From Actinocatenispora rupis (lineage in GTDB: Bacteria; Actinomycetota; Actinomycetes; Mycobacteriales; Micromonosporaceae): a stretch of 64,000 nucleotides of DNA. The notes under the pieces were generated by a model, which was not told the origin of the DNA, did not search any database, and saw nothing but the letters and a program-made list of their open reading frames with translations. The stretch lies in assembly GCF_016861975.1 (NCBI RefSeq), contig NZ_BOMB01000004.1, forward strand, positions 186,001 to 250,000. The letters run 5' to 3'. Each line of letters starts with the position of its first letter. Position 1 is the first letter of the stretch. The position numbers and the translations under genes are program-made. Shown piece after piece: positions 1-64,000 of this stretch.

Positions 1-1
1 C

Positions 2-241
2 GGGCCCGCCCCGCGACCGGTTGTACGGCCCCGAACCTTGGACGCCGAGCCGGATCCCGCCGCGCCCGGCGGGGGCGTACCGACCGGAAGAGCAGACGCC
101 GAGCCGGATCCGCGCGGCATGGTCGAGTCATTGCTGCTGGGCTGGCGGCGGCTCGTGGACGTTCGCCGCCGGCTCGTCCCGGGTACGGGCGCCGGGGCGA
201 GCGCGGCAACGCTGGCCGCTCACATATTGTTCAATTGTTGA
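2..241 (+). CDS. 3' end of an unidentified gene entering from the left edge
   Basis: One frame is open from the window edge to a TGA at 239-241 and keeps high third-position GC until about 220, so it looks like a gene tail rather than chance. The visible 79 residues start with a proline/glycine linker in which an 18-residue unit beginning DAEPDP occurs twice (17-bp direct repeats at 41-57 and 95-111). An amphipathic helix rich in Leu and Arg follows (MVESLLLGWRRLVDVRRRLV). That helix resembles the first helix of MarR-type regulators, but no winged-helix domain follows because the frame stops inside the AT-rich palindrome. It could be a truncated regulator or an unrelated protein end; the family cannot be assigned. 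Confidence 0.3.
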   Translation, partial: GPAPRPVVRPRTLDAEPDPAAPGGGVPTGRADAEPDPRGMVESLLLGWRRLVDVRRRLVPGTGAGASAATLAAHILFNC

Positions 242-270
242 ATTGTTCAACAATTGAACAATTCAACAAT
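226..270. repeat. Two overlapping perfect palindromes, AT-rich operator-like cluster
   Basis: This 45-bp block is about 70% A+T in DNA of about 72% G+C. It contains two overlapping perfect inverted repeats with 17-nt arms and 3-nt centres: 226-242/246-262 (centre TTG) and 234-250/254-270 (centre CAA). They cannot form as hairpins at the same time. The building block is TTGTTCAA/TTGAACAA. At 237-251 it reads GTTGA-N5-TCAAC, the half-site arrangement recalled for the MarR-family repressor MexR. It lies between the gene tail ending at 241 and the region before the AraC-type gene. It is most likely a multi-dimer repressor operator; a terminator is less likely because the stems are AT-rich. Confidence 0.7.
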
Positions 271-491
271 CGGGGCTCAAGATCCACTCGGCGCGAACTC
301 GCATCATCCCACGAAGAACGGTGCGGTTGAGCCAAAGCAGCTCCCCCACCGGCACGCCCGGGATCAGGGACCGGCCTCCATCGCCGCCGCGCTCACCGTT
401 GACACCGTGGTCGACCTCGCCGAGTGCCCGTCCGGCGTACTCGACTCGGCGTGTGCGCTGCTACGGATCGAGCCCGTATCCCGATTGCGCG

Positions 492-1466
492 TCACCCCGG
501 GCTGGGCTGCCGCCACGTAGCGGGCTTGTCGGCCGCGAACGTCCGGCGGTACGCGTCCGGCCCGGTATCGAACGTGCGGCGGAAGTGTCGCCGCAGCGCC
601 GCGGCCGTCCCGAAGCCGGCGCGTTGCGCGACGAGATCGACGCTGAGGTCGGTGCGTTCGAGGAGGTGCTGGGCCCGGCGGAGCCGCTGGGTGTGCAGCC
701 ACTGCAACGGGTTGGTGCCGACCCGGGCGTGGAAGTGCCGGTTGAGGGTACGGGTGCCGAGGTGGGCGCGCGCGGCGAGGTCCTCGACGGTGATCGGGTG
801 GTCGAGATGGTCGAGCGCCCAGTCGAGTACGGGGGCGAGCTGGTCGTACGACGAGGTCGGCTCGGTGGTCGCCACGTACTGTGCCTGGCCGCCGTCGCGG
901 TGCGGCGGGGTGACGAGCTGGCGGGCGATCTGGTTGGCGACGGCGGCCCCGTGGTCCCGCCGTACGACGTGCAGGCAGAGGTCGGTGCCGGCCGCCTTGC
1001 CGGCCGAGGTGAGCACCCGGCCCTCGTCGAGGTACAGCACCGCCGGGTCGACGGTGGCCGCCGGGTACCGCGCGGCGAGCGTCGGCGCGTGCCGCCAGTG
1101 GGTGGCGGCGCGCCGGCCGTCGAGCAGGCCCGCCTCGGCGAGGACGAACGCGCCGGTGCAGATGGACATCACGCGGGCGCCGTTGTCGTACGCGGTGCGG
1201 ACGGCGGCGACGAGGTCCGCCGGTGGGCGCAGGTCGCCGTCGTGGCAGGCGGGGACGACGACCGTGTTTGCGCCGACCAGGTCCTCGTACGTGTGCTCGG
1301 TCGCGGCGCGGAACCACCGGTCGACCCGTGCCCCGGCCGGGCCGCACACGCGGAAGTCGTACCAGGTGGTGGCGGTGTCGGGGCGGGGGGCGCCGAAGAT
1401 CGCGCAGGGCGCCGCCAGCTCGTACAGCGGGACTCCGTCGGAGAGGGCGAGGGCCACGGTGTGCAT
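492..1466 (-). CDS. GlxA/FtrA-type AraC-family transcriptional regulator
   Basis: A 324-residue protein with an N-terminal DJ-1/PfpI-like domain (about 1-180, including the nucleophile-elbow motif SICTGAF) and a C-terminal AraC double helix-turn-helix (about 210-310, with LAARAHLGTRTLNRHF and VAQRAGFGTAAALRRHFRR). This architecture is typical of GlxA/FtrA regulators, in which the amidotransferase-like domain usually senses a ligand rather than catalyses. It is divergent from an MFS exporter, its likely target. The ATG has no clear Shine-Dalgarno, but a TACAGT box at 1474-1479 is placed for a leaderless transcript. The ligand is unknown. Confidence 0.9.
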   Translation of the reverse strand: MHTVALALSDGVPLYELAAPCAIFGAPRPDTATTWYDFRVCGPAGARVDRWFRAATEHTYEDLVGANTVVVPACHDGDLRPPADLVAAVRTAYDNGARVMSICTGAFVLAEAGLLDGRRAATHWRHAPTLAARYPAATVDPAVLYLDEGRVLTSAGKAAGTDLCLHVVRRDHGAAVANQIARQLVTPPHRDGGQAQYVATTEPTSSYDQLAPVLDWALDHLDHPITVEDLAARAHLGTRTLNRHFHARVGTNPLQWLHTQRLRRAQHLLERTDLSVDLVAQRAGFGTAAALRRHFRRTFDTGPDAYRRTFAADKPATWRQPSPG

Positions 1467-1473
1467 GTCCGAA

Positions 1474-1499
1474 ACTGTACGCAGGTCGACTGATCAGAC
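1474..1499. promoter_or_regulatory. Divergent promoter/operator between the AraC-type and MFS genes
   Basis: In the 71-bp divergent gap, a 12-bp near-perfect palindrome GACTGATCAGAC occupies 1488-1499 (only one pair mismatched). A TACAGT -10-like box on the minus strand (1474-1479) ends 7 nt before the regulator's ATG, suggesting a leaderless transcript. The palindrome overlaps the spacer of that promoter, where an autoregulator or co-repressor could act. No good -35 box is visible. Confidence 0.4.
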
Positions 1500-1537
1500 A
1501 CTCGTTCGGGACGCGGCTCTCGACCATCGTGGTCCGC

Positions 1538-2770
1538 ATGGTTGTCACCGAAGCATCGACCCGGGTGGCCGTGTCGCCGCGGGCCTGGTGGGGAGCCGGG
1601 TTCGCCCTCGCCACCGTCGGCTGGGGCGCGAACCAGTTCCCGCCGCTGATCGTGCTGTACCAGTCGCGGCTCGGGCTGTCGGCCACCGTGCTCGACGCCA
1701 TGTTCGGCCTGTACGCGCTGGGTCTGGTGCCCGCGCTGCTGGTCGGCGGCCGGCTGTCCGACCGCGTCGGGCGCCGGCCGCTGGTCCTGCCGGCGCTGGT
1801 CGTGTCGTTCGTGGCGAGCTGCCTGCTGGCCGTCGGTGGCGCCGGCCCCGGCTGGCTGTACGCCGGGCGGCTGCTCGCGGGCGTGGCCAGCGGCCTGGTC
1901 TTCGGTACCGGCGCCGCCTGGGTCAAGGAACTGTCCGCGGGCGCCGGCGACGCCGGGGTCGGGCCGCGGCGCGCGACGGTGGCGATGACCGTCGGTTTCG
2001 CCGCCGGACCGTTCGTGGCAGGCCTGCTCGCCCAGTGGGCGCCGGCCGCCACCGTGACCGCGTACCTGCCGCACCTGGTACTCACGGCGGCCGGCACCGT
2101 ACTGGTCTGGCGTACCCCGGATCCGGGTGCCGGCAACGGTTCTGGCCCCTCGACCGGGACGCGCTCGTCGTTGGCACGGCACTTCCTGCTGGTGATCGCG
2201 CCGTTCGCGCCGTGGGTGTTCGGCACCGCCGCGGTCGGCGTCGCGTACCTGCCGGCGTTGGCGGCCCACCACGCCGGGCGGCAACCGCTGCTGTTCACCG
2301 CCGTCACCGTCGCGGTGGGCGCCGCGGTCGGCATCGTGGCCCAACCGCTCGCCAGGGCCGCGCACCGCCCCGGCACCAACCGCCTCCTGACGACCGCCAT
2401 GCTCCTGGTACTCGCGGGCCTCGGCTGCGCCGCCTGGGCCGCCCACGTACTCTCCCCCGCGCTGGTGGTCGCCGCGTCCGTGATCCTCGGCGTCGCGTAC
2501 GGGGTGAGCCAGTTCTGCGGTCTGCTCTCCGTGCAGCAGCTCGCCGACCCGCGCTCGCTCGGCACCGCCACCGCGACCTACCAGGTACTCACCTACGTCG
2601 GGTTCGGGTTCCCGTTCGGGATGTCGCTGGCGCAGACGCACCTGCACGCGACCCCACCCGTACTCCTGCTGATCCTGGCCGGGCTCGCCGCCGTGGCGAC
2701 CGGCTGGCTCGTCGTGGTGACGTCCCGCCGCCGCACCGACACCCGGGTCGGGTCGGCCGGACCCGACTGA
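1538..2770 (+). CDS. MFS transporter (drug/metabolite exporter type)
   Basis: A 410-residue membrane protein with about twelve hydrophobic segments. The MFS loop 2-3 signature is visible (GGRLSDRVGRRPL, about residue 70), and MTVGFAAGPFVAGLLAQWAP lies near the fifth segment. It is probably a proton-coupled exporter in the cytoplasmic membrane. It is divergent from the GlxA-type regulator and probably controlled by it. ATG 1538 was chosen because the residues before it look intergenic; an in-frame GTG at 1529 is an alternative. The substrate is not predictable. Confidence 0.88.
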   Translation: MVVTEASTRVAVSPRAWWGAGFALATVGWGANQFPPLIVLYQSRLGLSATVLDAMFGLYALGLVPALLVGGRLSDRVGRRPLVLPALVVSFVASCLLAVGGAGPGWLYAGRLLAGVASGLVFGTGAAWVKELSAGAGDAGVGPRRATVAMTVGFAAGPFVAGLLAQWAPAATVTAYLPHLVLTAAGTVLVWRTPDPGAGNGSGPSTGTRSSLARHFLLVIAPFAPWVFGTAAVGVAYLPALAAHHAGRQPLLFTAVTVAVGAAVGIVAQPLARAAHRPGTNRLLTTAMLLVLAGLGCAAWAAHVLSPALVVAASVILGVAYGVSQFCGLLSVQQLADPRSLGTATATYQVLTYVGFGFPFGMSLAQTHLHATPPVLLLILAGLAAVATGWLVVVTSRRRTDTRVGSAGPD

Positions 2771-2803
2771 CGCCGCCCGCCTGACCGGCACGCCGATGTC
2801 CGG

Positions 2804-2836
2804 TTTCATGACGAGTTCATCGCCGGTACCTACACT
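2804..2836 (+). promoter_or_regulatory. Activator-type promoter with 11-bp direct repeats (copy 1 of 3)
   Basis: TTCA occurs at 2805-2808 and 2816-2819, exactly 11 bp apart, the second within TTCATCGCC. The -10-like TACACT is at 2831-2836, 15 bp after the second TTCA, and the GTG start follows 8 nt after the -10, so the transcript is probably leaderless. There is no -35 box; the repeats occupy that place, as in class II activation by OmpR/PhoB-type regulators. The same layout is seen before 25427 and, on the minus strand, before 49623. Confidence 0.5.
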
Positions 2837-2844
2837 CCGCCCGC

Positions 2845-3612
2845 GTGACGGACAGTACGACGCCGGGCCCCGTCGGCAGCCCCGCGCAGCCGACGCCCCA
2901 CCGCCCCCACCCCACCGCGGCAGCGACCACGGCGCCGCCCCAACCGGCCGGTGCACCACCGCCGGGCCAGTACCAGCAGGAGCCGGTTCCGCCGCCGCGC
3001 CGGCGCATCCCGCGGTGGTGGCTGTTCGGCGGTGGCGGGGTCGTGGTGGTGATCGCCGCCGCCGTCGTCGTGGTACTCGCGGTCTCGCTCGGCGGAGTAC
3101 GGCTGCCCGCGAACGGCTGCGAGCTGATCTCCTCGTCGGCATTGGCCACGTATGCACCGGGCGCCCGGTGCGAGCGCCACGCCGGCAACTCGCAGGGCGG
3201 CGCGACGTCGCGGCTCGCCGGCTGGCAGGGCCGGTCGAGTTCGGGACGCTTCAGCCAGGTGACCGTCGACGTGGTCGCGACGGTGTTCCCCACGTCCGCC
3301 AAGGCGTCCCAGGACTTCACCGGGTTCCGCCGGATCCTGCTCGACGGCGTGGACGATCCGAACTCGCGGTTCACCACCCCGGACCACCGCGACATCAGCG
3401 GCCCCGGCGACCGCGCGTTCATCATCTACCAGGTGGACCGGAGCTTCACCGACTTCGCCGGCGGCCAGCTCATCGTCCAGTACGGGACGGCGGTGTTCCA
3501 GGTCAGCTACTTCGCCACGCTCGCCCGGCACGACGGCACCGCCATCGGGCAGAAGCAGGCCGAGGACGGCGTCATCGCCCTCGCCAACGACGTACTCGAC
3601 CAGGTGGACTGA
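2845..3612 (+). CDS. Membrane-anchored extracellular protein, DUF3558-like
   Basis: A 255-residue protein in three parts: a Pro/Ala/Thr-rich cytoplasmic segment (about 1-52), a positively charged stop (RRRIPRWW), one transmembrane helix (about 58-83), and an extracellular domain of about 170 residues. The domain has two cysteines near its start (NGCELI and GARCER), a spacing common in actinobacterial DUF3558-like lipoproteins and membrane proteins. No catalytic motif is visible. The GTG start is supported by the leaderless promoter just upstream and by the proline-rich N-terminus. The function is unknown. Confidence 0.75.
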   Translation: MTDSTTPGPVGSPAQPTPHRPHPTAAATTAPPQPAGAPPPGQYQQEPVPPPRRRIPRWWLFGGGGVVVVIAAAVVVVLAVSLGGVRLPANGCELISSSALATYAPGARCERHAGNSQGGATSRLAGWQGRSSSGRFSQVTVDVVATVFPTSAKASQDFTGFRRILLDGVDDPNSRFTTPDHRDISGPGDRAFIIYQVDRSFTDFAGGQLIVQYGTAVFQVSYFATLARHDGTAIGQKQAEDGVIALANDVLDQVD

Positions 3613-3791
3613 CGGCAGCGGTGGCCATGCGTGGTGGTCCCGTCCGGCGCCCGAGGTGTCCGCGCGCCGCCCGCCACGGTGCCGGCGCCGGTGGAAACGG
3701 CACGTGGCAGTGCGCCGGGCCGCCGACATCGTTGCCCCGCAACGGATGCGGCGGGGCGCGTGGCCGTCGCCGGCCGCACGCCCCGGCCGCG

Positions 3792-4667
3792 TCAGGGGTG
3801 GCCGATGGTGATCGGGTGCCCGAAGTGCGACAGCAGGGTCACCGTCGGGGACGCGTGGTGGATCGGATCGGTCGGGGCCTGCCACGACCAGATCTGCTCC
3901 ACGTAGCCGGACGAGACGCGCACCCAGGTCTGCGTGGTGTCGTAGCTGCCGTCACCGACGACCGGCCGGGTGCTCGTCACCTGGTAGACGTCGTACGCGA
4001 TGCCGTCCTTGTCCCGGCGACCGACGTACCTGACGGGCCCCTCCTTCTTCATGTCGTCGAGGATCCCGCTCATCGTCGCGGTGTCCGCACCGCACAGGAA
4101 CGCGTCGCGCCCGCCCGCCGCCTTCACCTCGGCCGGACTCATCCGCTGCCAGCCGTGCGGGTCGGCCGTACCGGCCGGTGCCCGCGTGTAGAAGTCGTCG
4201 CCGAACACCGCGTTCATCGGGCCCGAGTACCGGTCACCCTCGTGGATGCCCATCCAGCCGGTGCGGGTCTTCGGATCCCAGCTGCCATCGCAGTAGTTGT
4301 CCTTCACACGCCAGTCCGACCACTGCGCGACGCGGAAGCTCGCCTCGGCGGTCTTGTCGAACGCCGCGACGAGCCGCATCGGCGGCCCGGTCGGCGTGGC
4401 GCGGTGCGGTGCGGGCGAGGTGGTGGCGTGCATGGTCGGCGACTCCGCGACGACGGCCGTCCCCCGGTCGCCGGCCCCGGCCGTCAGACCGAGCGCGGCA
4501 CCGACGAGGGCGAGCACGCCAACCCCGGCCAGTACGGACCGGCCGATGGCACGGTTGCGGACGGTACGGCGACCGGAGCGCACCAGCTCGTCGAGTGGTG
4601 GCGTACCCGTCGGTGCGCTGGCGAGTCGGCGCATCGCGGCGGACAGCTTCTCGTGGTCGGTGTTCAT
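3792..4667 (-). CDS. Membrane protein paired with an ECF sigma factor (CU044_5270-like)
   Basis: A 291-residue protein: cytoplasmic N-terminus (about 1-40, MNTDHEKLSAAMRRLASA), one transmembrane helix (about 45-65), a Ser/Thr/Pro linker, then an extracellular domain of about 200 residues with two widely spaced cysteines (DNYCDGSW, FLCGAD). Its ATG overlaps the sigma factor's stop by 4 nt (ATGA), so translation is coupled. In SigE-type pairs the downstream membrane protein often acts as an anti-sigma or sensor, and its short basic N-terminus could contact the sigma factor. No zinc-binding ZAS motif is present, so an anti-sigma role is inferred only from position. Confidence 0.75.
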   Translation of the reverse strand: MNTDHEKLSAAMRRLASAPTGTPPLDELVRSGRRTVRNRAIGRSVLAGVGVLALVGAALGLTAGAGDRGTAVVAESPTMHATTSPAPHRATPTGPPMRLVAAFDKTAEASFRVAQWSDWRVKDNYCDGSWDPKTRTGWMGIHEGDRYSGPMNAVFGDDFYTRAPAGTADPHGWQRMSPAEVKAAGGRDAFLCGADTATMSGILDDMKKEGPVRYVGRRDKDGIAYDVYQVTSTRPVVGDGSYDTTQTWVRVSSGYVEQIWSWQAPTDPIHHASPTVTLLSHFGHPITIGHP

Positions 4668-5173
4668 CGGACTCCTTGGCTGTCGGTGGCCAGCAGGCCA
4701 CGGAGCCGGTGCAACGCGCGGGAGTTCTGCGTCTTGACGGCGCCGACCGAACACCCGAGGACCGCGGCGACCTCGCGTTCGGGCAGATCGGCGTAGTAAC
4801 GCAGCACCATGACCGCCCGTTGCCGGCGCGGAAGGGCGAGCAGCGCCCGGCGCAGCTCGTCGTCGTGATGGGACACCGGCGACGGGCCGATCCGCTCGGC
4901 GGGCTCGGCGACCAGGCTCTCCCGGCGTCGCCGACGCCACCAGCTCACGTTCCCGTTGACCAGCATCCGTCGCAGGTACGCGTCCGGGCTCCCCCTGCGG
5001 GAGACCGCCCGCCACCGTGCGTACAGCCTGACCAGGCAGTCCTGCAACAACTCCTCGGCCCGGTGCGGGTCACCCGTCAACAGCCTGGCGACCCGCAGGT
5101 ACCCCTCCCAGCTCCGGGAGACGAAGTCCGCGTACGACTCGTCGGCCGAGCTCCGTTCGTTGTCGTCGGTCAC
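4664..5173 (-). CDS. SigE-family ECF RNA polymerase sigma factor
   Basis: A 169-residue sigma factor with region 2 (about 10-80, ADFVSRSWEGYLRVARLLTGD and HRAEELLQDCLVRLY) and region 4 (about 105-160, LPRRQRAVMVLRYYADLPEREVA and GCSVGAVKTQNSRALHRLR). The region 2 signature and short length match the actinobacterial SigE family of ECF sigma factors. It is the first gene of a two-gene operon with the membrane protein downstream. A CAACC-N17-CGTGG sequence upstream fits an autoregulated ECF promoter, and the GTG start lies close enough to it for a very short or absent leader. Confidence 0.92.
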   Translation of the reverse strand: MTDDNERSSADESYADFVSRSWEGYLRVARLLTGDPHRAEELLQDCLVRLYARWRAVSRRGSPDAYLRRMLVNGNVSWWRRRRRESLVAEPAERIGPSPVSHHDDELRRALLALPRRQRAVMVLRYYADLPEREVAAVLGCSVGAVKTQNSRALHRLRGLLATDSQGVR

Positions 5174-5180
5174 GATGCTT

Positions 5181-5207
5181 CCACGTCGTACCCACCGCGA
5201 AAGGTTG
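5181..5207 (-). promoter_or_regulatory. Candidate autoregulated ECF promoter
   Basis: On the minus strand CAACC (5203-5207) is followed after 17 bp by CGTGG (5181-5185), fitting the AAC/CGT pattern common to ECF-dependent promoters. It lies just before the sigma gene's GTG at 5173. A similar CAACC-N16-CGTGT lies upstream of the second sigma gene near 35060. Confidence 0.4.
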
Positions 5208-5540
5208 ACCTAGCCCACCGCTCGCTCACACGATCCGGGAGCGGTACGCGGACGACCGGCGGCGCCGCGACCGGTGACGGCAGCCTGCCGCCTCCGCGTG
5301 CCGGGGTGTCAACGGCGGCCCGCCGCGCGCGGCCAGCGCGGAACCGCCGAGGTGGTACGACATGGACCGACAACCGTCCGCAGACAGGGGCCACGGGGCC
5401 ATGGGGCGGATCTCGCCTGCCGACCGCACCGACGCGGCGTGCTGATGCGCGCGGGTGTGCAGAACCCGCTCTGCCTACCACGACGCATCACGGGCGCCGT
5501 CATCGCCGGCCGCCGCGCGGGAAACCGCGGAACCCGCCGG
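5208..5540. other. Gene-free interval between sigma gene and P450 terminator
   Basis: No frame in this stretch has a convincing start, third-position GC pattern or recognisable motif on either strand. Short open frames exist only because stop codons are rare at this GC content. It contains the upstream region of the sigma gene; nothing else is seen. Confidence 0.5.
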
Positions 5541-5577
5541 GCCGGATCGCACCGGCGGGTACTCGGTGCGATCCGGC
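5541..5577 (-). terminator. Hairpin terminator after the P450 gene
   Basis: Perfect 13-bp arms (5541-5553 and 5565-5577, GCCGGATCGCACC and its complement) surround an 11-nt loop. The hairpin begins 5 nt after the P450 stop codon. There is no U-tract, which is usual for actinobacterial terminators. Confidence 0.7.
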
Positions 5578-5582
5578 GCGGG

Positions 5583-6794
5583 TCACCAGGTGACGGGGAG
5601 CCGGGTGAGGCTGCCGGTGAGGGTGGGCGTGACTTCCAGTTCGTCGAGGCCGCAGGCGAGGCGGAGGTCCGGCAGCCGCCGGGCGAGCGTGGCGAAGACG
5701 ATGCGCAGCTCGATGCGCGCCAGGCTGGCGCCGATGCAGAAGTGCCCGCCGTGCCCGAACCCGAGGTGGTTGCGTTCCGTACGGTCGGGGTCGAAGCGCT
5801 CCGCGTCGGCGTACACGGTGGTGTCGCGGTTGGCGGCGTTGATGGAGAGGATGACGGCGTCGCCGCGGCGGATGGTGACGCCGGCGACGTCGAGGTCGGT
5901 GTGCGCGTACCGCAGGAGGCCGAGGTCGCCGGGTGCGCCGAGCCGCATGATCTCCTCGACGGTGGCGTTGACGCGGCCGGCCGGGTCGGCGGTCAGCGCC
6001 TGCCACTGGTCGCGGTGGGTGAGCAGGAAGAGGGTACCGAGGCCGATGCGGTTGACGGTCGTCTCGTGTCCGGCGAACAGCAGCCCGACGCACAGCCGTA
6101 CCATCTCGGCGTAGTCGAAGGACGCGTCCTCGGCCTGGGCGCGGACCAGGTCGGTGATGACGTCCTCGCCGGGCTCGGCGCGCTTCGCCTCCACCAGCCC
6201 CGTCATGTACTCGCTGAACTCGGCCCGCGCACGCGCCGCGTCGTCGCCGATGGCGTAGTTGGCCATGCGTTCGGAGAGTCCGTGGAAGCGTTCGCGGTCG
6301 TGTTCGGGGGCGCCGAGCAGCCGGCAGATGACGGCGACCGGCAGCGGGAACGCCAGCCCCGCGCGGAGGTCGACGACACCGTCGGCCGCGGCGGCGTGGT
6401 CGGCGACGAGCCGGTCGACGTAGGTGTCGACGAGGCGCTGGACGTGGTCGGACAGCATCCCCATCCGCTTGGCGGAGAACGCGGGCGTGAGCAGCCGGCG
6501 CATCCGCGTGTGGTCGGCCTCCTCGGTGTCGTAGTTGCCCGACGGCCCGTTCTGTACGGCGGCGGTGGTGATCCGGGCGGCCAGCTCGGGATGCGGGTGG
6601 GAGCGGCCGAGCCGCTTGTCGCCGAGCAGCTCGCGTACCTCGGCGTAGCGGGTGACGAGCCAGGCCGGGTCTCCGGCGGGTGTCGTGGCTGCGGTGATCG
6701 GCGCTTCGCGGCGCAGCACCTCGTACAGCGGGGCGAGGTCGAGCACGTTCGGCCGGGCGATGGGCAACTGTACGGGTTCGGCGGCAACGCTCAT
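5583..6794 (-). CDS. Cytochrome P450 monooxygenase
   Basis: A 403-residue soluble class I bacterial P450. The I-helix oxygen-activation motif AGHETT is at 241-246, the K-helix ExxR at 281-284 (EIMR), and the heme loop FGHGGHFCIG has the ligand Cys353. Electrons would come from a separate ferredoxin and reductase, neither adjacent. The substrate is unknown; the size is typical of secondary-metabolite or xenobiotic P450s. The ATG is preceded by a strong GGAGGAG ribosome site. It is divergent from a TetR regulator, and a promoter with an overlapping dyad lies between them, so repression by the TetR protein is likely. Confidence 0.93.
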   Translation of the reverse strand: MSVAAEPVQLPIARPNVLDLAPLYEVLRREAPITAATTPAGDPAWLVTRYAEVRELLGDKRLGRSHPHPELAARITTAAVQNGPSGNYDTEEADHTRMRRLLTPAFSAKRMGMLSDHVQRLVDTYVDRLVADHAAAADGVVDLRAGLAFPLPVAVICRLLGAPEHDRERFHGLSERMANYAIGDDAARARAEFSEYMTGLVEAKRAEPGEDVITDLVRAQAEDASFDYAEMVRLCVGLLFAGHETTVNRIGLGTLFLLTHRDQWQALTADPAGRVNATVEEIMRLGAPGDLGLLRYAHTDLDVAGVTIRRGDAVILSINAANRDTTVYADAERFDPDRTERNHLGFGHGGHFCIGASLARIELRIVFATLARRLPDLRLACGLDELEVTPTLTGSLTRLPVTW

Positions 6795-6824
6795 GGGACT
6801 CCTCCGGTCATATCCGACAACTCG

Positions 6825-6854
6825 ACCGTACAATTTGTTGGCACTGCCTGACAA
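6825..6854 (-). promoter_or_regulatory. P450 promoter with overlapping dyad operator
   Basis: On the minus strand, -35 TTGTCA (6849-6854) and -10 TACGGT (6825-6830) are 18 bp apart upstream of the P450 gene. An imperfect dyad overlaps the -35 and spacer: TTGT/ACAA outer arms (6835-6838, 6851-6854) around a perfect 9-bp palindrome GGCACTGCC (6840-6848). It is a plausible binding site for the divergent TetR protein. Confidence 0.5.
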
Positions 6855-6860
6855 TAAAGA

Positions 6861-7001
6861 GTGCGGATGTCGCCAGAACCGGACTCGTGAATCCATCGCC
6901 GGACGCAGACCCCGACCGGTACGGAGATGGTGCGGATGTCGCCGGAACCCGACTCGTGGTTCCATCGCTGGACGCCGAACGGTACGGAGATGGTGCGGAT
7001 G
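6861..7001 (+). repeat. Tandem duplication of a translation-start region upstream of tetR
   Basis: Two diverged tandem units (6861-6929, 69 nt; 6930-6992, 63 nt) both begin GTGCGGATG and end CGGTACGGAGATG. The third GTGCGGATG at 6993-7001 contains the chosen start codon. Unit 2 therefore carries a second copy of the ribosome site and start (ATG at 6936), in frame with the gene and 21 codons upstream. Unit 1's copy (ATG 6867) reads MSPEPDS and stops, forming a possible upstream ORF. Confidence 0.7.
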
Positions 7002-7649
7002 ACCGGCACGGACGAGACGCCCCGACGCGGCCGGCCGCCGGTGAGCGACCGGCAGCGCCAGCGACAGCGCCTCGACATCTCCCGCCACGCGGTACGGCTG
7101 TTCGCCGCGCAGAGCGTCGCCGCCACCACCGGCGAACAGATCGCGCGGGCCGCCGGCATCTCCGAACGCACCCTGTGGCGTCACTTCCGCAGCAAGCAGA
7201 GCTGCGTGGAACCGTTGCTGACCACCATGGTCGACGCGTTCCAGACCGCGCTGCGCGACTGGCCGCCCGGCGTCCCCCTCGCCGAGCACCTGCGCGCCGC
7301 GTACACCCCGGCGCCCGGCTCGGCCTCGGACAACGACCTTGACGCGATACTCCAGGTCGTACGGATGACGTGGCGCGAGCCGGCGTTGCGCGCCACGTAC
7401 CTGATGCTGCGGGAGCGGGCCGAGAGCACCCTCGCCGAGGTGCTCGCCGACCACCTCGGGCTGCCCGTCGACAGCCTCGACCTCCAGGTACGCGCCGCCA
7501 CGGTCAGCGCCGTACTCCGGGTCGCCACCGACCGCCTCGCGCACGCCGCCGGTACCCGCCCCACCCGCGAAGCCCTCGACCAGCACCGCGAACAGATCGC
7601 CGACGCGCTCGGCCGGATCACCGGCGCCACCACCGAACCCGCCCCGTAA
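6999..7649 (+). CDS. TetR/AcrR-family transcriptional regulator
   Basis: A 216-residue protein. The N-terminal TetR helix-turn-helix (about 20-65) reads DISRHAVRLFAAQSVAATTG then IARAAGISERTLWRHFRSK; the rest is a helical ligand-binding domain. It probably represses the divergent P450 gene and itself. ATG 6999 was chosen because GGAG lies 9 nt upstream and the protein begins MTGTDETPRRGRPP, a common TetR start. ATG 6936 or 6927 in the duplicated leader would add 21 or 24 residues with the same ribosome-site sequence, so the true N-terminus is uncertain. Confidence 0.88.
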   Translation: MTGTDETPRRGRPPVSDRQRQRQRLDISRHAVRLFAAQSVAATTGEQIARAAGISERTLWRHFRSKQSCVEPLLTTMVDAFQTALRDWPPGVPLAEHLRAAYTPAPGSASDNDLDAILQVVRMTWREPALRATYLMLRERAESTLAEVLADHLGLPVDSLDLQVRAATVSAVLRVATDRLAHAAGTRPTREALDQHREQIADALGRITGATTEPAP

Positions 7650-7753
7650 CCGCACCGTCCCGGGTCGCACCGGCGACGCCGCAGCCGGCGACCGGACCGT
7701 CGGTGCAGTCCCGCCGGGCCGGACGACCATCGCGGCGCGCGGGTATGCCTGGC

Positions 7754-8710
7754 ATGGTGTCGGGTATGGAGGGGCGATCGGATCGCCGGCCCCGCGCGGT
7801 CGGGCGACGCATCGGCTACGCCGAGTTGCCCGCCGCCGTACGCCGGTGGGTGGAGTCGCGGTTCGGGCCGGTGCTGCTCATGCGCGACCACGTCGGCGGC
7901 ATGTCGCCGGGATGTGCGTGCAGCCTGCGCACCGCCGACGGGCCGGCGCTGTTCGTCAAGGCCGTCGGCACCGAGCTCAACGAGCACACGGTGACGCTGT
8001 TCCGCCACGAGATCGGGCTGCTGCACCTGCTGGCGCCCGTGCCGTACCGGCCGGAGGTGCGTGGCGTGTGGGACCGCGACGGCTGGGTGGCGATCGTGCT
8101 GGAGCACGTCGACGGCCGGTTCCCGGATCTCGCCGCCGATGCCGACTTCACCGCGGTCGCCCGTACGATCACCGCGCAGGTCGCCGAGCTGACGCCACCG
8201 CCGACCGCGGTGGCCGCCCCGTCCCTCGCCACCACGGCCGAACGCTGGCTGCACCGGTGGACCGAGCTGCGGGCACGACCGGCGTGGTACCTGCCGGGCT
8301 GGGCCGCCGCCCGCGTCGACGACCTGCTGGACCGCGTACGCGAGCTGCCGCACCAGGTGCCCGCGACGACCCTGTGCCACTTCGACATCCGGGACGACAA
8401 CCTGCTGGTACGCGGGGACGGCCGGGCCGTGGTGCTCGACTGGGGCATGGCGCGGCTGGGCCCGGCCTGGACGGACCTGGTACTCCTCGCCGCGCAGCGG
8501 CCGACCGCCGCCGAGGCGCAGTACTGGCTCGAACGCTGGGTTGCGCCGGCCGACCAGGACGTGGTCACGAGCTTCCTCGTCGCGTTCGGCGGCTCGCAGG
8601 CGTGGAACGCCCGGCAGCCGACCCGGCCGTCGCTGCCGACGTACGGGGAGTTCTGCGCGGAGGACATGCGTCGACTGCTCGCCCTCGCCCGGCTGCGCCT
8701 GGACCGGTGA
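7754..8710 (+). CDS. Aminoglycoside phosphotransferase-like (APH) kinase
   Basis: About 318 residues with the APH/choline-kinase fold. The catalytic loop reads LCHFDIRDDNLLV (about 215-228; HxDxxxxN-type, with the catalytic Asp in HFD), followed by VLDWGMARLGPAWTDL (the metal-binding D-W-G/D motif). The N-lobe lysine is probably in ALFVKAVG. It would phosphorylate a small hydroxyl substrate; many such genes are not resistance determinants. The start is uncertain: in-frame ATGs occur at 7745, 7754 and 7766 and none has a strong ribosome site. The next gene is convergent. Confidence 0.8.
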   Translation: MVSGMEGRSDRRPRAVGRRIGYAELPAAVRRWVESRFGPVLLMRDHVGGMSPGCACSLRTADGPALFVKAVGTELNEHTVTLFRHEIGLLHLLAPVPYRPEVRGVWDRDGWVAIVLEHVDGRFPDLAADADFTAVARTITAQVAELTPPPTAVAAPSLATTAERWLHRWTELRARPAWYLPGWAAARVDDLLDRVRELPHQVPATTLCHFDIRDDNLLVRGDGRAVVLDWGMARLGPAWTDLVLLAAQRPTAAEAQYWLERWVAPADQDVVTSFLVAFGGSQAWNARQPTRPSLPTYGEFCAEDMRRLLALARLRLDR

Positions 8711-8800
8711 GCCGGTGACGGGCGCCGCCCACGCCCGACCCATCCACCGTCCAGTGTGGACAGACGGCGAGGGCTGGCAGGACAACCGATCCCGCGCCGG

Positions 8801-9982
8801 TCAGGCCGCTCGGTACAGGTGGTCGCTGGCGAGGCGTACGGCGCCGACGACGCCGGCACGGCCGCCGAGTTCGGACAGGGTGATGGGCAGGTTGCCGGTG
8901 GCCAGCGGCAGCGACGTGCGGTAGACGGCGCCGCGGATCTCGGCGAGCAGCGCGTGGCCGATGCTGGCGACGCCACCGCCGATCACGACGAGTCCCGGGT
9001 TGACGAAGCTGACCAGGCCGGCGAGCGCGTGGCCGAGCCGCTGGCCGCCCTCGCGGATCATCGCCACGGCCACCCCGTCGCCGGCGCTGGCCGCGTGCGT
9101 CACGTCGACCGCGCTCAGGTCGCCCGCCTCCGCGAGCCGCCGCGCGAGCACCGCGGACCGCCCGGTACGCGCCGCGGTCAGGGCCTGGGTGCGCAGCGCG
9201 GCACCGCCGAAGAACGCTTCGAGACAGCCGATGTTGCCGCAGGCGCAGACCGGCCCGTGCTCGTCGACGGACATGTGCCCGATGTCGCCGGCGCAGCCGT
9301 TGACGCCCCGGTACACCTCGCCGCGGACCACGATGCCGCAGCCGATCCCGGTACCGATCTTGACGAACAGGAAGTCGTCCACCGATCGGGCCACGCCGGC
9401 GTGCTTCTCGCCCAGCGCCATGATGTTCACGTCGTTGTCGACGAGTACCGGGCAGCCGAGGGCGGCGGCGAACGTGTCGCGCACCGGGAAGCGGTTCCAG
9501 CCCGGCATGATCGGCGGCGAGACCGGCACCCCGTCGGCGAACGACACCGGCCCCGGTACGCCGACGCCCGCACCGGCGAGCGGCGCGTCGTCCTCGTCCC
9601 GCAGTTCCCCGAGTACGGCCAGGGCGCGGGCGATCACCGCGTCCGGCCCGTCGCGTACGTCGACCGGCGCGGCGCGGTGCGACAGTACGTGGAGTTCGCC
9701 GTCGGTCAGGGCGACGTCGACGGACGTGGCGCCGATGTCGATGCCGGCGAAGCGGATCCGCCGCCCGACGCGGACGATCGCCGAGCGGCGGCCACCGCGC
9801 GAGTCCGCGTACCCGTCGGTGTCGAGGAGGCCGCGGTCGACGAGCCGGTCGATCTCGGCGGCGAGCTTGGAACGGGACAGGGCGACGGCGTCGCCGAGTT
9901 CGGCGCGGGAGCGGGGACCGTCGTCCCGCAGTCGCCGCATCAGCCGGGCCTGGTGCACGTTCTCGGGGCGGACCACGGTCAT
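8801..9982 (-). CDS. ROK-family transcriptional repressor (NagC/XylR type)
   Basis: A 393-residue protein. The N-terminal winged helix (about 1-75) includes MRRLRDDGPRSRAELGDAVAL then RSKLAAEIDRLVDRGLL. The ROK kinase-like domain (about 85-390) has the phosphate motif GIDIGATSVDVAL, VDNDVNIMALGE, and the zinc-binding ROK signature with GHMSVDE then CACGNIGCLE. Such proteins repress sugar genes and are released by a sugar or sugar phosphate. It is divergent from a three-gene sugar ABC operon, its probable target. The GTG-free ATG has an excellent GGAGGTGAG site. Whether it keeps kinase activity is unknown. Confidence 0.92.
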   Translation of the reverse strand: MTVVRPENVHQARLMRRLRDDGPRSRAELGDAVALSRSKLAAEIDRLVDRGLLDTDGYADSRGGRRSAIVRVGRRIRFAGIDIGATSVDVALTDGELHVLSHRAAPVDVRDGPDAVIARALAVLGELRDEDDAPLAGAGVGVPGPVSFADGVPVSPPIMPGWNRFPVRDTFAAALGCPVLVDNDVNIMALGEKHAGVARSVDDFLFVKIGTGIGCGIVVRGEVYRGVNGCAGDIGHMSVDEHGPVCACGNIGCLEAFFGGAALRTQALTAARTGRSAVLARRLAEAGDLSAVDVTHAASAGDGVAVAMIREGGQRLGHALAGLVSFVNPGLVVIGGGVASIGHALLAEIRGAVYRTSLPLATGNLPITLSELGGRAGVVGAVRLASDHLYRAA

Positions 9983-10082
9983 CTCACCTCCGCGCCGGGG
10001 CGCACGCCCGGATCCGGGAGTACGCGTCGAGCCGGGCAGTTCGTCCACTCAGCGTCGAAAGTACCGCACGGGGTGACACGAA

Positions 10083-10111
10083 TTCGCCTAGAGAAAGGAT
10101 GGCTTTCGCCT
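10083..10111. promoter_or_regulatory. Candidate ROK operator between repressor and ABC operon
   Basis: In the 300-bp divergent gap, TTCGCCT occurs as direct repeats at 10083-10089 and 10105-10111, exactly 22 bp (two helical turns) apart. GAAAG/CTTTC inverted arms lie at 10093-10097 and 10103-10107 between them. The position upstream of a -10-like TACGCT (10133-10138) suits repression. The remaining leader to 10283 shows no riboswitch fold that can be named. Confidence 0.4.
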
Positions 10112-10282
10112 GAGCCCGGCGTTACGCTGCCGGTCTGAGAGAGTTCGCCGGCCTCGGGCCCGTACTCCCCTTCCGGCCCCGGGGTCACGTTCGACGCCCA
10201 CCGGTCCCCTACTGCACCCCGGCTCGACGGCGCCCCGGGCTGCCCTCGGCCGCACGCACCCCAGCGCGTGAAGGAGGAGCAG

Positions 10283-11896
10283 ATGCGTACCCGAGGCTTC
10301 CCGCCCCCGGACACCGACCCGGCCGGTGCCGGCGCGTTGTTGTCGGTCGACGGGTTGGTCAAACAGTTCCCCGGGGTGCGCGCGCTCGACGGCGTCACCC
10401 TGTCCGTACGGCCGGGCGAGGTGCACTGCCTGCTCGGGCAGAACGGCGCCGGCAAGTCGACGCTGATCAAGGTGCTGTCCGGGGCGCACACCCCGGACGC
10501 GGGCATGATCCGGTGGCGCGGCCGGCCCGTCGCGTTCCCCACCCCGCTCGCCGCGCTGCGCGCCGGGCTGGCCACGATCTACCAGGAGCTGGATCTGGTC
10601 GACGGGTTGACCGTCGCGGAGAACGTGTTCCTCGGCCACGAGCGCTCCCGGTTCGGCTTCTCCTTGCGTACCAAGGGAAACGCGGAAGCGGCGGCGTTGC
10701 TGCGCCGGCTCGGGCATCCGGACATCGCGCCGGGCCGGCCCCTCGGTACGCTGCCCGCCGCGGGTCGGCAGATCGTCAGCATGGCCCGCGCCCTGTCGTA
10801 CGACGCGCGGCTGATCGTGATGGACGAGCCGTCCGCGGTGCTGGACGCGGGCGAGGTCGACACCCTGTTCCGGGTGGTACGCCAGCTCACCGCGGACGGC
10901 GTCGCCGTCGTGTACATCTCGCACCGGCTCGACGAGATCCGGCAGATCGGCGACCGGGTCACGGTGCTCAAGGACGGCCGCACCGTCGCCGCCGGGCTGC
11001 CCGCGCGCACCACGACCACCGCCGAGCTGGTACGGCTGATGACGGGCCGGACGGTGGAGTACGCGTTCGGCGAGCGCGCGGGTCCGGCGCGACGGCGGGA
11101 ACTGTTGCGGGTCAACGGGTTGGGCCGGGCCGGCGAGTTCGCCGACGTGTCCTTCACCGTCCACAGTGGAGAGATTGTGGGACTGGCCGGGCTGGTCGGC
11201 TCCGGCCGTACCGAGATCGTCGAGACCGTGTACGGCGCGCGCCGCCCCACCACCGGCACCGTCACCGTCGACGGCCGGCGGCTGCGCCCCGGCTCGGTAC
11301 GCGCCGCGGTCCGCGCCGGCCTCGGCCTGTGCCCGGAGGAACGCAAGAGCCAGGGCCTGTTCGGCGAGGATCCGGTGTACCGCAACGTGTCCGTGGCGAG
11401 CCTGGCCCGGTACGCGACCGCCGGGTTCGTCGCGCCCGCCCGCGAGCTGGCCGCCGCCGCGCGCGCCCTCACCGACCTCGACGTACGCCCGGGCGACCCG
11501 CGCCGGCCGGTGCGTACCCTCTCCGGTGGCAACCAGCAGAAGGTGGTGCTCGCCCGCTGGCTGGTCCGTGGCTGCCGCCTCCTCGTACTCGACGAGCCAA
11601 CCCGCGGCGTGGACGTCGGCGCGCGTACCGAGCTGTACCGGCTGATCCGGCGGCTCGCGGCGGACGGCGTCGGCGTCCTGCTGGTGTCCAGCGAGATCCC
11701 CGAGGTACTCGGCCTCGCCGACCGGGTACTCGTCGTCGCCGACGGCCGCGTCGTCCACGAGGCCCCCGCGGCCGACCTCACCGAGGCGGACGTCCTCGAC
11801 CTCGTCCTGGCGGAACGCGACACGAGCGGCTGGCAGCGAGCGAATCAGGGGCACAGCGCGGTCGTGCCTCATGACCGGAGCGAGGAGCCGACGTGA
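10283..11896 (+). CDS. Sugar ABC transporter ATPase (RbsA/MglA/XylG type, two NBDs)
   Basis: A 537-residue tandem ATPase for monosaccharide uptake. NBD1 (about 15-250) has Walker A GQNGAGKS and Walker B LIVMDEPSAVLD. NBD2 (about 260-510) has a degenerate Walker A (GLVGSGRTE), signature LSGGNQQKVVLARWL and Walker B LLVLDEPTRGVD. In NBD1 the usual LSGGQ-type signature is replaced by LPAAGRQIVSMARAL, as is common in this family. ATG 10283 follows AAGGAGGAG; an upstream GTG at 10268 lies before that site. It starts the operon of ATPase, permease and binding lipoprotein. The stop overlaps a duplicated leader element. Confidence 0.93.
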   Translation: MRTRGFPPPDTDPAGAGALLSVDGLVKQFPGVRALDGVTLSVRPGEVHCLLGQNGAGKSTLIKVLSGAHTPDAGMIRWRGRPVAFPTPLAALRAGLATIYQELDLVDGLTVAENVFLGHERSRFGFSLRTKGNAEAAALLRRLGHPDIAPGRPLGTLPAAGRQIVSMARALSYDARLIVMDEPSAVLDAGEVDTLFRVVRQLTADGVAVVYISHRLDEIRQIGDRVTVLKDGRTVAAGLPARTTTTAELVRLMTGRTVEYAFGERAGPARRRELLRVNGLGRAGEFADVSFTVHSGEIVGLAGLVGSGRTEIVETVYGARRPTTGTVTVDGRRLRPGSVRAAVRAGLGLCPEERKSQGLFGEDPVYRNVSVASLARYATAGFVAPARELAAAARALTDLDVRPGDPRRPVRTLSGGNQQKVVLARWLVRGCRLLVLDEPTRGVDVGARTELYRLIRRLAADGVGVLLVSSEIPEVLGLADRVLVVADGRVVHEAPAADLTEADVLDLVLAERDTSGWQRANQGHSAVVPHDRSEEPT

Positions 11897-11972
11897 GCGG
11901 GCGGCAGCGAGCGAACCGGGGCCACAGCGCGGTCCTGCCGCACCGGACGGAGCGGAGCGAGGAGCGGACATG
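11824..11972 (+). repeat. Tandem copies of a ribosome-site-bearing leader element
   Basis: Two similar units (about 11824-11894 and 11895-11971) share GGCAGCGAGCGAA, CACAGCGCGGTC and GGAGCGAGGAGC and each ends in TGAGCG. In unit 1 this junction forms the ATPase stop codon (TGA 11894-11896); in unit 2 it forms the permease start (ATGAGCG at 11970). The duplication has apparently lengthened the ATPase tail and supplied the next gene's ribosome site (GAGGAGCGG). Confidence 0.6.
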
Positions 11973-12998
11973 AGCGACGAGGTTGCGGTTCCGCCGGTGG
12001 ACGAGCACGCCCGGGTCGAACGGAGCGGCGGCGCGGGATCGACGTGGGGTGGCCGGCTCGCGGCCGTACGCGGGTTGGGACTGGTCGGCGTGCTCGTCGT
12101 ACTCGGCGTGGTCGGTGTGGTGACCACGCACGGCCGGTTCCTGACCGGCGGGAACCTCGTGAACATCCTGACGTCGTCGTCGATCGTCGGCGTGGTGACG
12201 GTCGGGATGACGTTCGTCATCATCGGCGGCGGCATCGACCTGTCCGTCGGCGCGCTCGTCGCGCTGGCGTCGGTGTGGGCGACGACGCTCGCCACGCAGT
12301 CCCTCGCCACCTCGTACGGCGCGTGGGTGATGGTGTTCTGCGCGATCGCGGTCGGCGTCGGATCGGGTCTGTTCAACGGGATCCTCATCGCGTACGGCAG
12401 GCTCGTGCCGTTCATCGTCACGCTCGGCATGATGGTCGCGGCGCGCGGACTCGCCCAGTCCATCTCCGACCGCAAGACGCAACTCGTGACGGTACAACCG
12501 ATCAACGCGATCGCGAGCGGCGAGCTGTTCGGCATCCCGCTGATGGTGTACCTGTTCGCCGCGGTCGTCGCGGTGGGCTGGATCGTGCTCAACCGCACCA
12601 CGTTCGGCCGGCGTACGTTCGCGGTCGGCGGCAACGCGGAGGCCGCCCGCCTCGCCGGCATCGACGTACGCCTGCACACCGCTCTGCTGTACGTGGTGTC
12701 CGGGCTGTGCTGCGGCATCGCCGCCATCATGATCATGGCGCTCACCACCACCGGCTCCAGTACCCACGGCGACCTGTACGAGCTGGACGCCATCGCCGCG
12801 GTCATCATCGGCGGCACCCTGCTGACCGGCGGGCGCGGCACATTGGTCGGCTCGATCCTCGGCGTCCTCGTCTTCACCACCATCACGAACCTGTTCGTAC
12901 TCAACAACCTGCCGACCGAGGTCCAGAACATCGCCAAGGGCCTGATCATCTTCGCCGCGGTCCTGCTGCAGCGGCGCGGCCGCGCCAGTTCCGCCTGA
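11970..12998 (+). CDS. Sugar ABC transporter permease (RbsC type)
   Basis: A 342-residue inner-membrane permease with eight to ten hydrophobic segments. The BPD_transp_2 signature region reads GRRTFAVGGNAEAARLAGI (about 208-226), and the ribose-permease motif GGGIDLSVGALVAL lies near 88-101. It would form a homodimer with the upstream tandem ATPase and receive sugar from the downstream lipoprotein. ATG 11970 follows a GAGGAGCGG site within the duplicated leader; frames further upstream are part of that repeat. Confidence 0.92.
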   Translation: MSDEVAVPPVDEHARVERSGGAGSTWGGRLAAVRGLGLVGVLVVLGVVGVVTTHGRFLTGGNLVNILTSSSIVGVVTVGMTFVIIGGGIDLSVGALVALASVWATTLATQSLATSYGAWVMVFCAIAVGVGSGLFNGILIAYGRLVPFIVTLGMMVAARGLAQSISDRKTQLVTVQPINAIASGELFGIPLMVYLFAAVVAVGWIVLNRTTFGRRTFAVGGNAEAARLAGIDVRLHTALLYVVSGLCCGIAAIMIMALTTTGSSTHGDLYELDAIAAVIIGGTLLTGGRGTLVGSILGVLVFTTITNLFVLNNLPTEVQNIAKGLIIFAAVLLQRRGRASSA

Positions 12999-13005
12999 CA
13001 GACTC

Positions 13006-13040
13006 GATCCCCGATCCCCGATCCCCGATCCCCGATCCCC
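13006..13040 (+). repeat. Five perfect tandem GATCCCC heptamers before the binding-protein gene
   Basis: GATCCCC is repeated five times without mismatch and ends one base before GAAGGAGC, the ribosome site of the substrate-binding lipoprotein gene (ATG 13054). Simple 7-nt arrays expand and contract by slippage, so the distance from the permease stop could vary between strains. Confidence 0.8.
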
Positions 13041-13053
13041 GAAGGAGCGCACC

Positions 13054-14100
13054 ATGACCGACCTGAACCGGCGGCGCCTGCTCGCGGGTGGCGCGATCAT
13101 CGGTACCGGCGGACTGCTCGCCGCCTGCACCGGCAACACCCCGAAGGAGAACGCCGGCGGTGCCGTCGACGCCGCGCGCGGCGACAACGCCAAAGCCGGA
13201 AAGCACGTCACCATCGGCTTCTCCGCGCCGCAGGCCGACCACGGCTGGGTCGCTGCCATCTCCAAGAACGCCGCCGCCGAGGCCAAGCAGTACTCGGACG
13301 TGACGTTCCAGCCGGTGGAGGCGACCAACGACGTCACCAAGCAGATCTCGTCCATCCAGACGCTGATCGACAAGAAGGTCGACGCGCTGGTCGTACTTCC
13401 GTTCGACGGCAAGGCGTTGACGGCGGTGGCGCGCAAGGCGATGGACGCCGGCATCCCGGTCGTGAACCTGGACCGGGTGTTCGACACGCCGCTGGGATAC
13501 CGGACGTGGATCGGCGGCGACAACTACGGCATGGGCCAGTCCGCCGGGGAGTACGTGGGGAAGCGGCTCAAGGACGCGGGCGTGGCCAAGCCGGTGATCG
13601 GCGAGGTGGCGGGGATCGACAACCTGGCGCTGACCCAGGACCGCAGCCGGGGTTTCAAGGAGGCGCTTGCCAAGTACGGCTACCGGGTGTCGATCCGGCA
13701 GTCCGCGCAGTTCACCGTCGAGTCCGGGCAGCAGGTCATGTCGAACATCCTGCAGGCCCGGCCGAAGCTCGACGCGGTGTGGAACCACGACGACGACCAG
13801 GGTGTGGGCGTGCTCGCCGCCGTCACGCAGGCGCACCGGTCCGAGTTCTTCATGGTCGGCGGCGCCGGTTCGGCCAACGCGATGCGCCTCATCAAGGCCG
13901 ACAAGTCGGTACTCAAGTGCACGGTCACGTACCCGCCGACGATGGCCGCGTCCGCGGTGTCGCTGGCGCGGCTCATCGCGCAGGGCCGCGGCATGAGCGA
14001 CCTGACCGAGCGCGAGGTACCGGCGTACATGGTGCTGGCGTCGGCCACCGTCACCAAGGACAACGTCGACCGGTACCTGCCGCTCGGCTTCGAGTCCTGA
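13054..14100 (+). CDS. Sugar ABC transporter substrate-binding lipoprotein (RbsB type)
   Basis: A 348-residue exported lipoprotein. The signal peptide begins MTDLNRRRLLAGG (twin-arginine-like RRR, with the pattern of the binding proteins that leave by Tat) and ends in the lipobox LLAAC, Cys25 being the lipid anchor. The mature protein has the periplasmic-binding fold type I: HVTIGFSAPQADHGWVAAIS, DALVVLPFDGKAL and GIPVVNLDRVFDTP are typical of ribose/xylose/galactose binders. It is the last gene of the ABC operon; its stop is 3 bp from that of the convergent PBP gene. The sugar cannot be fixed from sequence. Confidence 0.92.
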   Translation: MTDLNRRRLLAGGAIIGTGGLLAACTGNTPKENAGGAVDAARGDNAKAGKHVTIGFSAPQADHGWVAAISKNAAAEAKQYSDVTFQPVEATNDVTKQISSIQTLIDKKVDALVVLPFDGKALTAVARKAMDAGIPVVNLDRVFDTPLGYRTWIGGDNYGMGQSAGEYVGKRLKDAGVAKPVIGEVAGIDNLALTQDRSRGFKEALAKYGYRVSIRQSAQFTVESGQQVMSNILQARPKLDAVWNHDDDQGVGVLAAVTQAHRSEFFMVGGAGSANAMRLIKADKSVLKCTVTYPPTMAASAVSLARLIAQGRGMSDLTEREVPAYMVLASATVTKDNVDRYLPLGFES

Positions 14101-14103
14101 CGG

Positions 14104-17052
14104 TCACCCGGGTGCCGCTGGGTTGTCGTTGCGGCGGTTGCAGGCCGGATCCGTGGCGTTGCAGGAACTCTGGCCCGGGTCCGGCGTGCCCGTGTCGCCG
14201 GGCGGACCCGGCACCGAGTACGACGGCGACGGCGTGGTCTGCGCCGGGGTCGGCGACGGCGGCGTACCCGTGGTCGGCTGCGCCGGCGGGCTCGGCGCCC
14301 CGTACTGACCGGTCAGCGTGCCGGCGAACGTCGGCGTCGGGAAGTCCTGCGGCGTCTTCTTCAGGTCCCGCAAGGCGTTGCTCATGAACCGCGACCAGAT
14401 GTCGGACGGGAACTCCGATCCGTACAGCGGTTGCATGCGCTGGTTCCAGATCGGCCCGTCCTGGTCCTTGCGGCCCATCCACACGGTCGAGGCGAGCTGC
14501 GGCACGTAGCCGCACATCCAGGCGTGCGCGTTCTCGTTCCGGTTCTCCTTGTTCGGGAACTCCCAGGTGCCGGTCTTGTTGGCCTGCTGCCGGTACGGGT
14601 GGATCATCTGGTGGTCGTCGGTGGCGACCTTGCGCAGCACCCAGTCGATGTCCGCGGCGACGGTCCTGCTGAACACCGTCCGCTGCACCTTCCTCGGCAC
14701 GTACCTCGTGGTGCCGTCCGCGTTGACGAGCCGCGTGACGAAGTGCTGCTCGGTGTAGACGCCGTTGTTGGCAAAGGTCGCGTACCCGTTGGCGTGGTCC
14801 AGCGGCGTCACCGGGTACTGCCCGAAGCCGATCTCGTTGCCGAACGCGCCCTTGTCGACGACCTCCTGCGCGGCCTGCTCGGTGTCCACGCCCGTCAGGT
14901 CGTACTTCGTGGCCCGGCCGGTGTGGCCGTCGCTGGTGATGCTGGTGATCCCGGCGTTGCGGGCGAGTTCGAGCACCTTCGCCTTGCCGACCTTCTTCGC
15001 CAGCGCGTAGAACACCGTGTTCAGCGACTCCGCGGTCGCCTCGTACAGCGTGCAGACCTCGTGCCCGTCGGTGTAGCCGGCGTCGTGGCAGTGCTCGCCG
15101 TCGGAGTTGTGCACCTTGCCGTCCGCGCCACGGTCGTCGAACGGCTCGGTCTCGTCACCGTTCCAGTACGACTTGACGGAGTAGCCGTCTTGTACTCCCG
15201 CCGCCAGCGTGTACACCTTGAACGACGAACCGGGCTGGTGCGGGTTGCCGGCCATGTCGTACCCGGTGCCGTTGTCGCCGCCGTAGTACGCGAGGACGTT
15301 GCCGGTGCCCGGTTCGACCGCGACCAGCGCGGCCGCGATCTTCTTGTTGGTGGGCCTGGCTTCCCTGATGCCGTAGTGGGCGGCCTCGACGGCGTCGTCC
15401 TGCACGGTCTTGTCGATCGTCGTGACGATCCGGTACCCACCGGTCTCCAGCGCCTGCTTGGTCCGGTCCCGGCGCTGGTCGTAGTCCGGCTCCTGGCTGA
15501 GTACCTTATGGTCGGTCAGCTCGTCGATCACCTGCGACACCACGAAACCCGTCGGCTTGTCGAGGCCGGACGTGGCGCCGTGGCTGTTCGGGTCGTCCGG
15601 CTTCACCGTCGGATAGTTCGACAGGCTGATGGGCTTGTCGTACACGCCGAGCTTCTTCATGCCCGCCAGCACGTACTCCCAGCGCCCCTGCGCCGCCTTC
15701 CGGTCGGACTGCGGGTCGAAGTGGGTCGGGTCCTTGATGACGGCGGCGAGCACCGCCGCCTCCTCCGGCGTCAGCTTCGTGGCGTCCTTGCCGAAGTACG
15801 CCCGCGCCGCGGCCTGGATCCCCGTCGCCCCGCGGTTGAAGTACACGAGGTCGAGGTAGAAGCCGAGGATCGTGTCCTTGTCGTACTTCTGGTCGAGCTT
15901 CATCGCGATGACGGTCTCTTTGAGCTTCTCCGTGTACGTCCGGTTGCTCTGCAACCGGTCCTGGATCAGCTTCGCGTACTGCATCGTGATGGTCGACGCG
16001 CCGCCGGCGTCCTCGTTGCCGGTCACGTGACCCCAGGCGGCCCGCAGGATGCCCTTGAAGTCGACGCCGGAGTTCTTGTAGAAGCTGCGGTCCTCCGCCG
16101 ACACCACCGCGTACTTCACGTACTTCGGCAGCTTGCTGACGTCCACGTGGCTGCCGTTCGACGCGCCCAGCTTCGCCAGCTGCGTCTTCCCGTCGCTGTA
16201 GTAGAACGTGCTGGGCACCTGCGCCCTGATCTCGCTCGGCAACGGCACCGACGTGAAGTAGTACGCCCCGCCGATCGTGCCGATTCCCGCCAGCAGCAAC
16301 AGGATCGCGATGCTCGCGACGATCCGCCGGCGCCGCCTCCGCTTCCTCGCCCGCGGCGTACCGGACGTGCGGCGGCGCTCGGCGCGCTCGCGACGTTCGA
16401 CATCCTCGTAGCTGTCGGAGAAGAAGTCGCTGGCACCGTCGCCGACCGGGCTGGCCGGCCGCACCGAAGCACTGCCGACCGACGCGCTGCCGACCGATGC
16501 GCGCCCGGTTGAGCCGCGTCCGGTTGTGGCGCGCCCGGTTGAGTCGCCCACCGACGCGCTGCCCACGGAGGCGCGTCCGGTCGAGCCGCCGACCGACGCG
16601 GTGGCCACCGGCGCCCGACCGGTGGACTCGCCAGCCACCGGCGCCCGACCGGGCGGTACGTTGCCGACCGACGCGCGACCGGCCGGTGCGCTGCGCGTAC
16701 CGAGGGGGCCTCGGGTGTCGGACGGGCCGACGCGAGCGCTGCCCGTCGCACCACCGCTGCCCGTCGCACCACCAGGAACGCCGTGCCGGCCACCGGCGCC
16801 GTCCGGTACCGAATGGCGACCCGTCGTCGGCTCGGGCGGCCCCGCGCCGTGCCGGCCCGTGGACCCGCGACCGGCCGGAGCCCCGCGCCCCGTGTACCCC
16901 GGCGTGGGGCCACCGTGCCGCCCGGTGCCGTCGTCACCGCCGCGGCCCGACCGGTCGTGACGGCCGGACGGCTCACCCGGCTCCCGGGGGCCGTCGGGAG
17001 CCGGCCCGGGGACGCGGGCCGAACCACGCGGGCGGTTCGGAGGGCTCGTCAT
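14104..17052 (-). CDS. Class A penicillin-binding protein (transglycosylase/transpeptidase)
   Basis: A 982-residue bifunctional peptidoglycan synthase. Residues 1-240 are a cytoplasmic, Gly/Pro/Arg-rich tail with many GRASVG/STGRA-type repeats. The transmembrane helix is at 244-267. The glycosyltransferase domain (about 280-480) has SAEDRSFYKNSGVD (catalytic Glu320; the usual His of the motif is Asn) and GGASTITMQ. The transpeptidase domain (about 540-880) has SSFK with Ser609, SLN at 676-678 and KTG at 826-828. A Pro/Thr-rich extracellular tail with two cysteines closes the protein. It builds septal or side-wall murein. A palindromic GTCAC/GTGAC site lies about 40 bp upstream. Confidence 0.95.
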   Translation of the reverse strand: MTSPPNRPRGSARVPGPAPDGPREPGEPSGRHDRSGRGGDDGTGRHGGPTPGYTGRGAPAGRGSTGRHGAGPPEPTTGRHSVPDGAGGRHGVPGGATGSGGATGSARVGPSDTRGPLGTRSAPAGRASVGNVPPGRAPVAGESTGRAPVATASVGGSTGRASVGSASVGDSTGRATTGRGSTGRASVGSASVGSASVRPASPVGDGASDFFSDSYEDVERRERAERRRTSGTPRARKRRRRRRIVASIAILLLLAGIGTIGGAYYFTSVPLPSEIRAQVPSTFYYSDGKTQLAKLGASNGSHVDVSKLPKYVKYAVVSAEDRSFYKNSGVDFKGILRAAWGHVTGNEDAGGASTITMQYAKLIQDRLQSNRTYTEKLKETVIAMKLDQKYDKDTILGFYLDLVYFNRGATGIQAAARAYFGKDATKLTPEEAAVLAAVIKDPTHFDPQSDRKAAQGRWEYVLAGMKKLGVYDKPISLSNYPTVKPDDPNSHGATSGLDKPTGFVVSQVIDELTDHKVLSQEPDYDQRRDRTKQALETGGYRIVTTIDKTVQDDAVEAAHYGIREARPTNKKIAAALVAVEPGTGNVLAYYGGDNGTGYDMAGNPHQPGSSFKVYTLAAGVQDGYSVKSYWNGDETEPFDDRGADGKVHNSDGEHCHDAGYTDGHEVCTLYEATAESLNTVFYALAKKVGKAKVLELARNAGITSITSDGHTGRATKYDLTGVDTEQAAQEVVDKGAFGNEIGFGQYPVTPLDHANGYATFANNGVYTEQHFVTRLVNADGTTRYVPRKVQRTVFSRTVAADIDWVLRKVATDDHQMIHPYRQQANKTGTWEFPNKENRNENAHAWMCGYVPQLASTVWMGRKDQDGPIWNQRMQPLYGSEFPSDIWSRFMSNALRDLKKTPQDFPTPTFAGTLTGQYGAPSPPAQPTTGTPPSPTPAQTTPSPSYSVPGPPGDTGTPDPGQSSCNATDPACNRRNDNPAAPG

Positions 17053-17088
17053 GCGTCACACCCTGCCGCCGGGGACGCGACGTGCCAA

Positions 17089-17104
17089 GTCACGAATTCG
17101 TGAC
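17089..17104. promoter_or_regulatory. Perfect 16-bp palindrome upstream of the PBP gene
   Basis: GTCACGAATTCGTGAC is a perfect palindrome 37-52 nt before the PBP start. It also reads GTNAC-N6-GTNAC, the spacing recalled for the response regulator MtrA, which controls cell-wall genes in actinobacteria. A second palindromic GTNAC-N6-GTNAC lies at 51590-51605 before the NlpC/P60 gene. The regulator is inferred only. Confidence 0.5.
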
Positions 17105-17639
17105 CTCCACCGCAAGGGTGTAAGACGGGCACCGGGCTCGCGTACCGCGCGCGAGGTGGTCGCGCGGCACGGCGCGCCCGGCGTCCTTGCCCGTACCTGC
17201 GGTGTCGTGGCGCGTGGCCGAGCCGGGGCGGTCCGGGACGCGGGCCGGCGCCCGCCACCGACGCGGCCGTGTCCCGTTGCGGTTGTCACAGACTGCAACC
17301 ATCGGCGGGGTTGGCGCATGGCCCGGGATTGTCGGTGTCTGGTGCCAAACTCGCGGCTATGCGCGGAGAGGTCCAGCTTTTCGCTGTTCCGCCAACACGA
17401 ACCGGCCCGCCCGCGTACGCCGGGGCCACCGGACCGTTGCGGCTGCTGGAGAAGCTCGGCGCGCGAGCACGTCATCCTCGGCCCAGACGTACGAGGGGGC
17501 ACGGTGGTTCGGCCGATGGCGGGTGAGCCGGACGGGTGGCCGGATCGGGCGGGACGGTCCGCCGGACCGCAGCGGTGCCGGACGTAGCCTGACCTGAGGG
17601 CGCTCAGCCGGAGCGAGCGGACCAGGTGAGGTGGGATCC
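17105..17639. other. Mostly gene-free interval; possible frameshifted small gene at 17359-17587
   Basis: No intact gene is convincing here. A -10-like CAAACT lies 8 nt before an ATG at 17359, giving MRGEVQLFAVPPTRTGPP and, after the block LRLLEKLG, a frame change is needed to continue into EHVILGPDVRGGTVVRPMAGEP and a stop at 17587. Codon bias supports both halves weakly. It may be a decayed or frameshifted small gene; no family was recognised. Confidence 0.3.
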
Positions 17640-18008
17640 ATGCAGGCACTGGCGAAGAAGTCGTTCCAGGAACCGGACGAGGTGCGCACACCCCCACTCA
17701 CGCGCGTCGAGGTGGTCGCCCTCGGCAACGCCAAGGCGGCCCGCATGACGATGCAGCCCGGATGGCACTGGAGCGAACACATCAAGCCCGTCGCCGGTAC
17801 GCCGACCTGCCAGCTGCACCACGTCGGCACCGTACTCTCGGGCCGGTTGCGGGTGAGTCACCCGGACACCGGTGAGATCGAGGTCGGCCCCGGCGACGCG
17901 TACGAGTTCCAGCCCGGGCACGACGCCTGGGTCGTGGGCGACGAACCGTACGTGGGGCTGGAGTTCGAGTCGACCGCGGCGGAGGAGTACGCGAAGATGG
18001 CCCGGTGA
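17640..18008 (+). CDS. Small cupin-domain protein
   Basis: A 122-residue single-domain cupin. Motif 1 covers GWHWSEHIKP and the following CQLHHVGTVLSGRLRV (metal-type histidines at WHW, EH and HH); motif 2 is seen in GEIEVGPGDAYEFQPGHDAWVVG. Such small cupins bind a metal or a small ligand and may be enzymes or sensors. ATG 17640 follows a GTGAGGTGGGA site; an in-frame GTG 9 nt upstream is an alternative. It is followed by a hairpin terminator, so it is probably monocistronic. Confidence 0.85.
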   Translation: MQALAKKSFQEPDEVRTPPLTRVEVVALGNAKAARMTMQPGWHWSEHIKPVAGTPTCQLHHVGTVLSGRLRVSHPDTGEIEVGPGDAYEFQPGHDAWVVGDEPYVGLEFESTAAEEYAKMAR

Positions 18009-18041
18009 GGTCGGCTGGTTTGGTTGCGCCGCAACGGGTTT

Positions 18042-18067
18042 GCGGTCACGGTCGCGGCCGTGACCGC
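18042..18067 (+). terminator. Hairpin terminator after the cupin gene
   Basis: Perfect 10-bp arms (18042-18051 and 18058-18067, GCGGTCACGG and its complement) with a 6-nt loop, 33 nt after the cupin stop. A smaller palindrome GTTGCGCCGCAAC (18023-18035) lies between. No U-tract is present. Confidence 0.5.
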
Positions 18068-18246
18068 CCGGACCGGCATTGACCGACGCGGGCAGGGGAC
18101 CTGACGGCTGCCCCTGTCCCCGGCCGGCTCAACGTGTCGTCGGACCACGCCACGCCGTGCACCGCCGGATCGTCGGTCGCGGGACACGACAGGGCGGCGG
18201 CGAAAGCGTGCCGTGCGGTGTGGCGCCGACCGGGTTGGATGGCGGC

Positions 18247-19053
18247 ATGACGTTGCCCGAGACCGCCGAGCTGTCCGTCCGCGACAACCGCATCCTCCGG
18301 TACTGCCGGTACGGCCCGCCGGACGGCGTTCCGGTGGTGGTGCACAACGGAACCCCGAGCAGCCGGTGGAAGTGGCCGCGGCTCGTCGACGCGATGGACC
18401 GCAGCGGCCTGCGCCTGCTGGTGTACGACCGGCCCGGGTACGGCGGGTCGAGCCGGCAGCCGGGGCGCACCGTGGCCGACGCGGCGGAGGACGTACGGGC
18501 GCTCGCGGACGCGCAGGGCTGGGCACGGTTCGCGGTGTTCGGCGGCTCCGGTGGCGGCCCGCACGCGCTGGCCTGCGCCGCGCTCCTCGCCGACCGGGTC
18601 ACCCGCTGCGCCGTGGTGTCGGGCATCCGGCCGGCCGAGGATCCCGAACGGGCGCGGGACGAGCCCGCGCTGCGGTCCCGGCTGGCCGAGGTAGCGGCGG
18701 ACATCCTGCGCGCCGTGGACGCCGGAGGTCCTGAGCTGCCAACGGAACCAGGGCCGCCGGCCCGTACGGACCCGGACGCGATGGCGCGCATCCGCGCCAC
18801 GTTCGTCGACGGCATGGACGGTTGGGCCGACGACAGCATCGCGCTCGCCCGGCCGTGGGGATTCGCGCCCGACGCGGTCGGCGTACCGGTCGGCATCTGG
18901 CGCGGCACCGACGATCCGCACGTATCCGCCGAGCACGCCGACTGGCTGCTCGCCCACGTTCCCACGGCAGAGCCCCACGTGTACGCCGGGGGCCACCTGC
19001 CCGGCCCGGACGTGTACGACCGGATCCACGCCTGGCTGCGCGCCGGCACGTGA
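18247..19053 (+). CDS. Alpha/beta-hydrolase
   Basis: A 268-residue soluble hydrolase. The nucleophile elbow is FGGSGGGPHAL with Ser101; the oxyanion region reads VVVHNGTPSSRWKW; the acid is probably Asp in GTDDPHV and the base His in YAGGHLPGPD. The HNGTP motif and overall shape resemble the proline-iminopeptidase/lipase-like group of actinobacteria, but the substrate is unknown. ATG 18247 was chosen because residues upstream lack coding bias. It is convergent with the PaaK-like gene. Confidence 0.88.
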   Translation: MTLPETAELSVRDNRILRYCRYGPPDGVPVVVHNGTPSSRWKWPRLVDAMDRSGLRLLVYDRPGYGGSSRQPGRTVADAAEDVRALADAQGWARFAVFGGSGGGPHALACAALLADRVTRCAVVSGIRPAEDPERARDEPALRSRLAEVAADILRAVDAGGPELPTEPGPPARTDPDAMARIRATFVDGMDGWADDSIALARPWGFAPDAVGVPVGIWRGTDDPHVSAEHADWLLAHVPTAEPHVYAGGHLPGPDVYDRIHAWLRAGT

Positions 19054-19065
19054 CCGCTCCCCGCG

Positions 19066-20448
19066 TCACCGGTGTGGGATGACCGCCCGGTACTTGCCGC
19101 CGCCCGGTTCCTGGCGCGGTGGTTCCGCGGCGCGTTCGATCGTGACGGTGTCGAGGGTGTGGTCGGTGAGCAGGCGGCGCAGCTCCGTCTCCACGGTCCG
19201 CCACACCCGGTCGGCCTCGGCGCCGTCGGCGAGCAGCATCCGTACGCGGAGGGTGGTGGGTGTGGTCTGTTCGATCTGGAACAGCTCGATGCCCGGCGTA
19301 CGGTCGAACAGCGTGCTGACGGCCATGGGCGCGACCGTCACGGCGTCACCGTTGCCGGTGGGGAACGACAGCGTGTCGCCGGCACGCCCGCGTACCCGGA
19401 TCCCCGGGAGCGGGTTGCCGCACGGGCACGGGTCGGGCCGCAGCTGCACGGCGTCGCCGAGGTCGTAGCGCAGGAACGGCTGGACCCGGTTGGCGAGGTT
19501 GCTCAGCAGCACGGTGTGGGACAACTGCCCGGGCGGGGTGGGCCGGTGGTCCGCGTCGACCGGTTCGAGCACCGCCCAGTCGCTGTTGACGTGGTACCAG
19601 CCGTGGGCGCAGCCGTTGCTGAGGTAGGTGCACTCGGTGCAGGAGTAGATGGGGCGCACGGTGGTGCCGAACGCGGCCGCGATGCGGTCGAGGTCGCGGG
19701 CCGTCATCGTGTCGCCGGCGGGTTGGACCAGGACGGGGTCGATGCGCAGCCGGCCGGCCTCCTGTTCGGCGGCGAGCAGCCGGATCACGCTGGCGTACCC
19801 GATGACGGCGGCGGGACGGAAGGCGTTGAGCCGCGCGACGAACTCCGGCATCGGTGTGTGCACCGAGAACGCCCGCAGGATCCTTCTGCGCCAGGCGCTC
19901 TCCCGGGTCGCCTGGGTGTACCCGGCGAAGCTGACGTAGTGGCCGCCGGTCGCCCCCACCAGCGCGAGGCGGAACCCGCGGGTCAGCATCCGCAGCACGG
20001 TTCCGACGCCGAGCGAGCCGTACGCGACGAGGCCGAGCGCTCCGGCGACCCTCTGGTACCGGTCGTCGAGTACGAACACGCCGCGGTGGCCGCTGGTACC
20101 GGAGGTGGTGGCGATCGAGTACCGGTCGAGGAAGCGGCGGCCGATCATGTCCGGGTCGTCGACGAACGCGGTCACGTCGGCGAGCGTGATCCGGCGGTCG
20201 GTGACCCAGTCGTCGAAGTGGCCCATCAGCGTCTTCTTGTCGGTGACCGGCAGCAGCGTCGGGTCGTCGACACGGTCCGGCAGCCCGTCGTAGAGCCGCG
20301 CGTAGTAGGGCGACCGGGCGCGGGCGTGCGCGACGATGTCGGCCAGCCGCTCGCGCTGCCGGCTCTCGATCGGCGCCATCCCCTGCCCTCGGGCCTGCTT
20401 CCGGGCGTTGCGGGCGTCGCGCCGCAACCACGACACGCTCTCACTCAT
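19066..20448 (-). CDS. Phenylacetate-CoA ligase-like adenylate-forming enzyme
   Basis: A 460-residue PaaK/coenzyme-F390-synthetase-like protein. The phosphate-binding loop reads IATTSGTSGHRGVF (about 113-126), followed by IYSCTE (adenine region), RYDLGD (ribose-binding Asp), and CPCGNPLPGIRVRGRAGD at the hinge. The cysteines at CTEC and CPCG may bind zinc as in the F390-synthetase group. It would activate a carboxylic acid as acyl-AMP. Its ATG overlaps the TetR gene's end by 8 nt, so the two are co-transcribed and the regulator probably senses the substrate or product. Confidence 0.85.
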   Translation of the reverse strand: MSESVSWLRRDARNARKQARGQGMAPIESRQRERLADIVAHARARSPYYARLYDGLPDRVDDPTLLPVTDKKTLMGHFDDWVTDRRITLADVTAFVDDPDMIGRRFLDRYSIATTSGTSGHRGVFVLDDRYQRVAGALGLVAYGSLGVGTVLRMLTRGFRLALVGATGGHYVSFAGYTQATRESAWRRRILRAFSVHTPMPEFVARLNAFRPAAVIGYASVIRLLAAEQEAGRLRIDPVLVQPAGDTMTARDLDRIAAAFGTTVRPIYSCTECTYLSNGCAHGWYHVNSDWAVLEPVDADHRPTPPGQLSHTVLLSNLANRVQPFLRYDLGDAVQLRPDPCPCGNPLPGIRVRGRAGDTLSFPTGNGDAVTVAPMAVSTLFDRTPGIELFQIEQTTPTTLRVRMLLADGAEADRVWRTVETELRRLLTDHTLDTVTIERAAEPPRQEPGGGKYRAVIPHR

Positions 20449-21166
20449 GGTCGCCGGCCTCCCCCGCCCGGTCCGCGCGGCGGTACCGGGCCGCGAAGTC
20501 GGCGCGGGCCCGGTCCACGCCGTCCAGCAGGATCGCCTTGCCTGCGGCGAGGTCCGCGCCGCTCGGCGGGGTGAGGGTGCGGTCGAGGATGTCCACCAAC
20601 GCCTCCAGTACCTGCTCGGATGTGGGTCGGTCGTCGTCGTCGGGCCCGTCGTCGGCGCGCTCGAACGTGCGCCGGATGGCCGGGGTCAGCGCGTCGGCGA
20701 TGAACGCCATGGCGCGGGTGTCGACGTCGCGGCGGATCGCGCCCGCCGCCTGCATCGCGTCGAGGAACTCGCGCGTCCTGGTCGGCTTCGGCCGCTGCTG
20801 GAAGTGGCTTCCCGCCTTGCGCAGGTACCGGCCGAAGACCTGCTCGTCGCGGGCCACGATCGCCGAGGCGAGCGGCAGCGTCTTCAGCGCGCCCGTCATG
20901 GCGCGCGCCATGCTCCCCATGCTGCCGCCCTCGGGGTCGGCCGCCACCAGGTCCCGCCATGCCAGGGCGTACCGGTCGAGTTCGCGGGCGACGACCGCGT
21001 CGACGAGGTCGTCCTTCGACGTGAAGCGCAGGTACACCAGGCCGCGGTGCAGGTCGACGGCGTCGGCGACGGCACCCATCGTCAGCTTGTGGTAGCCGTA
21101 CCGGATCAGCAGGTCGGCCGCCGCGTCGAGGATCGCCTGTTCTCGCTCGTACTCGTTCACAGCCAC
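20441..21166 (-). CDS. TetR-family regulator, first gene of the PaaK-like operon
   Basis: A 241-residue TetR protein with N-terminal HTH (about 8-55: ILDAAADLLIRYGYHKLTMG then VADAVDLHRGLVYLRFTSKDDL). The C-terminal domain is helical. GTG 21166 is chosen; GTG 21160 is an alternative. A minus-strand TTGACA followed 16 bp later by CAAACT ends about 7 nt before 21166, so the message may be leaderless. An inverted repeat TTTGACA-N13-TGTCAAA overlaps that -35 and is the likely autoregulatory operator. Confidence 0.88.
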   Translation of the reverse strand: MAVNEYEREQAILDAAADLLIRYGYHKLTMGAVADAVDLHRGLVYLRFTSKDDLVDAVVARELDRYALAWRDLVAADPEGGSMGSMARAMTGALKTLPLASAIVARDEQVFGRYLRKAGSHFQQRPKPTRTREFLDAMQAAGAIRRDVDTRAMAFIADALTPAIRRTFERADDGPDDDDRPTSEQVLEALVDILDRTLTPPSGADLAAGKAILLDGVDRARADFAARYRRADRAGEAGDHE

Positions 21167-21175
21167 GGTTGTCAG

Positions 21176-21202
21176 TTTGACATTCTCCGACAGATTGTCA
21201 AA
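21176..21202. promoter_or_regulatory. TetR operator overlapping the tetR-paaK-like promoter
   Basis: Perfect 7-bp inverted arms TTTGACA (21176-21182) and TGTCAAA (21196-21202) are separated by 13 bp. On the minus strand the distal arm supplies the -35 TTGACA of the operon promoter, so repressor binding would block polymerase. This is the clearest autorepression signal in the window. Confidence 0.65.
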
Positions 21203-21278
21203 TCACGAGCCACAGCGAAGCGGAAGCCCCAGGTCGGGCCAGCCGGTTCGGGCCACGGGGTACGGCGGGGCCGGCGCC

Positions 21279-21434
21279 AGGGCGTGTCGTCACAGGTTGC
21301 TGGCCGGCTGCGCCGTGCCCACTGGCCGCGTTGTCGGTCCGAGCGCATACGACACCGGCGTGCACTCGCACGACGCCTTGCGAGACAACGAACGGGCTCC
21401 GGCTCACTCGACCGAACCTGCGAAGACGCGCCCT
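21279..21434. mobile_element. MITE-like element, copy 1 (156 bp)
   Basis: The ends are imperfect terminal inverted repeats matching 17 of 20 positions: the left begins AGGGCGTGTC and the right, read inward, begins AGGGCGCGTC. It contains no gene. The inner sequence is clearly related, in inverted orientation, to 44456-44620; shared blocks include TGGCCGGCTGCGCCG and TTGCGAGACAACGAA. The right end is followed by AGG after CCCT, giving a CCTAGG junction like IS5-type CTAG targets. No transposase is nearby, so it is probably a non-autonomous relic moved in trans. Confidence 0.65.
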
Positions 21435-21468
21435 AGGATTGGAGGCTCCTCGCCAGAAGGGAACGCGG

Positions 21469-24400
21469 GTGCTCGCGCTGCACGGCCTGTGGACGTCCGA
21501 CCACCGTCTGGCGCTGTGGGCGGAGGACGCCCGACTTCTGGGCGAACCGGCCCGGCTGACCGATCCCGGCGGCCCCGCGCCGCACCCGTACGCGTGTCCC
21601 GCGCCGGTACTGGCGGAGTTGCTGTCGGCGGTCGGCCCGTCGCTCGAATGGCTCGCCGCGCGGGCCCGGCACGGCCGCGTCGTCCTGCGGATGCCGGTGC
21701 AGGGCGGTGCGCCGGTACCGTCGCCGGATCTCAGTACGTTGGGGATGCGGGCGCCGGGGGCGGGGCCGCCGCAGCGCGACCTGGTCCGGTTCACGGTGCC
21801 CGCGTTGCTGTTCGATCCCGCCGAGGCGGCGCAGTTGCTGGGCGAGCTGTCCGAGCCGGCCTCCGCCGTACTGCCGACCGAGTCGCCGGCGGGCACCCCC
21901 GTGGAGCTGCCGTGCGGTACCTCGCTGCTCTGGCTGATCCTGGTGCACGATCTGGCCTGGCGCCTGGTGGGCCGCGGCCGCGTCCTCCCGACGGTACGGA
22001 CCGGCGGTGGTGCGCCGGAGGCCCGCTGGGTGCCGGTGTCCGACGCGACGGCGTGGGCGGAGATCCGCCGGCTGACCGCGTGCTGCCCGCCGGTCTGCCG
22101 GGCCGAGTGGACGCCGCACGAGCCGGCCGGGCGCGCCGCGGCGGACCTGGTGGCGGACCTGCTGGACTGTCTGGTCGACCGCGAGGTACGGGCCGCGGCA
22201 CGGGATCGCGCGCCGCTGCTGGGATCCGCGCCGGACACGGCCGCCGCGGCGTGGTTGCGGGCGCTGACCGCGCCGGACGGCCGCATCGGGGATGCCGACC
22301 CGGACGGGATCGTGGCGCTGGCGGATGCGCTCGACGGGTGGCGCCGGTCCGGCGAGCCGCGTACCGGACCGTTGCGGTTGTGCTTCCGGCTGGTAGAGCC
22401 GATCGGCCCGGAGGACGACGACGACCCGTCCGGTTCGTCGGTCGAGGACCGGTGGCGGCTGGAGTTCCTGGTGCAGCCCGTCGACGAGCCCTCCCTTCTG
22501 GTACGCGCGGCCGACGTCTGGTCGGACGGCCCGTCCCGCGAGGCGCTGCGCCGCAGCGCGCACCGGCCCGCCGACGTCCTGCTCGCCGAACTCGACCGGG
22601 CCGCCCAGTACTTTCCGCGCCTGCGCGACGTGGTGCGCACGTACATGCCGGGTGAGGTGGTGCTGGACCGCGCCGGGGCGCACGAGTTCCTGCGCGACGT
22701 GGCGCCGCAGCTGTCCACCGCCGGCTACGGCGTACTGCTGCCCGCGTGGTGGCGGCGGCCGCACCGCTTCGGGCTGGCGCTCCACACCAGTACGGTGTCG
22801 GGGCGGGATGCCCGGCGGCACCGGTTGGTGGACCGCGACGCGCTCGTGGCGTTCCAGTGGCGGGCGGCGATCGACGGGGTGCCGCTCTCCGGCGACGAGT
22901 TGCGGATGCTCGCGTCGGCCAAGGAACCGTTGGTACGGGTGCACGGCCGGTGGCTGGCGGCCGATCCGGAGCAGATCGCCGCGGCGGCGGCGTTCCTGGC
23001 CCGGGCCGACGGCGGGACCATGTCGAGTGCCGAGGTGCTGCGCCTGGCCGTCGACCCGGACGCCGAGGTGGCCGGGCTGCCGGTGACCGGCATCGCCACC
23101 GACGGCACCCTCGCCACCGTACTGTCCACACCGGACAGCGATCGGGAAACCGTTGCGCCGCAAGGGTTTCGCGCCGAGCTGCGACCGTACCAGCGGCGCG
23201 GGTTGGCGTGGTTGGGGTCGATGTCGCGGCTGGGGGTCGGCGCGGTGCTGGCCGACGACATGGGGCTCGGCAAGACCGTGCAGGTCCTCGCGCTGCTGGC
23301 GGCGGAAAAGGCCGAGCGGGACGAGCCCGCCGACGCCGAGCCGACGCTGCTGATCTGCCCGATGTCCGTGGTGGGCAACTGGCAGCGGGAGGCCGCACGG
23401 TTCGCCCCCGACCTGACCGTGCACGTACACCATGGTGCGCAGCGGTTGGGTGGACGCGCGCTGGCCGACGCGGTCCGGGGCTGCGACCTGGTGGTGACCA
23501 CGTACGGGGTGGCGCACCGCGATGTGGCGCAGTTGCGGGAGATCGGGTGGCGGCGGGTCGTCGTCGACGAGGCCCAGTACATCAAGAACAGCGGGACACG
23601 GCAGTCGGCCGCGATCCGCAGCCTGCCGGCGCGCCACCGGGTCGCGCTGACCGGTACGCCGGTGGAGAACCGGCTCACCGAGCTGCACGCCATCCTCGAC
23701 TTCGCCAACCCGGGGCTGTTCGGTTCCCGGGCCGCGTTCCGGGAACGGTACGCGATCCCGATCGAGCAGGGCAACGAGCGGGCCACCGCGGCGTTCCGGG
23801 CACGGATCCGGCCGTTCGTCCTGCGCCGGCTGAAGACCGACCCGGCCGTGGCCGCCGAGTTGCCCGACAAGGTCGAGCTGACGGTGCTGTGCAACCTCAC
23901 CGCCGAGCAGGCCACCCTGTACCAGGCGGTGGTGAACGACATGCTCGCGAGAATGAAGGGGGCCAAGGGAATCCGGCGTCGCGGCGTGGTCCTGTCGACG
24001 CTCACCCGGCTCAAGCAGATCTGCAACCATCCGGCGCACTTCCTCCAGGACGGTTCCGCGTTCCCGGGGCGTTCCGGCAAGCTGGCGCGGTTGGAGGACA
24101 TCCTGGAGACCGTCGTCGCGAACGGGGAGCGGGCGCTGGTGTTCACGCAGTACGCGCAGTTCGGGGCGATGCTGCAACGGCACCTGCGGCACCGGCTGCC
24201 GCAGGACGTGCTGTACCTGCACGGCGGTGTTCCGCAACGCCGCCGCGACCACCTCGTCGAACGGTTCCAGCAACCCGACGGCCCCGCCGTACTCGTGTTG
24301 TCCGTCAAGGCGGGCGGCACCGGGCTGAACCTCACCGCCGCCAACCACGTGATCCACGTGGACCGCTGGTGGAATCCCGCGGTCGAGGAGCAGGCGAGCG

Positions 24401-24612
24401 ACCGCGCGTTCCGGATCGGGCAGCGGCGGGATGTCCAGATCCGCAAACTGGTCTGCGTCGGTACCGTCGAGGAACGCATCGACGCGCTGATCGAGGGCAA
24501 GCGGGCGCTGGCCCGTACCTCGGTCGGCAGCGACGACGGCTGGCTGACCGAGCTGTCCACCGACGCGCTGCACGAGCTGGTCACGCTGTCCGCGGAGGCG
24601 ATCGGTGGGTAG
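21469..24612 (+). CDS. SNF2-family DEAD/H ATP-dependent helicase
   Basis: A 1047-residue SWI2/SNF2 ATPase. The N-terminal half (about 1-540) holds the bacterial SNF2-associated region. The helicase core has Walker A DDMGLGKT (about 598-605), motif II VVDEAQYIKN (about 698), LTGTPVENRLTEL (motif III), then the second RecA lobe with VFTQYAQFGAML, LSVKAGGTGLNLTAANHV and QASDRAFRIGQRRDV (motif VI). It translocates on double-stranded DNA and probably remodels nucleoprotein. The start is GTG 21469, following GAAGGGA and matching the conserved beginning LALHGLW. Its start lies 34 bp beyond the MITE, and the stop overlaps a SWIM gene. Confidence 0.95.
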   Translation: MLALHGLWTSDHRLALWAEDARLLGEPARLTDPGGPAPHPYACPAPVLAELLSAVGPSLEWLAARARHGRVVLRMPVQGGAPVPSPDLSTLGMRAPGAGPPQRDLVRFTVPALLFDPAEAAQLLGELSEPASAVLPTESPAGTPVELPCGTSLLWLILVHDLAWRLVGRGRVLPTVRTGGGAPEARWVPVSDATAWAEIRRLTACCPPVCRAEWTPHEPAGRAAADLVADLLDCLVDREVRAAARDRAPLLGSAPDTAAAAWLRALTAPDGRIGDADPDGIVALADALDGWRRSGEPRTGPLRLCFRLVEPIGPEDDDDPSGSSVEDRWRLEFLVQPVDEPSLLVRAADVWSDGPSREALRRSAHRPADVLLAELDRAAQYFPRLRDVVRTYMPGEVVLDRAGAHEFLRDVAPQLSTAGYGVLLPAWWRRPHRFGLALHTSTVSGRDARRHRLVDRDALVAFQWRAAIDGVPLSGDELRMLASAKEPLVRVHGRWLAADPEQIAAAAAFLARADGGTMSSAEVLRLAVDPDAEVAGLPVTGIATDGTLATVLSTPDSDRETVAPQGFRAELRPYQRRGLAWLGSMSRLGVGAVLADDMGLGKTVQVLALLAAEKAERDEPADAEPTLLICPMSVVGNWQREAARFAPDLTVHVHHGAQRLGGRALADAVRGCDLVVTTYGVAHRDVAQLREIGWRRVVVDEAQYIKNSGTRQSAAIRSLPARHRVALTGTPVENRLTELHAILDFANPGLFGSRAAFRERYAIPIEQGNERATAAFRARIRPFVLRRLKTDPAVAAELPDKVELTVLCNLTAEQATLYQAVVNDMLARMKGAKGIRRRGVVLSTLTRLKQICNHPAHFLQDGSAFPGRSGKLARLEDILETVVANGERALVFTQYAQFGAMLQRHLRHRLPQDVLYLHGGVPQRRRDHLVERFQQPDGPAVLVLSVKAGGTGLNLTAANHVIHVDRWWNPAVEEQASDRAFRIGQRRDVQIRKLVCVGTVEERIDALIEGKRALARTSVGSDDGWLTELSTDALHELVTLSAEAIGG

Positions 24613-25324
24613 CGACGGGTACTGGTCCGGCCGGTTCCTCGCCCGCGTGGGCCTCGCCGACGATGAGCCGTACCCGCGGGACCGGGTGTCCGCGGTCGAC
24701 CTGTCCGCCGGCTCGGCGAGCGCCCGGGTGCGCGGCTCGCACGCCCGGCCGTACGAGGTGTGGGTGGAGATCCCGGTGTTCACGCCGATCCAGTGGGCGC
24801 GCATCGAGGACGCGCTGGCCGCCGGCGGCACCGTCGCGGCACACCTGCTCGGCGGTACGGTGCCGGCCACGGTCGAGGACCGGCTCGCCACGGTCGGCGT
24901 GACGCTGTTGCCGGACCGTACCGAGCTGGCGATGGAGTGCTCCTGTCCACAGTGGTCGGTGCCCTGCCGGCACCTCGCCGCGACCCTGCGCGCGCTGGCG
25001 GAGTCGTTCGACGACGACCCGTTCCGGATGATGCTGTGGCGCGGCCGCAGCCCCGAACGGCTCCGTGCCCGCCTGACGAAGCTGACCGCCGCCCGGCCAC
25101 CGGCCGCCGCGCCGGCACCGGACGCGACCGCGGCACCGCTCACGAGTTCGCCGCGCACGTACTGGCTGGGCGAGGATCCCGGGCAGCTCGCCTGGCCCGA
25201 CGAGCACCCGCCGCAGGACCCCGATCCGGCCATCCGCCACCTGGCCACCCCGGGCATCGTCATCGGCCGCCGCAACCTCGCCGACCTGCTGCGCCCGCTG
25301 TACGACGACCTCACGTCCTGGTAG
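24605..25324 (+). CDS. SWIM zinc-finger protein coupled to the SNF2 helicase
   Basis: A 239-residue protein with a SWIM motif CSCPQWSVPCRH (about 116-127; C-x-C-x7-C-x-H arrangement). The N-terminal part (about 1-100) has the conserved SWIM-associated beta region. Its GTG overlaps the SNF2 stop by 8 nt, so translation is coupled; SNF2-SWIM pairs are common in actinobacteria and the partners are thought to work together on DNA. Residues 160-185 form an Ala/Pro-rich linker. Confidence 0.9.
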   Translation: MGSDGYWSGRFLARVGLADDEPYPRDRVSAVDLSAGSASARVRGSHARPYEVWVEIPVFTPIQWARIEDALAAGGTVAAHLLGGTVPATVEDRLATVGVTLLPDRTELAMECSCPQWSVPCRHLAATLRALAESFDDDPFRMMLWRGRSPERLRARLTKLTAARPPAAAPAPDATAAPLTSSPRTYWLGEDPGQLAWPDEHPPQDPDPAIRHLATPGIVIGRRNLADLLRPLYDDLTSW

Positions 25325-25337
25325 CGCCCCGGGTACT

Positions 25338-25377
25338 TCCCCGATTTCAAGGGGATTTCATCGCCCACCGCTAGCGT
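25338..25377 (+). promoter_or_regulatory. Activator-type promoter with 11-bp direct repeats (copy 2 of 3)
   Basis: TTCA at 25346-25349 and 25357-25360 are 11 bp apart, the second within TTCATCGCC, as in copy 1. The -10-like TAGCGT is at 25372-25377, again 15 bp after the second TTCA. A TCCCC/GGGGA hairpin (25338-25342/25351-25355) overlaps and may end the SWIM transcript. The acylase ATG follows 49 nt after the -10, with a GGGGAGG site. Confidence 0.5.
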
Positions 25378-25426
25378 GTGGCGCCGCCGTACGGGCGGTA
25401 CGTGGACGGTGGGGAGGCACGACTCG

Positions 25427-27886
25427 ATGGCGCGCAGACACAGGCCGCGGAGGCAGGTACTGGCGGCCGCGGTGGCGGTCGTCGTCGCGACCGCGACGCT
25501 GACGACGGCGGCGACGGCGCGGCCGGACACCGCGCAGGGGCCGGACAAACCCACGATCCGGTACACCGAGTACGGCATCCCGCACATCATCGCGTCGACC
25601 TTCGAGGGCCTCGGCGAGGGCTACGGGTACGCGGCGGCCAAGGACAACATCTGCACCCTGGCCAGCACGTACCTGATGGTCGAAGCGCGGCGCTCGAAGT
25701 ACCTGGGGCCGGACGGGCACGCGGACACCGGCACCTCGGGTGGCACCACCAACCTCAACAGCGACCTGTACTTCCAGCGCATGAACGACGACCACGTCGT
25801 CGAGAAGCTCGTCGCCAAGCCCGCTCCCGACGGCCCCGAACCCGAGGTACGGCAGGCGATCCACGGCTACGTCGAGGGATACAACCGGTACCTGGCGGAG
25901 ACCGGGGTCGGCAACATCACCGACCCGGCCTGCCGCGGCGCCGCGTGGGTGCAGCCGATCACCGACCTCGACGTGTACCGGCACGTGCACGCCGAGGTCA
26001 TCATGGGCACCTCGCAGTACCTGCTGGACGGGGAGGTCGGCGCGGCACCCGCGGCCGTACCGGCGGATTCGCCGAAGGCACGGCCGGCCGCCGACACGGG
26101 CCGGAAGATCGTGCAGGCCATGGCAAAGGGCCACCAGAACGGCATCGGCAGCAACGCGCTGGCCGTCGGCGCGGACGGTGTCTCCGGCGGCGGCAGCATG
26201 CTGCTCGGCAACCCCCACTTCCCCTGGCAGGGCAAGAACCGGATGTGGGAGACGCAGCTGACCATCCCGGGGAAGTTCAACGTCGCCGGGGCGAGCCTGC
26301 TCGGGTTCCCGGTGGTCAACATCGGGCACAACGACGACGTGGCGTGGAGCCACACGGTCGCCACGGTGGCCCCGTTCGGGCTGTTCGACCTGCAGGTGGA
26401 TCCGTTGCACCCCACCAGATACCTGGTGGACGGGACGTGGCGGGACATGACCTCGCAGCGGGTCAGCGTCGAGGTCCGCAACGCCGACGGCTCGACGGGC
26501 ACCGTCACCAGAACCCTCTGGTCCACCCGGTACGGGCCGGTCACCACGTCGCTCGCCGGCGTGCCGCTGCCCTGGGTCGTCAGCGCGCACGCGGTACGCG
26601 ACGCGAACATGGACAACCTGCGCGCGGTGAACACGTGGTTCGGGCTGGACCGGGCGAAGGACACCGACGACGTCGTACACACCCTGGAAAGTACGCAGGG
26701 CAGCCCGTTCTTCAACACGCTCGCCACGGACCGCAAGGGCCACGCCCTCTACGCCGACATCCAGGCGGCGCCGAACATCACCGACGCGCACGCCGAGTCC
26801 TGCCTGACGCTGACCGGCCGGGCGACGTTCTACGGGCTGCGGATGCCAGGCGTACCACCGGTTTCCATCCTGGACGGCAAGCGCAGCGCCTGCGACTGGC
26901 CGGACGATCCGAACGCGGTGGCGCCCGGCCTGCTCGACCCGAAGGTGCAGCCGCGGTTGATCCGGACCGACTTCGTCGGCAATGCCAACGACAGCCCGTG
27001 GCTGGCCAACCCGGCCGAACCCCTGTCGTACCCGCGGGTCATGGGCGACACGGACAGCACCCGCACGACCCGCACCCAGCAGCTGATCCTCACCGCGCAG
27101 CACCGCATCGACGGTACGGACGGCTTGCCGGGCAAGGGATTCACGCCCGAGACGATGCGCGAGTCGCTGTTCGCCGACCGCAGCCGTACGGCGGACCTGG
27201 CCCGCGCGGCGACCGTACGGATGTGCAAGGGCTTCGTCGGCGGGCTCGCCCCGTCCAACGGGGGTCTGGTCGACGTGCACGACGCCTGCCCGGTGCTCGC
27301 CGCCTGGGACGGTACCTTCACGCTGCACAGCCGCGGCGCGTGGCTGTTCGAGAACTTCTGGAACAGCCTGCCCGTACCGGATGTCGGGGTGGCGGGTGTC
27401 GAGACCGCGCCGTGGAAGGTGGGGTTCGATCCCAAGGAACCGCTGACCACACCGAACACGCTGGACACCGACCGGCTCGACGTGAAGCTGGCGTTCGGCA
27501 ACGCGGTCGCCGCCCTCCGCAAGGCCGGAATCCCGCTAGACGCAACGGTGTCGGACGTCCAGACCGTCACCCGCAACGGCGAGCGCATCCCGATCCACGG
27601 CTCGCTGGGCAGCCTCGGCGTCCTCAACGTCATCGACCCGGCCGCGGACGCGCAGGGAAACCCGGACGTCGTCTGGGGATCCAGCTTCATCCAGGAGGTA
27701 CGGTTCGGCGCCGACGGGCCGCCGCAGTCGTCCACGCTGCTCACGTACTCCCAGTCCGCCGACCCGACGTCACCGCACTACGCCGACCAGACGACGCTGT
27801 TCTCCGCCGGGAAGTGGGTGACCGACCGGTACACCGAGGACCAGATCGCCGCCTCCCCCGTACTGGAGACCAAGGTCCTCGACTGA
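25427..27886 (+). CDS. Secreted penicillin acylase-family Ntn hydrolase
   Basis: An 819-residue exported enzyme. A basic signal peptide (about 1-32, ending TAATA) precedes the alpha chain; autocatalytic cleavage is expected before Ser242 in GIGSNALAVG, the beta-chain nucleophile. LLGNPHFPW follows, and the region GFPVVNIGHNDDVAWSHT holds the oxyanion residues usual in the family. The size and sequence resemble aculeacin A acylase and N-acyl-homoserine-lactone acylases of actinomycetes. It would cleave amide-linked acyl chains outside the cell, for example lipopeptides or signals. A repeat-type promoter precedes it. The specific substrate is not predictable. Confidence 0.93.
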   Translation: MARRHRPRRQVLAAAVAVVVATATLTTAATARPDTAQGPDKPTIRYTEYGIPHIIASTFEGLGEGYGYAAAKDNICTLASTYLMVEARRSKYLGPDGHADTGTSGGTTNLNSDLYFQRMNDDHVVEKLVAKPAPDGPEPEVRQAIHGYVEGYNRYLAETGVGNITDPACRGAAWVQPITDLDVYRHVHAEVIMGTSQYLLDGEVGAAPAAVPADSPKARPAADTGRKIVQAMAKGHQNGIGSNALAVGADGVSGGGSMLLGNPHFPWQGKNRMWETQLTIPGKFNVAGASLLGFPVVNIGHNDDVAWSHTVATVAPFGLFDLQVDPLHPTRYLVDGTWRDMTSQRVSVEVRNADGSTGTVTRTLWSTRYGPVTTSLAGVPLPWVVSAHAVRDANMDNLRAVNTWFGLDRAKDTDDVVHTLESTQGSPFFNTLATDRKGHALYADIQAAPNITDAHAESCLTLTGRATFYGLRMPGVPPVSILDGKRSACDWPDDPNAVAPGLLDPKVQPRLIRTDFVGNANDSPWLANPAEPLSYPRVMGDTDSTRTTRTQQLILTAQHRIDGTDGLPGKGFTPETMRESLFADRSRTADLARAATVRMCKGFVGGLAPSNGGLVDVHDACPVLAAWDGTFTLHSRGAWLFENFWNSLPVPDVGVAGVETAPWKVGFDPKEPLTTPNTLDTDRLDVKLAFGNAVAALRKAGIPLDATVSDVQTVTRNGERIPIHGSLGSLGVLNVIDPAADAQGNPDVVWGSSFIQEVRFGADGPPQSSTLLTYSQSADPTSPHYADQTTLFSAGKWVTDRYTEDQIAASPVLETKVLD

Positions 27887-27918
27887 GCGGTGCGGGCGGG
27901 GACACGCACCCACACGAT

Positions 27919-27937
27919 TCCCTTGGTACGGAAGGGA
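27919..27937. terminator. Bidirectional hairpin between convergent genes
   Basis: TCCCTT (27919-27924) and AAGGGA (27932-27937) form a short stem with a 7-nt loop between the acylase stop (27886) and the end of the minus-strand membrane protein (27950). Flanking GAT/ATC can extend the stem with a bulge. Confidence 0.4.
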
Positions 27938-27949
27938 TCCGGGTACGAG

Positions 27950-28339
27950 TCACCGAGCGGGTCGGCGGGGGTTCCGGGGTCGGCGGTCGTGCCGTTCGGC
28001 CAACACGGTGCACGCGCCGAACAGGACCGCGACCGGGATGCCCGCGGCGAACAGGACGACCTGCACCCGGTGTTCGAACCGGGCCTGCCGCTCGTGGGCG
28101 GCGACGAGCTCGTAGTAGGTGTCGGTGCGGGTGCCCGACGAGCTGAGGGTCGTGCAGATCTCGTCGGGCTCCATCGGGGCGTCGTCACACGTGGGGACGT
28201 ACCCGCGGTCCGGCCGGTACGACAGCGTGGGCGCGAGGATGGCCAGCGACCCCACGATGCCGAGGGTGACGAGGGCCAGCTTGATGCCGGTTCCGGAGCG
28301 TGGCACCAGCGCCCGCAGTACCGACCTGATCGTGTCCAT
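27950..28339 (-). CDS. Small two-helix membrane protein of unknown function
   Basis: A 129-residue protein with transmembrane helices at about 20-40 and 92-115, joined by an extracellular loop containing two cysteines (PTCDDAPMEPDEICTTL) and a charged helix (ELVAAHERQARFEHRVQ). The C-terminus is basic and proline-rich. ATG 28339 is preceded by GGGAGC. No family was recognised. It is divergent from the DUF2804 gene. Confidence 0.65.
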   Translation of the reverse strand: MDTIRSVLRALVPRSGTGIKLALVTLGIVGSLAILAPTLSYRPDRGYVPTCDDAPMEPDEICTTLSSSGTRTDTYYELVAAHERQARFEHRVQVVLFAAGIPVAVLFGACTVLAERHDRRPRNPRRPAR

Positions 28340-28451
28340 CAGCGCTCCCAACCCGACGGCGTACCCGGCAGCTGGACCGTACCGCGGGGGAACGGGACCG
28401 CTCCCGCGGCTGTCCACAGTGGAAGTACACCTGCCCGGGTACGGTGTGGGT

Positions 28452-29429
28452 GTGCCGGAACGGGAGATCACCGAACCTGTCGCGTTGTGCACCGGTCGTG
28501 GCCGGCTGAACCCGGCCGCCGTCGGCTGGACCCGCACCCCGTTGCACCGCGCCAACCTGCGCGGCTGGGGCCGGACGAAACGCTGGGAGTACTGGGGGGT
28601 CGTGACGCCGCGGCACCTGGCCGCGCTGACGGTCTCGTCGCTCGACTACGCCGCGCTGCACGAGGTGTGGATCCTCGACCGGGACACGGGCCGGGAGTAC
28701 GGGAAGCAGGCGGTGGTGCCGTTCGCCCGCGGGGTCGCGCTGCCGGACCGCTGCGGCGTCGGCACGGCGGTCGGTCGGGCCGGCGCGCTGACGGTCCGGA
28801 TCGACCAGGACGCCACCGGCGCGACGCTGACCGCCCGGATGCCCGGTGTCGCCGTCGATCTGACGGTGCCGATGCCGGCCGGTCACGAGTCGCTCGGTGT
28901 GGTGGTGCCGTGGAGCGGGCGGCGGTTCCAGTACACGGTCAAGGATCTGGGGCGGCCGGTGCACGGGACGCTGCGGATCGGCGACACCGAGCACCGGGTC
29001 GACGCGGCCGACTCGTTCGCGGTGCTGGACCACGGCCGGGGCCGCTGGCCGTACCGGATCACGTGGAACTGGGCGGCCGGCTGCGCGCCCGGCCGGGCCC
29101 TGCAACTCGGCGGACGGTGGACCGACGGCACCGGCAGTACCGAGAACGCGCTGTTCGTCGACGGCCGCCTGCACAAGATCGGCCAGGACCTGGCCTGGGA
29201 GTACGACCGGGGCGACTGGTCGGCGCCGTGGCGGATCCACGGCGACCGCGTCGACGTACGCTTCACGCCGTTCCACGTGAAGGCGTCCGGTACCAACCTG
29301 GGTGTGGTCGCCTCGTCCACGCACCAGTGTTTCGGCCACTTCGAGGGGTGGGCCTCGACCGACGACGGCACCCGCGTGGCCCTCACCGACCTGACCGGCT
29401 GGGCCGAGGAAGCCCACCAGCGCTGGTGA
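28452..29429 (+). CDS. DUF2804 family protein
   Basis: A 325-residue soluble protein matching DUF2804 throughout: the N-terminal signature ALCTGRGRLNPAAVGWTRTPLH with a KRWEYW block, and C-terminal repeats of beta-strand blocks (DRVDVRFTPFHVKAS and STHQCFGHFEG). The fold is probably a lipocalin-like beta-barrel; the biochemical role is unknown. GTG 28452 lies 6 nt after a TACGGT -10-like box, suggesting a leaderless transcript. Confidence 0.88.
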   Translation: MPEREITEPVALCTGRGRLNPAAVGWTRTPLHRANLRGWGRTKRWEYWGVVTPRHLAALTVSSLDYAALHEVWILDRDTGREYGKQAVVPFARGVALPDRCGVGTAVGRAGALTVRIDQDATGATLTARMPGVAVDLTVPMPAGHESLGVVVPWSGRRFQYTVKDLGRPVHGTLRIGDTEHRVDAADSFAVLDHGRGRWPYRITWNWAAGCAPGRALQLGGRWTDGTGSTENALFVDGRLHKIGQDLAWEYDRGDWSAPWRIHGDRVDVRFTPFHVKASGTNLGVVASSTHQCFGHFEGWASTDDGTRVALTDLTGWAEEAHQRW

Positions 29430-29435
29430 CGCACC

Positions 29436-29448
29436 GTCCACAGTGGAC
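29436..29448. repeat. Recurrent near-palindrome GTCCACAGTGGAC (best intergenic example)
   Basis: This 13-bp near-palindrome recurs with few changes at 8749, 11159, 24945, 28412, 37273, 43604, 52050 and 55251, in both coding and intergenic DNA (consensus GTCCACANTGGAC). Here it lies 6 bp after the DUF2804 stop. Its function is unknown. Confidence 0.6.
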
Positions 29449-29492
29449 ATCCATGGCGCGTCGCGCGACCGACCGGTCCGGGACGCCGGGCG

Positions 29493-30305
29493 TCACGACC
29501 CGGCGCGGGCGGCGATCGCGGCCTGGATCCGCCGGAGCGTACGCAGCGCTTTCTTCGCGGCGGCGCGGACCTCACCGTCGAACACGGTCCGGCCGCGGTC
29601 CGTGGCCTGCAACCGTTCGAGCGTCGGTACGGCCCGGTCGTCGCCGGTCGAGCCGAGCGCCACGGCCGCCCAGTACCGCCGGTCGGGGTCGTCGCTTCCG
29701 GCCATCGCGGTCAGCCGCGGGATCACCACGTCCGGTGGGAACCGCGCGAGCGCGCTCGCGACGTGACCGATCCGCTGGTACCGGCGGTGCTCCAGCTCCG
29801 CCCACAGCGCGGCCAGCGCCGCGTCGCCACCGACCATGGCCAGCGCCTCCGCCGTACGGTTGCGCATCCAGTCGGCGGGGTCGTGCAGCAGCGGGATCAG
29901 CGCCGGGACGACCGATTCGTCGCCCAGTTCGCCGAGCCCGATGACCGCCTGCTCGCGCGCCATCCACTGCTCGTGTTCCAGCAGCGGCAGCAGATCCGGT
30001 ACCGCCGCGCGGATGCCGAGGGCGGTGCAGCCCATCGCCGCCCACGCCTGGCAGTTGTACCGGGTGTCGGTCAGGGCGGCCCGCAGCGGTACTTCGAGGC
30101 TGTCGTCGCCGAACACCGCCGCCCGGTTCATCGCCCGGCAGAACAACGTCCGGTGGTACGCGGGATAGTCACGGACGAGCGCGCGCAGGGTGTCGGCCGC
30201 GGACTCGTCGCCGTGCGTACCGGCGCGGTCGAGGAGGCGGGACAGGCGCTCGGTCCGGGAGTCGAGGTCACCGTCGCGGAGCGAGCCCAGATCAGCGGGA
30301 TTCAC
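29493..30305 (-). CDS. HEAT-repeat protein
   Basis: A 270-residue all-helical protein with about five HEAT/armadillo-like repeats, clearest in CQAWAAMGCTALGIRAAVPDLL, EQAVIGLGELGDESVVPALI, NRTAEALAMVGGDAALAAL and AAVALGSTGDDRAVPTLERL. Such repeats form a curved binding surface; no catalytic lyase motif can be pointed to. GTG 30305 is the first plausible start. It stands between a DUF2804 gene and an MFS gene and appears unrelated to both. Confidence 0.85.
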   Translation of the reverse strand: MNPADLGSLRDGDLDSRTERLSRLLDRAGTHGDESAADTLRALVRDYPAYHRTLFCRAMNRAAVFGDDSLEVPLRAALTDTRYNCQAWAAMGCTALGIRAAVPDLLPLLEHEQWMAREQAVIGLGELGDESVVPALIPLLHDPADWMRNRTAEALAMVGGDAALAALWAELEHRRYQRIGHVASALARFPPDVVIPRLTAMAGSDDPDRRYWAAVALGSTGDDRAVPTLERLQATDRGRTVFDGEVRAAAKKALRTLRRIQAAIAARAGS

Positions 30306-30360
30306 CGGGCCAACGTACCGCCGGCCGGTGCGGTCGACGCGGCGGTACGGCGGCCCGGGG

Positions 30361-31521
30361 TCACCGTGCGCGGCGGTCGCGGAGGGCCGGGGCGAGGGCG
30401 ACGAGCATCAGGACACCGGTGAGGGCGAAGCCCGGCGCGTACCCGACGGTGCCGACGACGGCGCCGAACCCGAGCGCGCCGGCCCCCATCCCGGCGTCGT
30501 ACGCGACGTTCCACAGGGCGCTGACGGTGCCGTACCCGGAGGTGGGGACGCGGGAGTACATGAGGGTGAGGGTGGCGTTCTGGGCGACGCCGAAGCCGAG
30601 GCCGAACAGGGTCACGCCGGCGACGAGCGCGAGCGGGCTGCCGAGCAGCGCGGTGAGCAGGATGCCGGCGGCGGAGGCGAGCAGGCCGGGCAGGACCAGC
30701 CGCCCCGCACCGTACCGGTCGCCGTACCGACCGGCGAGCCACCGCGCGACCGTCGCCGCCGCCGGCTGTACCAGCAGCGCCAGGGCGACCGTGCCGGTGG
30801 CGCCGCGCGGTGCCGCGAGGGGCAGGAACGTGACGAGCACGCCGGCCGCCGACGCGGTCGCCGCGAACACGACGGCGGGCCGGGCCAGCGCGCCCGTACG
30901 CAGGCCGGCGACGATTCCGGTCGCCTTCGCCGCCGCGGGCCGCCGGTCGGGCAGTCCCGGTATCGCGGCGATGGAGGCCAGCGCGGCGACGCCCGCCGCG
31001 ACCGCGACGACGGTGTAGCCGACGTGGCCGGCGAGCCAGACACCCAGCGGCAGCGCGGCCAGCGACGGCGCCGCGGACACCACACCGACCAGGGCGAGCC
31101 CCTCGCCGCGACGTTCGGCCGGGACGAGTTCGGCGGTGAGGGCGCCGCCGGCGACCACGGTCACCGCGTACCCCAGGCCACGGACCAGGCAGACCGCCAC
31201 GATCCACGCCATCGAGTGCGCGACGGTCAGTACCAGGGCGGGGGCGCCGAGCAGGACGAGCCCGGCGACGAGCACCCGCCGGTACCCGTGGCGCGCGACG
31301 AGGCGCGGGCAGGCCAGTTCGCCGGCGACGGTGGCGACCATGAGCGCGCCGGTGGCGATGCCGGCCGCACCGTCACCGGCGTGCGTGGCGGTCGCGTACA
31401 GCGGGGCGACGGACAGCAGCAGGTAGAAGCTGAGCGAGGAGCCGACGATGGACACGCACCGCAGCAGCAGGGCCCGGGACAGCAGGGCCGGGCGGGCCGG
31501 GGTGACGCAGGCAGTGGTCAT
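30361..31521 (-). CDS. MFS transporter divergent from a MocR regulator
   Basis: A 386-residue membrane protein with about twelve hydrophobic segments. The loop 2-3 region reads CPRLVARHGYRRVLVAG, and the loop 8-9 region RWLAGRYGDRYGAGRLV is the second copy of the same motif. It is probably an exporter. The ATG is at the expected transcription start of a TTACCG-N17-TAGGTT promoter, so the message is probably leaderless. Divergence from the PLP-dependent MocR regulator suggests control by it. Confidence 0.88.
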   Translation of the reverse strand: MTTACVTPARPALLSRALLLRCVSIVGSSLSFYLLLSVAPLYATATHAGDGAAGIATGALMVATVAGELACPRLVARHGYRRVLVAGLVLLGAPALVLTVAHSMAWIVAVCLVRGLGYAVTVVAGGALTAELVPAERRGEGLALVGVVSAAPSLAALPLGVWLAGHVGYTVVAVAAGVAALASIAAIPGLPDRRPAAAKATGIVAGLRTGALARPAVVFAATASAAGVLVTFLPLAAPRGATGTVALALLVQPAAATVARWLAGRYGDRYGAGRLVLPGLLASAAGILLTALLGSPLALVAGVTLFGLGFGVAQNATLTLMYSRVPTSGYGTVSALWNVAYDAGMGAGALGFGAVVGTVGYAPGFALTGVLMLVALAPALRDRRAR

Positions 31522-31527
31522 GCGTCG

Positions 31528-31556
31528 AACCTAGGAACCGATCGGATCACCGGTAA
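31528..31556 (-). promoter_or_regulatory. Leaderless promoter in the MFS/MocR divergent gap
   Basis: On the minus strand, -35 TTACCG (31551-31556) and -10 TAGGTT (31528-31533) are exactly 17 bp apart; the -10 ends 6 nt before the MFS ATG at 31521. On the plus strand TAAGCT (31554-31559) can act as a -10 for the MocR gene 9 nt before its ATG. An ACCGATCGGAT dyad lies between, where the regulator may bind both promoters. Confidence 0.5.
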
Positions 31557-31567
31557 GCTCCAATTCC

Positions 31568-32977
31568 ATGCCGCTGGAGTGGACCGGTTTGTCGCCCGAG
31601 GTACTGCTGAGCGTGGACCGGACCGGTGCCGAGCCGCTGCGCGCCCAGCTCGAACGGCAGGTACGCGAGGCGATCCGGTCCGGTCGGCTGGACGTCGGCG
31701 AGCGCCTCCCGTCGTCGCGCGAGCTGGCCGGCGCGCTCGGCCTGTCCCGCGGCCTGGTCCAGGACTGCTACGCGCAGCTCCAGGCCGAGGGGTACCTCGT
31801 GACCCGGGTCGGCTCGGCCACCCGCGTCGCCGCCGGGGCCTGCCGCCAACCCGCCGCCACCCCGGCCACGCCGGCACCCGCGCCCCGGCTCATCGCCGAC
31901 TTCCGTTCCGGCGTACCGGATCTGCGGTCGTTCCCGATGGCCGACTGGCTGTGGGCGCTGCGCGAGGCCGGCCGCGCGGTGCCGACCGCGGGGCTCGACT
32001 ACGGCGACCCGCGCGGCGCGCCGCGGCTGCGCGAGGTGCTCGCCGGGTACCTGCGGCGGGTCCGGGCGGCGGCGGCCGAGACCGACCGGATCGTCGTCTG
32101 CTCCGGCTACCAGCAGGGCCTCGACCTCGTACTCCGGGCGCTCGCCGACGGCGGTGCCCGCATCGTGGCGTACGAGGATCCGGGGTCGCCGGAGACCGCC
32201 GCCTCCGCCGCGGCACGGGCCGGGCTGACCGCGGTACCGGTGCCCGTCGACGAGACGGGCGTGGACGTGGACGCGCTCGCCGCGACCGGTGCCGACGCGG
32301 TGATCGTCACCCCCGCGCACCAGTCCCCCACTGGGGTCGTCCTCGCGCCCGAACGCCGGCTGGCGCTGCTCGACTGGGCCGCGCGTACCGGTGGGACGGT
32401 CATCGAGGACGACTACGACGCCGAGTTCCGGTACGACCGCGACCCGGTCGGCGCGCTCCAGGGCCTCGCCCCCGACCGCGTCGTGGCGATCGGCACGGTC
32501 AGCAAGTCGCTCGTACCGGCGCTGCGGCTCGGCTGGCTGCTGTGCCCTGCCGCGATCGCCGACCGCATCATGACGCACAAGTACCTGAGCGACCGGGGAT
32601 CGCCGGCGCTGGACCAGATCGCGCTCGCCACGATGATCGAGTCCGGCCGGTACGACCGGCACCTGCGGCGGATGCGCACCCGGTACGCGGCCCGCCGCGA
32701 CGTGCTGGTGGACGCGCTCGCCACGCACGCGCCCGGCGTACGGCTGACCGGGCTCGCGGCCGGGTTCCACGCCGTCGCGCACCTGCCCGACACGGCCGAC
32801 GAGACCGCCGTCGTCGCCGCCGCGCGTACCCGACGGGTCGGCCTGTACGGCATGAGCGCGCACCGCTCGTCCCACGCGACCACACCGCCAAGCCTCGTAC
32901 TCGGCTTCGGCAACCTGTCGTCGGACGACGTGACCGCCGGCATCGCCGCCGTCGCCGACCTGCTCACCGCCCCCTGA
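31568..32977 (+). CDS. MocR/PdxR-type GntR regulator with aminotransferase domain
   Basis: A 469-residue fusion. The GntR winged helix is at about 15-85 (LRAQLERQVREAIRSGRLDVG, LPSSRELAGALGLSRGLV). The fold-type I aminotransferase-like domain is at about 110-465, with DYGDPRGAPRLRE, VTPAHQSPTGVVL, IEDDYDAEFRYD and the PLP-binding lysine in TVSKSLVPALRLGW. Such proteins use PLP and an amine as effectors. It probably controls the divergent MFS gene. The start ATG is close to a -10-like box and may be leaderless. Confidence 0.92.
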   Translation: MPLEWTGLSPEVLLSVDRTGAEPLRAQLERQVREAIRSGRLDVGERLPSSRELAGALGLSRGLVQDCYAQLQAEGYLVTRVGSATRVAAGACRQPAATPATPAPAPRLIADFRSGVPDLRSFPMADWLWALREAGRAVPTAGLDYGDPRGAPRLREVLAGYLRRVRAAAAETDRIVVCSGYQQGLDLVLRALADGGARIVAYEDPGSPETAASAAARAGLTAVPVPVDETGVDVDALAATGADAVIVTPAHQSPTGVVLAPERRLALLDWAARTGGTVIEDDYDAEFRYDRDPVGALQGLAPDRVVAIGTVSKSLVPALRLGWLLCPAAIADRIMTHKYLSDRGSPALDQIALATMIESGRYDRHLRRMRTRYAARRDVLVDALATHAPGVRLTGLAAGFHAVAHLPDTADETAVVAAARTRRVGLYGMSAHRSSHATTPPSLVLGFGNLSSDDVTAGIAAVADLLTAP

Positions 32978-33087
32978 CGCCTCGCGCGGGAACCGCGGAC
33001 GCAACGACGCGCCGCGGGTAACCCGGGGAGGTCGCGACGCGGATATTCGGTGGCGGGGCGGGCCGGTGCCGCGGGAAGACTGGGCGG

Positions 33088-34989
33088 ATGACAGGTCTGA
33101 CCGCCGAGCACGTCGTCGACGGCCGCGCGCCGCAGTCCCCGACCCTCGCCCCGGACGGGCGGCTGCTCTGCCACGTCCTCGTGCCGGCCAGCCGGACCAC
33201 CGACCACGACGACACCGAACTGTGGCTCGTCGACGTCGAGGGCACCGCCGCGCCGCGCCGGCTGACCGCCGACACCGCAACGGAGTCCCGGCCGCGCTGG
33301 TCTCCCGACTCCGGCACGCTGTACTTCCTGTCCGACCACGCCGAGCGCGGTACCGCCCAGTTGCACCGGTACGCGCTCGCCGACGGGGCGGTGGCGGCGG
33401 TGACCGCGTGGCGCGCCGGCATCGTCGACCACCTGCCGCTCGCCGACGCCGACCTGGTCGTGCTGCTCGCCGAGGACGAACCGACCGAGCAGGACGCGCG
33501 GCGTACCCGGGACCGCGACGACGCCGTCGTCGCCGGCGTACGCGAACCGCGCGCCCGGTTGCGCCTGCTCGACCTGCGTACCGGCCGGGTCGACACCCCG
33601 GACGTGTTCGGCGACCGGCACGTCGTGGAGGTACGCCAGCGCCCCGACGGCGGCCCGCTCGCCGTCCTCACCCAGGCCAGCGCGGACAGCGACTACGGCC
33701 CGCGTACCGGACGGCTGCACGTGTTCGACCCGGCGACCGGGACCGCGGAGGAGCTCGGACCGGTCGGGGCCGACGCCCGGTCGCTGGCCTGGTGGTACGA
33801 CGGGGACGGCTGGCACGTCGGCCACATCGCCCTCACCCCACCCGTACTCCAGGCCGGCACCGCCGTGTTCGACCTGGCGCTCGGCACCGGGGTCCTCGCC
33901 AACCGGACGGCCGGACTGCCCTGGTGCCCGACCGACCTGCACCAGACCGACGGCGCCCCGCTGGTGGCGTTCGCCGACGGCCTCGACTCGATCCTGGCCC
34001 GCCTCGATCCCAGCGGTCCCACCACGCTGTCGCGGCACCCGGGACGGTTCGACGACCTCACGGCGACGCGTACCGGGGCAATGGTCGCGGCGCTGACCGG
34101 TGGCCGGTACCGGCCCGCGGAGGTCCACGTCGGCCCGCCGGCCGGGCCGCTGCGGCGCGTCACCGACACCTGCCCGGAACTCGACGGCGTCGTTCTCGGT
34201 ACGCAGCAACCGTTCACGTACCGTGCCGCCGACGGCCTCGACCTCGACGGCCTTCTCGTACTGCCGGCCGGGAAGGACGCGTCGGACGGCCCGTTCCCGC
34301 TCGTCACCATCGCGCACGGCGGCCCGTACGACCGCTACGCCGACGGTTTCCAGCTCGTCTGGGCGCCCAGCGCGCAGTGGCTCGCCACCGCCGGGTACGC
34401 GGTGTTCCTGCCGAACCCGCGCGGCGGCCAGGGCCACGGCCACGAGTTCGCCGCCCGCGTCGCCGGCCGGGTCGGTCGGGAGGAGTGGAGCGACATCCTG
34501 ACCGGCATCGACCTGCTCGTCGCCGACGGCATCGCCGACCCCGACCGGCTCGGTATCGCCGGGTGGAGCCACGGCGGGTTCCTGTCCGCCTGGGCCGTCG
34601 GGCAGACCGACCGGTTCCGCGCCGCGCTCGTCGGCGCCGGCGTCACCGACTGGGGAATGCTCGCCGCGACCGGCGAGAACGGCCAGTTCGAGGTCGCGCT
34701 CGGCGGCAGCATCGGCTGGTCCGGCATCGGCCCGCACCCGCACGACGCCGTCAGCCCCATCTCGTACGCCAGCCGGATCCGTACGCCGGTGCTCATCCTG
34801 CACGGCGTCGAGGACACCAACGTGCCGCTCGGCCAGGCCGTGTACCTGCACCGGGCGCTGCGCCACTTCGGCGTCGAGCACGAGTTCGTGAGCTACCCGC
34901 GGGAGGGCCACCTGATCCGGGAACGCCGGCACCAGCTCGACGTGCTGCGGCGTACCCGGGCCTGGTTCGACCGCTGGCTCCGCCCCTGA
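33088..34989 (+). CDS. S9-family serine peptidase (prolyl oligopeptidase type)
   Basis: A 633-residue cytoplasmic peptidase. Residues about 1-370 form a beta-propeller (WSPDSGTLYFLSD, VLTQASADSDYGPR, FRYD-like blades). The C-terminal alpha/beta-hydrolase domain has the nucleophile Ser494 in GWSHGGFLSAW, Asp576 in HGVEDTNVPL and His608 in PREGHLIRE. It cleaves short peptides, probably of the acylaminoacyl-peptidase/DPP-like group. No signal peptide is seen. It appears monocistronic between MocR and the sigma pair. Confidence 0.92.
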   Translation: MTGLTAEHVVDGRAPQSPTLAPDGRLLCHVLVPASRTTDHDDTELWLVDVEGTAAPRRLTADTATESRPRWSPDSGTLYFLSDHAERGTAQLHRYALADGAVAAVTAWRAGIVDHLPLADADLVVLLAEDEPTEQDARRTRDRDDAVVAGVREPRARLRLLDLRTGRVDTPDVFGDRHVVEVRQRPDGGPLAVLTQASADSDYGPRTGRLHVFDPATGTAEELGPVGADARSLAWWYDGDGWHVGHIALTPPVLQAGTAVFDLALGTGVLANRTAGLPWCPTDLHQTDGAPLVAFADGLDSILARLDPSGPTTLSRHPGRFDDLTATRTGAMVAALTGGRYRPAEVHVGPPAGPLRRVTDTCPELDGVVLGTQQPFTYRAADGLDLDGLLVLPAGKDASDGPFPLVTIAHGGPYDRYADGFQLVWAPSAQWLATAGYAVFLPNPRGGQGHGHEFAARVAGRVGREEWSDILTGIDLLVADGIADPDRLGIAGWSHGGFLSAWAVGQTDRFRAALVGAGVTDWGMLAATGENGQFEVALGGSIGWSGIGPHPHDAVSPISYASRIRTPVLILHGVEDTNVPLGQAVYLHRALRHFGVEHEFVSYPREGHLIRERRHQLDVLRRTRAWFDRWLRP

Positions 34990-35056
34990 CCGCCGCACCG
35001 TGCCGCGGGCGTACCACCGGATCGGTGTCACGACGCGACGAGCCGGTGCCGGGCTG

Positions 35057-35082
35057 CAACCTGGCCGCCACCCCGGACGTGT
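35057..35082 (+). promoter_or_regulatory. Candidate ECF promoter before the second sigma gene
   Basis: CAACC (35057-35061) is followed after 16 bp by CGTGT (35078-35082), the AAC/CGT pattern of ECF-type promoters. It resembles CAACC-N17-CGTGG before the other sigma gene. It lies about 120 bp before the chosen GTG, which leaves room for a start further upstream (ATG 35113). Confidence 0.35.
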
Positions 35083-35199
35083 CAGAGCCCGACATGGCAG
35101 TACGGATGCTGGATGGTGGCGATGGCGCTGGCGTCGGGTACGCAGGGGCGGACGCGGCCCCGGAACGCGCCGTCCCCGTCAGGACGGTCGGGGTTGCGG

Positions 35200-35694
35200 G
35201 TGGCGCAGACGTTCGAGGAGTTCTACGCGGCGCACTACCAGGCGGTCGCCGTCCAGATCTACGTGGCGTTCGGGGACCGGGCCGAGGCGCAGGACATCGC
35301 GCAGGAGGCGTTCCTCCGGGCGCTGAGCCGCCGGGACCGGCTGGTCGCGGGCGGCGATCCGGTGGCCTGGGTACGCCGGGTGGCGTGGAACCTGGCGATC
35401 AGCCGGTGGCGCCGGCTGCGTACGGCGTTCACGTTCCTGCGCCGGCAGCGGGACGAGCACGTGCCCGAGCCGAGCCCGGATCACGTGGCGCTGTCCGGCG
35501 CGCTGGCCACGTTGCCGGAACAGCAGCGGCGCGCGGTCGTCCTGCACTACCTGGCCGATCTGAGCGTCGCCGACATCGCCCGGCAGGAGGGCGTCGCCGA
35601 GGGCACCGTCAAGTCGTGGCTGCACCGGAGCCGCAAGGCCCTGGCGCTGCTGCTGCGCGACGAGGCCGTCGAGGGGGAGGTGCGTGATGCCTGA
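35200..35694 (+). CDS. ECF/SigE-family RNA polymerase sigma factor
   Basis: About 164 residues. Region 2 (about 3-70) reads FEEFYAAHYQAVAVQIYVAFGD with AQDIAQEAFLRAL and PVAWVRRVAWNLAISRWRR. Region 4 (about 100-155) reads LATLPEQQRRAVVLHYLADLS with EGVAEGTVKSWLHRSRKAL. It is coupled to a membrane protein whose start overlaps its stop by 8 nt, the same arrangement as 4664-5173/3792-4667. GTG 35200 begins right before the conserved domain; ATG 35113 would add 29 residues of atypical composition. Confidence 0.9.
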   Translation: MAQTFEEFYAAHYQAVAVQIYVAFGDRAEAQDIAQEAFLRALSRRDRLVAGGDPVAWVRRVAWNLAISRWRRLRTAFTFLRRQRDEHVPEPSPDHVALSGALATLPEQQRRAVVLHYLADLSVADIARQEGVAEGTVKSWLHRSRKALALLLRDEAVEGEVRDA

Positions 35695-36901
35695 CCGGGA
35701 CCAGTACGACGAGCTGCTGCTGCGCGACACCTTCGAGCGGTACCGCGCCGACGAGCTGCCGGCGATGGTCGCGCCCGGTGCCGCGGCGGCGCGGCGCACC
35801 CTCGCGTACCGGCGGCGGCGCCGGACGGCGGTGGTGGCGGCCGCGGTCGTCCTCGCGCTGGCCACCGGCGGTGGCGCGGCGCTGGTGGCGATCCGGCCGG
35901 ACCACCACGCGCACCGCGTACCGCCGGCCACCAGTCACCGCCCGTCCCCGGACGCCACCAGCCACAGCCCCACCCTGAGCCCCCGGCGCAGCGCGCGCAA
36001 ACACGTACCGGACGGGCGGATCGGCGCGACGGACCTCGCCGGCGCCACCCTGGACATCCCCGGCTGGCAGTCCGGCGGTGTCTGCGCCGGTGGCACGTAC
36101 ACGTTCCGGGGCGGCACGGGCACCGGCGACGGCTTCGACGTGTACCTCCCGGGCAACGGCCGGGTCGTGCTGCCGGGGCCGGCGTACGCGGACGTCGACG
36201 GGGACGGGGCGGACGAGACGGTCGCGCTGGTCGCATGCGGCGCGCAGGAACTCAACTACCAGGCGGTCGCGTTCGACCGGGACGACGCCGGCCGGATCGT
36301 GACGCTCGGATCCGTGGCCCGCACCCCGTTCGTACCGATGCCGACGGCGAGGATGGACGGCCTGCGCACCGACCCGGACGGTACGGTCGAGGTGCGCTGG
36401 ACCCAGGTCCGCGAGCTCTCCCCGATCTCGCAGTGGCGCGGGTACCGCTGGTCCGGCGGCGCGTTCACGCAGGTCGGCGGCCCGGCCGCGCTACCCGATC
36501 CGCCGGTGGTGCGGGTGACGGCACGCGCCACGATGTCGCCCACCGACGGCGGCTACGCCGGCACCCTCACGATCGTGGTCACCAACACCGCCGCGTCGCA
36601 GAACCCCATCGGGTACGCGAACCTCAAGGTCGCCCTGCCCGCGGGGGTGACGGTCCGGTCCGCGAGCCCGGCCGGGCAGTGCTCCGCGGCCGACGGCGCG
36701 TGGTGGTGCACCGACGACACGCATCCGATCGGGCCCGGTACCTCGTGGACCGTGACGCTCGCGGTGACCAGCACCGCACCGCACCAGCCGGCCGACCGGA
36801 CGCTCCCGGGCACGCTGACTCTGTATCCCGTGCCCTCGTCGTTCTGCCGCGGCGACACCGGAGACACGCCGTACTCGATCACGCTGCCCGCGGCGGACTG
36901 A
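35687..36901 (+). CDS. Membrane protein with extracellular FG-GAP/EF-like and DUF11-like domains
   Basis: A 404-residue protein paired with the sigma factor. Cytoplasmic N-terminus (about 1-45, MPDRDQYDELLLRDTFERY, basic RRRRR stop), one transmembrane helix (about 47-67), a Ser/Pro/His linker, then an extracellular region. This contains a calcium-loop-like FG-GAP block YADVDGDGADETVALVACG (about 167-185) and an immunoglobulin-like conserved-repeat (about 270-400) with paired cysteines (GQCSAADGAWWC). It may be the anti-sigma or sensor of the pair. ATG 35687 follows GAGGGGGAGG; the overlap couples translation. Confidence 0.78.
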   Translation: MPDRDQYDELLLRDTFERYRADELPAMVAPGAAAARRTLAYRRRRRTAVVAAAVVLALATGGGAALVAIRPDHHAHRVPPATSHRPSPDATSHSPTLSPRRSARKHVPDGRIGATDLAGATLDIPGWQSGGVCAGGTYTFRGGTGTGDGFDVYLPGNGRVVLPGPAYADVDGDGADETVALVACGAQELNYQAVAFDRDDAGRIVTLGSVARTPFVPMPTARMDGLRTDPDGTVEVRWTQVRELSPISQWRGYRWSGGAFTQVGGPAALPDPPVVRVTARATMSPTDGGYAGTLTIVVTNTAASQNPIGYANLKVALPAGVTVRSASPAGQCSAADGAWWCTDDTHPIGPGTSWTVTLAVTSTAPHQPADRTLPGTLTLYPVPSSFCRGDTGDTPYSITLPAAD

Positions 36902-36920
36902 CCCGGCGCGCGTGCGCGGG

Positions 36921-37330
36921 TCAGTGGATGATGCCGTCGCGGCGGGCGAGGATCACCTCGGTGCCGGCGCGGGGCGCCCGAGCGGGCGCCCCGGCCCGGT
37001 ACGGCGGCCGCGGATCGTACTCGTGGGCGAGCTGGATCGCTTGCGCGGCACCGTTCCCGGCGATCCGACCGGCCAGCGCGAGCGCCATGTCCAGCCCCGC
37101 CGGCACCCCGGCCGCCGTCGCGTACTTGCCGTCGAACACCACCCGCTCGTGCGTCGGGCGGGCCGAGATCGTCGTGCCGCAACCAGTGCGTGGTGGCCCG
37201 GCGTCCGCGCAGCTTGGCCGCCGCGAGCAGCAGCGATCCGGTGCACACCGACGCCGTCCGGCTCGTGACAGTGTCCACAGTGCACAGCCAGTCCAGGACC
37301 GGACCGCCGGGAAGGTGCGCGGCGCGCGAC
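36921..37330 (-). pseudogene. Decayed DJ-1/PfpI-family protein gene
   Basis: Two reading frames together resemble a DJ-1/PfpI (isonitrile-hydratase-like) protein. The first reads PGGPVLDWLCTVDTV, ASVCTGSLLLAAAKLRGR and ATTHWLRHDDLG, with the nucleophile-elbow Cys in SVCTGS. After about 37155-37180 the frame must change to continue ERVVFDGKYATAAG, VPAGLDMALALAGRIAG and QLAHEYDPRPPYRAG to a stop at 36921. The first ~60 residues of the family are absent. Truncation plus a frameshift make it a pseudogene. Confidence 0.7.
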
Positions 37331-37534
37331 CCTTTGGCGCACAGGCATCTGTGCCCGCGGGGCCGGTTTCTGACCACGCCACCACCCACCACCGCCACGG
37401 GTAGACACTGTCTACCCTGGTGCGCAGTGCCGGTGTCCGGTAAGCGCCCGCGCACAGAGGCCGACCGGCACACCGTCGTCGCCCGCCCGGGTCACCGGTT
37501 CGCGTCCCCGCCCGCGCCACGTTACGGTCGGGCG

Positions 37535-38011
37535 ATGAAGGTCTTCCTGGTCCTGCTCCTGGCGCTGGTACTGCTGGTGATCCTCGCGCTGGTGTCGTAC
37601 GGGTGGCTCATGGTCCGCAGCCAGCGCAGGGCTCTCGCCGAGCTGCGGCAGAACGGCCTCGCGTTCCTGTGCCGCCCCACGATGGGCATGCAGAGCGTCG
37701 CCGGATTCGTCCTCAGCGTCGACCGGAACGCCGTCGCGCTGTGGAAGGTCGGACTCGGCCGGCCGGTACGGAAGCACTCGTTTCCCAGTAGCGGCGCCAC
37801 CGTCGCGCCAGCCACCGTGAAGGTCAACCTGGCGCGGAGTTCGCCCGGGCTCTCCGTGCTCTCCCCCGCGGCGGCGCGCATCGACGTCGCCATCTACCCG
37901 GACCCGACCATGTCGTACTCGGCGCCCATCGACGGCGCGTCCCTCGTCGTCGTGTGCGAGAAGATCCAGGAGACCCTGACCGGCGGCGGACGACCCGACC
38001 GGCCGAGGTGA
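37535..38011 (+). CDS. Single-pass membrane protein, unknown (DUF2550-like)
   Basis: A 158-residue protein with an N-terminal transmembrane helix (about 2-27, Leu/Val-rich) followed by a cytoplasmic or extracellular domain of beta character (AGFVLSVDRNAVALWKVG, SPAAARIDVAIYPDPTMSY). The layout, helix then a short domain with LWKVG, recalls actinobacterial DUF2550 proteins, but that match is weak. ATG 37535 is the first codon before the hydrophobic stretch. No operon partner is obvious. Confidence 0.6.
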   Translation: MKVFLVLLLALVLLVILALVSYGWLMVRSQRRALAELRQNGLAFLCRPTMGMQSVAGFVLSVDRNAVALWKVGLGRPVRKHSFPSSGATVAPATVKVNLARSSPGLSVLSPAAARIDVAIYPDPTMSYSAPIDGASLVVVCEKIQETLTGGGRPDRPR

Positions 38012-38127
38012 ATCTCGACGATCCGGGCCGAACATGCCGGCGGGTCCGGGCCGCGATGAGTTCGCGGGTACCCGCTGGTCATACCTCGCGACAACCGGAC
38101 GTCCTGACATCACCTCCAGGAGCACGC

Positions 38128-38676
38128 ATGCGACCCCTTCGGTACTCCATCAACGTCACGCTGGACGGGTGCTGCGACCACCGCGCGATCGTTCCGGACG
38201 AGGAACTGCACCGGCACGCGGCCGAGAACCTCGACCGGGCCGACGCGCTCCTCTTCGGCCGGGTGACGTACGAGATGATGGAGCAGGCGTGGCGAGCGCC
38301 GGCCGGAACGGGTGCGCGACCCGACTGGATGGAACCGTTCGCCCGGACGATCGACGCGGCGAGGAAGTACGTGGTGTCGAGCACGCTGCGGCAACCCGAC
38401 TGGAACGCGGAACTCGTCCGCGGCGATCTCGGCGATGCCGTACGGCAGCTCAAGGAGCAGCCGGGCGACGGGCTGCTCGTGGGAGGCGTGCAGCTCCCCC
38501 AGGCGCTGGCGGAGCTGGGGCTGATCGACGAGTACGAGTTCGTCGTGCAGCCCAGGGTGGTCGGGCACGGACCGGCGTTGTTCGCGGGCCTGTCGAAGCC
38601 GCTCGACCTGACCCTCGTGAGCCGCCTGGAGTACGCGTCGGGCGCCGTGGCGATGCGCTACGTGCCGCGCTCGTAG
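38128..38676 (+). CDS. RibD C-terminal/dihydrofolate reductase-like protein
   Basis: A 182-residue reductase-fold protein: INVTLDGCCDHRAIV (strand 1 and substrate loop), DALLFGRVTYEMM (nucleotide-binding helix), YVVSSTLRQPDWNAELV and LLVGGVQLPQALAELGLIDEYEFVVQP (the GG of the NADPH site). The family is broad and usually of unknown substrate. The ATG follows AGGAGC. A second family member is at 47518-48084. Confidence 0.85.
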   Translation: MRPLRYSINVTLDGCCDHRAIVPDEELHRHAAENLDRADALLFGRVTYEMMEQAWRAPAGTGARPDWMEPFARTIDAARKYVVSSTLRQPDWNAELVRGDLGDAVRQLKEQPGDGLLVGGVQLPQALAELGLIDEYEFVVQPRVVGHGPALFAGLSKPLDLTLVSRLEYASGAVAMRYVPRS

Positions 38677-38779
38677 CCGGCGTGCCGCGCCCGCCGATGG
38701 GGTGGACGCCGGCACATCGTCCGTCTCACGTTTCCGGCCCGGCCAGCGTCTACAGGACGAGACGGAGAAGGGACGAGCC

Positions 38780-39292
38780 ATGGACACGCGGCACACGGTG
38801 GCGGACACCACGCTCGGCACGGTCACGATCGTCGCGCGGGACGACACGATCACCGGCCTCTACTTCCGGCACCACGTACGGCGGCCGGCGCGGGACACCT
38901 TCGGCCGCGCGGTCGGTGTCGAGTCCGACGAGCTGCTCGCCGATGCCGTGCGGCAACTGCACGAGTACCTTGCCGGCACGCGGCGCGAGTTCGAGCTGCC
39001 GCTCGACGCGGACGGCGACGCCTTCCAGCACGCGGTGTGGAGCATCGTCGCCGGGATCCCGTTCGGTACCACGACCACGTACGGACGGATCGCCGAACGG
39101 CTCGGTGACCGTACGCTCGCGTACCGGGTGGGTCAGGCCGTCGGCGCGAACCCGCTGTGCATCTTCGTCCCGTGCCACCGCGTACTCGGCGCGAACGGGA
39201 AACTCACCGGCTACGCCGGCGGGCTCACGCGCAAGCGAGCGCTGCTGGAACTGGAGGAGCCGGCCGAGGCGAGCGCCGGACGCCTTTTCTAG
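38780..39292 (+). CDS. ogt: Methylated-DNA--protein-cysteine methyltransferase
   Basis: A 170-residue Ogt/AGT protein. The DNA-binding helix-turn-helix and active-site region reads GTTTTYGRIAERLGD, AVGANPLCIFVPCHRVLG (acceptor Cys132 in PCHR) and LTGYAGGLTRKRALLELE. It removes alkyl groups from O6-alkylguanine in a suicidal reaction. The ATG follows GAGAAGGGA. It is followed by a hairpin and then a second alkylation-repair gene (Tag type), making a small repair locus without a visible Ada regulator. Confidence 0.93.
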   Translation: MDTRHTVADTTLGTVTIVARDDTITGLYFRHHVRRPARDTFGRAVGVESDELLADAVRQLHEYLAGTRREFELPLDADGDAFQHAVWSIVAGIPFGTTTTYGRIAERLGDRTLAYRVGQAVGANPLCIFVPCHRVLGANGKLTGYAGGLTRKRALLELEEPAEASAGRLF

Positions 39293-39316
39293 TACGTACC
39301 AGAAAGGGCTTACTGT

Positions 39317-39348
39317 CTTCCGGGTGCCGTGCCCTCGACACCCGGAAG
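39317..39348 (+). terminator. Hairpin between ogt and tag
   Basis: Perfect 10-bp arms CTTCCGGGTG (39317-39326) and its complement (39339-39348), 12-nt loop, 24 nt after the ogt stop. It is likely a terminator or attenuator separating the two repair genes. Confidence 0.55.
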
Positions 39349-39438
39349 GCGTTCGGTCGGCTGGTGGAAAGACATGCTGTCCGATGGACGCGACAACGCC
39401 GTGCCCCGGCACGCCGACGGAAAGGGACGAGGAACGGC

Positions 39439-40041
39439 ATGGTCGACGACCCCGGCGTCGTGATCGGCGAGGACGGACTCGCCCGCCCGGCATGGGCATC
39501 CGTCGATCCGCTGCTGCGCGACTACTACGACACGGAATGGGGCATGCCCGTCACCGACGAGCGCGGCGTCTACGAGCGCGTCACGCTCGAAGGGTTCCAG
39601 GCCGGGCTGTCCTGGGCGACGATCCTGCGCAAGCGCCCCGCGTTCCGCGCCGCGTTCGACGACTTCGACCCCGACACGATCGCGGCGTACGACGAGCGCG
39701 ACGTCGACCGGCTCCTCGCCGACACCGGGATCGTCCGCAACCGGCAGAAGATCGAGGCCACGATCCGCAACGCCCGGGCCACCGTCGAACTGCGCGACGA
39801 CGGCGGGCTGTCCGCGCTCGTCTGGTCCTTCAAACCCGACACGACCCCCGCGCCACGGGTGTTCGCCGACATCCCCACCAGATCGCCGGAATCGGTTGCG
39901 CTGTCGAGGGAACTGCGCCGGCGCGGGTTCTCGTTCGTCGGCCCGACGACGATGTTCGCGCTCATGGAAGCGATCGGCATCCTCGACACGCACCTGCTCG
40001 GGTCGCACCGCCGCGGCAGCTCCGGCATCTGGCCCACCTGA
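39439..40041 (+). CDS. tag: DNA-3-methyladenine glycosylase I
   Basis: A 200-residue Tag-family glycosylase, which excises 3-methyladenine to leave an abasic site. Family blocks are present: RDYYDTEWGMPVTDERGVYE, LEGFQAGLSWATILRKRPAF, FSFVGPTTMFALMEAIGILDTH. The Trp of LSW and Glu of LEGFQAG fit the known 3-methyladenine pocket. The N-terminal zinc cysteine of the E. coli enzyme is not evident, as in many actinobacterial members. The ATG follows GGGACGAGGA. Confidence 0.92.
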   Translation: MVDDPGVVIGEDGLARPAWASVDPLLRDYYDTEWGMPVTDERGVYERVTLEGFQAGLSWATILRKRPAFRAAFDDFDPDTIAAYDERDVDRLLADTGIVRNRQKIEATIRNARATVELRDDGGLSALVWSFKPDTTPAPRVFADIPTRSPESVALSRELRRRGFSFVGPTTMFALMEAIGILDTHLLGSHRRGSSGIWPT

Positions 40042-40611
40042 ACCAACGCACTCCCGTCATCATGGAACGATCGCAGGCCTCAAGCGCCGGACGGGACCGG
40101 AACGAACAGTGCTCTGACGGCTGGATCGGCTGTGTGCCACCAGGATCGCCGGTGCAGATCGGGCCAGCCGCGAACTCCCGGTCGTGCGTCGAGGCGGGAA
40201 GTCCGCGGGACGCACGGCGTCGAGGACCATGTCGTCGTCCCCGGGCTCGGCCAAGGGAGCCGGGAGAGTCGGCAGAAGGACGGCGTCTGGCCTCGACGAC
40301 ACCGCGATCGGATGAGTGCACATCCAAGGGCGCTCACACTGTGTCCACAAGGGACTCGAACGCGGCGTCGGCGGCCACGTCCTCGCCGGCGGCGGCGACC
40401 CGGGCCAGCAGTGGGCAGCGCGCGCCGCGCCCGGCGATCGTGCGCGGCAGATGTCGTCGCGGGTCTCCCGACCGATCCGGCGTCGGCGGAATCGTTGCAG
40501 GAGAAGGAAAGCGCCCACGACTCGGGCAGGGCATCCGTGCGGCACGAACAGCCTCGGGCGCCCGGAACCGCGATGTCTGTCCCGTGTGGACGGTAAGCGT
40601 TGTCCACCGCG
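40042..40611. other. Interval without a convincing intact gene
   Basis: Codon bias is weak on both strands. A short minus-strand stretch ending near 40334 reads LLARVAAAGEDVAADAAFES and has a coding-like pattern, so a degraded gene end is possible. The DNA before it changes frame repeatedly. No RNA gene or repeat was recognised. Confidence 0.4.
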
Positions 40612-41391
40612 TTACCCGGAGAGCCGGGACCGGCGCAGTAGGAGTACGTCGGCGCTGGCCTGGTCGGCGGGCAGGAACGCCTCCAGTCGCAGTTCGGCGA
40701 GCGTGACGTCGGTGGCGGTCGCGAACGCGGTCAACGCCGAGATGAGCCGCAGATCCCCGTCGTCGGTCGCCAGCCGCAGCGGTACCGCGAAGCCGAGGTG
40801 GTCCGGCCCGACGGGAACGTCCGGTACGTAGCCGGCAAGTTCGGCGACGAACTCGTCCAGCCGCGGGTCCGGGCTGCGCCGGGCCCGGGCGCGCAGGTTG
40901 TCGAGCACGTGCCGGCCCCAGTCGGCGAGATTGCCGACGCGGGGCGCCATCCCGTCCGGATGCAGCATCAGCCGCAGCATGTTCACCGGTGGTACGAGCA
41001 GCTCCGGCGCCGCCCCTTCGGTGAGGACGTCGACGGCGTCGTTGGCGGCGACGAGCCGGCCGTACGGGGCGAGGACGAGCGCCGGGTATGGCAGGTGGCC
41101 GCGCAGGATCTGGTCCAGTGCCGTACGGACCGGGCGCAGCGCCGGCTCGTCCAGTCCGGACTCGGTGAACACCGCGGCGTACCCGGCGGCGGCGAGCAGG
41201 TCGTTGCGTTCCCGGAGCGTCAGGCCGAGTGATTCGGCCAGCCGTACCACGATCGCGCGGCCGGGCCGGGACCGCCCGCTCTCGACGAAGCTCAGATGCC
41301 GTTGCGTCGTACCGGCCAGCGCGGCCAGTTCGAGTTGGCTGATCCGCCGGATCCGGCGCCACCGGCGCAGTTCCTCCCCCACCGTCGTCAC
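40612..41391 (-). CDS. XRE-family regulator with MmyB-like ligand-binding domain
   Basis: A 259-residue regulator. The N-terminal HTH (about 10-65) reads LRRWRRIRRISQLELAALAGT then QRHLSFVESGRSRPGRAIV. The C-terminal MmyB-like PAS-type domain (about 95-255) has YPALVLAPYGRLVAANDAV and DWGRHVLDNLRARARR. MmyB-type proteins bind fatty acids in structural studies and often control short-chain or medium-chain dehydrogenases next door, which fits the divergent oxidoreductase gene. The start is GTG at 41391. Confidence 0.9.
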   Translation of the reverse strand: MTTVGEELRRWRRIRRISQLELAALAGTTQRHLSFVESGRSRPGRAIVVRLAESLGLTLRERNDLLAAAGYAAVFTESGLDEPALRPVRTALDQILRGHLPYPALVLAPYGRLVAANDAVDVLTEGAAPELLVPPVNMLRLMLHPDGMAPRVGNLADWGRHVLDNLRARARRSPDPRLDEFVAELAGYVPDVPVGPDHLGFAVPLRLATDDGDLRLISALTAFATATDVTLAELRLEAFLPADQASADVLLLRRSRLSG

Positions 41392-41425
41392 GTCGCAGTT
41401 CTACCCCGCCGCCGCGGTGGCGGCG

Positions 41426-41441
41426 ATTCCCGCCGGGGAAT
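41426..41441. promoter_or_regulatory. Candidate operator between XRE regulator and oxidoreductase
   Basis: ATTCCC (41426-41431) and GGGAAT (41436-41441) are perfect inverted arms with a 4-nt centre in the 116-bp divergent gap. A partial further half site GATTCC occurs at about 41449. Binding would reach both promoters. Confidence 0.4.
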
Positions 41442-41507
41442 TGCCACCGATTCCTGGTACGCGCACGATCACGGCTCGACGGCAGTACATGAGTGAAAGG
41501 GCTTTCT

Positions 41508-42533
41508 GTGCGGAGCTACCATCTCGACCCGGGCCGCGGTCTCGCCGGCCTGACGCTCCGGGACCATGACGTCCCCGAGCCCGGCCGCGGCCAGATCGTG
41601 GTACGGATGCGCGCCCACGCGGTCGGTGCGCGCGACCTGCTCGTCCTGGCCGGTACGTATCCGCTGCCGGTCCGGCCGGGAGTCGTGCCGGGGTGCGAGG
41701 GCGCGGGCGAGGTCGTGGCCGTCGGCGCCGACGTGACGCGGGTACGACTCGGCGACCGGGTGGCCGCCACGGTGTTCCCGCGCTGGTGGGACGGCTCGTT
41801 CCGCTGGGAGTACGCGACGCAGCTCGGTACCGGTACCGACGGCACGCTGACCGAGTACGCGCTGCTCGACGCCGACGGCGTGGTACCGGTACCGGAGCAC
41901 CTGTCGTACGCGGAGGCGGCGGCGCTGCCGCTGTCGGCGGTGACGGCGTGGCACGCGCTGACCGCGGGCGGCATGCCACGGCCGGGCGAGACGGTACTGA
42001 CGCTCGGATCGGGTGCGGTGTCGCTGTCCGTACTCCAGCTCGCCCGGTCGGCGGGCGCCCGCGTGATCGTCACGACCTCGGACGGGGCGAAGGCGGAACG
42101 GTTGCGGGAGCTGGGCGCGGCCGAGGTGGTCAACTACCGGGAGTGTCCGGACTGGCCGGATGCCGTCCGCGAGCTGACCGCCGGTCGCGGCGCGGACCGG
42201 GTCGTCGACCCGGCCGGGCCGCTGAGCATGTCACTGCGTGCGGTCGCGGTCGCCGGTGAGGTCGCGCTCGTCGGAACGTCGCTGTCCGGCCCCGCCGGCG
42301 CCCATCCGGTCGACCCGTCCGCACTGTTCGCCGCGGCCGCGGTCGTCCGCCCGGTGATCGCCGGGCACCGCGCGCACTTCACGGCGCTGAACCGCGCGCT
42401 CACCACGCACCGGCTGCGCCCGGTCGTCGACCGCACCTTCGGCTTCGACGCGGTACCCGACGCCCTCCGGTACTGCCGGTCCGGTGCCGGCGTCGGCAAG
42501 GTCGTCGTCACGCACCCCGGACCGCCACGGTGA
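41508..42533 (+). CDS. Medium-chain dehydrogenase/quinone oxidoreductase (NAD(P)-dependent)
   Basis: A 341-residue MDR-family enzyme. The GroES-like part (about 1-140) has RPGVVPGCEGAGEVVAVGADV; the Rossmann part has VLTLGSGAVSLSVLQLARSAGARVI (a glycine loop GSGAVS) and GADRVVDPAGP. The structural-zinc cysteine cluster of classical alcohol dehydrogenases is absent, which places it nearer zinc-independent quinone reductases. GTG 41508 has GAAAGGG 5 nt upstream; GTG 41493 is less well placed. Divergence from the XRE/MmyB regulator suggests control by it. Confidence 0.9.
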   Translation: MRSYHLDPGRGLAGLTLRDHDVPEPGRGQIVVRMRAHAVGARDLLVLAGTYPLPVRPGVVPGCEGAGEVVAVGADVTRVRLGDRVAATVFPRWWDGSFRWEYATQLGTGTDGTLTEYALLDADGVVPVPEHLSYAEAAALPLSAVTAWHALTAGGMPRPGETVLTLGSGAVSLSVLQLARSAGARVIVTTSDGAKAERLRELGAAEVVNYRECPDWPDAVRELTAGRGADRVVDPAGPLSMSLRAVAVAGEVALVGTSLSGPAGAHPVDPSALFAAAAVVRPVIAGHRAHFTALNRALTTHRLRPVVDRTFGFDAVPDALRYCRSGAGVGKVVVTHPGPPR

Positions 42534-42580
42534 GGTATCGGTAACTTCGTATTTGCGGTGACCCTTGTGGCGACAGGGAC

Positions 42581-42592
42581 GTTAGCGTTAAC
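42581..42592 (+). promoter_or_regulatory. LacI-type operator-like palindrome before the GH76 gene
   Basis: GTTAGCGTTAAC is a 12-bp near-perfect palindrome (10 of 12 positions) 31 bp before the GH76 ATG. It resembles GTTAACGTTAAC-like sites bound by LacI-family sugar regulators; no LacI gene is in the window, so a distant repressor is implied. Confidence 0.35.
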
Positions 42593-42623
42593 TTCTCGTC
42601 GACCTCGATCTGGGAGGAACGAC

Positions 42624-43775
42624 ATGCGCGCTACCACCTGGGCCCGAAGGCTGGGCGTCGCGGCCCTCGCACTGCTGCCGGCCGTCGCGCTGGCCGGTCC
42701 CGCGACCGCCGCACCGAACGCGGACCGGACCCTCTGGGCGCACCGCGCCCAGGCCAGCTACCAGGCGTTACAGGACAACCTGTACCTCGGCGACGCCGGC
42801 CACCGGCTGTACGCGGAGAGCACCCCGGCGGCGGGCGGCAACCCGTACTCGTACCTGTGGGAGTTCCGGGAGGCGACGCAGGCGACGCTGGGCGTGCGCG
42901 GTCTGCCCGGCGGCCAGCGGTACGCGGGCGACGTGGCGGACCGCTTCGCCGCGCTCGGGCAGTACGCCAGCCCGGACCCGGCGCACCCGGGCTACGAGTC
43001 GTACCTGCCGGCGCCGCTCGGTGGCGGCGGTGACCTGTTCTACGACGACAACGCGGTGGTCGGTCTGTCCTTTGTGGACTCGTACCGGAGCGGCGGTGGC
43101 GCGGGGGCACTGGCCGGCGCGGAGGCGGCGTTCCGTACCGATCTGCGGGCGTGGGACAGCGATCCGGCCAAGACCTGCCCCGGCGGGATGCACTGGGTCG
43201 AGGCGGACTGGAACACCATCCGCGCGGCCAACGTGACCGGTCTGTTCGCCGAACTCGCCGCGAACCTGTACGCGACGACCCGGGACCGCAGCTACCTGGA
43301 CTGGGCGGTTCGCGCGTACGAGTGGAACCGGTCCTGCCTGATGAGCTCGCCGGGCCTGTACCGCAACGACATCGCCGACGACGGCACGTACGACCAGACA
43401 CTGTGGACGTACAACTCGGGCGCGATGATCGGTACGGCCACGGTGCTGTACCGGGCGACGGGCGACCGGCGCTGGCGGGACCTGGCGCTCGGCGACGCGC
43501 GCGGCGCCATGGCGTACTGGACGGCGGACCGGCTCTACTCCCAGCCCGCCATCTTCAACGCGTTCCTGTTCCGGGACGTGCTCGCGCTCGACCCGGCGTA
43601 CCGGTCCACATTGGACACCTACGCGGCGCGGCTCTGGCAGGACAACAGGGATCCGGCCACCGGGCTGTTCCGGTTCCAGGCGTCGAACGGCGGCGCGCCC
43701 GATCCGGCACAGCCGGTGAACACGCTCAACCAGGCCGCCGCGGTGCAGCTCTTCGCCTTGCTGGGCAACGCATGA
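42624..43775 (+). CDS. Secreted glycoside hydrolase family 76 protein
   Basis: A 383-residue exported enzyme. The signal peptide (about 1-30) ends in ATAAP. The mature protein is an (alpha/alpha)6 barrel of the GH76 endo-alpha-1,6-mannanase family. Family blocks are SYLWEFREATQATLGVRGLPG, LFYDDNAVVGLSFVDSY (the Asp-Asp pair is catalytic in this family), WNTIRAANVTGLFAELAANLY and DQTLWTYNSGAMIGTATVLYR. It would cut mannan or mannosylated glycans outside the cell. The ATG follows GGGAGGA. A strong terminator hairpin begins 3 nt after the stop. Confidence 0.9.
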   Translation: MRATTWARRLGVAALALLPAVALAGPATAAPNADRTLWAHRAQASYQALQDNLYLGDAGHRLYAESTPAAGGNPYSYLWEFREATQATLGVRGLPGGQRYAGDVADRFAALGQYASPDPAHPGYESYLPAPLGGGGDLFYDDNAVVGLSFVDSYRSGGGAGALAGAEAAFRTDLRAWDSDPAKTCPGGMHWVEADWNTIRAANVTGLFAELAANLYATTRDRSYLDWAVRAYEWNRSCLMSSPGLYRNDIADDGTYDQTLWTYNSGAMIGTATVLYRATGDRRWRDLALGDARGAMAYWTADRLYSQPAIFNAFLFRDVLALDPAYRSTLDTYAARLWQDNRDPATGLFRFQASNGGAPDPAQPVNTLNQAAAVQLFALLGNA

Positions 43776-43777
43776 CG

Positions 43778-43812
43778 CGCGGGCGGGCCCGGACCGACCG
43801 GGCCCGCCCGCG
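43778..43812 (+). terminator. Strong hairpin terminator after the GH76 gene
   Basis: Perfect 15-bp GC arms (43778-43792 and 43798-43812, beginning CGCGGGCGGGCCC) with a 5-nt loop ACCGA start 3 nt past the stop codon. No U-tract follows. Confidence 0.8.
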
Positions 43813-43834
43813 ACGGCGGTCAGGTCGTGTCGGG

Positions 43835-44030
43835 TTCGCCGGAGCCGGCGACAGCGCCGGGTGAGCGCCACTAGCGCGGTCCCGCCGGCGAGCAGCGCCA
43901 CGGCCAACAACGCCGACGAGTGCCAGCGAGGTACCGGTGACGGGGAGACCGCCTGCTGTCCCGTCAGCACCCGGCGTCGGACCGACGTGGTGGCGACGGC
44001 GGAGATGGCTTCGTTGTCCGGATCCGGGCG
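43835..44030 (-). pseudogene. Remnant of an LPXTG cell-wall-anchored protein
   Basis: On the minus strand a complete sortase sorting signal can be assembled from shifted frames. DNEAISAVATTSV leads, after one frame change, into GPTPGADGTAGG and the motif LPVTGTSLALVG. After another single-base shift follow the hydrophobic helix VALLAGGTALVALT and the basic tail RRCRRLRR. No stop codon or upstream domain of the parent protein is found. It is probably the decayed 3' end of a surface-protein gene. Confidence 0.5.
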
Positions 44031-44134
44031 CGCGTGTCCGGTGGGAGCGTGAACGCGTCCGACCGACGGGAGCGGGCCGGGGGTGTACGGCCGGAGGATC
44101 GGAGCATCCACTTCGCAGTTCCCAGGAGGTTCCC

Positions 44135-44437
44135 GTGTTTCTCGCGATCGTCGACTTCACGACCGCCGCCACCGACCGTCCCGCCGCGCTCGCCGAGTTC
44201 GACAAAGAGGTCGACCGGGTTCGCGCCATGCCGGGCAACCGCGCCTTCCGCGTCTACGCCGCGCGTACCGACGACACCGCCGTCACGGTGCTGCACGAGT
44301 GGGACGACGAGGCGTCGTTCGCCCGGTACCTGGCGTCGGAGTCGTTCGCGCACCTCGGCGAGACGATCCGGCCGATGATGACCGCCGCGCCGGTGAGCCG
44401 GCGCTTCCGCGCCGACCTGCTGGAGACGGTGGCCTGA
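44135..44437 (+). CDS. Antibiotic biosynthesis monooxygenase (ABM)-domain protein
   Basis: A 100-residue ferredoxin-like-fold protein of the ABM/quinol-monooxygenase group: FLAIVDFTTAATDRPAALAEF (strand 1), GNRAFRVYAARTDDTAVTVLHEW (strands 2-3) and DEASFARYLASESF with a histidine. These dimeric proteins oxidise quinols or heme-like substrates without a cofactor. GTG 44135 has a consensus AGGAGG 6 nt upstream. The MITE begins 18 bp after its stop. Confidence 0.85.
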   Translation: MFLAIVDFTTAATDRPAALAEFDKEVDRVRAMPGNRAFRVYAARTDDTAVTVLHEWDDEASFARYLASESFAHLGETIRPMMTAAPVSRRFRADLLETVA

Positions 44438-44455
44438 CCGGCGCGACGGCCTACC

Positions 44456-44620
44456 AGGGCGTGTCTGCACAGGTTCGGTCGAACGAGCCGGAGTCCATTC
44501 GTTGTCTCGCAAGGCGGAGGTGCGGGTGATACCGGTGTCGTGTGCGCTCGTGCCGGCACTCGCGGCGAGGCGGCGAATGGGCCCGGCGCAGCCGGCCAAC
44601 GACCTGCGAAGACACGCCCT
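44456..44620. mobile_element. MITE-like element, copy 2 (165 bp)
   Basis: The terminal inverted repeats match at 17 of 20 positions, both starting AGGGCGTGTCT. The interior is homologous, in reverse orientation, to 21279-21434, sharing TTGTCTCGCAAGGCGG, TGTCGTATGCGCTC-like and CGGCGCAGCCGGCCA-like blocks. The end shows the same CCTAGG junction. No gene is encoded. It sits 25 bp before the AraC gene's ATG and may carry its promoter. Confidence 0.65.
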
Positions 44621-44645
44621 AGGATCGGCCTGTGCGAGGCCGTCG

Positions 44646-45398
44646 ATGACCCGGGGGGCGTACAGCTTCGTCCGCACCTTCGCGCCGGAGTTCGCCCGCG
44701 ACCTGCGGGTGGACCGGCACTACCTGCTCTGCGCCTCCGCCGGGACGCTCCGGCTGGAGGCGCAGGGGCAGGCGTGGCTCCTGCCGCCGGCGCGGGCCGC
44801 CCTGATCGAGGCCGATCGACCGATCCGGGTGAGCATGGCGCGGCCCGTCACGACCGCGTCCGTACTCTTCGACACCCGGTTCGCGCCCGCGCCGCCGGCA
44901 CCCTTGACCGTGTTCGATCTCAACCCGCTGGCGCGCGCCCTGCTCACCGAGTGCGGCACGTGGGGGGAGAGCGACGAGCCGCTCCCGGCGTACGCGGAGA
45001 CGATGTTCGGCGCGCTCGCCGCCGTGACCTGGCGGCTCGCCCGGCAACCGAGCCCCGTCGTCGTACCGTCGGGGCGCTCTCCCGAACTGCGCCGCGCCCT
45101 CGTACTGACCGGGCAGCGACTCGGCGACGACGTCCGCTTCGAGGACGTGGCGGACGACGTGGGCCTGGCGCCGCGGTCGCTGGCCCGGCGCTTCGCGGAC
45201 GAGACCGGCATGACCTGGCGCGCGGTCCTGCGCCGGATGCGGATCCTGGCCGCGATCGAGGAACTCGCCGCCGGCGACGCGCCGGTCACCACGATCGCGT
45301 ACCAGGTCGGGTACGCGTCGCTGTCGGCGTTCAACGCCGCGTTCCGGGAGCTGACCGGCCGCACGCCGACGGAGTACCGGGAGAGCTTCCGGCCCTGA
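44646..45398 (+). CDS. AraC-family transcriptional regulator
   Basis: A 250-residue protein: an N-terminal cupin-like sensor (about 1-130, GTLRLEAQGQAWLLPPARAA) and a C-terminal AraC HTH (about 150-248, with VADDVGLAPRSLARRFADETG and IAYQVGYASLSAFNAAFRELTG then TPTEYRESF). The target is unknown; neighbours are an ABM protein and a CGNR regulator. ATG 44646 was chosen because longer readings run back into the MITE. The ribosome site CGAGG is weak. Confidence 0.88.
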   Translation: MTRGAYSFVRTFAPEFARDLRVDRHYLLCASAGTLRLEAQGQAWLLPPARAALIEADRPIRVSMARPVTTASVLFDTRFAPAPPAPLTVFDLNPLARALLTECGTWGESDEPLPAYAETMFGALAAVTWRLARQPSPVVVPSGRSPELRRALVLTGQRLGDDVRFEDVADDVGLAPRSLARRFADETGMTWRAVLRRMRILAAIEELAAGDAPVTTIAYQVGYASLSAFNAAFRELTGRTPTEYRESFRP

Positions 45399-45476
45399 GC
45401 CATCGGCCGGGCTGGTGCGCGGGCGACGGGCGGGTCGAGGCCGAGCGCGGCGACCCGGATGCCGCCGAGGAGCCGG

Positions 45477-46043
45477 CTACTCCGCCGACCTGGCGGTCTT
45501 GCGCTGGTTGGCGTGGAAGCGCGCCTTCTTCTCACGGTTCCCGCAGGTGCCCATGTCACACCATCTCCGGGTACGGCTCTGGCTCGCGTCGAAGAACGCG
45601 GCCTGGCAGGTCGGCGACGCGCACAGGGCGAGCTTCCCGTCCCGTTCGCCGGCGAGGATGCCGATCGCGTCGGCGGCGATCACGCTCAGCGCGTCCTCCA
45701 CCGACGACGTCCGCCACTGCCGGGTGTTCTCGGGCGTCAGTACGGCCGCGGCACGGCCCTGGACGCTGCACTCGTTGATGACCTTCACGGCACGTACCGG
45801 AAGGGGTTTGTGGCGGGCGGCGGCGGTCGCGGCGGCGTGGATCGACTCCCGCAGCTGCCGCGCGCGTTCGAGCTGGGCGGTGGTGCAGGACTGCACGGTG
45901 AGACCGCTGACGGCCAGCCAGTCGAGGAGCCGTTCCGGCGTCGGGATGCGCTCGACGGCGTCGCCGTGCCGCTCCGACAGGGTTCCCGTGAAGCTGGTCG
46001 CCAGCACCTTGCCGAGTCGGAAGTCAGGAAACCGGGCACTCAT
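45477..46043 (-). CDS. ABATE/CGNR zinc-finger transcriptional regulator
   Basis: A 188-residue protein with the ABATE domain (about 1-130) and a C-terminal CGNR zinc finger: LCASPTCQAAFFDASQSRTRR followed by WCDMGTCGNREKK. The four cysteines would bind zinc and the CGNR end binds DNA. It is divergent from an epoxide hydrolase gene; an inverted repeat with AGAACCG/CGGTTCT arms lies in the 110-bp gap and is its likely operator. Confidence 0.9.
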   Translation of the reverse strand: MSARFPDFRLGKVLATSFTGTLSERHGDAVERIPTPERLLDWLAVSGLTVQSCTTAQLERARQLRESIHAAATAAARHKPLPVRAVKVINECSVQGRAAAVLTPENTRQWRTSSVEDALSVIAADAIGILAGERDGKLALCASPTCQAAFFDASQSRTRRWCDMGTCGNREKKARFHANQRKTARSAE

Positions 46044-46085
46044 GGAACCAGCTTAGCCGGTTGCACGCCGGCGTCGAGGCGTGTT

Positions 46086-46106
46086 AGAACCGTCTTAGCC
46101 GGTTCT
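46086..46106. promoter_or_regulatory. Operator-like dyad between CGNR regulator and epoxide hydrolase
   Basis: AGAACCG (46086-46092) and CGGTTCT (46100-46106) form a 21-bp dyad with only one mismatched pair in its inner part. CTTAGCCGGTT, part of it, is repeated at 46052-46062 close to the regulator's start, giving one site for each divergent gene. Confidence 0.5.
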
Positions 46107-46153
46107 GCCGGAACGCGGGCCGGAACCACCACCCGACGACCAGGGGGCATCTC

Positions 46154-47326
46154 ATGAACGGGCCGAGCAGTGCCGTGCAGCCGTTCGAAGCGCACGCCAC
46201 CGACGCCGACCTCGACGACCTGCGCGCGCGGCTGGCCGCGGCGCGGCTACCGGAGGCGGAGACCGTCCAGGGCGCCGCACCCGGTCCTGGCCGGTGGGAG
46301 CAGGGCGTTCCGCTCGCCGACCTCGTGGACCTCGTCGAGTACTGGCGCACCGGGTACGACTGGCGGTCGTTCGAGGCGCGGCTCGACCGGATCGGCCAGT
46401 TCCGTACGACGGTCGACGGGCTGGGAATCCACTTCCTGCACCGCCGGTCCCCCCGCGCCGATGCCACTCCGCTGATCCTCACGCACGGCTGGCCGGGCAG
46501 CGTCGCCGAGTTCGTCGACGTCATCGACGAACTGGCCGACCCGGTCGACCCGGGCACGCCGGCGTTCCACGTCGTGGCCCCGTCGCTGCCCGGGTTCGGA
46601 TACAGCGACAAGCCGACCACCACCGGCTGGGGTACGGAGAGGATCGCGGCTGCCTGGGTGGAGCTGATGGGCCGGCTCGGCTACGACCGGTTCGTCGCGC
46701 ACGGCGGCGACTGGGGCGGCGTGATCACCACGATCCTCGGCGGCAGGTTCCCCGAGCACGTACTCGGGATCCACACGACGACCGCGCAGGCACCGCCCGG
46801 GCTGACGACCGACGGGCTCACCGCGACCGAGCGCCGGTGGACCGAGGAGACGCACGGCTTCTGGCGCCACCGCGCCGCGTACGCGAAGCAGCAGGCGACC
46901 CGACCCCAGACCATCGGGTACTCGCTGGTCGACTCACCGGTCGGGCTGCTCGCCTGGATCCTCGACAAGTTCGCCGAGTGGTCCGACACGGTGGACAGCC
47001 CGTTCGAGACGATGTCCCGGGACCGCATCCTCGACGACGTCACCCTGTACTGGCTGACCCGTACCGGCGCGTCGGCGGCCCGCATCTACTCCGAGAGCCA
47101 CGACTCGCTCGACCCCGACCTGCGGGTCGACGTTCCGTCGGCGATCAGCGTGTATCCGCGCGACATCGAGAAGTACCCGCGGCCGTGGGCACGGGAACGG
47201 TTCCGGCAGATCGTGCGGTGGCGGGCGCCCGGCTCCGGTGGGCACTTCCCGTCCCTGGAAGTTCCCGGGTACTTCGTCCGGGACCTGCAGGACGGTCTCG
47301 CCGCGGTACTGGCCGCCCACCGGTGA
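46154..47326 (+). CDS. Epoxide hydrolase (EHN-type alpha/beta hydrolase)
   Basis: A 390-residue microsomal-type epoxide hydrolase. The EHN domain is at about 10-110 (LEYWRTGYDWRSFEARLDRIGQF-like lid segment). The hydrolase core has LTHGWPGS (oxyanion HGWP), nucleophile Asp186 in HGGDWGGVI, a catalytic Glu/Asp region near YSESHDSLD, and His in GSGGHFPSLEVP. It opens epoxides to diols; the natural substrate is unknown. The ATG follows AGGGGGC. Divergent control by the CGNR regulator is likely. Confidence 0.92.
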   Translation: MNGPSSAVQPFEAHATDADLDDLRARLAAARLPEAETVQGAAPGPGRWEQGVPLADLVDLVEYWRTGYDWRSFEARLDRIGQFRTTVDGLGIHFLHRRSPRADATPLILTHGWPGSVAEFVDVIDELADPVDPGTPAFHVVAPSLPGFGYSDKPTTTGWGTERIAAAWVELMGRLGYDRFVAHGGDWGGVITTILGGRFPEHVLGIHTTTAQAPPGLTTDGLTATERRWTEETHGFWRHRAAYAKQQATRPQTIGYSLVDSPVGLLAWILDKFAEWSDTVDSPFETMSRDRILDDVTLYWLTRTGASAARIYSESHDSLDPDLRVDVPSAISVYPRDIEKYPRPWARERFRQIVRWRAPGSGGHFPSLEVPGYFVRDLQDGLAAVLAAHR

Positions 47327-47517
47327 GGTGGATGGCCCGGGAACCGTTGCACGCAACGCCGCCATCCGCTCGCTTCCGGTAGCGTTCGCGATCCGAGACC
47401 CACCGGCCGCCGCGGCCCCGGGTACGCGGGCTCGCCGCGGCGCAGGTCGCGTACCGATGAGTTTTTCGCGGCACGCTGGTCTGCACGGTCACGACCGACC
47501 CACGGAAGGCTGGCGCC

Positions 47518-48084
47518 ATGCGGAAACTGATCTACGGCATGAACGTGTCCCTGGACGGCTACATCGCCGCGCCCGGCGACGACATCAGCTGGGGCGGGCC
47601 GCCGAGCGACGAGCTGTTCCAGTGGTGGCTCGACCGGGAACGGGCGACCAGCCTGATGCTGTACGGGCGCAAGCTGTGGGAGACGATGAGTTCGTACTGG
47701 CCGACCGGCGACCAGCAGCCCGGCGCGAGCCCGGCGGAGATCGAGTTCGCGCGGAACTGGCGGGACACGCCGAAGGTCGTGTTCTCCTCGACGATCGACA
47801 CGGTCGACTGGAACACCCGCCTGGTCACCGGCGACGCGGTCGCCGAGATCACCAGGCTCAAGGCCGAGGACGGCGGCCCGATGGGCATCGGCGGCGCGAC
47901 CCTGGCCGCGGCCGCCATGCGGGCCGGGCTGATCGACGAGTACGAGCTGGCCATCTACCCGGTCCTGACCGGCGCCGGCACGCCGTTCTTCACGGCGCTG
48001 GACAGTTGGGCGAACCTGAACCTGGTGGAGACGCGGACCTTCCCCGGCGGCGTCGTCCTGACCCGGTACGAAACCAAGCGGTGA
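47518..48084 (+). CDS. RibD C-terminal/dihydrofolate reductase-like protein (second copy)
   Basis: A 188-residue reductase-fold protein: LIYGMNVSLDGYIAAPGDDISWG, TSLMLYGRKLWETMSSYWP, PKVVFSSTIDTVDWNTRLV and PMGIGGATLAAAAMRAGLIDEYELAIYPV. The motif order matches 38128-38676 but the two are distant relatives rather than a recent duplication. The ATG follows GGAAGG. A long bidirectional hairpin separates it from the convergent S53 peptidase. Confidence 0.88.
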   Translation: MRKLIYGMNVSLDGYIAAPGDDISWGGPPSDELFQWWLDRERATSLMLYGRKLWETMSSYWPTGDQQPGASPAEIEFARNWRDTPKVVFSSTIDTVDWNTRLVTGDAVAEITRLKAEDGGPMGIGGATLAAAAMRAGLIDEYELAIYPVLTGAGTPFFTALDSWANLNLVETRTFPGGVVLTRYETKR

Positions 48085-48166
48085 ACGACGCTCCCCCGCG
48101 GCGCCGGTACCGACGGGTGAGGTGGCCCGGGTGAAACAGCGGTGCTCGTACACCTCAGGGTCAGAC

Positions 48167-48205
48167 ACCGGTGCCGCACGCCCGTGTCGGGCATGCGGCA
48201 CCGGT
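48167..48205. terminator. Long stacked hairpin between convergent genes
   Basis: Outer 12-bp arms ACCGGTGCCGCA (48167-48178) and its complement (48194-48205) enclose inner arms GCCCG (48180-48184) and CGGGC (48188-48192) with a TGT loop. The almost continuous stem lies 12 nt from the S53 gene's end and 83 nt from the RibD-like gene's end, so it can terminate both. Confidence 0.8.
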
Positions 48206-48216
48206 CGCACGTCGGG

Positions 48217-49623
48217 TCAGAACGCGCCCAGGCCGTGCGGTACGCCGACGCCGGTCGGGCCGTCCCAGCCCGGGCCCGCCACGCACAGCGCGGTCGCCAG
48301 CTTCGCCTTCGTACAGTCGGCTGCGCCGTTGGGCATGCTGGTGCCCGTGGTCACGTCCTCGATCGAACCGCTGCCGGCCGCGTACACCGTGTTGGGTCCG
48401 TCCACGCCGCTGGTGCCGGCGCGGGCGTACAGACCGGCCAGGTACGGCGCCGACGCGCTGGTGCCGAGGGCGACGCCCCAGCCGCCGGCGCCACCGGACG
48501 CCGGCAGGTACGTGTCGTAGATCGACAGGTTGACCGCGGCGGCCGACACGTCGGAGCTGGCGCGGTGACCGCCGCAGTGCGCGGCCACGCTCTTGGGCTG
48601 CCCGTTCGCCGGGGCGATGTAGTCGGAGCAGGCACTCGATGCCGACCAGTACGCGCCGTCGTTGAGTGCGCTTCCGGTGTCCCACACCGACTTCGTGAAC
48701 GTCTTGCCGCCGTCGTTCGAGGCGAGCTGGACGCCCCCGGCCGACGTCACCCACGGCACTTCCTGCGGCCACACCTGGTGTGCGGTACCGGTCTGGATGC
48801 CGTGGTCACCGGCCGAGGCGACGATCGCCACGCCGGGGTGGTGCAGGCGCTTCGCCAGCGTTCCGGTGGCGATACCCGGCTGCACGCCGTTGCCGACGAC
48901 GTAGCTGAGCGACACCGAGTTGGCGCCCAGCCCGATCGCGGTGTCCACCGCGTCGTCCATCGCCTTGGCCGTCGCGGCCGGCAGATACGCGTACTGCGGA
49001 ATCACCAGCAGCGGCGAGATCTCCACGACGCGGATCTTGCACCGCGGGCAGGCCGCCGAGGCCATGTCCACGTCGAGGGTCGACTCACCGGCAAGCCCCT
49101 CGTCCGCCTTGTTGAGCAGCGGCAGGCCGATCGGCGCGGGCGGCTTCCCGCCGTGCTGACCGACGATCTTCAGGCAACCGCTCGCCTCGGTGCACGCCGG
49201 CAGACCATAAGCCTCCCGGTACTTGGCGAGGTCGGCGGCCAGCGTCGGAGTCGCACCGAACGCGATGATCCCGATCGTGCCGGCCTTCCCGGGGCTGTCC
49301 GGCAGGTGGAACGCGCGGGCGAGGTCCGCCGGCCCCAACCCGACCGGCCCCTTCGACTCCAACGGCTTCGACGCGTCCGACGACGCCGCCACCATCGACA
49401 CGCCACACCCGGTCGGCAGGTACTTGTTGCCGCTCTTCTCCGGGCACAGCTTGATCGTGCGGTGGGTACGCGTCAGGCTCCCGTCCAGCGCCGCCTGCCG
49501 TACCGCGGCCGGACTGTCCGGTGTGGACACCGACGCCGGGCGCGCCGACGCACCGCCCGGCATCAGTACCCCGACCGCGGCCACCGCGGTCGCCGCAACC
49601 ATGGTTTTCACGACACGCCGCAT
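48217..49623 (-). CDS. Secreted S53-family (sedolisin-like) serine peptidase
   Basis: A 468-residue exported protein. The signal peptide (about 1-28) ends GASARP. The catalytic set of sedolisins is visible with family spacing: Glu180 and Asp184 in GESTLDVDM, oxyanion Asp273 in ASAGDHG, and Ser389 in LGTSASAP. A full ~180-residue pro-domain is missing; only about 80 residues precede the core, so activation may differ from kumamolisin. Several cysteine pairs suggest disulfides. The ATG follows GGAGGAG. The promoter upstream carries the 11-bp TTCATCGG repeats. Confidence 0.88.
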   Translation of the reverse strand: MRRVVKTMVAATAVAAVGVLMPGGASARPASVSTPDSPAAVRQAALDGSLTRTHRTIKLCPEKSGNKYLPTGCGVSMVAASSDASKPLESKGPVGLGPADLARAFHLPDSPGKAGTIGIIAFGATPTLAADLAKYREAYGLPACTEASGCLKIVGQHGGKPPAPIGLPLLNKADEGLAGESTLDVDMASAACPRCKIRVVEISPLLVIPQYAYLPAATAKAMDDAVDTAIGLGANSVSLSYVVGNGVQPGIATGTLAKRLHHPGVAIVASAGDHGIQTGTAHQVWPQEVPWVTSAGGVQLASNDGGKTFTKSVWDTGSALNDGAYWSASSACSDYIAPANGQPKSVAAHCGGHRASSDVSAAAVNLSIYDTYLPASGGAGGWGVALGTSASAPYLAGLYARAGTSGVDGPNTVYAAGSGSIEDVTTGTSMPNGAADCTKAKLATALCVAGPGWDGPTGVGVPHGLGAF

Positions 49624-49664
49624 CGCGCTCCTCCGCCGTACCGGGACGTTTCTGGTCGACCGCG

Positions 49665-49696
49665 ATCCTCACGGCACCCGATGAAGCCCCGATGAA
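49665..49696 (-). promoter_or_regulatory. Activator-type promoter with 11-bp direct repeats (copy 3 of 3)
   Basis: On the minus strand TTCATCGGG occurs twice with starts 11 bp apart (TTCA at 49693-49696 and 49682-49685). A GAGGAT -10-like box (49665-49670) begins 15 bp after the second TTCA start, the same spacing as at 2816/2831 and 25357/25372. The S53 ATG follows about 40 nt downstream with GGAGGAG. Confidence 0.5.
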
Positions 49697-50017
49697 TCGC
49701 CTGTACGCGGCGGCTGATCGTGGAGCCGGCCTGGTCGACCCGGGCCCTAACCATCACGGGGCCGTGGGTGGCCGTCACATCCGAGCGGCTGTCCTGTGGA
49801 CGTGTCCGGGGCCGGTGTCGTACTCGCGCGGGCCGCGCAGCCACCGTCATCACCCAGGACGGCACGGTGGAAATCCGCTCCCCGCACGAAGTTCGCAGTG
49901 CGTCGCACGAACTGGATCCCGCTTCCACAGCCGGGATCAGCCCACGGGCAGCGGTCAGCGGGCGCCGGGCGAGCGTCTGGGCCAGCCGCACGTGCGCGCA
50001 CACCGGTGGAGTTCGCG
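49697..50017. other. Gene-free interval before the blaR1-like gene
   Basis: No frame has a start with coding bias or a known motif on either strand. The first ~40 bp belong to the S53 upstream region. Nothing else is seen. Confidence 0.5.
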
Positions 50018-50974
50018 CTAGTCGTGCAGTACGCGTGGGCAGACGTGGAAGACGAGTGTCTCGACGGCGGGCATGAGTGCCAGCCCGAGCGGTGCGAGGA
50101 CCGCCGCGACGACGAGGAGTGCCGCGATGACCGGTGGCATGGCGGTGGCCGGCTCACGCCGTTGGATCAACCGGCGGAACCGGCGTTCGACGGCAACCGC
50201 CGACGCGGCCAGTACCGAGGGGTCCGTGTGGTCAGGTCCGGCCAGGGCGAGCAGCGCGCTCGCGACGGCGAGCGAGCCGTGCGTGTGCGCGGCGGCGTCG
50301 TCTGCCGCCATCTCGACCAGCGCCGGAACCTCGCTCTTCGCGGCCGCAAACAGCGGAACGAACGGGAACGCCCGGCACAACAGTCCCACCGCACCGATCA
50401 GTGGCGCGTGGTGCTGGCGCAGGTGGGCGCGTTCGTGGCTCAGGGCCGCGGCGAGTTCCTTGTCGTCGAGCGTGGCGAGGGCGGAGGAGGTCACCACGAT
50501 CCGGCTCGGATGCCCGGCGACGCAGTACACGACGGGCCGGTCGTCGCACAGGACGTGCACGCCGAGTCGAGCATCGTGACGTGCCAGCAGTCGGATGCCT
50601 TGCAGGTGGCGTCGACGGTGCCGGCGTCCGGACCGCAGTTGCCGCGCAGCGGTGACGTTGAGCCGCAGCACGATGGCGGCGCACACGAGCGTTCCCAGGA
50701 CGCTGCCCGCCAGGCCCGCCGGTGTCGCGTACGGCGCGAACGCGTGCTCGCACACCGAGAGGGTTCGCGCGACGGTGTCGCGTACCGGATCCCACGGCAG
50801 CAGCAGCGTCACCGCGCCCAGCGACGCGGCGACGACGACGGACGCCGACAGCCCCAGCCAGGCGGCAACCCCGAACACCGGTACGACCCTGAGCGCCGGT
50901 GTGCGATTCAGGACGAGACCACCGAACGTTCCCGCGGCGGCGGCGTACGCCAGCAGCAGGATCGACGCGGTCAT
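50018..50974 (-). CDS. M56/BlaR1-type membrane zinc metallopeptidase
   Basis: A 318-residue membrane protein with about four transmembrane helices (about 1-20, 32-58, 85-105, 275-300). The zinc peptidase domain lies between them with HExxH in LSHERAHLRQHH (about 185-196) and a downstream Glu in VEMAADDAAA. There is no C-terminal penicillin-binding sensor, unlike staphylococcal BlaR1, so the signal is unknown. It overlaps blaI by 4 nt (ATGA) and would inactivate the BlaI-like repressor upon signal. Confidence 0.9.
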   Translation of the reverse strand: MTASILLLAYAAAAGTFGGLVLNRTPALRVVPVFGVAAWLGLSASVVVAASLGAVTLLLPWDPVRDTVARTLSVCEHAFAPYATPAGLAGSVLGTLVCAAIVLRLNVTAARQLRSGRRHRRRHLQGIRLLARHDARLGVHVLCDDRPVVYCVAGHPSRIVVTSSALATLDDKELAAALSHERAHLRQHHAPLIGAVGLLCRAFPFVPLFAAAKSEVPALVEMAADDAAAHTHGSLAVASALLALAGPDHTDPSVLAASAVAVERRFRRLIQRREPATAMPPVIAALLVVAAVLAPLGLALMPAVETLVFHVCPRVLHD

Positions 50975-51342
50975 CGGCGGCCGGCGCGGCGCTGTGCCGC
51001 GGCCAGGGCGCGGCGCATCTCGGCGAGTTGCCCCGGATCGATCCGGTCGACGAAGTGCAGCAGTGTCGCGGCCTGGTCGCTGCTTCCCGACAGGACATCA
51101 GCCATCAGGTCCGCGTGGTACTCCTCGCGGCTCGTGACCGGCTGGTACCGGTAGGCGCGCCCGTCGCGTTCCCGTCGCACCATTCCCTTACCGTGCAGGT
51201 GGTCCAGGACGGTCATGACGGTCGTGTAGGCGACCGGCCGGTCTCGTTCCAGCACCTCGCGGACGTCGCGCACCGTCGCCGAGTCGGAGCCGTCCCACAG
51301 CACGTTCATGACCACCGACTCCAGCTCGCCGAGCCGACGCAT
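50971..51342 (-). CDS. BlaI/MecI-type transcriptional repressor
   Basis: A 123-residue winged-helix repressor of the penicillinase-repressor family: LGELESVVMNVLWDGSDSATV, VAYTTVMTVLDHLHGKGMVRRERDG and RAYRYQPV, then a helical dimer domain with DQAATLLHFVDRID. It is the first gene of the blaI-blaR1 pair. A CTACGTAG-centred dyad of the BlaI type lies 121 bp upstream, on the promoter of the divergent NlpC/P60 gene. Confidence 0.93.
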   Translation of the reverse strand: MRRLGELESVVMNVLWDGSDSATVRDVREVLERDRPVAYTTVMTVLDHLHGKGMVRRERDGRAYRYQPVTSREEYHADLMADVLSGSSDQAATLLHFVDRIDPGQLAEMRRALAAAQRRAGRR

Positions 51343-51446
51343 CCCAACCTCCGTCTGCGAGTGCCGGGCATACCTCTGCCCGCCGCAGGCTATCAGTGGC
51401 CACTTCCGCGAGTCCGGTGTCGCCGGCCGATCTGGCGTCCCCCTGC

Positions 51447-51476
51447 TTGCCCGCCAACTATTATGCTACGTAGTAT
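51447..51476 (+). promoter_or_regulatory. BlaI-type operator on the NlpC/P60 promoter
   Basis: A plus-strand promoter -35 TTGCCC (51447-51452), 18 bp, -10 TAGTAT (51471-51476) is overlapped by the dyad ATGCTACGTAGTAT (51463-51476; 12 of 14 positions symmetric, centre CTACGTAG). TAC/GTA-rich dyads like this are typical of BlaI/MecI sites. A CATAAT box on the opposite strand could serve blaI, so one site may control both directions. Confidence 0.55.
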
Positions 51477-51586
51477 TTGGCCCGTTCGTGTCGGACGTCA
51501 GCCATCCGCGAGGGGTGGCGCCGGCACGTACACCGCTCAGTCGCCGCATCAGCGGCGAGCCGGGGACCCAGCACCGTGGGGTGAGT

Positions 51587-51608
51587 CCGGTGACCCGCAT
51601 GTCACCGG
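51587..51608. promoter_or_regulatory. Inverted repeat with GTGAC-N6-GTCAC before the NlpC/P60 gene
   Basis: Perfect 8-bp arms CCGGTGAC (51587-51594) and GTCACCGG (51601-51608) with a 6-bp centre lie in the leader, about 71 bp before the start. The core is GTNAC-N6-GTNAC, as in the palindrome before the PBP gene. It could be an MtrA-type site or a leader hairpin. Confidence 0.45.
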
Positions 51609-51678
51609 TAGGGCGCATCTTCCCGTCCGAACCCGTCAGCTAACCCGGTCTGCGGTCAGGAAGAAGGAGCCATCGCTG

Positions 51679-52650
51679 GTGAGAGTCGCGACCGGCACCA
51701 CGTCGCGCAGCGCAGTCGTCGTACTCGTCGCCGTCCTGGCGGCGGTGACCGGCCTGGTGACCGCCGCGCCCGTTCACGCGGACCCGGCGGAAACCGAACG
51801 GCAGCTCGACGCCACCTGGAACAAGCTGGAGAAGGTGGGTGAGACCTACAAGCAGAACGAAGCCGACCTGAGGAGGAGCCAACGTGCCGCGGCGAAACTG
51901 GCGAGACAGATCAAGCCGTTGCGGGACAAGGTCGATGCCATGTACGCCGACATCGGCGTGATGGCCGCCGCCGCGTACAAGGGTGGCGACCTTCGGCTGG
52001 TCAACTCGATCATGGAACACGGCTCGGCGGGCACGATGCTCGATCAGGTGTCCACATTGGACAGGATTGCCGCCGACCGGCACCGCAAGGTCGCCGCGTA
52101 CGAGAGGGCGAAGCGTACGCTGGACGCCAAGAAGGCGACGCTGGACCGGCGTATCGCCGCCGACCGCGTCAAGGCGAAGAGGCTCAAGGCGCAGAAGGCC
52201 CGCATCGAGAAACAGATGAAGGACCTCCAGGCGAAACGTGCCCGGGAGATCTCCGCGACCAGCGGCGCCGACTACGTCCCGCCCTACATCCCCGGAGCGG
52301 CCGGGAAGGCCGTCCGGTTCGCCTACGCACAGCTCGGCAAGCCGTACGTGTGGAACACGGCCGGCCCGGACACCTACGACTGTTCGGGCCTCACGATGGC
52401 GGCGTGGGCCACCGTCGGCGTCAGCATGCAGCACTACACGGTGAGCCAGTACAACGCCTTCCCGAAGGTGTCGCGGGGCGAGCTTCAACCGGGCGATCTG
52501 TTGTTCTGGAACAACCTGCAGCACGAGGCCATGTACGTCGGCAACGGGTACGCGATCCACGCGCCCACGCCCGGCGAGAACGTCAAGGTCTCCAGCATGT
52601 CGCAACTCGACTACATCGGCCCGTACGACGGAGCAGTACGGCCGGCGTGA
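51679..52650 (+). CDS. Secreted NlpC/P60 peptidoglycan endopeptidase (RipA-like)
   Basis: A 323-residue exported hydrolase. The signal peptide (about 1-36) ends PVHAD. Residues 38-200 form a long Lys/Arg-rich coiled coil (for example LRRSQRAAAKLARQIKPLRD and RIAADRVKAKRLKAQKARIE). The NlpC/P60 domain (about 210-323) has the catalytic triad Cys235 in YDCSGL, His282 in LQHEAMYVG and His294 in AIHAPTPG. It would cut D-Glu-mDAP stem-peptide bonds. The start is GTG 51679 with AAGAAGGAG upstream. It is divergent from blaI-blaR1, whose operator overlaps its promoter. Confidence 0.93.
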   Translation: MRVATGTTSRSAVVVLVAVLAAVTGLVTAAPVHADPAETERQLDATWNKLEKVGETYKQNEADLRRSQRAAAKLARQIKPLRDKVDAMYADIGVMAAAAYKGGDLRLVNSIMEHGSAGTMLDQVSTLDRIAADRHRKVAAYERAKRTLDAKKATLDRRIAADRVKAKRLKAQKARIEKQMKDLQAKRAREISATSGADYVPPYIPGAAGKAVRFAYAQLGKPYVWNTAGPDTYDCSGLTMAAWATVGVSMQHYTVSQYNAFPKVSRGELQPGDLLFWNNLQHEAMYVGNGYAIHAPTPGENVKVSSMSQLDYIGPYDGAVRPA

Positions 52651-52768
52651 CGACTCCCGGCGGGGCCATACGGGCCGGATCCGTTCCCCAGGTCGGATCC
52701 GGTGTCCACGCCGGGGACGGGGGCGGCGCGATGTGGGTCGCGCCGCCCCACCACAACGAGCAGCAACG

Positions 52769-52963
52769 ACCGGGACGGCCCGACCTGCACGCGTGGTAGG
52801 TCACCTCCGGATTCCCGCTCCTGTCCGCGCACGTGCTGGTTGAGGAGAACGACGACTGCCACACCGTCCGCGACCAGTTGCAGCACCTGATCACCGACCC
52901 GTTCCAGATCACCCACACCACCCCGCAGGTGGAACGCCACAGCAACGACGGTCCCGCACCATG
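52769..52963 (+). pseudogene. C-terminal remnant of a cation diffusion facilitator transporter
   Basis: The frame reads DLHAW, an in-frame TAG, then VTSGFPLLSAHVLVEENDDC, HTVRDQLQHLI, FQITHTTPQVE and a stop at 52963. This is the C-terminal cytoplasmic domain of CDF (zinc/cobalt efflux) proteins, whose consensus runs DLHVW-TVTSG with later HTTxQVE. All transmembrane helices are missing and the internal stop replaces one codon, so only about 60 codons of the gene remain. Confidence 0.75.
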
Positions 52964-53067
52964 ACGGCGCCCCGACCGCCCGCCCATCACTCCGCGGTCG
53001 CCCGGGTCTGCCGCAGAGCATCCGGGACCGGTTCCGCGCGGATGTGGCGAACAGGACGCACCGCAGT

Positions 53068-53110
53068 GCCTCGGGCCTCGGGCCTCGGGGGTCTCGGGGG
53101 TCTCGGGGCC
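53068..53110. repeat. CTCGGG-type imperfect tandem repeats
   Basis: The stretch is built from CCTCGGG and GTCTCGGGG units (about five in 43 bp), ending 4 bp before the EthD gene's stop codon. It is a simple GC-rich array, possibly part of the 3' untranslated region. Confidence 0.6.
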
Positions 53111-53114
53111 AGGC

Positions 53115-53426
53115 TCAGCGGGTGCCGTCCCGTACCGGATAGTGGATGGCGACCACACCACCGGTGGCGTAGTTGGCGACATCGGCGGTCACCTGCCGGC
53201 CCTGCGGGGACTCCCGCGCCGCGGTCATCGCCGCGGCGTCGGCGAACTCGGCCTCGAAGACCGCGAAGTACGGCGGCTGTCCCTGCGTCGCTGCCACCTC
53301 GAAGCTGTAGCGGTACGCGAGCAGGCCGGGCATCCGCGCGACCAGCGGGAGGTGGGTGTTCACGTAGTAGTCGCGGAAGTGGTCGGGATCGGCGGGTTCG
53401 GGATACAGGACCATCAGCTTGTGCAT
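53115..53426 (-). CDS. EthD-domain protein
   Basis: A 103-residue dimeric ferredoxin-fold protein of the EthD family: KLMVLYPEPADPDHFRDYYVN, THLPLVARMPGLLAYRYS, and FAVFEAEFADAAAMTAARES then PQGRQVTADVANYA. The His in NTHLP is the conserved position. EthD proteins support degradation of ethers or polyketide cyclisation; the role here is unknown. The ATG follows GGAGG. Confidence 0.88.
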   Translation of the reverse strand: MHKLMVLYPEPADPDHFRDYYVNTHLPLVARMPGLLAYRYSFEVAATQGQPPYFAVFEAEFADAAAMTAARESPQGRQVTADVANYATGGVVAIHYPVRDGTR

Positions 53427-53522
53427 GGCATCCTCCGGTCGGCGGCGTGCCTCGGCGAGGCGGCCTCCAGGGCATGGGCAGAGTCCGTCGGACGTTGGTG
53501 GCCGCCCGTTTCGGCTGCCGGT

Positions 53523-55193
53523 TCAGCTGCGGTGAAAGGCGTGGTGCAGGGTTCCGTCGGTCCGGAGGGTGGCGGTCAGATGGCCGCGCCACGCCTCGTC
53601 GGGTGCGTCGAAGTCCTCGCGCCAGTGGCATCCGCGCGTCTCCCGGCGCAGCTGCGCCGCCCGTACCAGGGCCGCCGCGACGGTGATCAGGTTCGTGGTC
53701 TCCCACGCCTCCCGCCCGGACGACCGCGTACGGCTCTGGTGCGCGATGCGCCGCGCCGCGGTGGACAGCGACGCGGCGCTGCGGGCGACACCGGCGCCGT
53801 GGCTCATCGCGTGTTGCAGATCCGTTCGTACGGCGGGATCCACGGCCCAGGCCACGGCTCCGGACGATGCGGGCTCGCGTTGCGGTGGCAGCCCGTTCGC
53901 CAGGTGCGCGGCGATCCTTCCGGCGTACACGAGAGCCTCCAGCAGCGAGTTGGACGCCAACCGGTTCGCCCCGTGTACACCCGTGCACGCCACCTCGCCC
54001 ACGGCGTACAGGCCGGGGATGCTCGTGCGCCCCCACAGATCCGTGCGTACGCCGCCGCTGTGGTGGTGGGCCTTGGGCGCGACCGGAATCAGCTGGTCGG
54101 CCGGATCCAGCCCGGCCTGCCGGCACAGCGCCGTCACGGTCGGGAACCGTGCCTCCAGCACCCGCGACCCCAGATGTCGCGCGTCGAGGAACACGTGGTC
54201 GGTGTCGGCCGCGACCATCGTACGCAGGACCGCCTTGGCCACGACGTCGCGCGGCGCGAGCTCGGCGAGTTCGTGCACACCCGGCATGAACCGCCGGCCG
54301 TCGTGGTCGACGAGGTGGGCACCCTCACCGCGTACCGCCTCGGTCACCAGGCCCTGCTGCCGCGGGTCGGCGCCGTCCAGCGCGAGTACGGTGGGGTGGA
54401 ACTGCAGAAACTCCACGTCGGTGGCGACCGCACCGGCGCGCAGCGCCAGCGCCAGCCCGTCCCCCGTTGCCACGGGAGGATTGGTGGTGGCGTCGAAGAC
54501 CTGTCCGACACCACCAGTCGCCAGTACCGTCGCCCGGGCCAGCACCGCGCCGACGCCGGCACGGGCGCCCGTTCCGGCGACGTGGACGGTGACCCCGGCG
54601 GCATGACCGGCCGCATCGGTCAGCAGGTCGAGCGCCAACGCGTGCGTGACGACGGTGATGGACGGGTCGCGCAGCACCGCACGCTGCGCGGCCCGCTGAA
54701 GTTCCGCACCGGTGGCGTCGCCGCCGGCATGGATGATCCGCCGCGCGTGGTGGCCGCCCTCCCGGGTCAGTGCCCAGCGCCCGTCGGGATCCCGGTCGAA
54801 CCGTGCGCCGAGCCGTACCAACTCCAGCACCCGCGAGGGCCCCTCGGTCGTGAGTACGTCGACCGCGGCGGGATCGCAGAGCCCTGCGCCCGCCACGAGC
54901 GTGTCGTCGGCGTGCGCGGCGGGAGAGTCGTGGCTGCCGAGTACCGCGACGATGCCGCCCTGGGCCCAACGGGTCGATCCGTCGTCGATCTCGCCCTTGG
55001 TGACGATGGTGACGCGGTAGCCGAGTTCGCTGGCGTGCAACGCGGTCATCAACCCGGCGATCCCGGAACCGACGACGAGGACCTCGGTACTCTGCGACCA
55101 CCGCGGCTCCCCGTCGGGGGTTAGTCGGCGCGGAAGCTCCACGCCGCCGTCGGTACCGGCCTCGTCCACGGCACAGCTCTGTGGTGTGCGCAT
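53523..55193 (-). CDS. nadB: L-aspartate oxidase
   Basis: A 556-residue flavoprotein that oxidises L-aspartate to iminoaspartate, the first step of de novo NAD synthesis. The FAD-binding motif is VLVVGSGIAGLMTALHASELG. TRWAQGGIVAVL, EGGHHARRIIHAGGDATG, QFHPT, PRDVVAKAV and the C-terminal GLYAVGEVACTGVHGANRL with ASNSLLEALVYAGRIA are typical of NadB. ATG 55193 is chosen with GGGAGAA upstream; a longer N-terminus to 55256 lacks similarity. The usual partner nadA is absent and nadC upstream is decayed, so the pathway must be completed elsewhere or the locus is degenerating. Confidence 0.93.
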   Translation of the reverse strand: MRTPQSCAVDEAGTDGGVELPRRLTPDGEPRWSQSTEVLVVGSGIAGLMTALHASELGYRVTIVTKGEIDDGSTRWAQGGIVAVLGSHDSPAAHADDTLVAGAGLCDPAAVDVLTTEGPSRVLELVRLGARFDRDPDGRWALTREGGHHARRIIHAGGDATGAELQRAAQRAVLRDPSITVVTHALALDLLTDAAGHAAGVTVHVAGTGARAGVGAVLARATVLATGGVGQVFDATTNPPVATGDGLALALRAGAVATDVEFLQFHPTVLALDGADPRQQGLVTEAVRGEGAHLVDHDGRRFMPGVHELAELAPRDVVAKAVLRTMVAADTDHVFLDARHLGSRVLEARFPTVTALCRQAGLDPADQLIPVAPKAHHHSGGVRTDLWGRTSIPGLYAVGEVACTGVHGANRLASNSLLEALVYAGRIAAHLANGLPPQREPASSGAVAWAVDPAVRTDLQHAMSHGAGVARSAASLSTAARRIAHQSRTRSSGREAWETTNLITVAAALVRAAQLRRETRGCHWREDFDAPDEAWRGHLTATLRTDGTLHHAFHRS

Positions 55194-55322
55194 CGTTGGT
55201 GTTCTCCCTTCATGCGACGTCGTACGGTGTGCCCCGGCCCGGCTCGACGTGTCCACTGTGGACCTGCTCGGCCGAGCGGCGAAGGCGTGGGATCCGTTGA
55301 CCGCAGCGGAAACTGGCGTACG

Positions 55323-55719
55323 TCAGGGCATCGGGGCTGGGTCGACCTCGGTGAGCAGCAGGCTCGGATCGAGTGCCCGTACGCTGTGCGGCAGAGCGCC
55401 CACGGACATCGCGCCGGCGATCGCCGTGGCGCCGTCCACGGTGATCCGACCGGATGCCTCAAGCTTCGCCGCGGAACCGACCGCCCCTGGAGCTTCGTCG
55501 CGGAGGCGATCCTGGCGTGCATGCGGCCACTTCCCTCTAGTCGCGGAACGACATGGTGTCCAGTAGCAGCCGGTCCGGGCCGGCGTCGAGTGCTTCGCGC
55601 GTCTTCGCGGCCGGGGTGGTGACGCCGTCGCCGGCGGTGTCCCCGCCCAACGCCGCGCGTACGGCGGCAACCGCGGGGGCGTTCGGCCAGGCGCGGCGTA
55701 CATGAGTCGTCTCGACCAT
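55323..55719 (-). pseudogene. Decayed nicotinate-nucleotide pyrophosphorylase (nadC) gene
   Basis: The start retains a ribosome site (AGAGGGG) and ATG 55719, giving MVETTHVRRAWPNAPAVAAV and GGDTAGDGVTTPAAK, like the NadC N-terminal GDxTT region. It jumps directly to REALDAGPDRLLLDTMS (NadC active-site region), a deletion of over 100 codons, then stops. A shifted frame continues KLEASGRITVDGATAIAG, MSVGALPHSVRALDPSLLL to 55323, the NadC C-terminus. Deletion plus frameshift make it non-functional. It lies upstream of nadB on the same strand. Confidence 0.75.
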
Positions 55720-55735
55720 GTCCAACCCCTCTCAT

Positions 55736-55756
55736 GTGCTTCTATATTAGAAGCAC
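55736..55756. promoter_or_regulatory. Palindromic operator of the NAD locus
   Basis: GTGCTTCTA (55736-55744) and TAGAAGCAC (55748-55756) are perfect 9-bp arms around TAT, 17 bp before the start of the nadC remnant. On the minus strand TAATAT within it can be a -10. It is a strong candidate for an NAD-responsive repressor site (NrtR/NdnR-like in principle), still intact although the first gene is dead. Confidence 0.6.
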
Positions 55757-55913
55757 ACGACGGTGCGCGAGCGAAGTCCTTCCGGCCATGAAGTACCTCA
55801 CGCCGTGGGGATTGCATCCTGCTCAGCGCGCGGGCGGTGCCACCGCGACGAGCGGGTCAACGCGGCTGGCACTCGGTGCGCACGCGGGGCCGCAACCGGT
55901 GAGGAGGACACCG

Positions 55914-56302
55914 ATGACCGCATCCCGGCAGCGATTGCCGATACTGGTGCGAGGACGCGGTCGCGGCAGGTGCGGCGGCGGACGTTCCCGGCACGCCAGC
56001 TGACGGCACGCGGCCGAGAGCAGTACCTCAATGTCGGGGGCATCGGCGGGGGCGTTCTCACGAAGGCGATCGGCACGCTGCCCGACCACGCGCAGCCCGG
56101 CGAGCGGGAGGAGATCCAGGACGTGTTCCAGTCCCCCGACCACACCGGACTGCTGATCGCGACGGACCGCGGTTGGTACACCGGGCCGGCCGACGGTTCG
56201 ACCGCCCCGCAGTACGCGTTCGAGCACCTGGGCGGCACACCCGCCACCCCGGAGGACTCGGTCGTACTCGGCTGGGCGCCGGCCCACGTGATCGAGCCCT
56301 GA
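55914..56302 (+). pseudogene. Small unknown gene, apparently frameshifted near its start
   Basis: An excellent ribosome site (GAGGAGG) precedes ATG 55914, but that frame stops after 30 codons (MTASRQRLPILVRGRG). The frame with clear coding bias runs to 56302 and reads REQYLNVGGIGGGVLTKAIG, EEIQDVFQSPDHTGLLIATD, RGWYTGPADGSTAPQYAFEH and VVLGWAPAHVIEP. One base change in the GC-rich stretch 55950-56000 would join them. Alternatively translation starts at GTG 55970 (110 residues). The family is unrecognised. Confidence 0.5.
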
Positions 56303-56671
56303 GTTCGGCGTCCCGAGCCGGTTCTTTCCCCGGTCCGGGACGATCCAGCACCCGCCCCGGGCCGGACCGTACGGCCCGGGCACGACCGTGCCCGAGCGCG
56401 CACCGGGTCGGGCGGCTCGGTGCCCTCGACGAGGTGGCGGTGCCGACGGCCGGCGTGGCTGAAAGACGACGCACGACACGTCAGGCCGCGAGACGCCAGG
56501 GTCGCAGATCCTGGCGGCACATGACGGATGCCGCTCGTGGCCCGATCCGTGGACATCGAGCGCCCGACGCGGCGGCCCCAGCATGAACCGACGGACCGGA
56601 CGTTGGTGCGTCCGAGCGGCTGGAGACCCGCGTCGGCTCCACGTCGACCGACACCGCTGGGGCAGGCGGTG
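56303..56671. other. Interval with a hairpin at 56356-56380
   Basis: No gene is convincing. A perfect hairpin CCCGGGCCG (56356-56364) and CGGCCCGGG (56372-56380) with a 7-nt loop lies 54 nt after the stop at 56302 and is a likely terminator for the plus-strand gene. The remainder to the MOSC-reductase end shows nothing. Confidence 0.5.
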
Positions 56672-58431
56672 TCACAGGTCGAGCGTGAGATCGGTGTCCG
56701 GCCGCGAGCAGCAGATGAGCACCGTACCGGACGGCGGCGGTTCCAGCGGGTCGGGCCGGTACCGGACGCTGCCGGTCAGGGCCGGCGTCTGGCAGGTGTG
56801 GCAGACCCCGGTGCGGCAGGACCATCTGGTCGGTACGTCGCAGGTCTCGGCGAACTCCAGGATGCTGCCGCACCGGTCGTCGTACGGGACGGTCAGTCCG
56901 CTGCGGACGAAGGTGACGCGCGGTCCGGTGCCGGTCTCGCCCGGCGGAGGATGCGGCCGCGGGTGCGCGGTGTCGGCGATGCCGGGAGTAAGGGCGGGAA
57001 GCGCGCCGAACAGTTCGGTGTGCACGCGGTCGTCCGGTACGCCGAGGGCGGCCAACGCCTCGCGCATCGCGACCATGAAGCGATCCGGCCCGCACAGGTA
57101 GACCACGGACGTGGATGGCAGGCCGAGCGCGGCGAGGGTGTCCCGGTCCAGCCGACCCTGGTGTACGCCGGGCGCCGTGCCGGTCGTGGCGTCCGGTGCC
57201 GTGTAGTACACGTGCTCGTGGCTGTGTCGCAAGGTGCCGAGCAGGCGGTGCGCCTCGCCCGCGAAGGCGTGCTCGGCGGCGGACCGCGTGGTGTGCAGCC
57301 ACCAGATCTCGCGCGTACTGCCCGCCACGGCCAGGGTGTGCAGCATCGCGAGCACCGGCGTGACACCGATACCGGCGGACAGCAGGACGAGCGGGTCGGT
57401 CGCGGGTCCGTCGGCGAGGACGAAGTCGCCGCGCGGGCGGCCACGTCGACGATCGCGCCGGTGTGCAGGTGCGTGTCCAGGTAGGTGCTGACCGCACCGT
57501 CGCGCTTGACGCTGATCCGGTACTCGGTGTCGGACGGGGCATCCGACAGCGAGTAGCTGCGGACCGGTGCGGGCTCGCCGGCACCCGGAACCCGGAGCGT
57601 CAGGTACTGGCCGGGCCGTGGACGGCGGAGCGGCGCGTGGTCGTCCGCGGCCAGGTAGATCGACGTCACGGTCGTGGTCTCCGCGACGGTCCGGGCGACG
57701 CGCAGCCGCCGGAAACCGGCCCAGCCGCCGGGTTCCGGGCCGTCCGGCCGCGGCGTCGCGGCCGGCGGGCCGTCGTGCTCGGCCTGGTCGAGCAGTTCGC
57801 GGAACGAGGTCTGCCAACCCGGGCTGAGCGCCGGCACGTCGAGGACCCTGCGAAGCTCGGCGACGTCGCGCCCGGGCAGGTAGAGCAGGGCGTCGACGGC
57901 GGCCACGGTCATCCGGTGGCGCCCGGTCCGGGTCCGTACGATCTCGTCCCCGGCCCGTACCGCTCCCTCGTCGATCACCCGCAGGTAGAAACCGGGCCGG
58001 TGGTGGGCGACCAGCAGCGCCGGCATGTCGGGCACACCCAGCCGCATGCCCACCCGGAAGCACGTCACCCGCGGCTGCGTCACCTCGAACTCCGCCGCGC
58101 CGATCCGGTACCGGTCGCCGATGTGCACCTCGCCGTCGGACAACCCGTCGACCGTGAAGTTCTCCCCGAAGTGTCCGTACTCCAGGTCGGCGCGGCCGAG
58201 ATGCCGCCGCCAGTGGTCGTACGACGCGCGCTGGTAGACCAGCACGGCGCGGATCTCGCCGCCGTGCCCGGCCAGGTCACCCTGCCCGTCACCGTCCACG
58301 TTGAGCCTGCGCACCATCCGCGAGCCGGCGACGGGGTACTTGAAGATGCCGGTGTGCACGGTGCGCCCCTGCCAGGGCACGTCCCGGGGCAGACCGACGT
58401 TGAGCGACAGCAGGCGTCCCACGGTCTCCAT
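56672..58431 (-). pseudogene. MOSC/ferredoxin-reductase/[2Fe-2S] fusion with a single-base frameshift
   Basis: With one base restored this is a 586-residue protein. The MOSC domain (about 1-215) has GEIRAVLVYQRASYDHWRR, FGENFTVDGL and the conserved Cys in PRVTCFRVGMR. The FAD/NAD domain (about 235-480) has VRSYSLSDAPSDTEYRISVK, LLSAGIGVTPVLAMLH and YLCGPDRFM. A C-terminal [2Fe-2S] ferredoxin has WSCRTGVCHTCQ and a final Cys in LICCSRP. The frame breaks at about 57431-57443, where GCCGCCCGCGCGG lacks one C of the expected Ala-Pro-Arg-Gly codons. Decay and sequencing error cannot be distinguished. Confidence 0.85.
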
Positions 58432-58930
58432 CCCCGCCAGTGTGCGCCACCACCGGGCCGCCGCCGGCCGGTTCCCTTGGTACGGGCGGCGTTCCGTCGT
58501 CCGTGTGCCGTCGACCGCCGTGCCGCGCCGCTCGGTTCACCATGGCAGGAATCGCCGGCATTCCGGGCGTACTCCGGCCGCTGCCCGCGGCACACGTGGC
58601 AGGACGGCGACCGTACGGCGAGTGGGCTGGGCCGTGTCGGCGTGCGGGCCGGGCGGCGCTGCCTGACGGCGACTCCGCTCTTCTTCTTGCAGATCCGTCG
58701 GTCTCTGGTGGTGTGTCTGGTGGGCGCGGTGGCGATAGGTTTGGGCGCCTCCGGGCTGGCTGACCGGACCGGCGCCGGTCACGTCGCGACGCCCGTGTCG
58801 CCGTCGCGCCAGCCGGCCGGAGCGGGTCGATCGTACGTGTCGGGCGCAGCTACGCGGGCCCGTCGGGTGGGAGGCGGCCGATCGACGGCCGGCATTGGTG
58901 TCCACGAGCGGGGAGTAGAGGTGTCAGTCG
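58432..58930. other. Interval with a possible small exported protein (58687-58941, +)
   Basis: Most of the region is non-coding by codon bias. From TTG 58687 to TGA 58941 a plus-strand frame reads a signal-like LQIRRSLVVCLVGAVAIGLG followed by a low-complexity Arg/Gly/Ser tail, overlapping the next gene's start. No ribosome site supports it, so it is only a candidate (about 84 residues). Confidence 0.3.
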
Positions 58931-59641
58931 ATGACCAGTGAACCGACCTCGGCCGAACTCGGCGGCTACCTGGCGGTGGCACGCGCGCACCGCGAGCACG
59001 AGCGCTTCCACTCGGTACTGAAACTCGAAGAGGCGGTGGCGTGGCGACGCGATTCGAACGCCCTCAAGCTGCTCGCGGACCGCTGGTCGAGCCCCGAAGG
59101 CGGCCAGTCCGACCGGGAGGATCCGACGCACGGAGCCGTCGGATGCACCGACCTCAACGAGCCGGCGGTGGTTGCGACGACCGGGATCCTGTTCATGGAA
59201 GGCGAAACGGAGCCGGCCGAGCTGACCTCGATGAAGGCCCGCATCGGCCACGCCGCCACACGGTACCGGCAGCTGTCGGACTGGCTTCACGGCCACATGG
59301 CCGAGGAATGGCCACGGCTGACGACACTCCTCACGCCGCGCCTCGTCGGGTCGGCCCAGCCTCGCCTCAGGGCGCTCACCCGTACCACCGCCGCCGCGAA
59401 CGCCTACGACCTGGTCGCCCACCTGCTCACCGCGACAGCGCACGCACTCGACAACCAGGACCTCACCCCGGTCGGGGTACGCCGTGACCCGCCCGGCGCC
59501 GCGGCCGTGCTGCGTACCGCGGCCTGGCTTCTCGACAGCGCCGCCGCGACGGTGGCCGAAGCCGGCGCGCGACTGAGCCTGTCCGACCCGGACTGGACCG
59601 CCTTCATCGACGCGGCGGCCGCAGCGGTCCAGGACGACTGA
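58931..59641 (+). CDS. Conserved helical protein of unknown function
   Basis: A 236-residue soluble protein, largely helical and Ala/Leu/Arg-rich (HERFHSVLKLEEAVAWRRDS, ARIGHAATRYRQLSDWLHG, LRALTRTTAAANAYDLVAHL, AAWLLDSAAATVAEAGARLS). Codon bias is strong, so the gene is real. No motif or family was recognised. ATG 58931 has GAGG about 13 nt upstream. It is convergent with the LLM operon. Confidence 0.7.
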   Translation: MTSEPTSAELGGYLAVARAHREHERFHSVLKLEEAVAWRRDSNALKLLADRWSSPEGGQSDREDPTHGAVGCTDLNEPAVVATTGILFMEGETEPAELTSMKARIGHAATRYRQLSDWLHGHMAEEWPRLTTLLTPRLVGSAQPRLRALTRTTAAANAYDLVAHLLTATAHALDNQDLTPVGVRRDPPGAAAVLRTAAWLLDSAAATVAEAGARLSLSDPDWTAFIDAAAAAVQDD

Positions 59642-59705
59642 CCCGTACCGCGAAGAAGCAGTCGTCCGGGTCGGCGCTGGTGATCCGACCGGGTGTTGTG
59701 GACGT

Positions 59706-60812
59706 TCAGTACCAGGCGCGGGCGAGGAGGTCGTGGGAGCGGACGCGGTCGGCGTGGTCGTGGGTGATGGTGGTGACGAGCAGTTCGTCGGCACCGGTGA
59801 CCTTCTGCAGGGTGTGCAGGCGGTCGGTGACGGCCTCGGGCGTACCGACGAAGCGGGTGTCGAGGCGGTCGGCGACGAGGGTGCGGTCGGCGTCGGTCCA
59901 GGCGTGCGCGGCGGCCTGTTCCGGTGTCGGGTATGCGATCGCGCCGTCGCCGGTGCGGATGCTGCGGACCCACAGCCCGTACGGCTCGGCGAGGCGGCGG
60001 GCGGTCGCGGTGTCGTCGGCGACGAGGACGTCGGCCGACACCATCAGGTACGGCTCGGTCAGCCGCGCCGACGGCCGGAAGGCGGCACGGTAGGCGTCCA
60101 CCGCGGCGAGTACCGTGCCGGGGCTGACGTGGTAGTTGGCGGCGAAGGGCAGGCCCAGCGCGCCGGCCACCCGGGCGCTCTCGCCGCCGCTGGAGCCGAG
60201 CAGCCACAGTTCGACGTCGGCGCCCTCGCCTGGGGTGGCGTGCAGCTCGATGCCGTCCGCGGTCCGGTACGTGCCGGCCAGCAGCGCGGTCAGGTCGTCG
60301 ATCTGCTCGGTGAACGGCGGGGTGGTCGCGCCCGGCTGACGCAGCAGCGTGGCGTGCGCGGCGAAGCGGGGCGAGCGCAGCAGGTCGCCGGGCGTGAACG
60401 GCGGCGGGATGAGCAGCCCGCCGACCGCGCGGGCGGTGGCGGGGGCGGTGGTGTCGGTCGCGGTCGCCGGCGGGCGACCGCCGGATCGGCCGATGCCGAG
60501 GTCGATGCGGCCGGGGTGCAGCGCGTCGATGGTGCCGAACTCCTCGACGGTGGCCAGCGGGGTGCGGTGACCGAGTTGTACGGCGCCGGAGCCGACGCGG
60601 ATGCGGGTGGTGGCCGCGGCGACCTGGCCGATCAGTACGGTCGGGGCGGAGCTGGCCACGCCGGGCGCGAGGTGGTGTTCGGCGAGCCAGTACCGGTGGT
60701 AGCCGGCGGCCTCGGCGCGCCGGGCGAGGTCGATCGTGTTGCGTAGGGCGGTCGCGGTGCTGGATCCGGTCGGCACCGGTGCGAGGTCCAATATGGACAG
60801 TGGCACGGTCAT
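59706..60812 (-). CDS. LLM-class flavin-dependent oxidoreductase (fourth gene of the run)
   Basis: A 368-residue luciferase-like TIM-barrel protein of the MsnO8/alkanal-monooxygenase-like group: SILDLAPVPTGSSTATAL, RAEAAGYHRYWLAEHHLAPG, IRVGSGAVQLGHRTPLATVE and ELWLLGSSGGESARVAGALG. Such enzymes use reduced FMN or F420. It follows the third LLM gene by 61 bp and is probably in the same operon. ATG 60812 is preceded by GGGAGACGACAGG. Confidence 0.92.
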   Translation of the reverse strand: MTVPLSILDLAPVPTGSSTATALRNTIDLARRAEAAGYHRYWLAEHHLAPGVASSAPTVLIGQVAAATTRIRVGSGAVQLGHRTPLATVEEFGTIDALHPGRIDLGIGRSGGRPPATATDTTAPATARAVGGLLIPPPFTPGDLLRSPRFAAHATLLRQPGATTPPFTEQIDDLTALLAGTYRTADGIELHATPGEGADVELWLLGSSGGESARVAGALGLPFAANYHVSPGTVLAAVDAYRAAFRPSARLTEPYLMVSADVLVADDTATARRLAEPYGLWVRSIRTGDGAIAYPTPEQAAAHAWTDADRTLVADRLDTRFVGTPEAVTDRLHTLQKVTGADELLVTTITHDHADRVRSHDLLARAWY

Positions 60813-60873
60813 CCTGTCGTCTCCCGGGTGGTCGGTGGGCCTCGGCGGCAGCCGGCACGGGCACGGCGGCGCG

Positions 60874-61911
60874 TCAGCGGGCGGCGGGCCGGTCGTACGC
60901 GGGGCTCGGTAGTTCGGCGCGCAGGACGGGCGCCACCTCGGCGAAGAACAGTTCGAGGCTGTCGCGGTAGGCGGTGGCGGACAGTCCGTCCGGTTCGGCC
61001 GGCAGGTGCATGACGTGGTGTCCGAACCGCTGGTGGTACCGGTGCACCTTGTCGATGATCTGCCCGGGGCTGCCGACCAGCAGCGAGCCGCGGGCGATCG
61101 CGTCCTCCAGGTCGGCGAACGTGGGTGTGACGCCGGCACGGCGAAGGGTCTCGGTCCGCGCCTGCCACACCGGCCGGTACGTGTCGACGGCGCGGCGCGG
61201 GTCGCGGTGGACGTACAGGCCGGCGGTGCCCGCGCCGATGAGGGCGGTCGCCGGGTCGTGGCCGTGGTGGGCGAGACGCTCGCGGTAGTGGTCGATCAGG
61301 TCGGCGTACTGGTCGATGGGGCCGGTGACGTTCGCGGAGAACAGCGGGTCGCCGTGGCGGGCGGCGAGTTCGACCGAGGCGCGGCTGGTGGCGCTGCCGT
61401 GCCAGACGCGTACCGGGCCACGGACGGGTCGCGGGAGTACCTCGGCGTCGGTGAGCGGTGGGCGGAAGCGGCCGGACCAGGTGACGGTGTCTTCCCGCCA
61501 CAGCCGGCGGAACAGCTCGTACCCTTCGCGGTTGCGGTCCCACTGGTCGTCGGCGGTGACGCCGAACAGCGACGCCTGCGCGGCGCCGTTGCCCTTGCCG
61601 ATGATCAGTTCCAGTCGGCCGCCGGACAGCGCGTCGAGCGTGGCGTAGTCCTCGTACGCGCGGACCGGGTCCAGGAGGCTGAGCGTGGTGACCGCCGTGA
61701 ACAGGCGGATCCGGGTGGTGCGTTGCGCGGCGGCGGCGAGCAGTACGGGTGGCGCGGCGGACAGGAACGGGCGCTCGTGCCGCTCCCCCACGCCGAACCC
61801 GTCGAAGCCGAGTTCTTCGGCGCGTACGGCGGCGTCGACCACGGCGCGCAGCCGGGTGTCGGCGGGTGCGTCGGGTGGCGCGAGTACCAGGGTGATCGCC
61901 AGGAATCTCAT
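60874..61911 (-). CDS. LLM-class flavin-dependent oxidoreductase
   Basis: A 345-residue TIM-barrel flavoprotein: RAEELGFDGFGVGERHERPF, TRIRLFTAVTTLSLLDPVR, LDALSGGRLELIIGKGNG, and VWHGSATSRASVELAARHGD with GSPGQIIDKVHRYHQRFGH. Its ATG overlaps the previous gene's stop by 4 nt (61908-61911), so translation is coupled. It may act on an organosulfur or related small substrate together with its neighbours. Confidence 0.92.
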   Translation of the reverse strand: MRFLAITLVLAPPDAPADTRLRAVVDAAVRAEELGFDGFGVGERHERPFLSAAPPVLLAAAAQRTTRIRLFTAVTTLSLLDPVRAYEDYATLDALSGGRLELIIGKGNGAAQASLFGVTADDQWDRNREGYELFRRLWREDTVTWSGRFRPPLTDAEVLPRPVRGPVRVWHGSATSRASVELAARHGDPLFSANVTGPIDQYADLIDHYRERLAHHGHDPATALIGAGTAGLYVHRDPRRAVDTYRPVWQARTETLRRAGVTPTFADLEDAIARGSLLVGSPGQIIDKVHRYHQRFGHHVMHLPAEPDGLSATAYRDSLELFFAEVAPVLRAELPSPAYDRPAAR

Positions 61912-63248
61912 GCCGCACCCCGACGGTCCGCGGGTACGGGAGGCAGTCCGAGGCGATCGCGCAGGGTGCCCGGTTCGTACTCGGTGCGCAGGGCGCCCCG
62001 CTCCTGGAGCAGGGGGACGACCGTGTCGACGAACTCGTCCAGCCCAGTGGGTGTCAGGTGCGGTACGAGGATGAAGCCGTCGGTGGCGCGGTCCTCGACG
62101 TATCGGATCATCTCGGTGGCGACGCGGTCGGGCGTTCCGACGAACGCTTGGCGGCCGGTGACCTCGATGATCAGGTCGCGGATGGACAGTCCGCGAGCCT
62201 CGGCCAGGTCGCGCCAGCGTCGGGCGGTGGCGACGCGGTCGTCGCGCTGCCGGGTGCGGCCCTGGATGATCGACGGGGCGGTGTCGTCCGGGTCCTCGGC
62301 GGGCAACGGTCCGTCCGGGTCGTACTGGGACAGGTCGGTGTTCCAGACCTGTTCCAGGAGCAGGATCGCGGTCTGCGGGCTCACCTGTGCGCGCCGGATC
62401 AGGTGCGCCTTCTCCTGCGCCTCCGCGTCGGTGTCGGCGAGGACCACGCTGACGCCGGGCAGGATCTTCAGCTCGTCGCGGCTGCGACCGTACCGGGCGA
62501 GGCGGCTGGTGAGGTCGGCGGCGAACGCCGCGGCGTCGTCGTACTCGCCGTGTCGGCTGAAGATGCCGTCGGCGGTACTGGCGGCGAGGTCACGGCCGCC
62601 GTCGGAGTCACCGGCCTGGAGTACGACGGGGTGGTGCTGTGGGCTGCGGGGCACGGTGAACTGGCCGGCGATGTCGAAGTGGGTGGAGCGGACGGCGTAC
62701 CGGCCGGCGTCGGGGGTGCGCAGGAAGTCGCTGGTGTCGAAGGGATCCGCGGGCCAGGAGTCCCACAGCGCCCGGGCGGCGGCGACGAACTCGCGGGCCC
62801 GCTCGTACCGCAGGGCGGGGTCGAGGTATCCGCCGCGGCGGAAGTTGGCGCCGGTGAACGCGTCGGGTGAGGTGACGACGTTCCAGGCGGCCCGGCCGCC
62901 GGACAGGTGGTCGAGGGTGGCGAGCTTGCGGGCCACCTCGTACGGCTCGTTGTAGGTGGCGGTCAGCGTGCCGGCCAGGCCGAGGTGTTCGGTGACCGCG
63001 GCGAGCGCGGCGAGCACCGTGAAGGTCTCGGGCCGGCCGGCCACGTCGAGGTCGTGGATGCGGCCGCGTTGTTCACGCAGCCGCAGACCCTCGGCGAGGA
63101 AGAAGAAGTCGAAGCGGCCCCGTTCGGCGGTACGCGCCAGGTGGACGAAGGACGCGAAGTCGATCTGGCTGCCGGCGGCCGGGTCGCTCCACACGGTCGT
63201 GTTGTTCACGCCCGGGAAATGGGCGCCGAGGATGATCTGCCGTGTCAC
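61908..63248 (-). CDS. NtaA/SnaA/DszA-family FMN-dependent monooxygenase
   Basis: A 446-residue monooxygenase: LGAHFPGVNNTTVWSDPAAG, RGRFDFFFLAEGLRLREQRG, EHLGLAGTLTATYNEPYEVA, LDHLSGGRAAWNVVTSPDAF and PVVLQAGDSDGGRDLAASTAD. Members cleave nitrilotriacetate, dibenzothiophene sulfone or pristinamycin precursors, using FMNH2 from a separate reductase. GTG 63248 overlaps the previous gene's stop by 4 nt. The substrate is unknown. Confidence 0.93.
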   Translation of the reverse strand: MTRQIILGAHFPGVNNTTVWSDPAAGSQIDFASFVHLARTAERGRFDFFFLAEGLRLREQRGRIHDLDVAGRPETFTVLAALAAVTEHLGLAGTLTATYNEPYEVARKLATLDHLSGGRAAWNVVTSPDAFTGANFRRGGYLDPALRYERAREFVAAARALWDSWPADPFDTSDFLRTPDAGRYAVRSTHFDIAGQFTVPRSPQHHPVVLQAGDSDGGRDLAASTADGIFSRHGEYDDAAAFAADLTSRLARYGRSRDELKILPGVSVVLADTDAEAQEKAHLIRRAQVSPQTAILLLEQVWNTDLSQYDPDGPLPAEDPDDTAPSIIQGRTRQRDDRVATARRWRDLAEARGLSIRDLIIEVTGRQAFVGTPDRVATEMIRYVEDRATDGFILVPHLTPTGLDEFVDTVVPLLQERGALRTEYEPGTLRDRLGLPPVPADRRGAA

Positions 63249-64000
63249 GCCGTCCTCCTCTGGTAGCGGTTGGCGGGTCGGGGCAGCCCGAGCAGTCCGC
63301 GCAGCGTGTCCGCCTCGTACGCGCGGCGGAAGAGGCCGCGGGCGCGCAGTTCGGGGACGAGTCCGCGGGTGATGCCGGTCAGGTCGTGCGGGAGTACGGC
63401 GGGGCGCAGCCGGAACCCGGCGATGCCCGCGGCGTACCAGTCGGCGAGGGTGTCCGCCAGGTGCTCCGGGGTGCCGGACAGGATCGCTGCGTCGGAACTC
63501 GTCTCGGCACCGTCGGCGTCGTCGAGCCGGTGCCGGCGTTCCGCGGCGTCGTCGCCGACGAACACCAGCGCGTCGGCGTGGATGGCCAGCGGCGTCTCGC
63601 GCTTCGGTTCGACCGAGCGGACCTGGGCGACCAGTTCGGCGGCGTGGTCGGCGTCGCGCGGGGTGACCAGCACGACGTCGGCGTGTTCGGCGGCGAACCG
63701 GTACGGCACGGTGGCGTGCGCGAGCGCCACGACGGGTGGCTGGCCTTGTGGCGGGCGCGGTGTGATCGACGGCCCCTGCACTGCGAACCACCGGCCGGTG
63801 AAGTCCACGTAGTGCAGGCGGTCCCGGTCGAGGTAGCGGCCGGTGGCCACGTCGCGGATCACCGCGTCGTCCTGCCAGGAGTCCCAGAGCCGTCGTACGA
63901 CCTCGACGACGTCGCCGAGTTCGGTGAACAGGTCGGTGACGTGCCCGGCGTACGTGCCGTCGCGCAGGCCGTCGGCGCGCAGTTCGGGTACGTCGCGGCG
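63245..64000 (-). CDS. LLM-class flavin monooxygenase, partial (runs off the right edge)
   Basis: The open frame continues to the window edge; the visible 251 residues are the C-terminal part. It reads LFTELGDVVEVVRRLWDSWQ, HYVDFTGRWFAVQGPSITPRP, QGQPPVVALAHATVPYRFAAEH and ADTLADWYAAGIAGFRLRPA, the C-terminal half of an NtaA/DszA-like monooxygenase. It heads the visible run of four LLM genes and overlaps the next by 4 nt. Confidence 0.9.
   Translation of the reverse strand, partial: RRDVPELRADGLRDGTYAGHVTDLFTELGDVVEVVRRLWDSWQDDAVIRDVATGRYLDRDRLHYVDFTGRWFAVQGPSITPRPPQGQPPVVALAHATVPYRFAAEHADVVLVTPRDADHAAELVAQVRSVEPKRETPLAIHADALVFVGDDAAERRHRLDDADGAETSSDAAILSGTPEHLADTLADWYAAGIAGFRLRPAVLPHDLTGITRGLVPELRARGLFRRAYEADTLRGLLGLPRPANRYQRRTA

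Follow-up and report, generated by a model that had tools for sequence, protein, structure and literature searches.

A SARP-like repeat promoter before exported-protein genes of Actinocatenispora rupis and its likely hybrid LuxR-HTH/SARP activator

SARPs have been studied as switches of antibiotic gene clusters. According to PMC10936776, SARP promoters contain direct repeats at distances of 11 or 22 bp, and the 3' repeat is located 8 bp from the -10 element. The same paper describes the afsS promoter, which combines a suboptimal -10 with a -35-like TTCAGC at positions -38 to -33; AfsR contacts T-38 and T-27, and its R92 is in contact with both. According to PMC7040171 and PMC10972967, small SARPs are associated with heptamer repeats separated by a 4-bp spacer, which for several SARPs are 8 bp upstream of the -10. 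The Streptomyces PhoP boxes are also direct repeats of 11 bp, with the consensus GTTCACC (PMC4415409).

The window, that is, the whole 64-kb stretch analysed here, corresponds to C4:186001-250000, where C4 is a 308-kb contig of the 7.83-Mb A. rupis genome. A sequence-only reading of the window described, before three genes, two TTCA-containing repeats 11 bp apart and a -10-like box beginning 15 bp after the second TTCA. This geometry was found at all three sites with the same coordinates (Table 1), and the second repeat is TTCATCG in each of them, as had been claimed. Thus, the repeat spacing of 11 bp is observed at 3/3 sites, and the gap between the 3' repeat and the -10 is 8 bp at these sites and at a fourth site on contig C29; these are the distances given for SARP promoters. 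In site 3, both half-sites are the exact TTCATCG heptamer, and in sites 1 and 2 only the second repeat is. The GAGGAT of site 3 is a weak -10 with one mismatch to TANNNT. The first repeat begins 26 nt ahead of the -10 in the window sites, at the place of the -35. The sites had been described as devoid of a -35 box, which holds for sites 2 and 3 (at most 2/6 matches to TTGACA with spacers of 16-18 bp) and only partly for site 1, where the best match is 4/6 (ATGACG, spacer 17). A transcript from site 1 would have no leader or almost none.

Table 1. Promoter elements and genes of the three window sites and the candidate regulator gene
Feature	Coordinates	Strand	Sequence and remarks
Site 1 box	2805..2822	+	TTCATGACGAGTTCATCG; TTCATGA-CGAG-TTCATCG; TTCA at 2805 and 2816
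Site 1 -10-like hexamer	2831..2836	+	TACACT; 8 bp past the box
255-aa protein	2845..3612	+	GTG start at 2845; Pro-rich N-terminus; one membrane segment (by eye)
Site 2 box	25346..25363	+	TTCAAGGGGATTTCATCG; TTCAAGG-GGAT-TTCATCG; TTCA at 25346 and 25357
Site 2 -10 hexamer	25372..25377	+	TAGCGT; 8 bp past the box
Acylase	25427..27886	+	ATG at 25427; penicillin amidase family (PF01804), PvdQ-like, secreted
Site 3 box	49679..49696	-	TTCATCGGGGCTTCATCG; TTCATCG-GGGC-TTCATCG; TTCA at 49696 and 49685
Site 3 -10-like hexamer	49665..49670	-	GAGGAT; 8 bp past the box; weak
Secreted protease-like protein	48217..49623	-	ATG at 49623
LuxR-HTH/SARP hybrid regulator	C29:107849-108904	-	Near the fourth site (C29:111357)

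When comparing these sites with the described systems, the afs box recognized by AfsR (afsS, Streptomyces coelicolor) is similar in its 11-bp TTCA-core repeats at -38 and -27, the lack of a good -35, and the weak -10. If the -10 is counted as -12 to -7, the window TTCA elements lie at -38 and -27, exactly as in afsS. The window sites differ from the afs box in the heptamer, which is of the TCATCG type, and in the apparent targets, which are exported proteins. The small SARPs (ActII-ORF4, RedD, PapR2) share with the window the heptamer repeats with a 4-bp spacer; however, as described, they consist of the DNA-binding and BTAD domains only and activate antibiotic clusters, and the PapR2 motif is GTCAGSS. 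The Streptomyces PHO boxes are likewise TTCA-core 11-bp direct repeats read by the same winged-helix fold; their GTTCACC consensus is kept as GTTCAC in the PHO boxes of the A. rupis genome, whereas the window repeats are of the TTCATCG type and not of the GTTCACC type.

The acylase scores 559 bits with the NCBIfam PvdQ model, under its cut-off of 950. It is absent from the three congeners (3/3 same-genus genomes examined), and the identity is at most 44% in the sampled relatives versus 63-73% to proteins of Streptomyces, Kutzneria, and Amycolatopsis. Probably, the acylase gene was acquired horizontally along with its own promoter. The protein starting at 2845 has no Pfam or NCBIfam family, and only weak relatives (30-34%), none with the box, were found. 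The site 3 product is protease-like; its putative S53 label is that of the sequence-only reading, where it was based on motifs, and no Pfam, NCBIfam, or PDB match was obtained. It represents a multi-copy protease family with nine matches in the genome and 12-18 in the three congeners. None of its relatives exceeds 50% identity, and the one that reaches this value (L139) comes from an organism of another taxonomic family and has no box upstream. Directly upstream of this gene, on the minus strand (50018-51342), a Penicillinase repressor (PF03965) and an M56/M48-type membrane peptidase are encoded, in a BlaI-BlaR1-like arrangement. Additionally, two ECF-type sigma factor genes are present in the window, at 4664-5173 (-) and 35113-35694 (+).

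The pattern TTCAN7TTCA was picked after inspecting the window, where it is found at the three sites only; in 60 dinucleotide shuffles of the window its mean number was 0.17 and its maximum was 2, and TTCAN7TTCATCG was found in none of the 60. Of the C4 strand positions, 4.4% lie 20-110 nt 5' of a start called on the same strand. Three of the five candidate sites fall within 46.9 kb, for which simulation gave P ~0.001, in a window itself noticed through these sites. Gene calls outside the annotated records were made with a codon-bias script trained on C4 and are approximate.

The search for acylase orthologues gave 62 loci; we kept the 48 close ones (63-73% identity) and excluded the remaining 14, which are distant (21-38%). 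The latter belong to Streptomyces, Kitasatospora, Kutzneria, Amycolatopsis, Solihabitans, and Herbihabitans. The box and the -10 are present upstream of the acylase gene in 46/48 close loci, with at most two mismatches to the seed KYCATCG-NGAT-TTCATCG, 8 bp, TANNNT, which was composed after viewing 20 loci; no box was found upstream of the acylase gene in L327 and L363. The information content of the acylase promoters is 1.53 bits per position from the box to the -10 versus 0.58 in the flanks, and some positions just 3' of the -10 are also conserved. In the 32 tabulated promoters, which are those of the 48 matching a stricter pattern, the first T, the A, and the final T of the -10 are invariant, and TANNNT stands at the same spacing. 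The box of site 2 is thus conserved before the acylase gene across genera.

An independent matrix was built from 46 foreign acylase promoters (44 distinct), none of them from the A. rupis genome. Over the 308-kb C4 contig, the longer matrix ranked site 2 (32.2), site 1 (17.5), and site 3 (12.0) at the top, the next score being 5.8. The core matrix, which covers the 18-bp box and the -10 only, gave 37.0 for site 2, 23.1 for site 3, and 22.5 for site 1, followed by 17.7 inside a gene, and the reversed control reached at most 9.1. Elsewhere in the genome, two stretches reach unexplained moderate scores: 18.0 on the core matrix at the start of a C21 coding region and 10.1 on the longer matrix within C57:1-5000.

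The sequence-only reading had suggested a genome-wide search for the repeats followed by a -10, with a test of the downstream genes for signal peptides. TTCAN7TTCATCG occurs five times in the 7.83-Mb genome versus zero for the reversed pattern. Both exact-repeat matches outside the window touch coding sequence: C4:281491 was ruled out as a promoter because it falls within a coding region, and C21:132937, considered as a conserved operator, was rejected since it overlaps here the start of a minus-strand gene. The latter match recurs in G001 and G003, and in G019 with a different base. The search for the box with the -10, allowing two mismatches, gave six matches versus two for the reversed control. 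The sole non-window match with at most one mismatch was C29:111357. Its box starts 75 nt upstream of the probable ATG of a gene for a secreted serine hydrolase (PF00144) and overlaps the end of the preceding gene. Thus, a fourth exported enzyme turned up without being sought. With the longer matrix, this site is at the top of 40 kb (29.8; next, 2.9), and its core score is 39.2. A looser pattern without TCG, allowing one mismatch, gave seven genome matches versus three in the control; it adds C57:37709, which precedes the gene of a 187-aa membrane-type protein and has a core score of 21.8, and two sites that are not immediately followed by an exported gene. The exact box with the -10 was found at five places in 354 genomes: two here, and the others before a SARP gene, before a lipoprotein gene, and in a coding region. 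For the 353 other family genomes, these three places compare with one for the reversed control.

A hybrid regulator is encoded near the C29 site. According to Pfam, it contains GerE, Trans_reg_C, and BTAD domains. For the C29 protein, GerE scores 22.9 bits, just below the Pfam cut-off of 23.5, and in the three orthologues tested (L328, L391, and L393) it is above the cut-off (30.5, 34.0, and 32.1, respectively). No NCBIfam family was assigned to the protein at its cut-off; AfsR is the best PDB match. Like AfsR, the C29 regulator combines the OmpR-type DNA-binding domain with BTAD; unlike AfsR, it carries a GerE HTH at the N-terminus and no NOD or TPR part. In our own mapping, two recognition-helix residues of AfsR are changed in the C29 regulator (T88 to V and S91 to Y), and R92 is kept. 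The small SARPs are defined by an OmpR-type DNA-binding domain and BTAD only; the extra N-terminal GerE domain therefore makes the C29 regulator a variant architecture in comparison with them.

Orthologues of the C29 regulator (~350 aa, 57-63% identity, full or near-full length) were revealed in 22/48 acylase loci, in flanks of at most 3 kb, and none was seen in the fetched flanks of 26/48. The regulator search matched other SARP loci with 34-45% identity in the SARP part only and other SARPs of the A. rupis genome with at most 37%, again in the SARP part. In the C29 regulator, the sequence of the recognition helix is NVVQVYVYRLRK, and in the 22 orthologues it is NV[VI]PV[YH][VI]YRLR[KR], so that YRLR[KR] is kept in the C29 regulator and in 22/22 orthologues. 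The regulator gene is linked to the box at the C29 site and in those 22 acylase loci, and the three window sites are on a different contig. In S. violascens and S. xanthochromogenes, for example, the genes for acylase, cutinase, esterase, and regulator lie next to one another. The matrix scan revealed no box upstream of the regulator gene or of the neighbouring cutinase-family gene (C29:105824-107716), which is convergent to it. A large SARP at C4:147197 was also considered as a local regulator and set aside, its 41-kb linkage being the sole point in its favour.

Besides the acylase promoter, 37 further boxes with a matrix score above 10 were found in 30/48 loci, two of them overlapping each other. 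A downstream gene was called for 33/37, and for 26/33 of these genes a crude hydrophobicity rule predicts an exported-type N-terminus; the same rule flags 89/298 genes of C4. As the 48 loci are related, the further boxes represent a handful of gene families. Pfam searches with example genes behind these boxes revealed cutinase, esterase, DUF4185, and FG-GAP proteins. A search by the regulator gave 20 plasmid records (18 of Streptomyces and 2 of Streptantibioticus), several of which are near-identical. In all three plasmid regions fetched out of the 20, the top box precedes an exported protein gene adjoining the regulator gene. In the two Streptomyces regions, which closely resemble each other, the product of this gene is a cutinase family protein; in Streptantibioticus cattleyicolor, it is a secreted-type protein of 288 aa that has no Pfam match. 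One plasmid region also contains two weaker boxes (14.9 and 12.9) without an exported gene close behind. In L347 (8382/8396) and L349 (8263/8270), two boxes lie near each other on opposite strands, which suggests divergent promoters of one type.

The TTCAN7TTCATCG geometry was also examined beyond this genome, in a sample of 139 matches (5 from this genome and 134 from the family) drawn among the matches listed, with some recurrent family places left out; many family matches are orthologous, and the counts are therefore not independent. By our own gene caller, 103/139 matches are intergenic and 36 are coding. In 19/103 of the intergenic ones, NANNNT begins at offset 15, counted from the second TTCA, compared with eight at offset 14, nine at offset 16, and a mean of 3.3 elsewhere. 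It is also raised at offsets 21, 26, 35, and 37 (7-9 each), a series that goes beyond multiples of 11 from 15. TANNNT was counted five times at offset 15, five at 16, three at 26, and five at 37, with 0-2 at the others. Without the sites of this genome, offset 15 accounts for 16/99. No offset-15 peak was observed in the small control sets of 36 coding, 21 other-spacing (12 intergenic), and 25 in-frame matches. The peak indicates that this geometry represents a genuine type of promoter. In a hand tally of spacings among the matches listed, N7 was found 16 times (5 in this genome), N4 four, N6 two, N9 two, and N10 12 times (several orthologous), while codon frame inflates N5 and N8. The family-wide enrichment of the 11-bp spacing is therefore modest.

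These family promoters are relevant to the proposal that the sites are PHO boxes through which PhoP, the regulator named first in the sequence-only reading, activates all three genes under phosphate starvation. The genome does encode a PhoP/RegX3-type regulator, a sensor kinase, and PhoU, and PHO boxes are likewise repeats of 11 bp (PMC4415409). A gene lies within 180 nt of 49 intergenic matches, and NANNNT occurs at 14-16, 26, or 37 in 31 of them. Fourteen of these 31 precede genes whose products Pfam assigns to phosphate-scavenging enzymes (two phytases, six purple acid phosphatases, one phosphoesterase, and five PhoX), and one phytase promoter has GAGGAT at offset 15, like site 3. The phosphatase-type boxes are those of L121, L123, L230, L261, L269, L272, L277, L290, L303, L242, L247, L250, L252, and L255; they may well be PHO boxes that tolerate TTCATCG in the family, and they form the chief argument for PhoP. 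On the longer matrix, one purple acid phosphatase promoter and one phosphoesterase promoter with TTCATCG reach 14.9 and 15.3. Because these two outscore site 3, the matrix alone cannot separate sites 1 and 3 from PhoP targets. However, the genome's own PHO boxes are of the GTTCAC type and rank low on the matrix that places the window sites at the top. The box before pstS is GTTCACTGCTCGTTCACC (G000:C38:142436, L018; the solute-binding protein was confirmed by Pfam), and that between the kinase gene and phoU is at L388 2843-2875, on the minus strand. The core scores are at most 4.0 in the pstS-box region and at most 6.0 in the phoU-kinase region, versus 22-37 for the window sites. A triple GTTCA repeat at G000:C57:14413 (L020), near a DUF47/PhoU-like-looking gene, was taken as an ordinary PHO box; its stretch scores 8.2. 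No known phosphate gene is among the three products, and the acylase orthologues revealed a different, better conserved box adjoining a SARP gene in 22/48 loci, for which reason PhoP was dropped as the first-choice regulator. Control of all three genes by PhoP is thus improbable.

The other possibility mentioned in the sequence-only reading, a previously undescribed regulon for exported enzymes, is the one favoured by the evidence. Site 2 and the C29 site very probably belong to the regulon of the C29 GerE-SARP. For sites 1 and 3, which are weaker matches and for whose genes no box-bearing orthologue was found, membership of the same regulon is probable but with less assurance. The core scores form two groups, 37-39 and 22-23, other SARP genes of the family carry TTCATCG repeats upstream, and the genome contains 18 BTAD and 41 Trans_reg_C matches, all of which would fit a mixed arrangement with site 1 or 3 under another OmpR-type regulator or SARP. 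Nevertheless, sites 1 and 3 are still within the top three of 308 kb, and the half-sites of site 3 are both exact, which makes such an arrangement rather doubtful. Chance resemblance of at least sites 1 and 3, arising from one window, would agree with the post hoc choice of the pattern and with the rarity of the exact box and -10 in the 353 other family genomes. It is opposed by the shuffles, by the independent matrix, by the positions just 5' of gene starts, and by the fourth site, which was found by scanning and stands before a secreted enzyme gene; coincidence is therefore very improbable. On the whole, we consider it likely that the three sites serve as operator-promoters in a single exported-protein regulon under the C29 SARP-type GerE hybrid activator.

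The idea of activation by an OmpR/PhoB-type winged-helix protein through repeats in place of the -35 is well supported, SARPs having the same fold and geometry. Since the window repeats occupy the afsS positions, we propose that a GerE-SARP dimer replaces the -35. The C29 activator would bind two 7-bp half-sites (~KYCATCG-NGAT-TTCATCG) one helical turn apart, as a side-by-side dimer over the place of the absent -35, and the 3' half-site would end 8 bp before the TANNNT-like -10. The bound dimer would hold sigma region 4 and, in the manner of AfsR, recruit the housekeeping sigma factor. The sequences themselves show the architecture, its conservation before the acylase gene in other genera, its occurrence at further exported genes close to the regulator, the repeated linkage of regulator and box, and the conserved recognition helix. 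Binding of the C29 regulator to these boxes, activation of transcription by this binding, and the membership of sites 1 and 3 in the regulon of site 2 are inferred.

The PvdQ-like acylase is of a kind able to break down quorum-sensing signals or acyl antibiotics. Taken more broadly, the data incline us to a widespread GerE-SARP regulon of Streptomyces and other actinomycetes that controls exported proteins and not antibiotic synthesis. Its targets would include the PvdQ-type acylase, cutinase, esterase, protease, a beta-lactamase-fold serine hydrolase, and wall- or surface-acting proteins. The box, the targets, and the regulator would have moved between actinomycete families, and lineage-specific exported genes would have been recruited here. 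Possibly, the regulon amounts to a concerted exoenzyme programme for offence or for the destruction of signals. The hybrid regulator, its own half-site, and the exported targets would be new, whereas the SARP mode of action is already known; no description of a GerE-SARP exoenzyme regulon was found among the matches listed from the open-licence literature. If this reading is true, the SARP family reaches into ecology outside biosynthesis, a readable 32-nt code becomes available for finding targets in actinomycete genomes, and a test of a single regulator becomes possible.

As for the SARP-type genes of the family, L135, L204, L208, and L211 have 11-bp TTCA repeats ending in TTCATCG ~150 bp upstream, and in L171 and L280 such repeats are 20-31 bp upstream; BTAD was confirmed for L135, L171, and L280. 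Possibly, these repeats reflect autoregulation.
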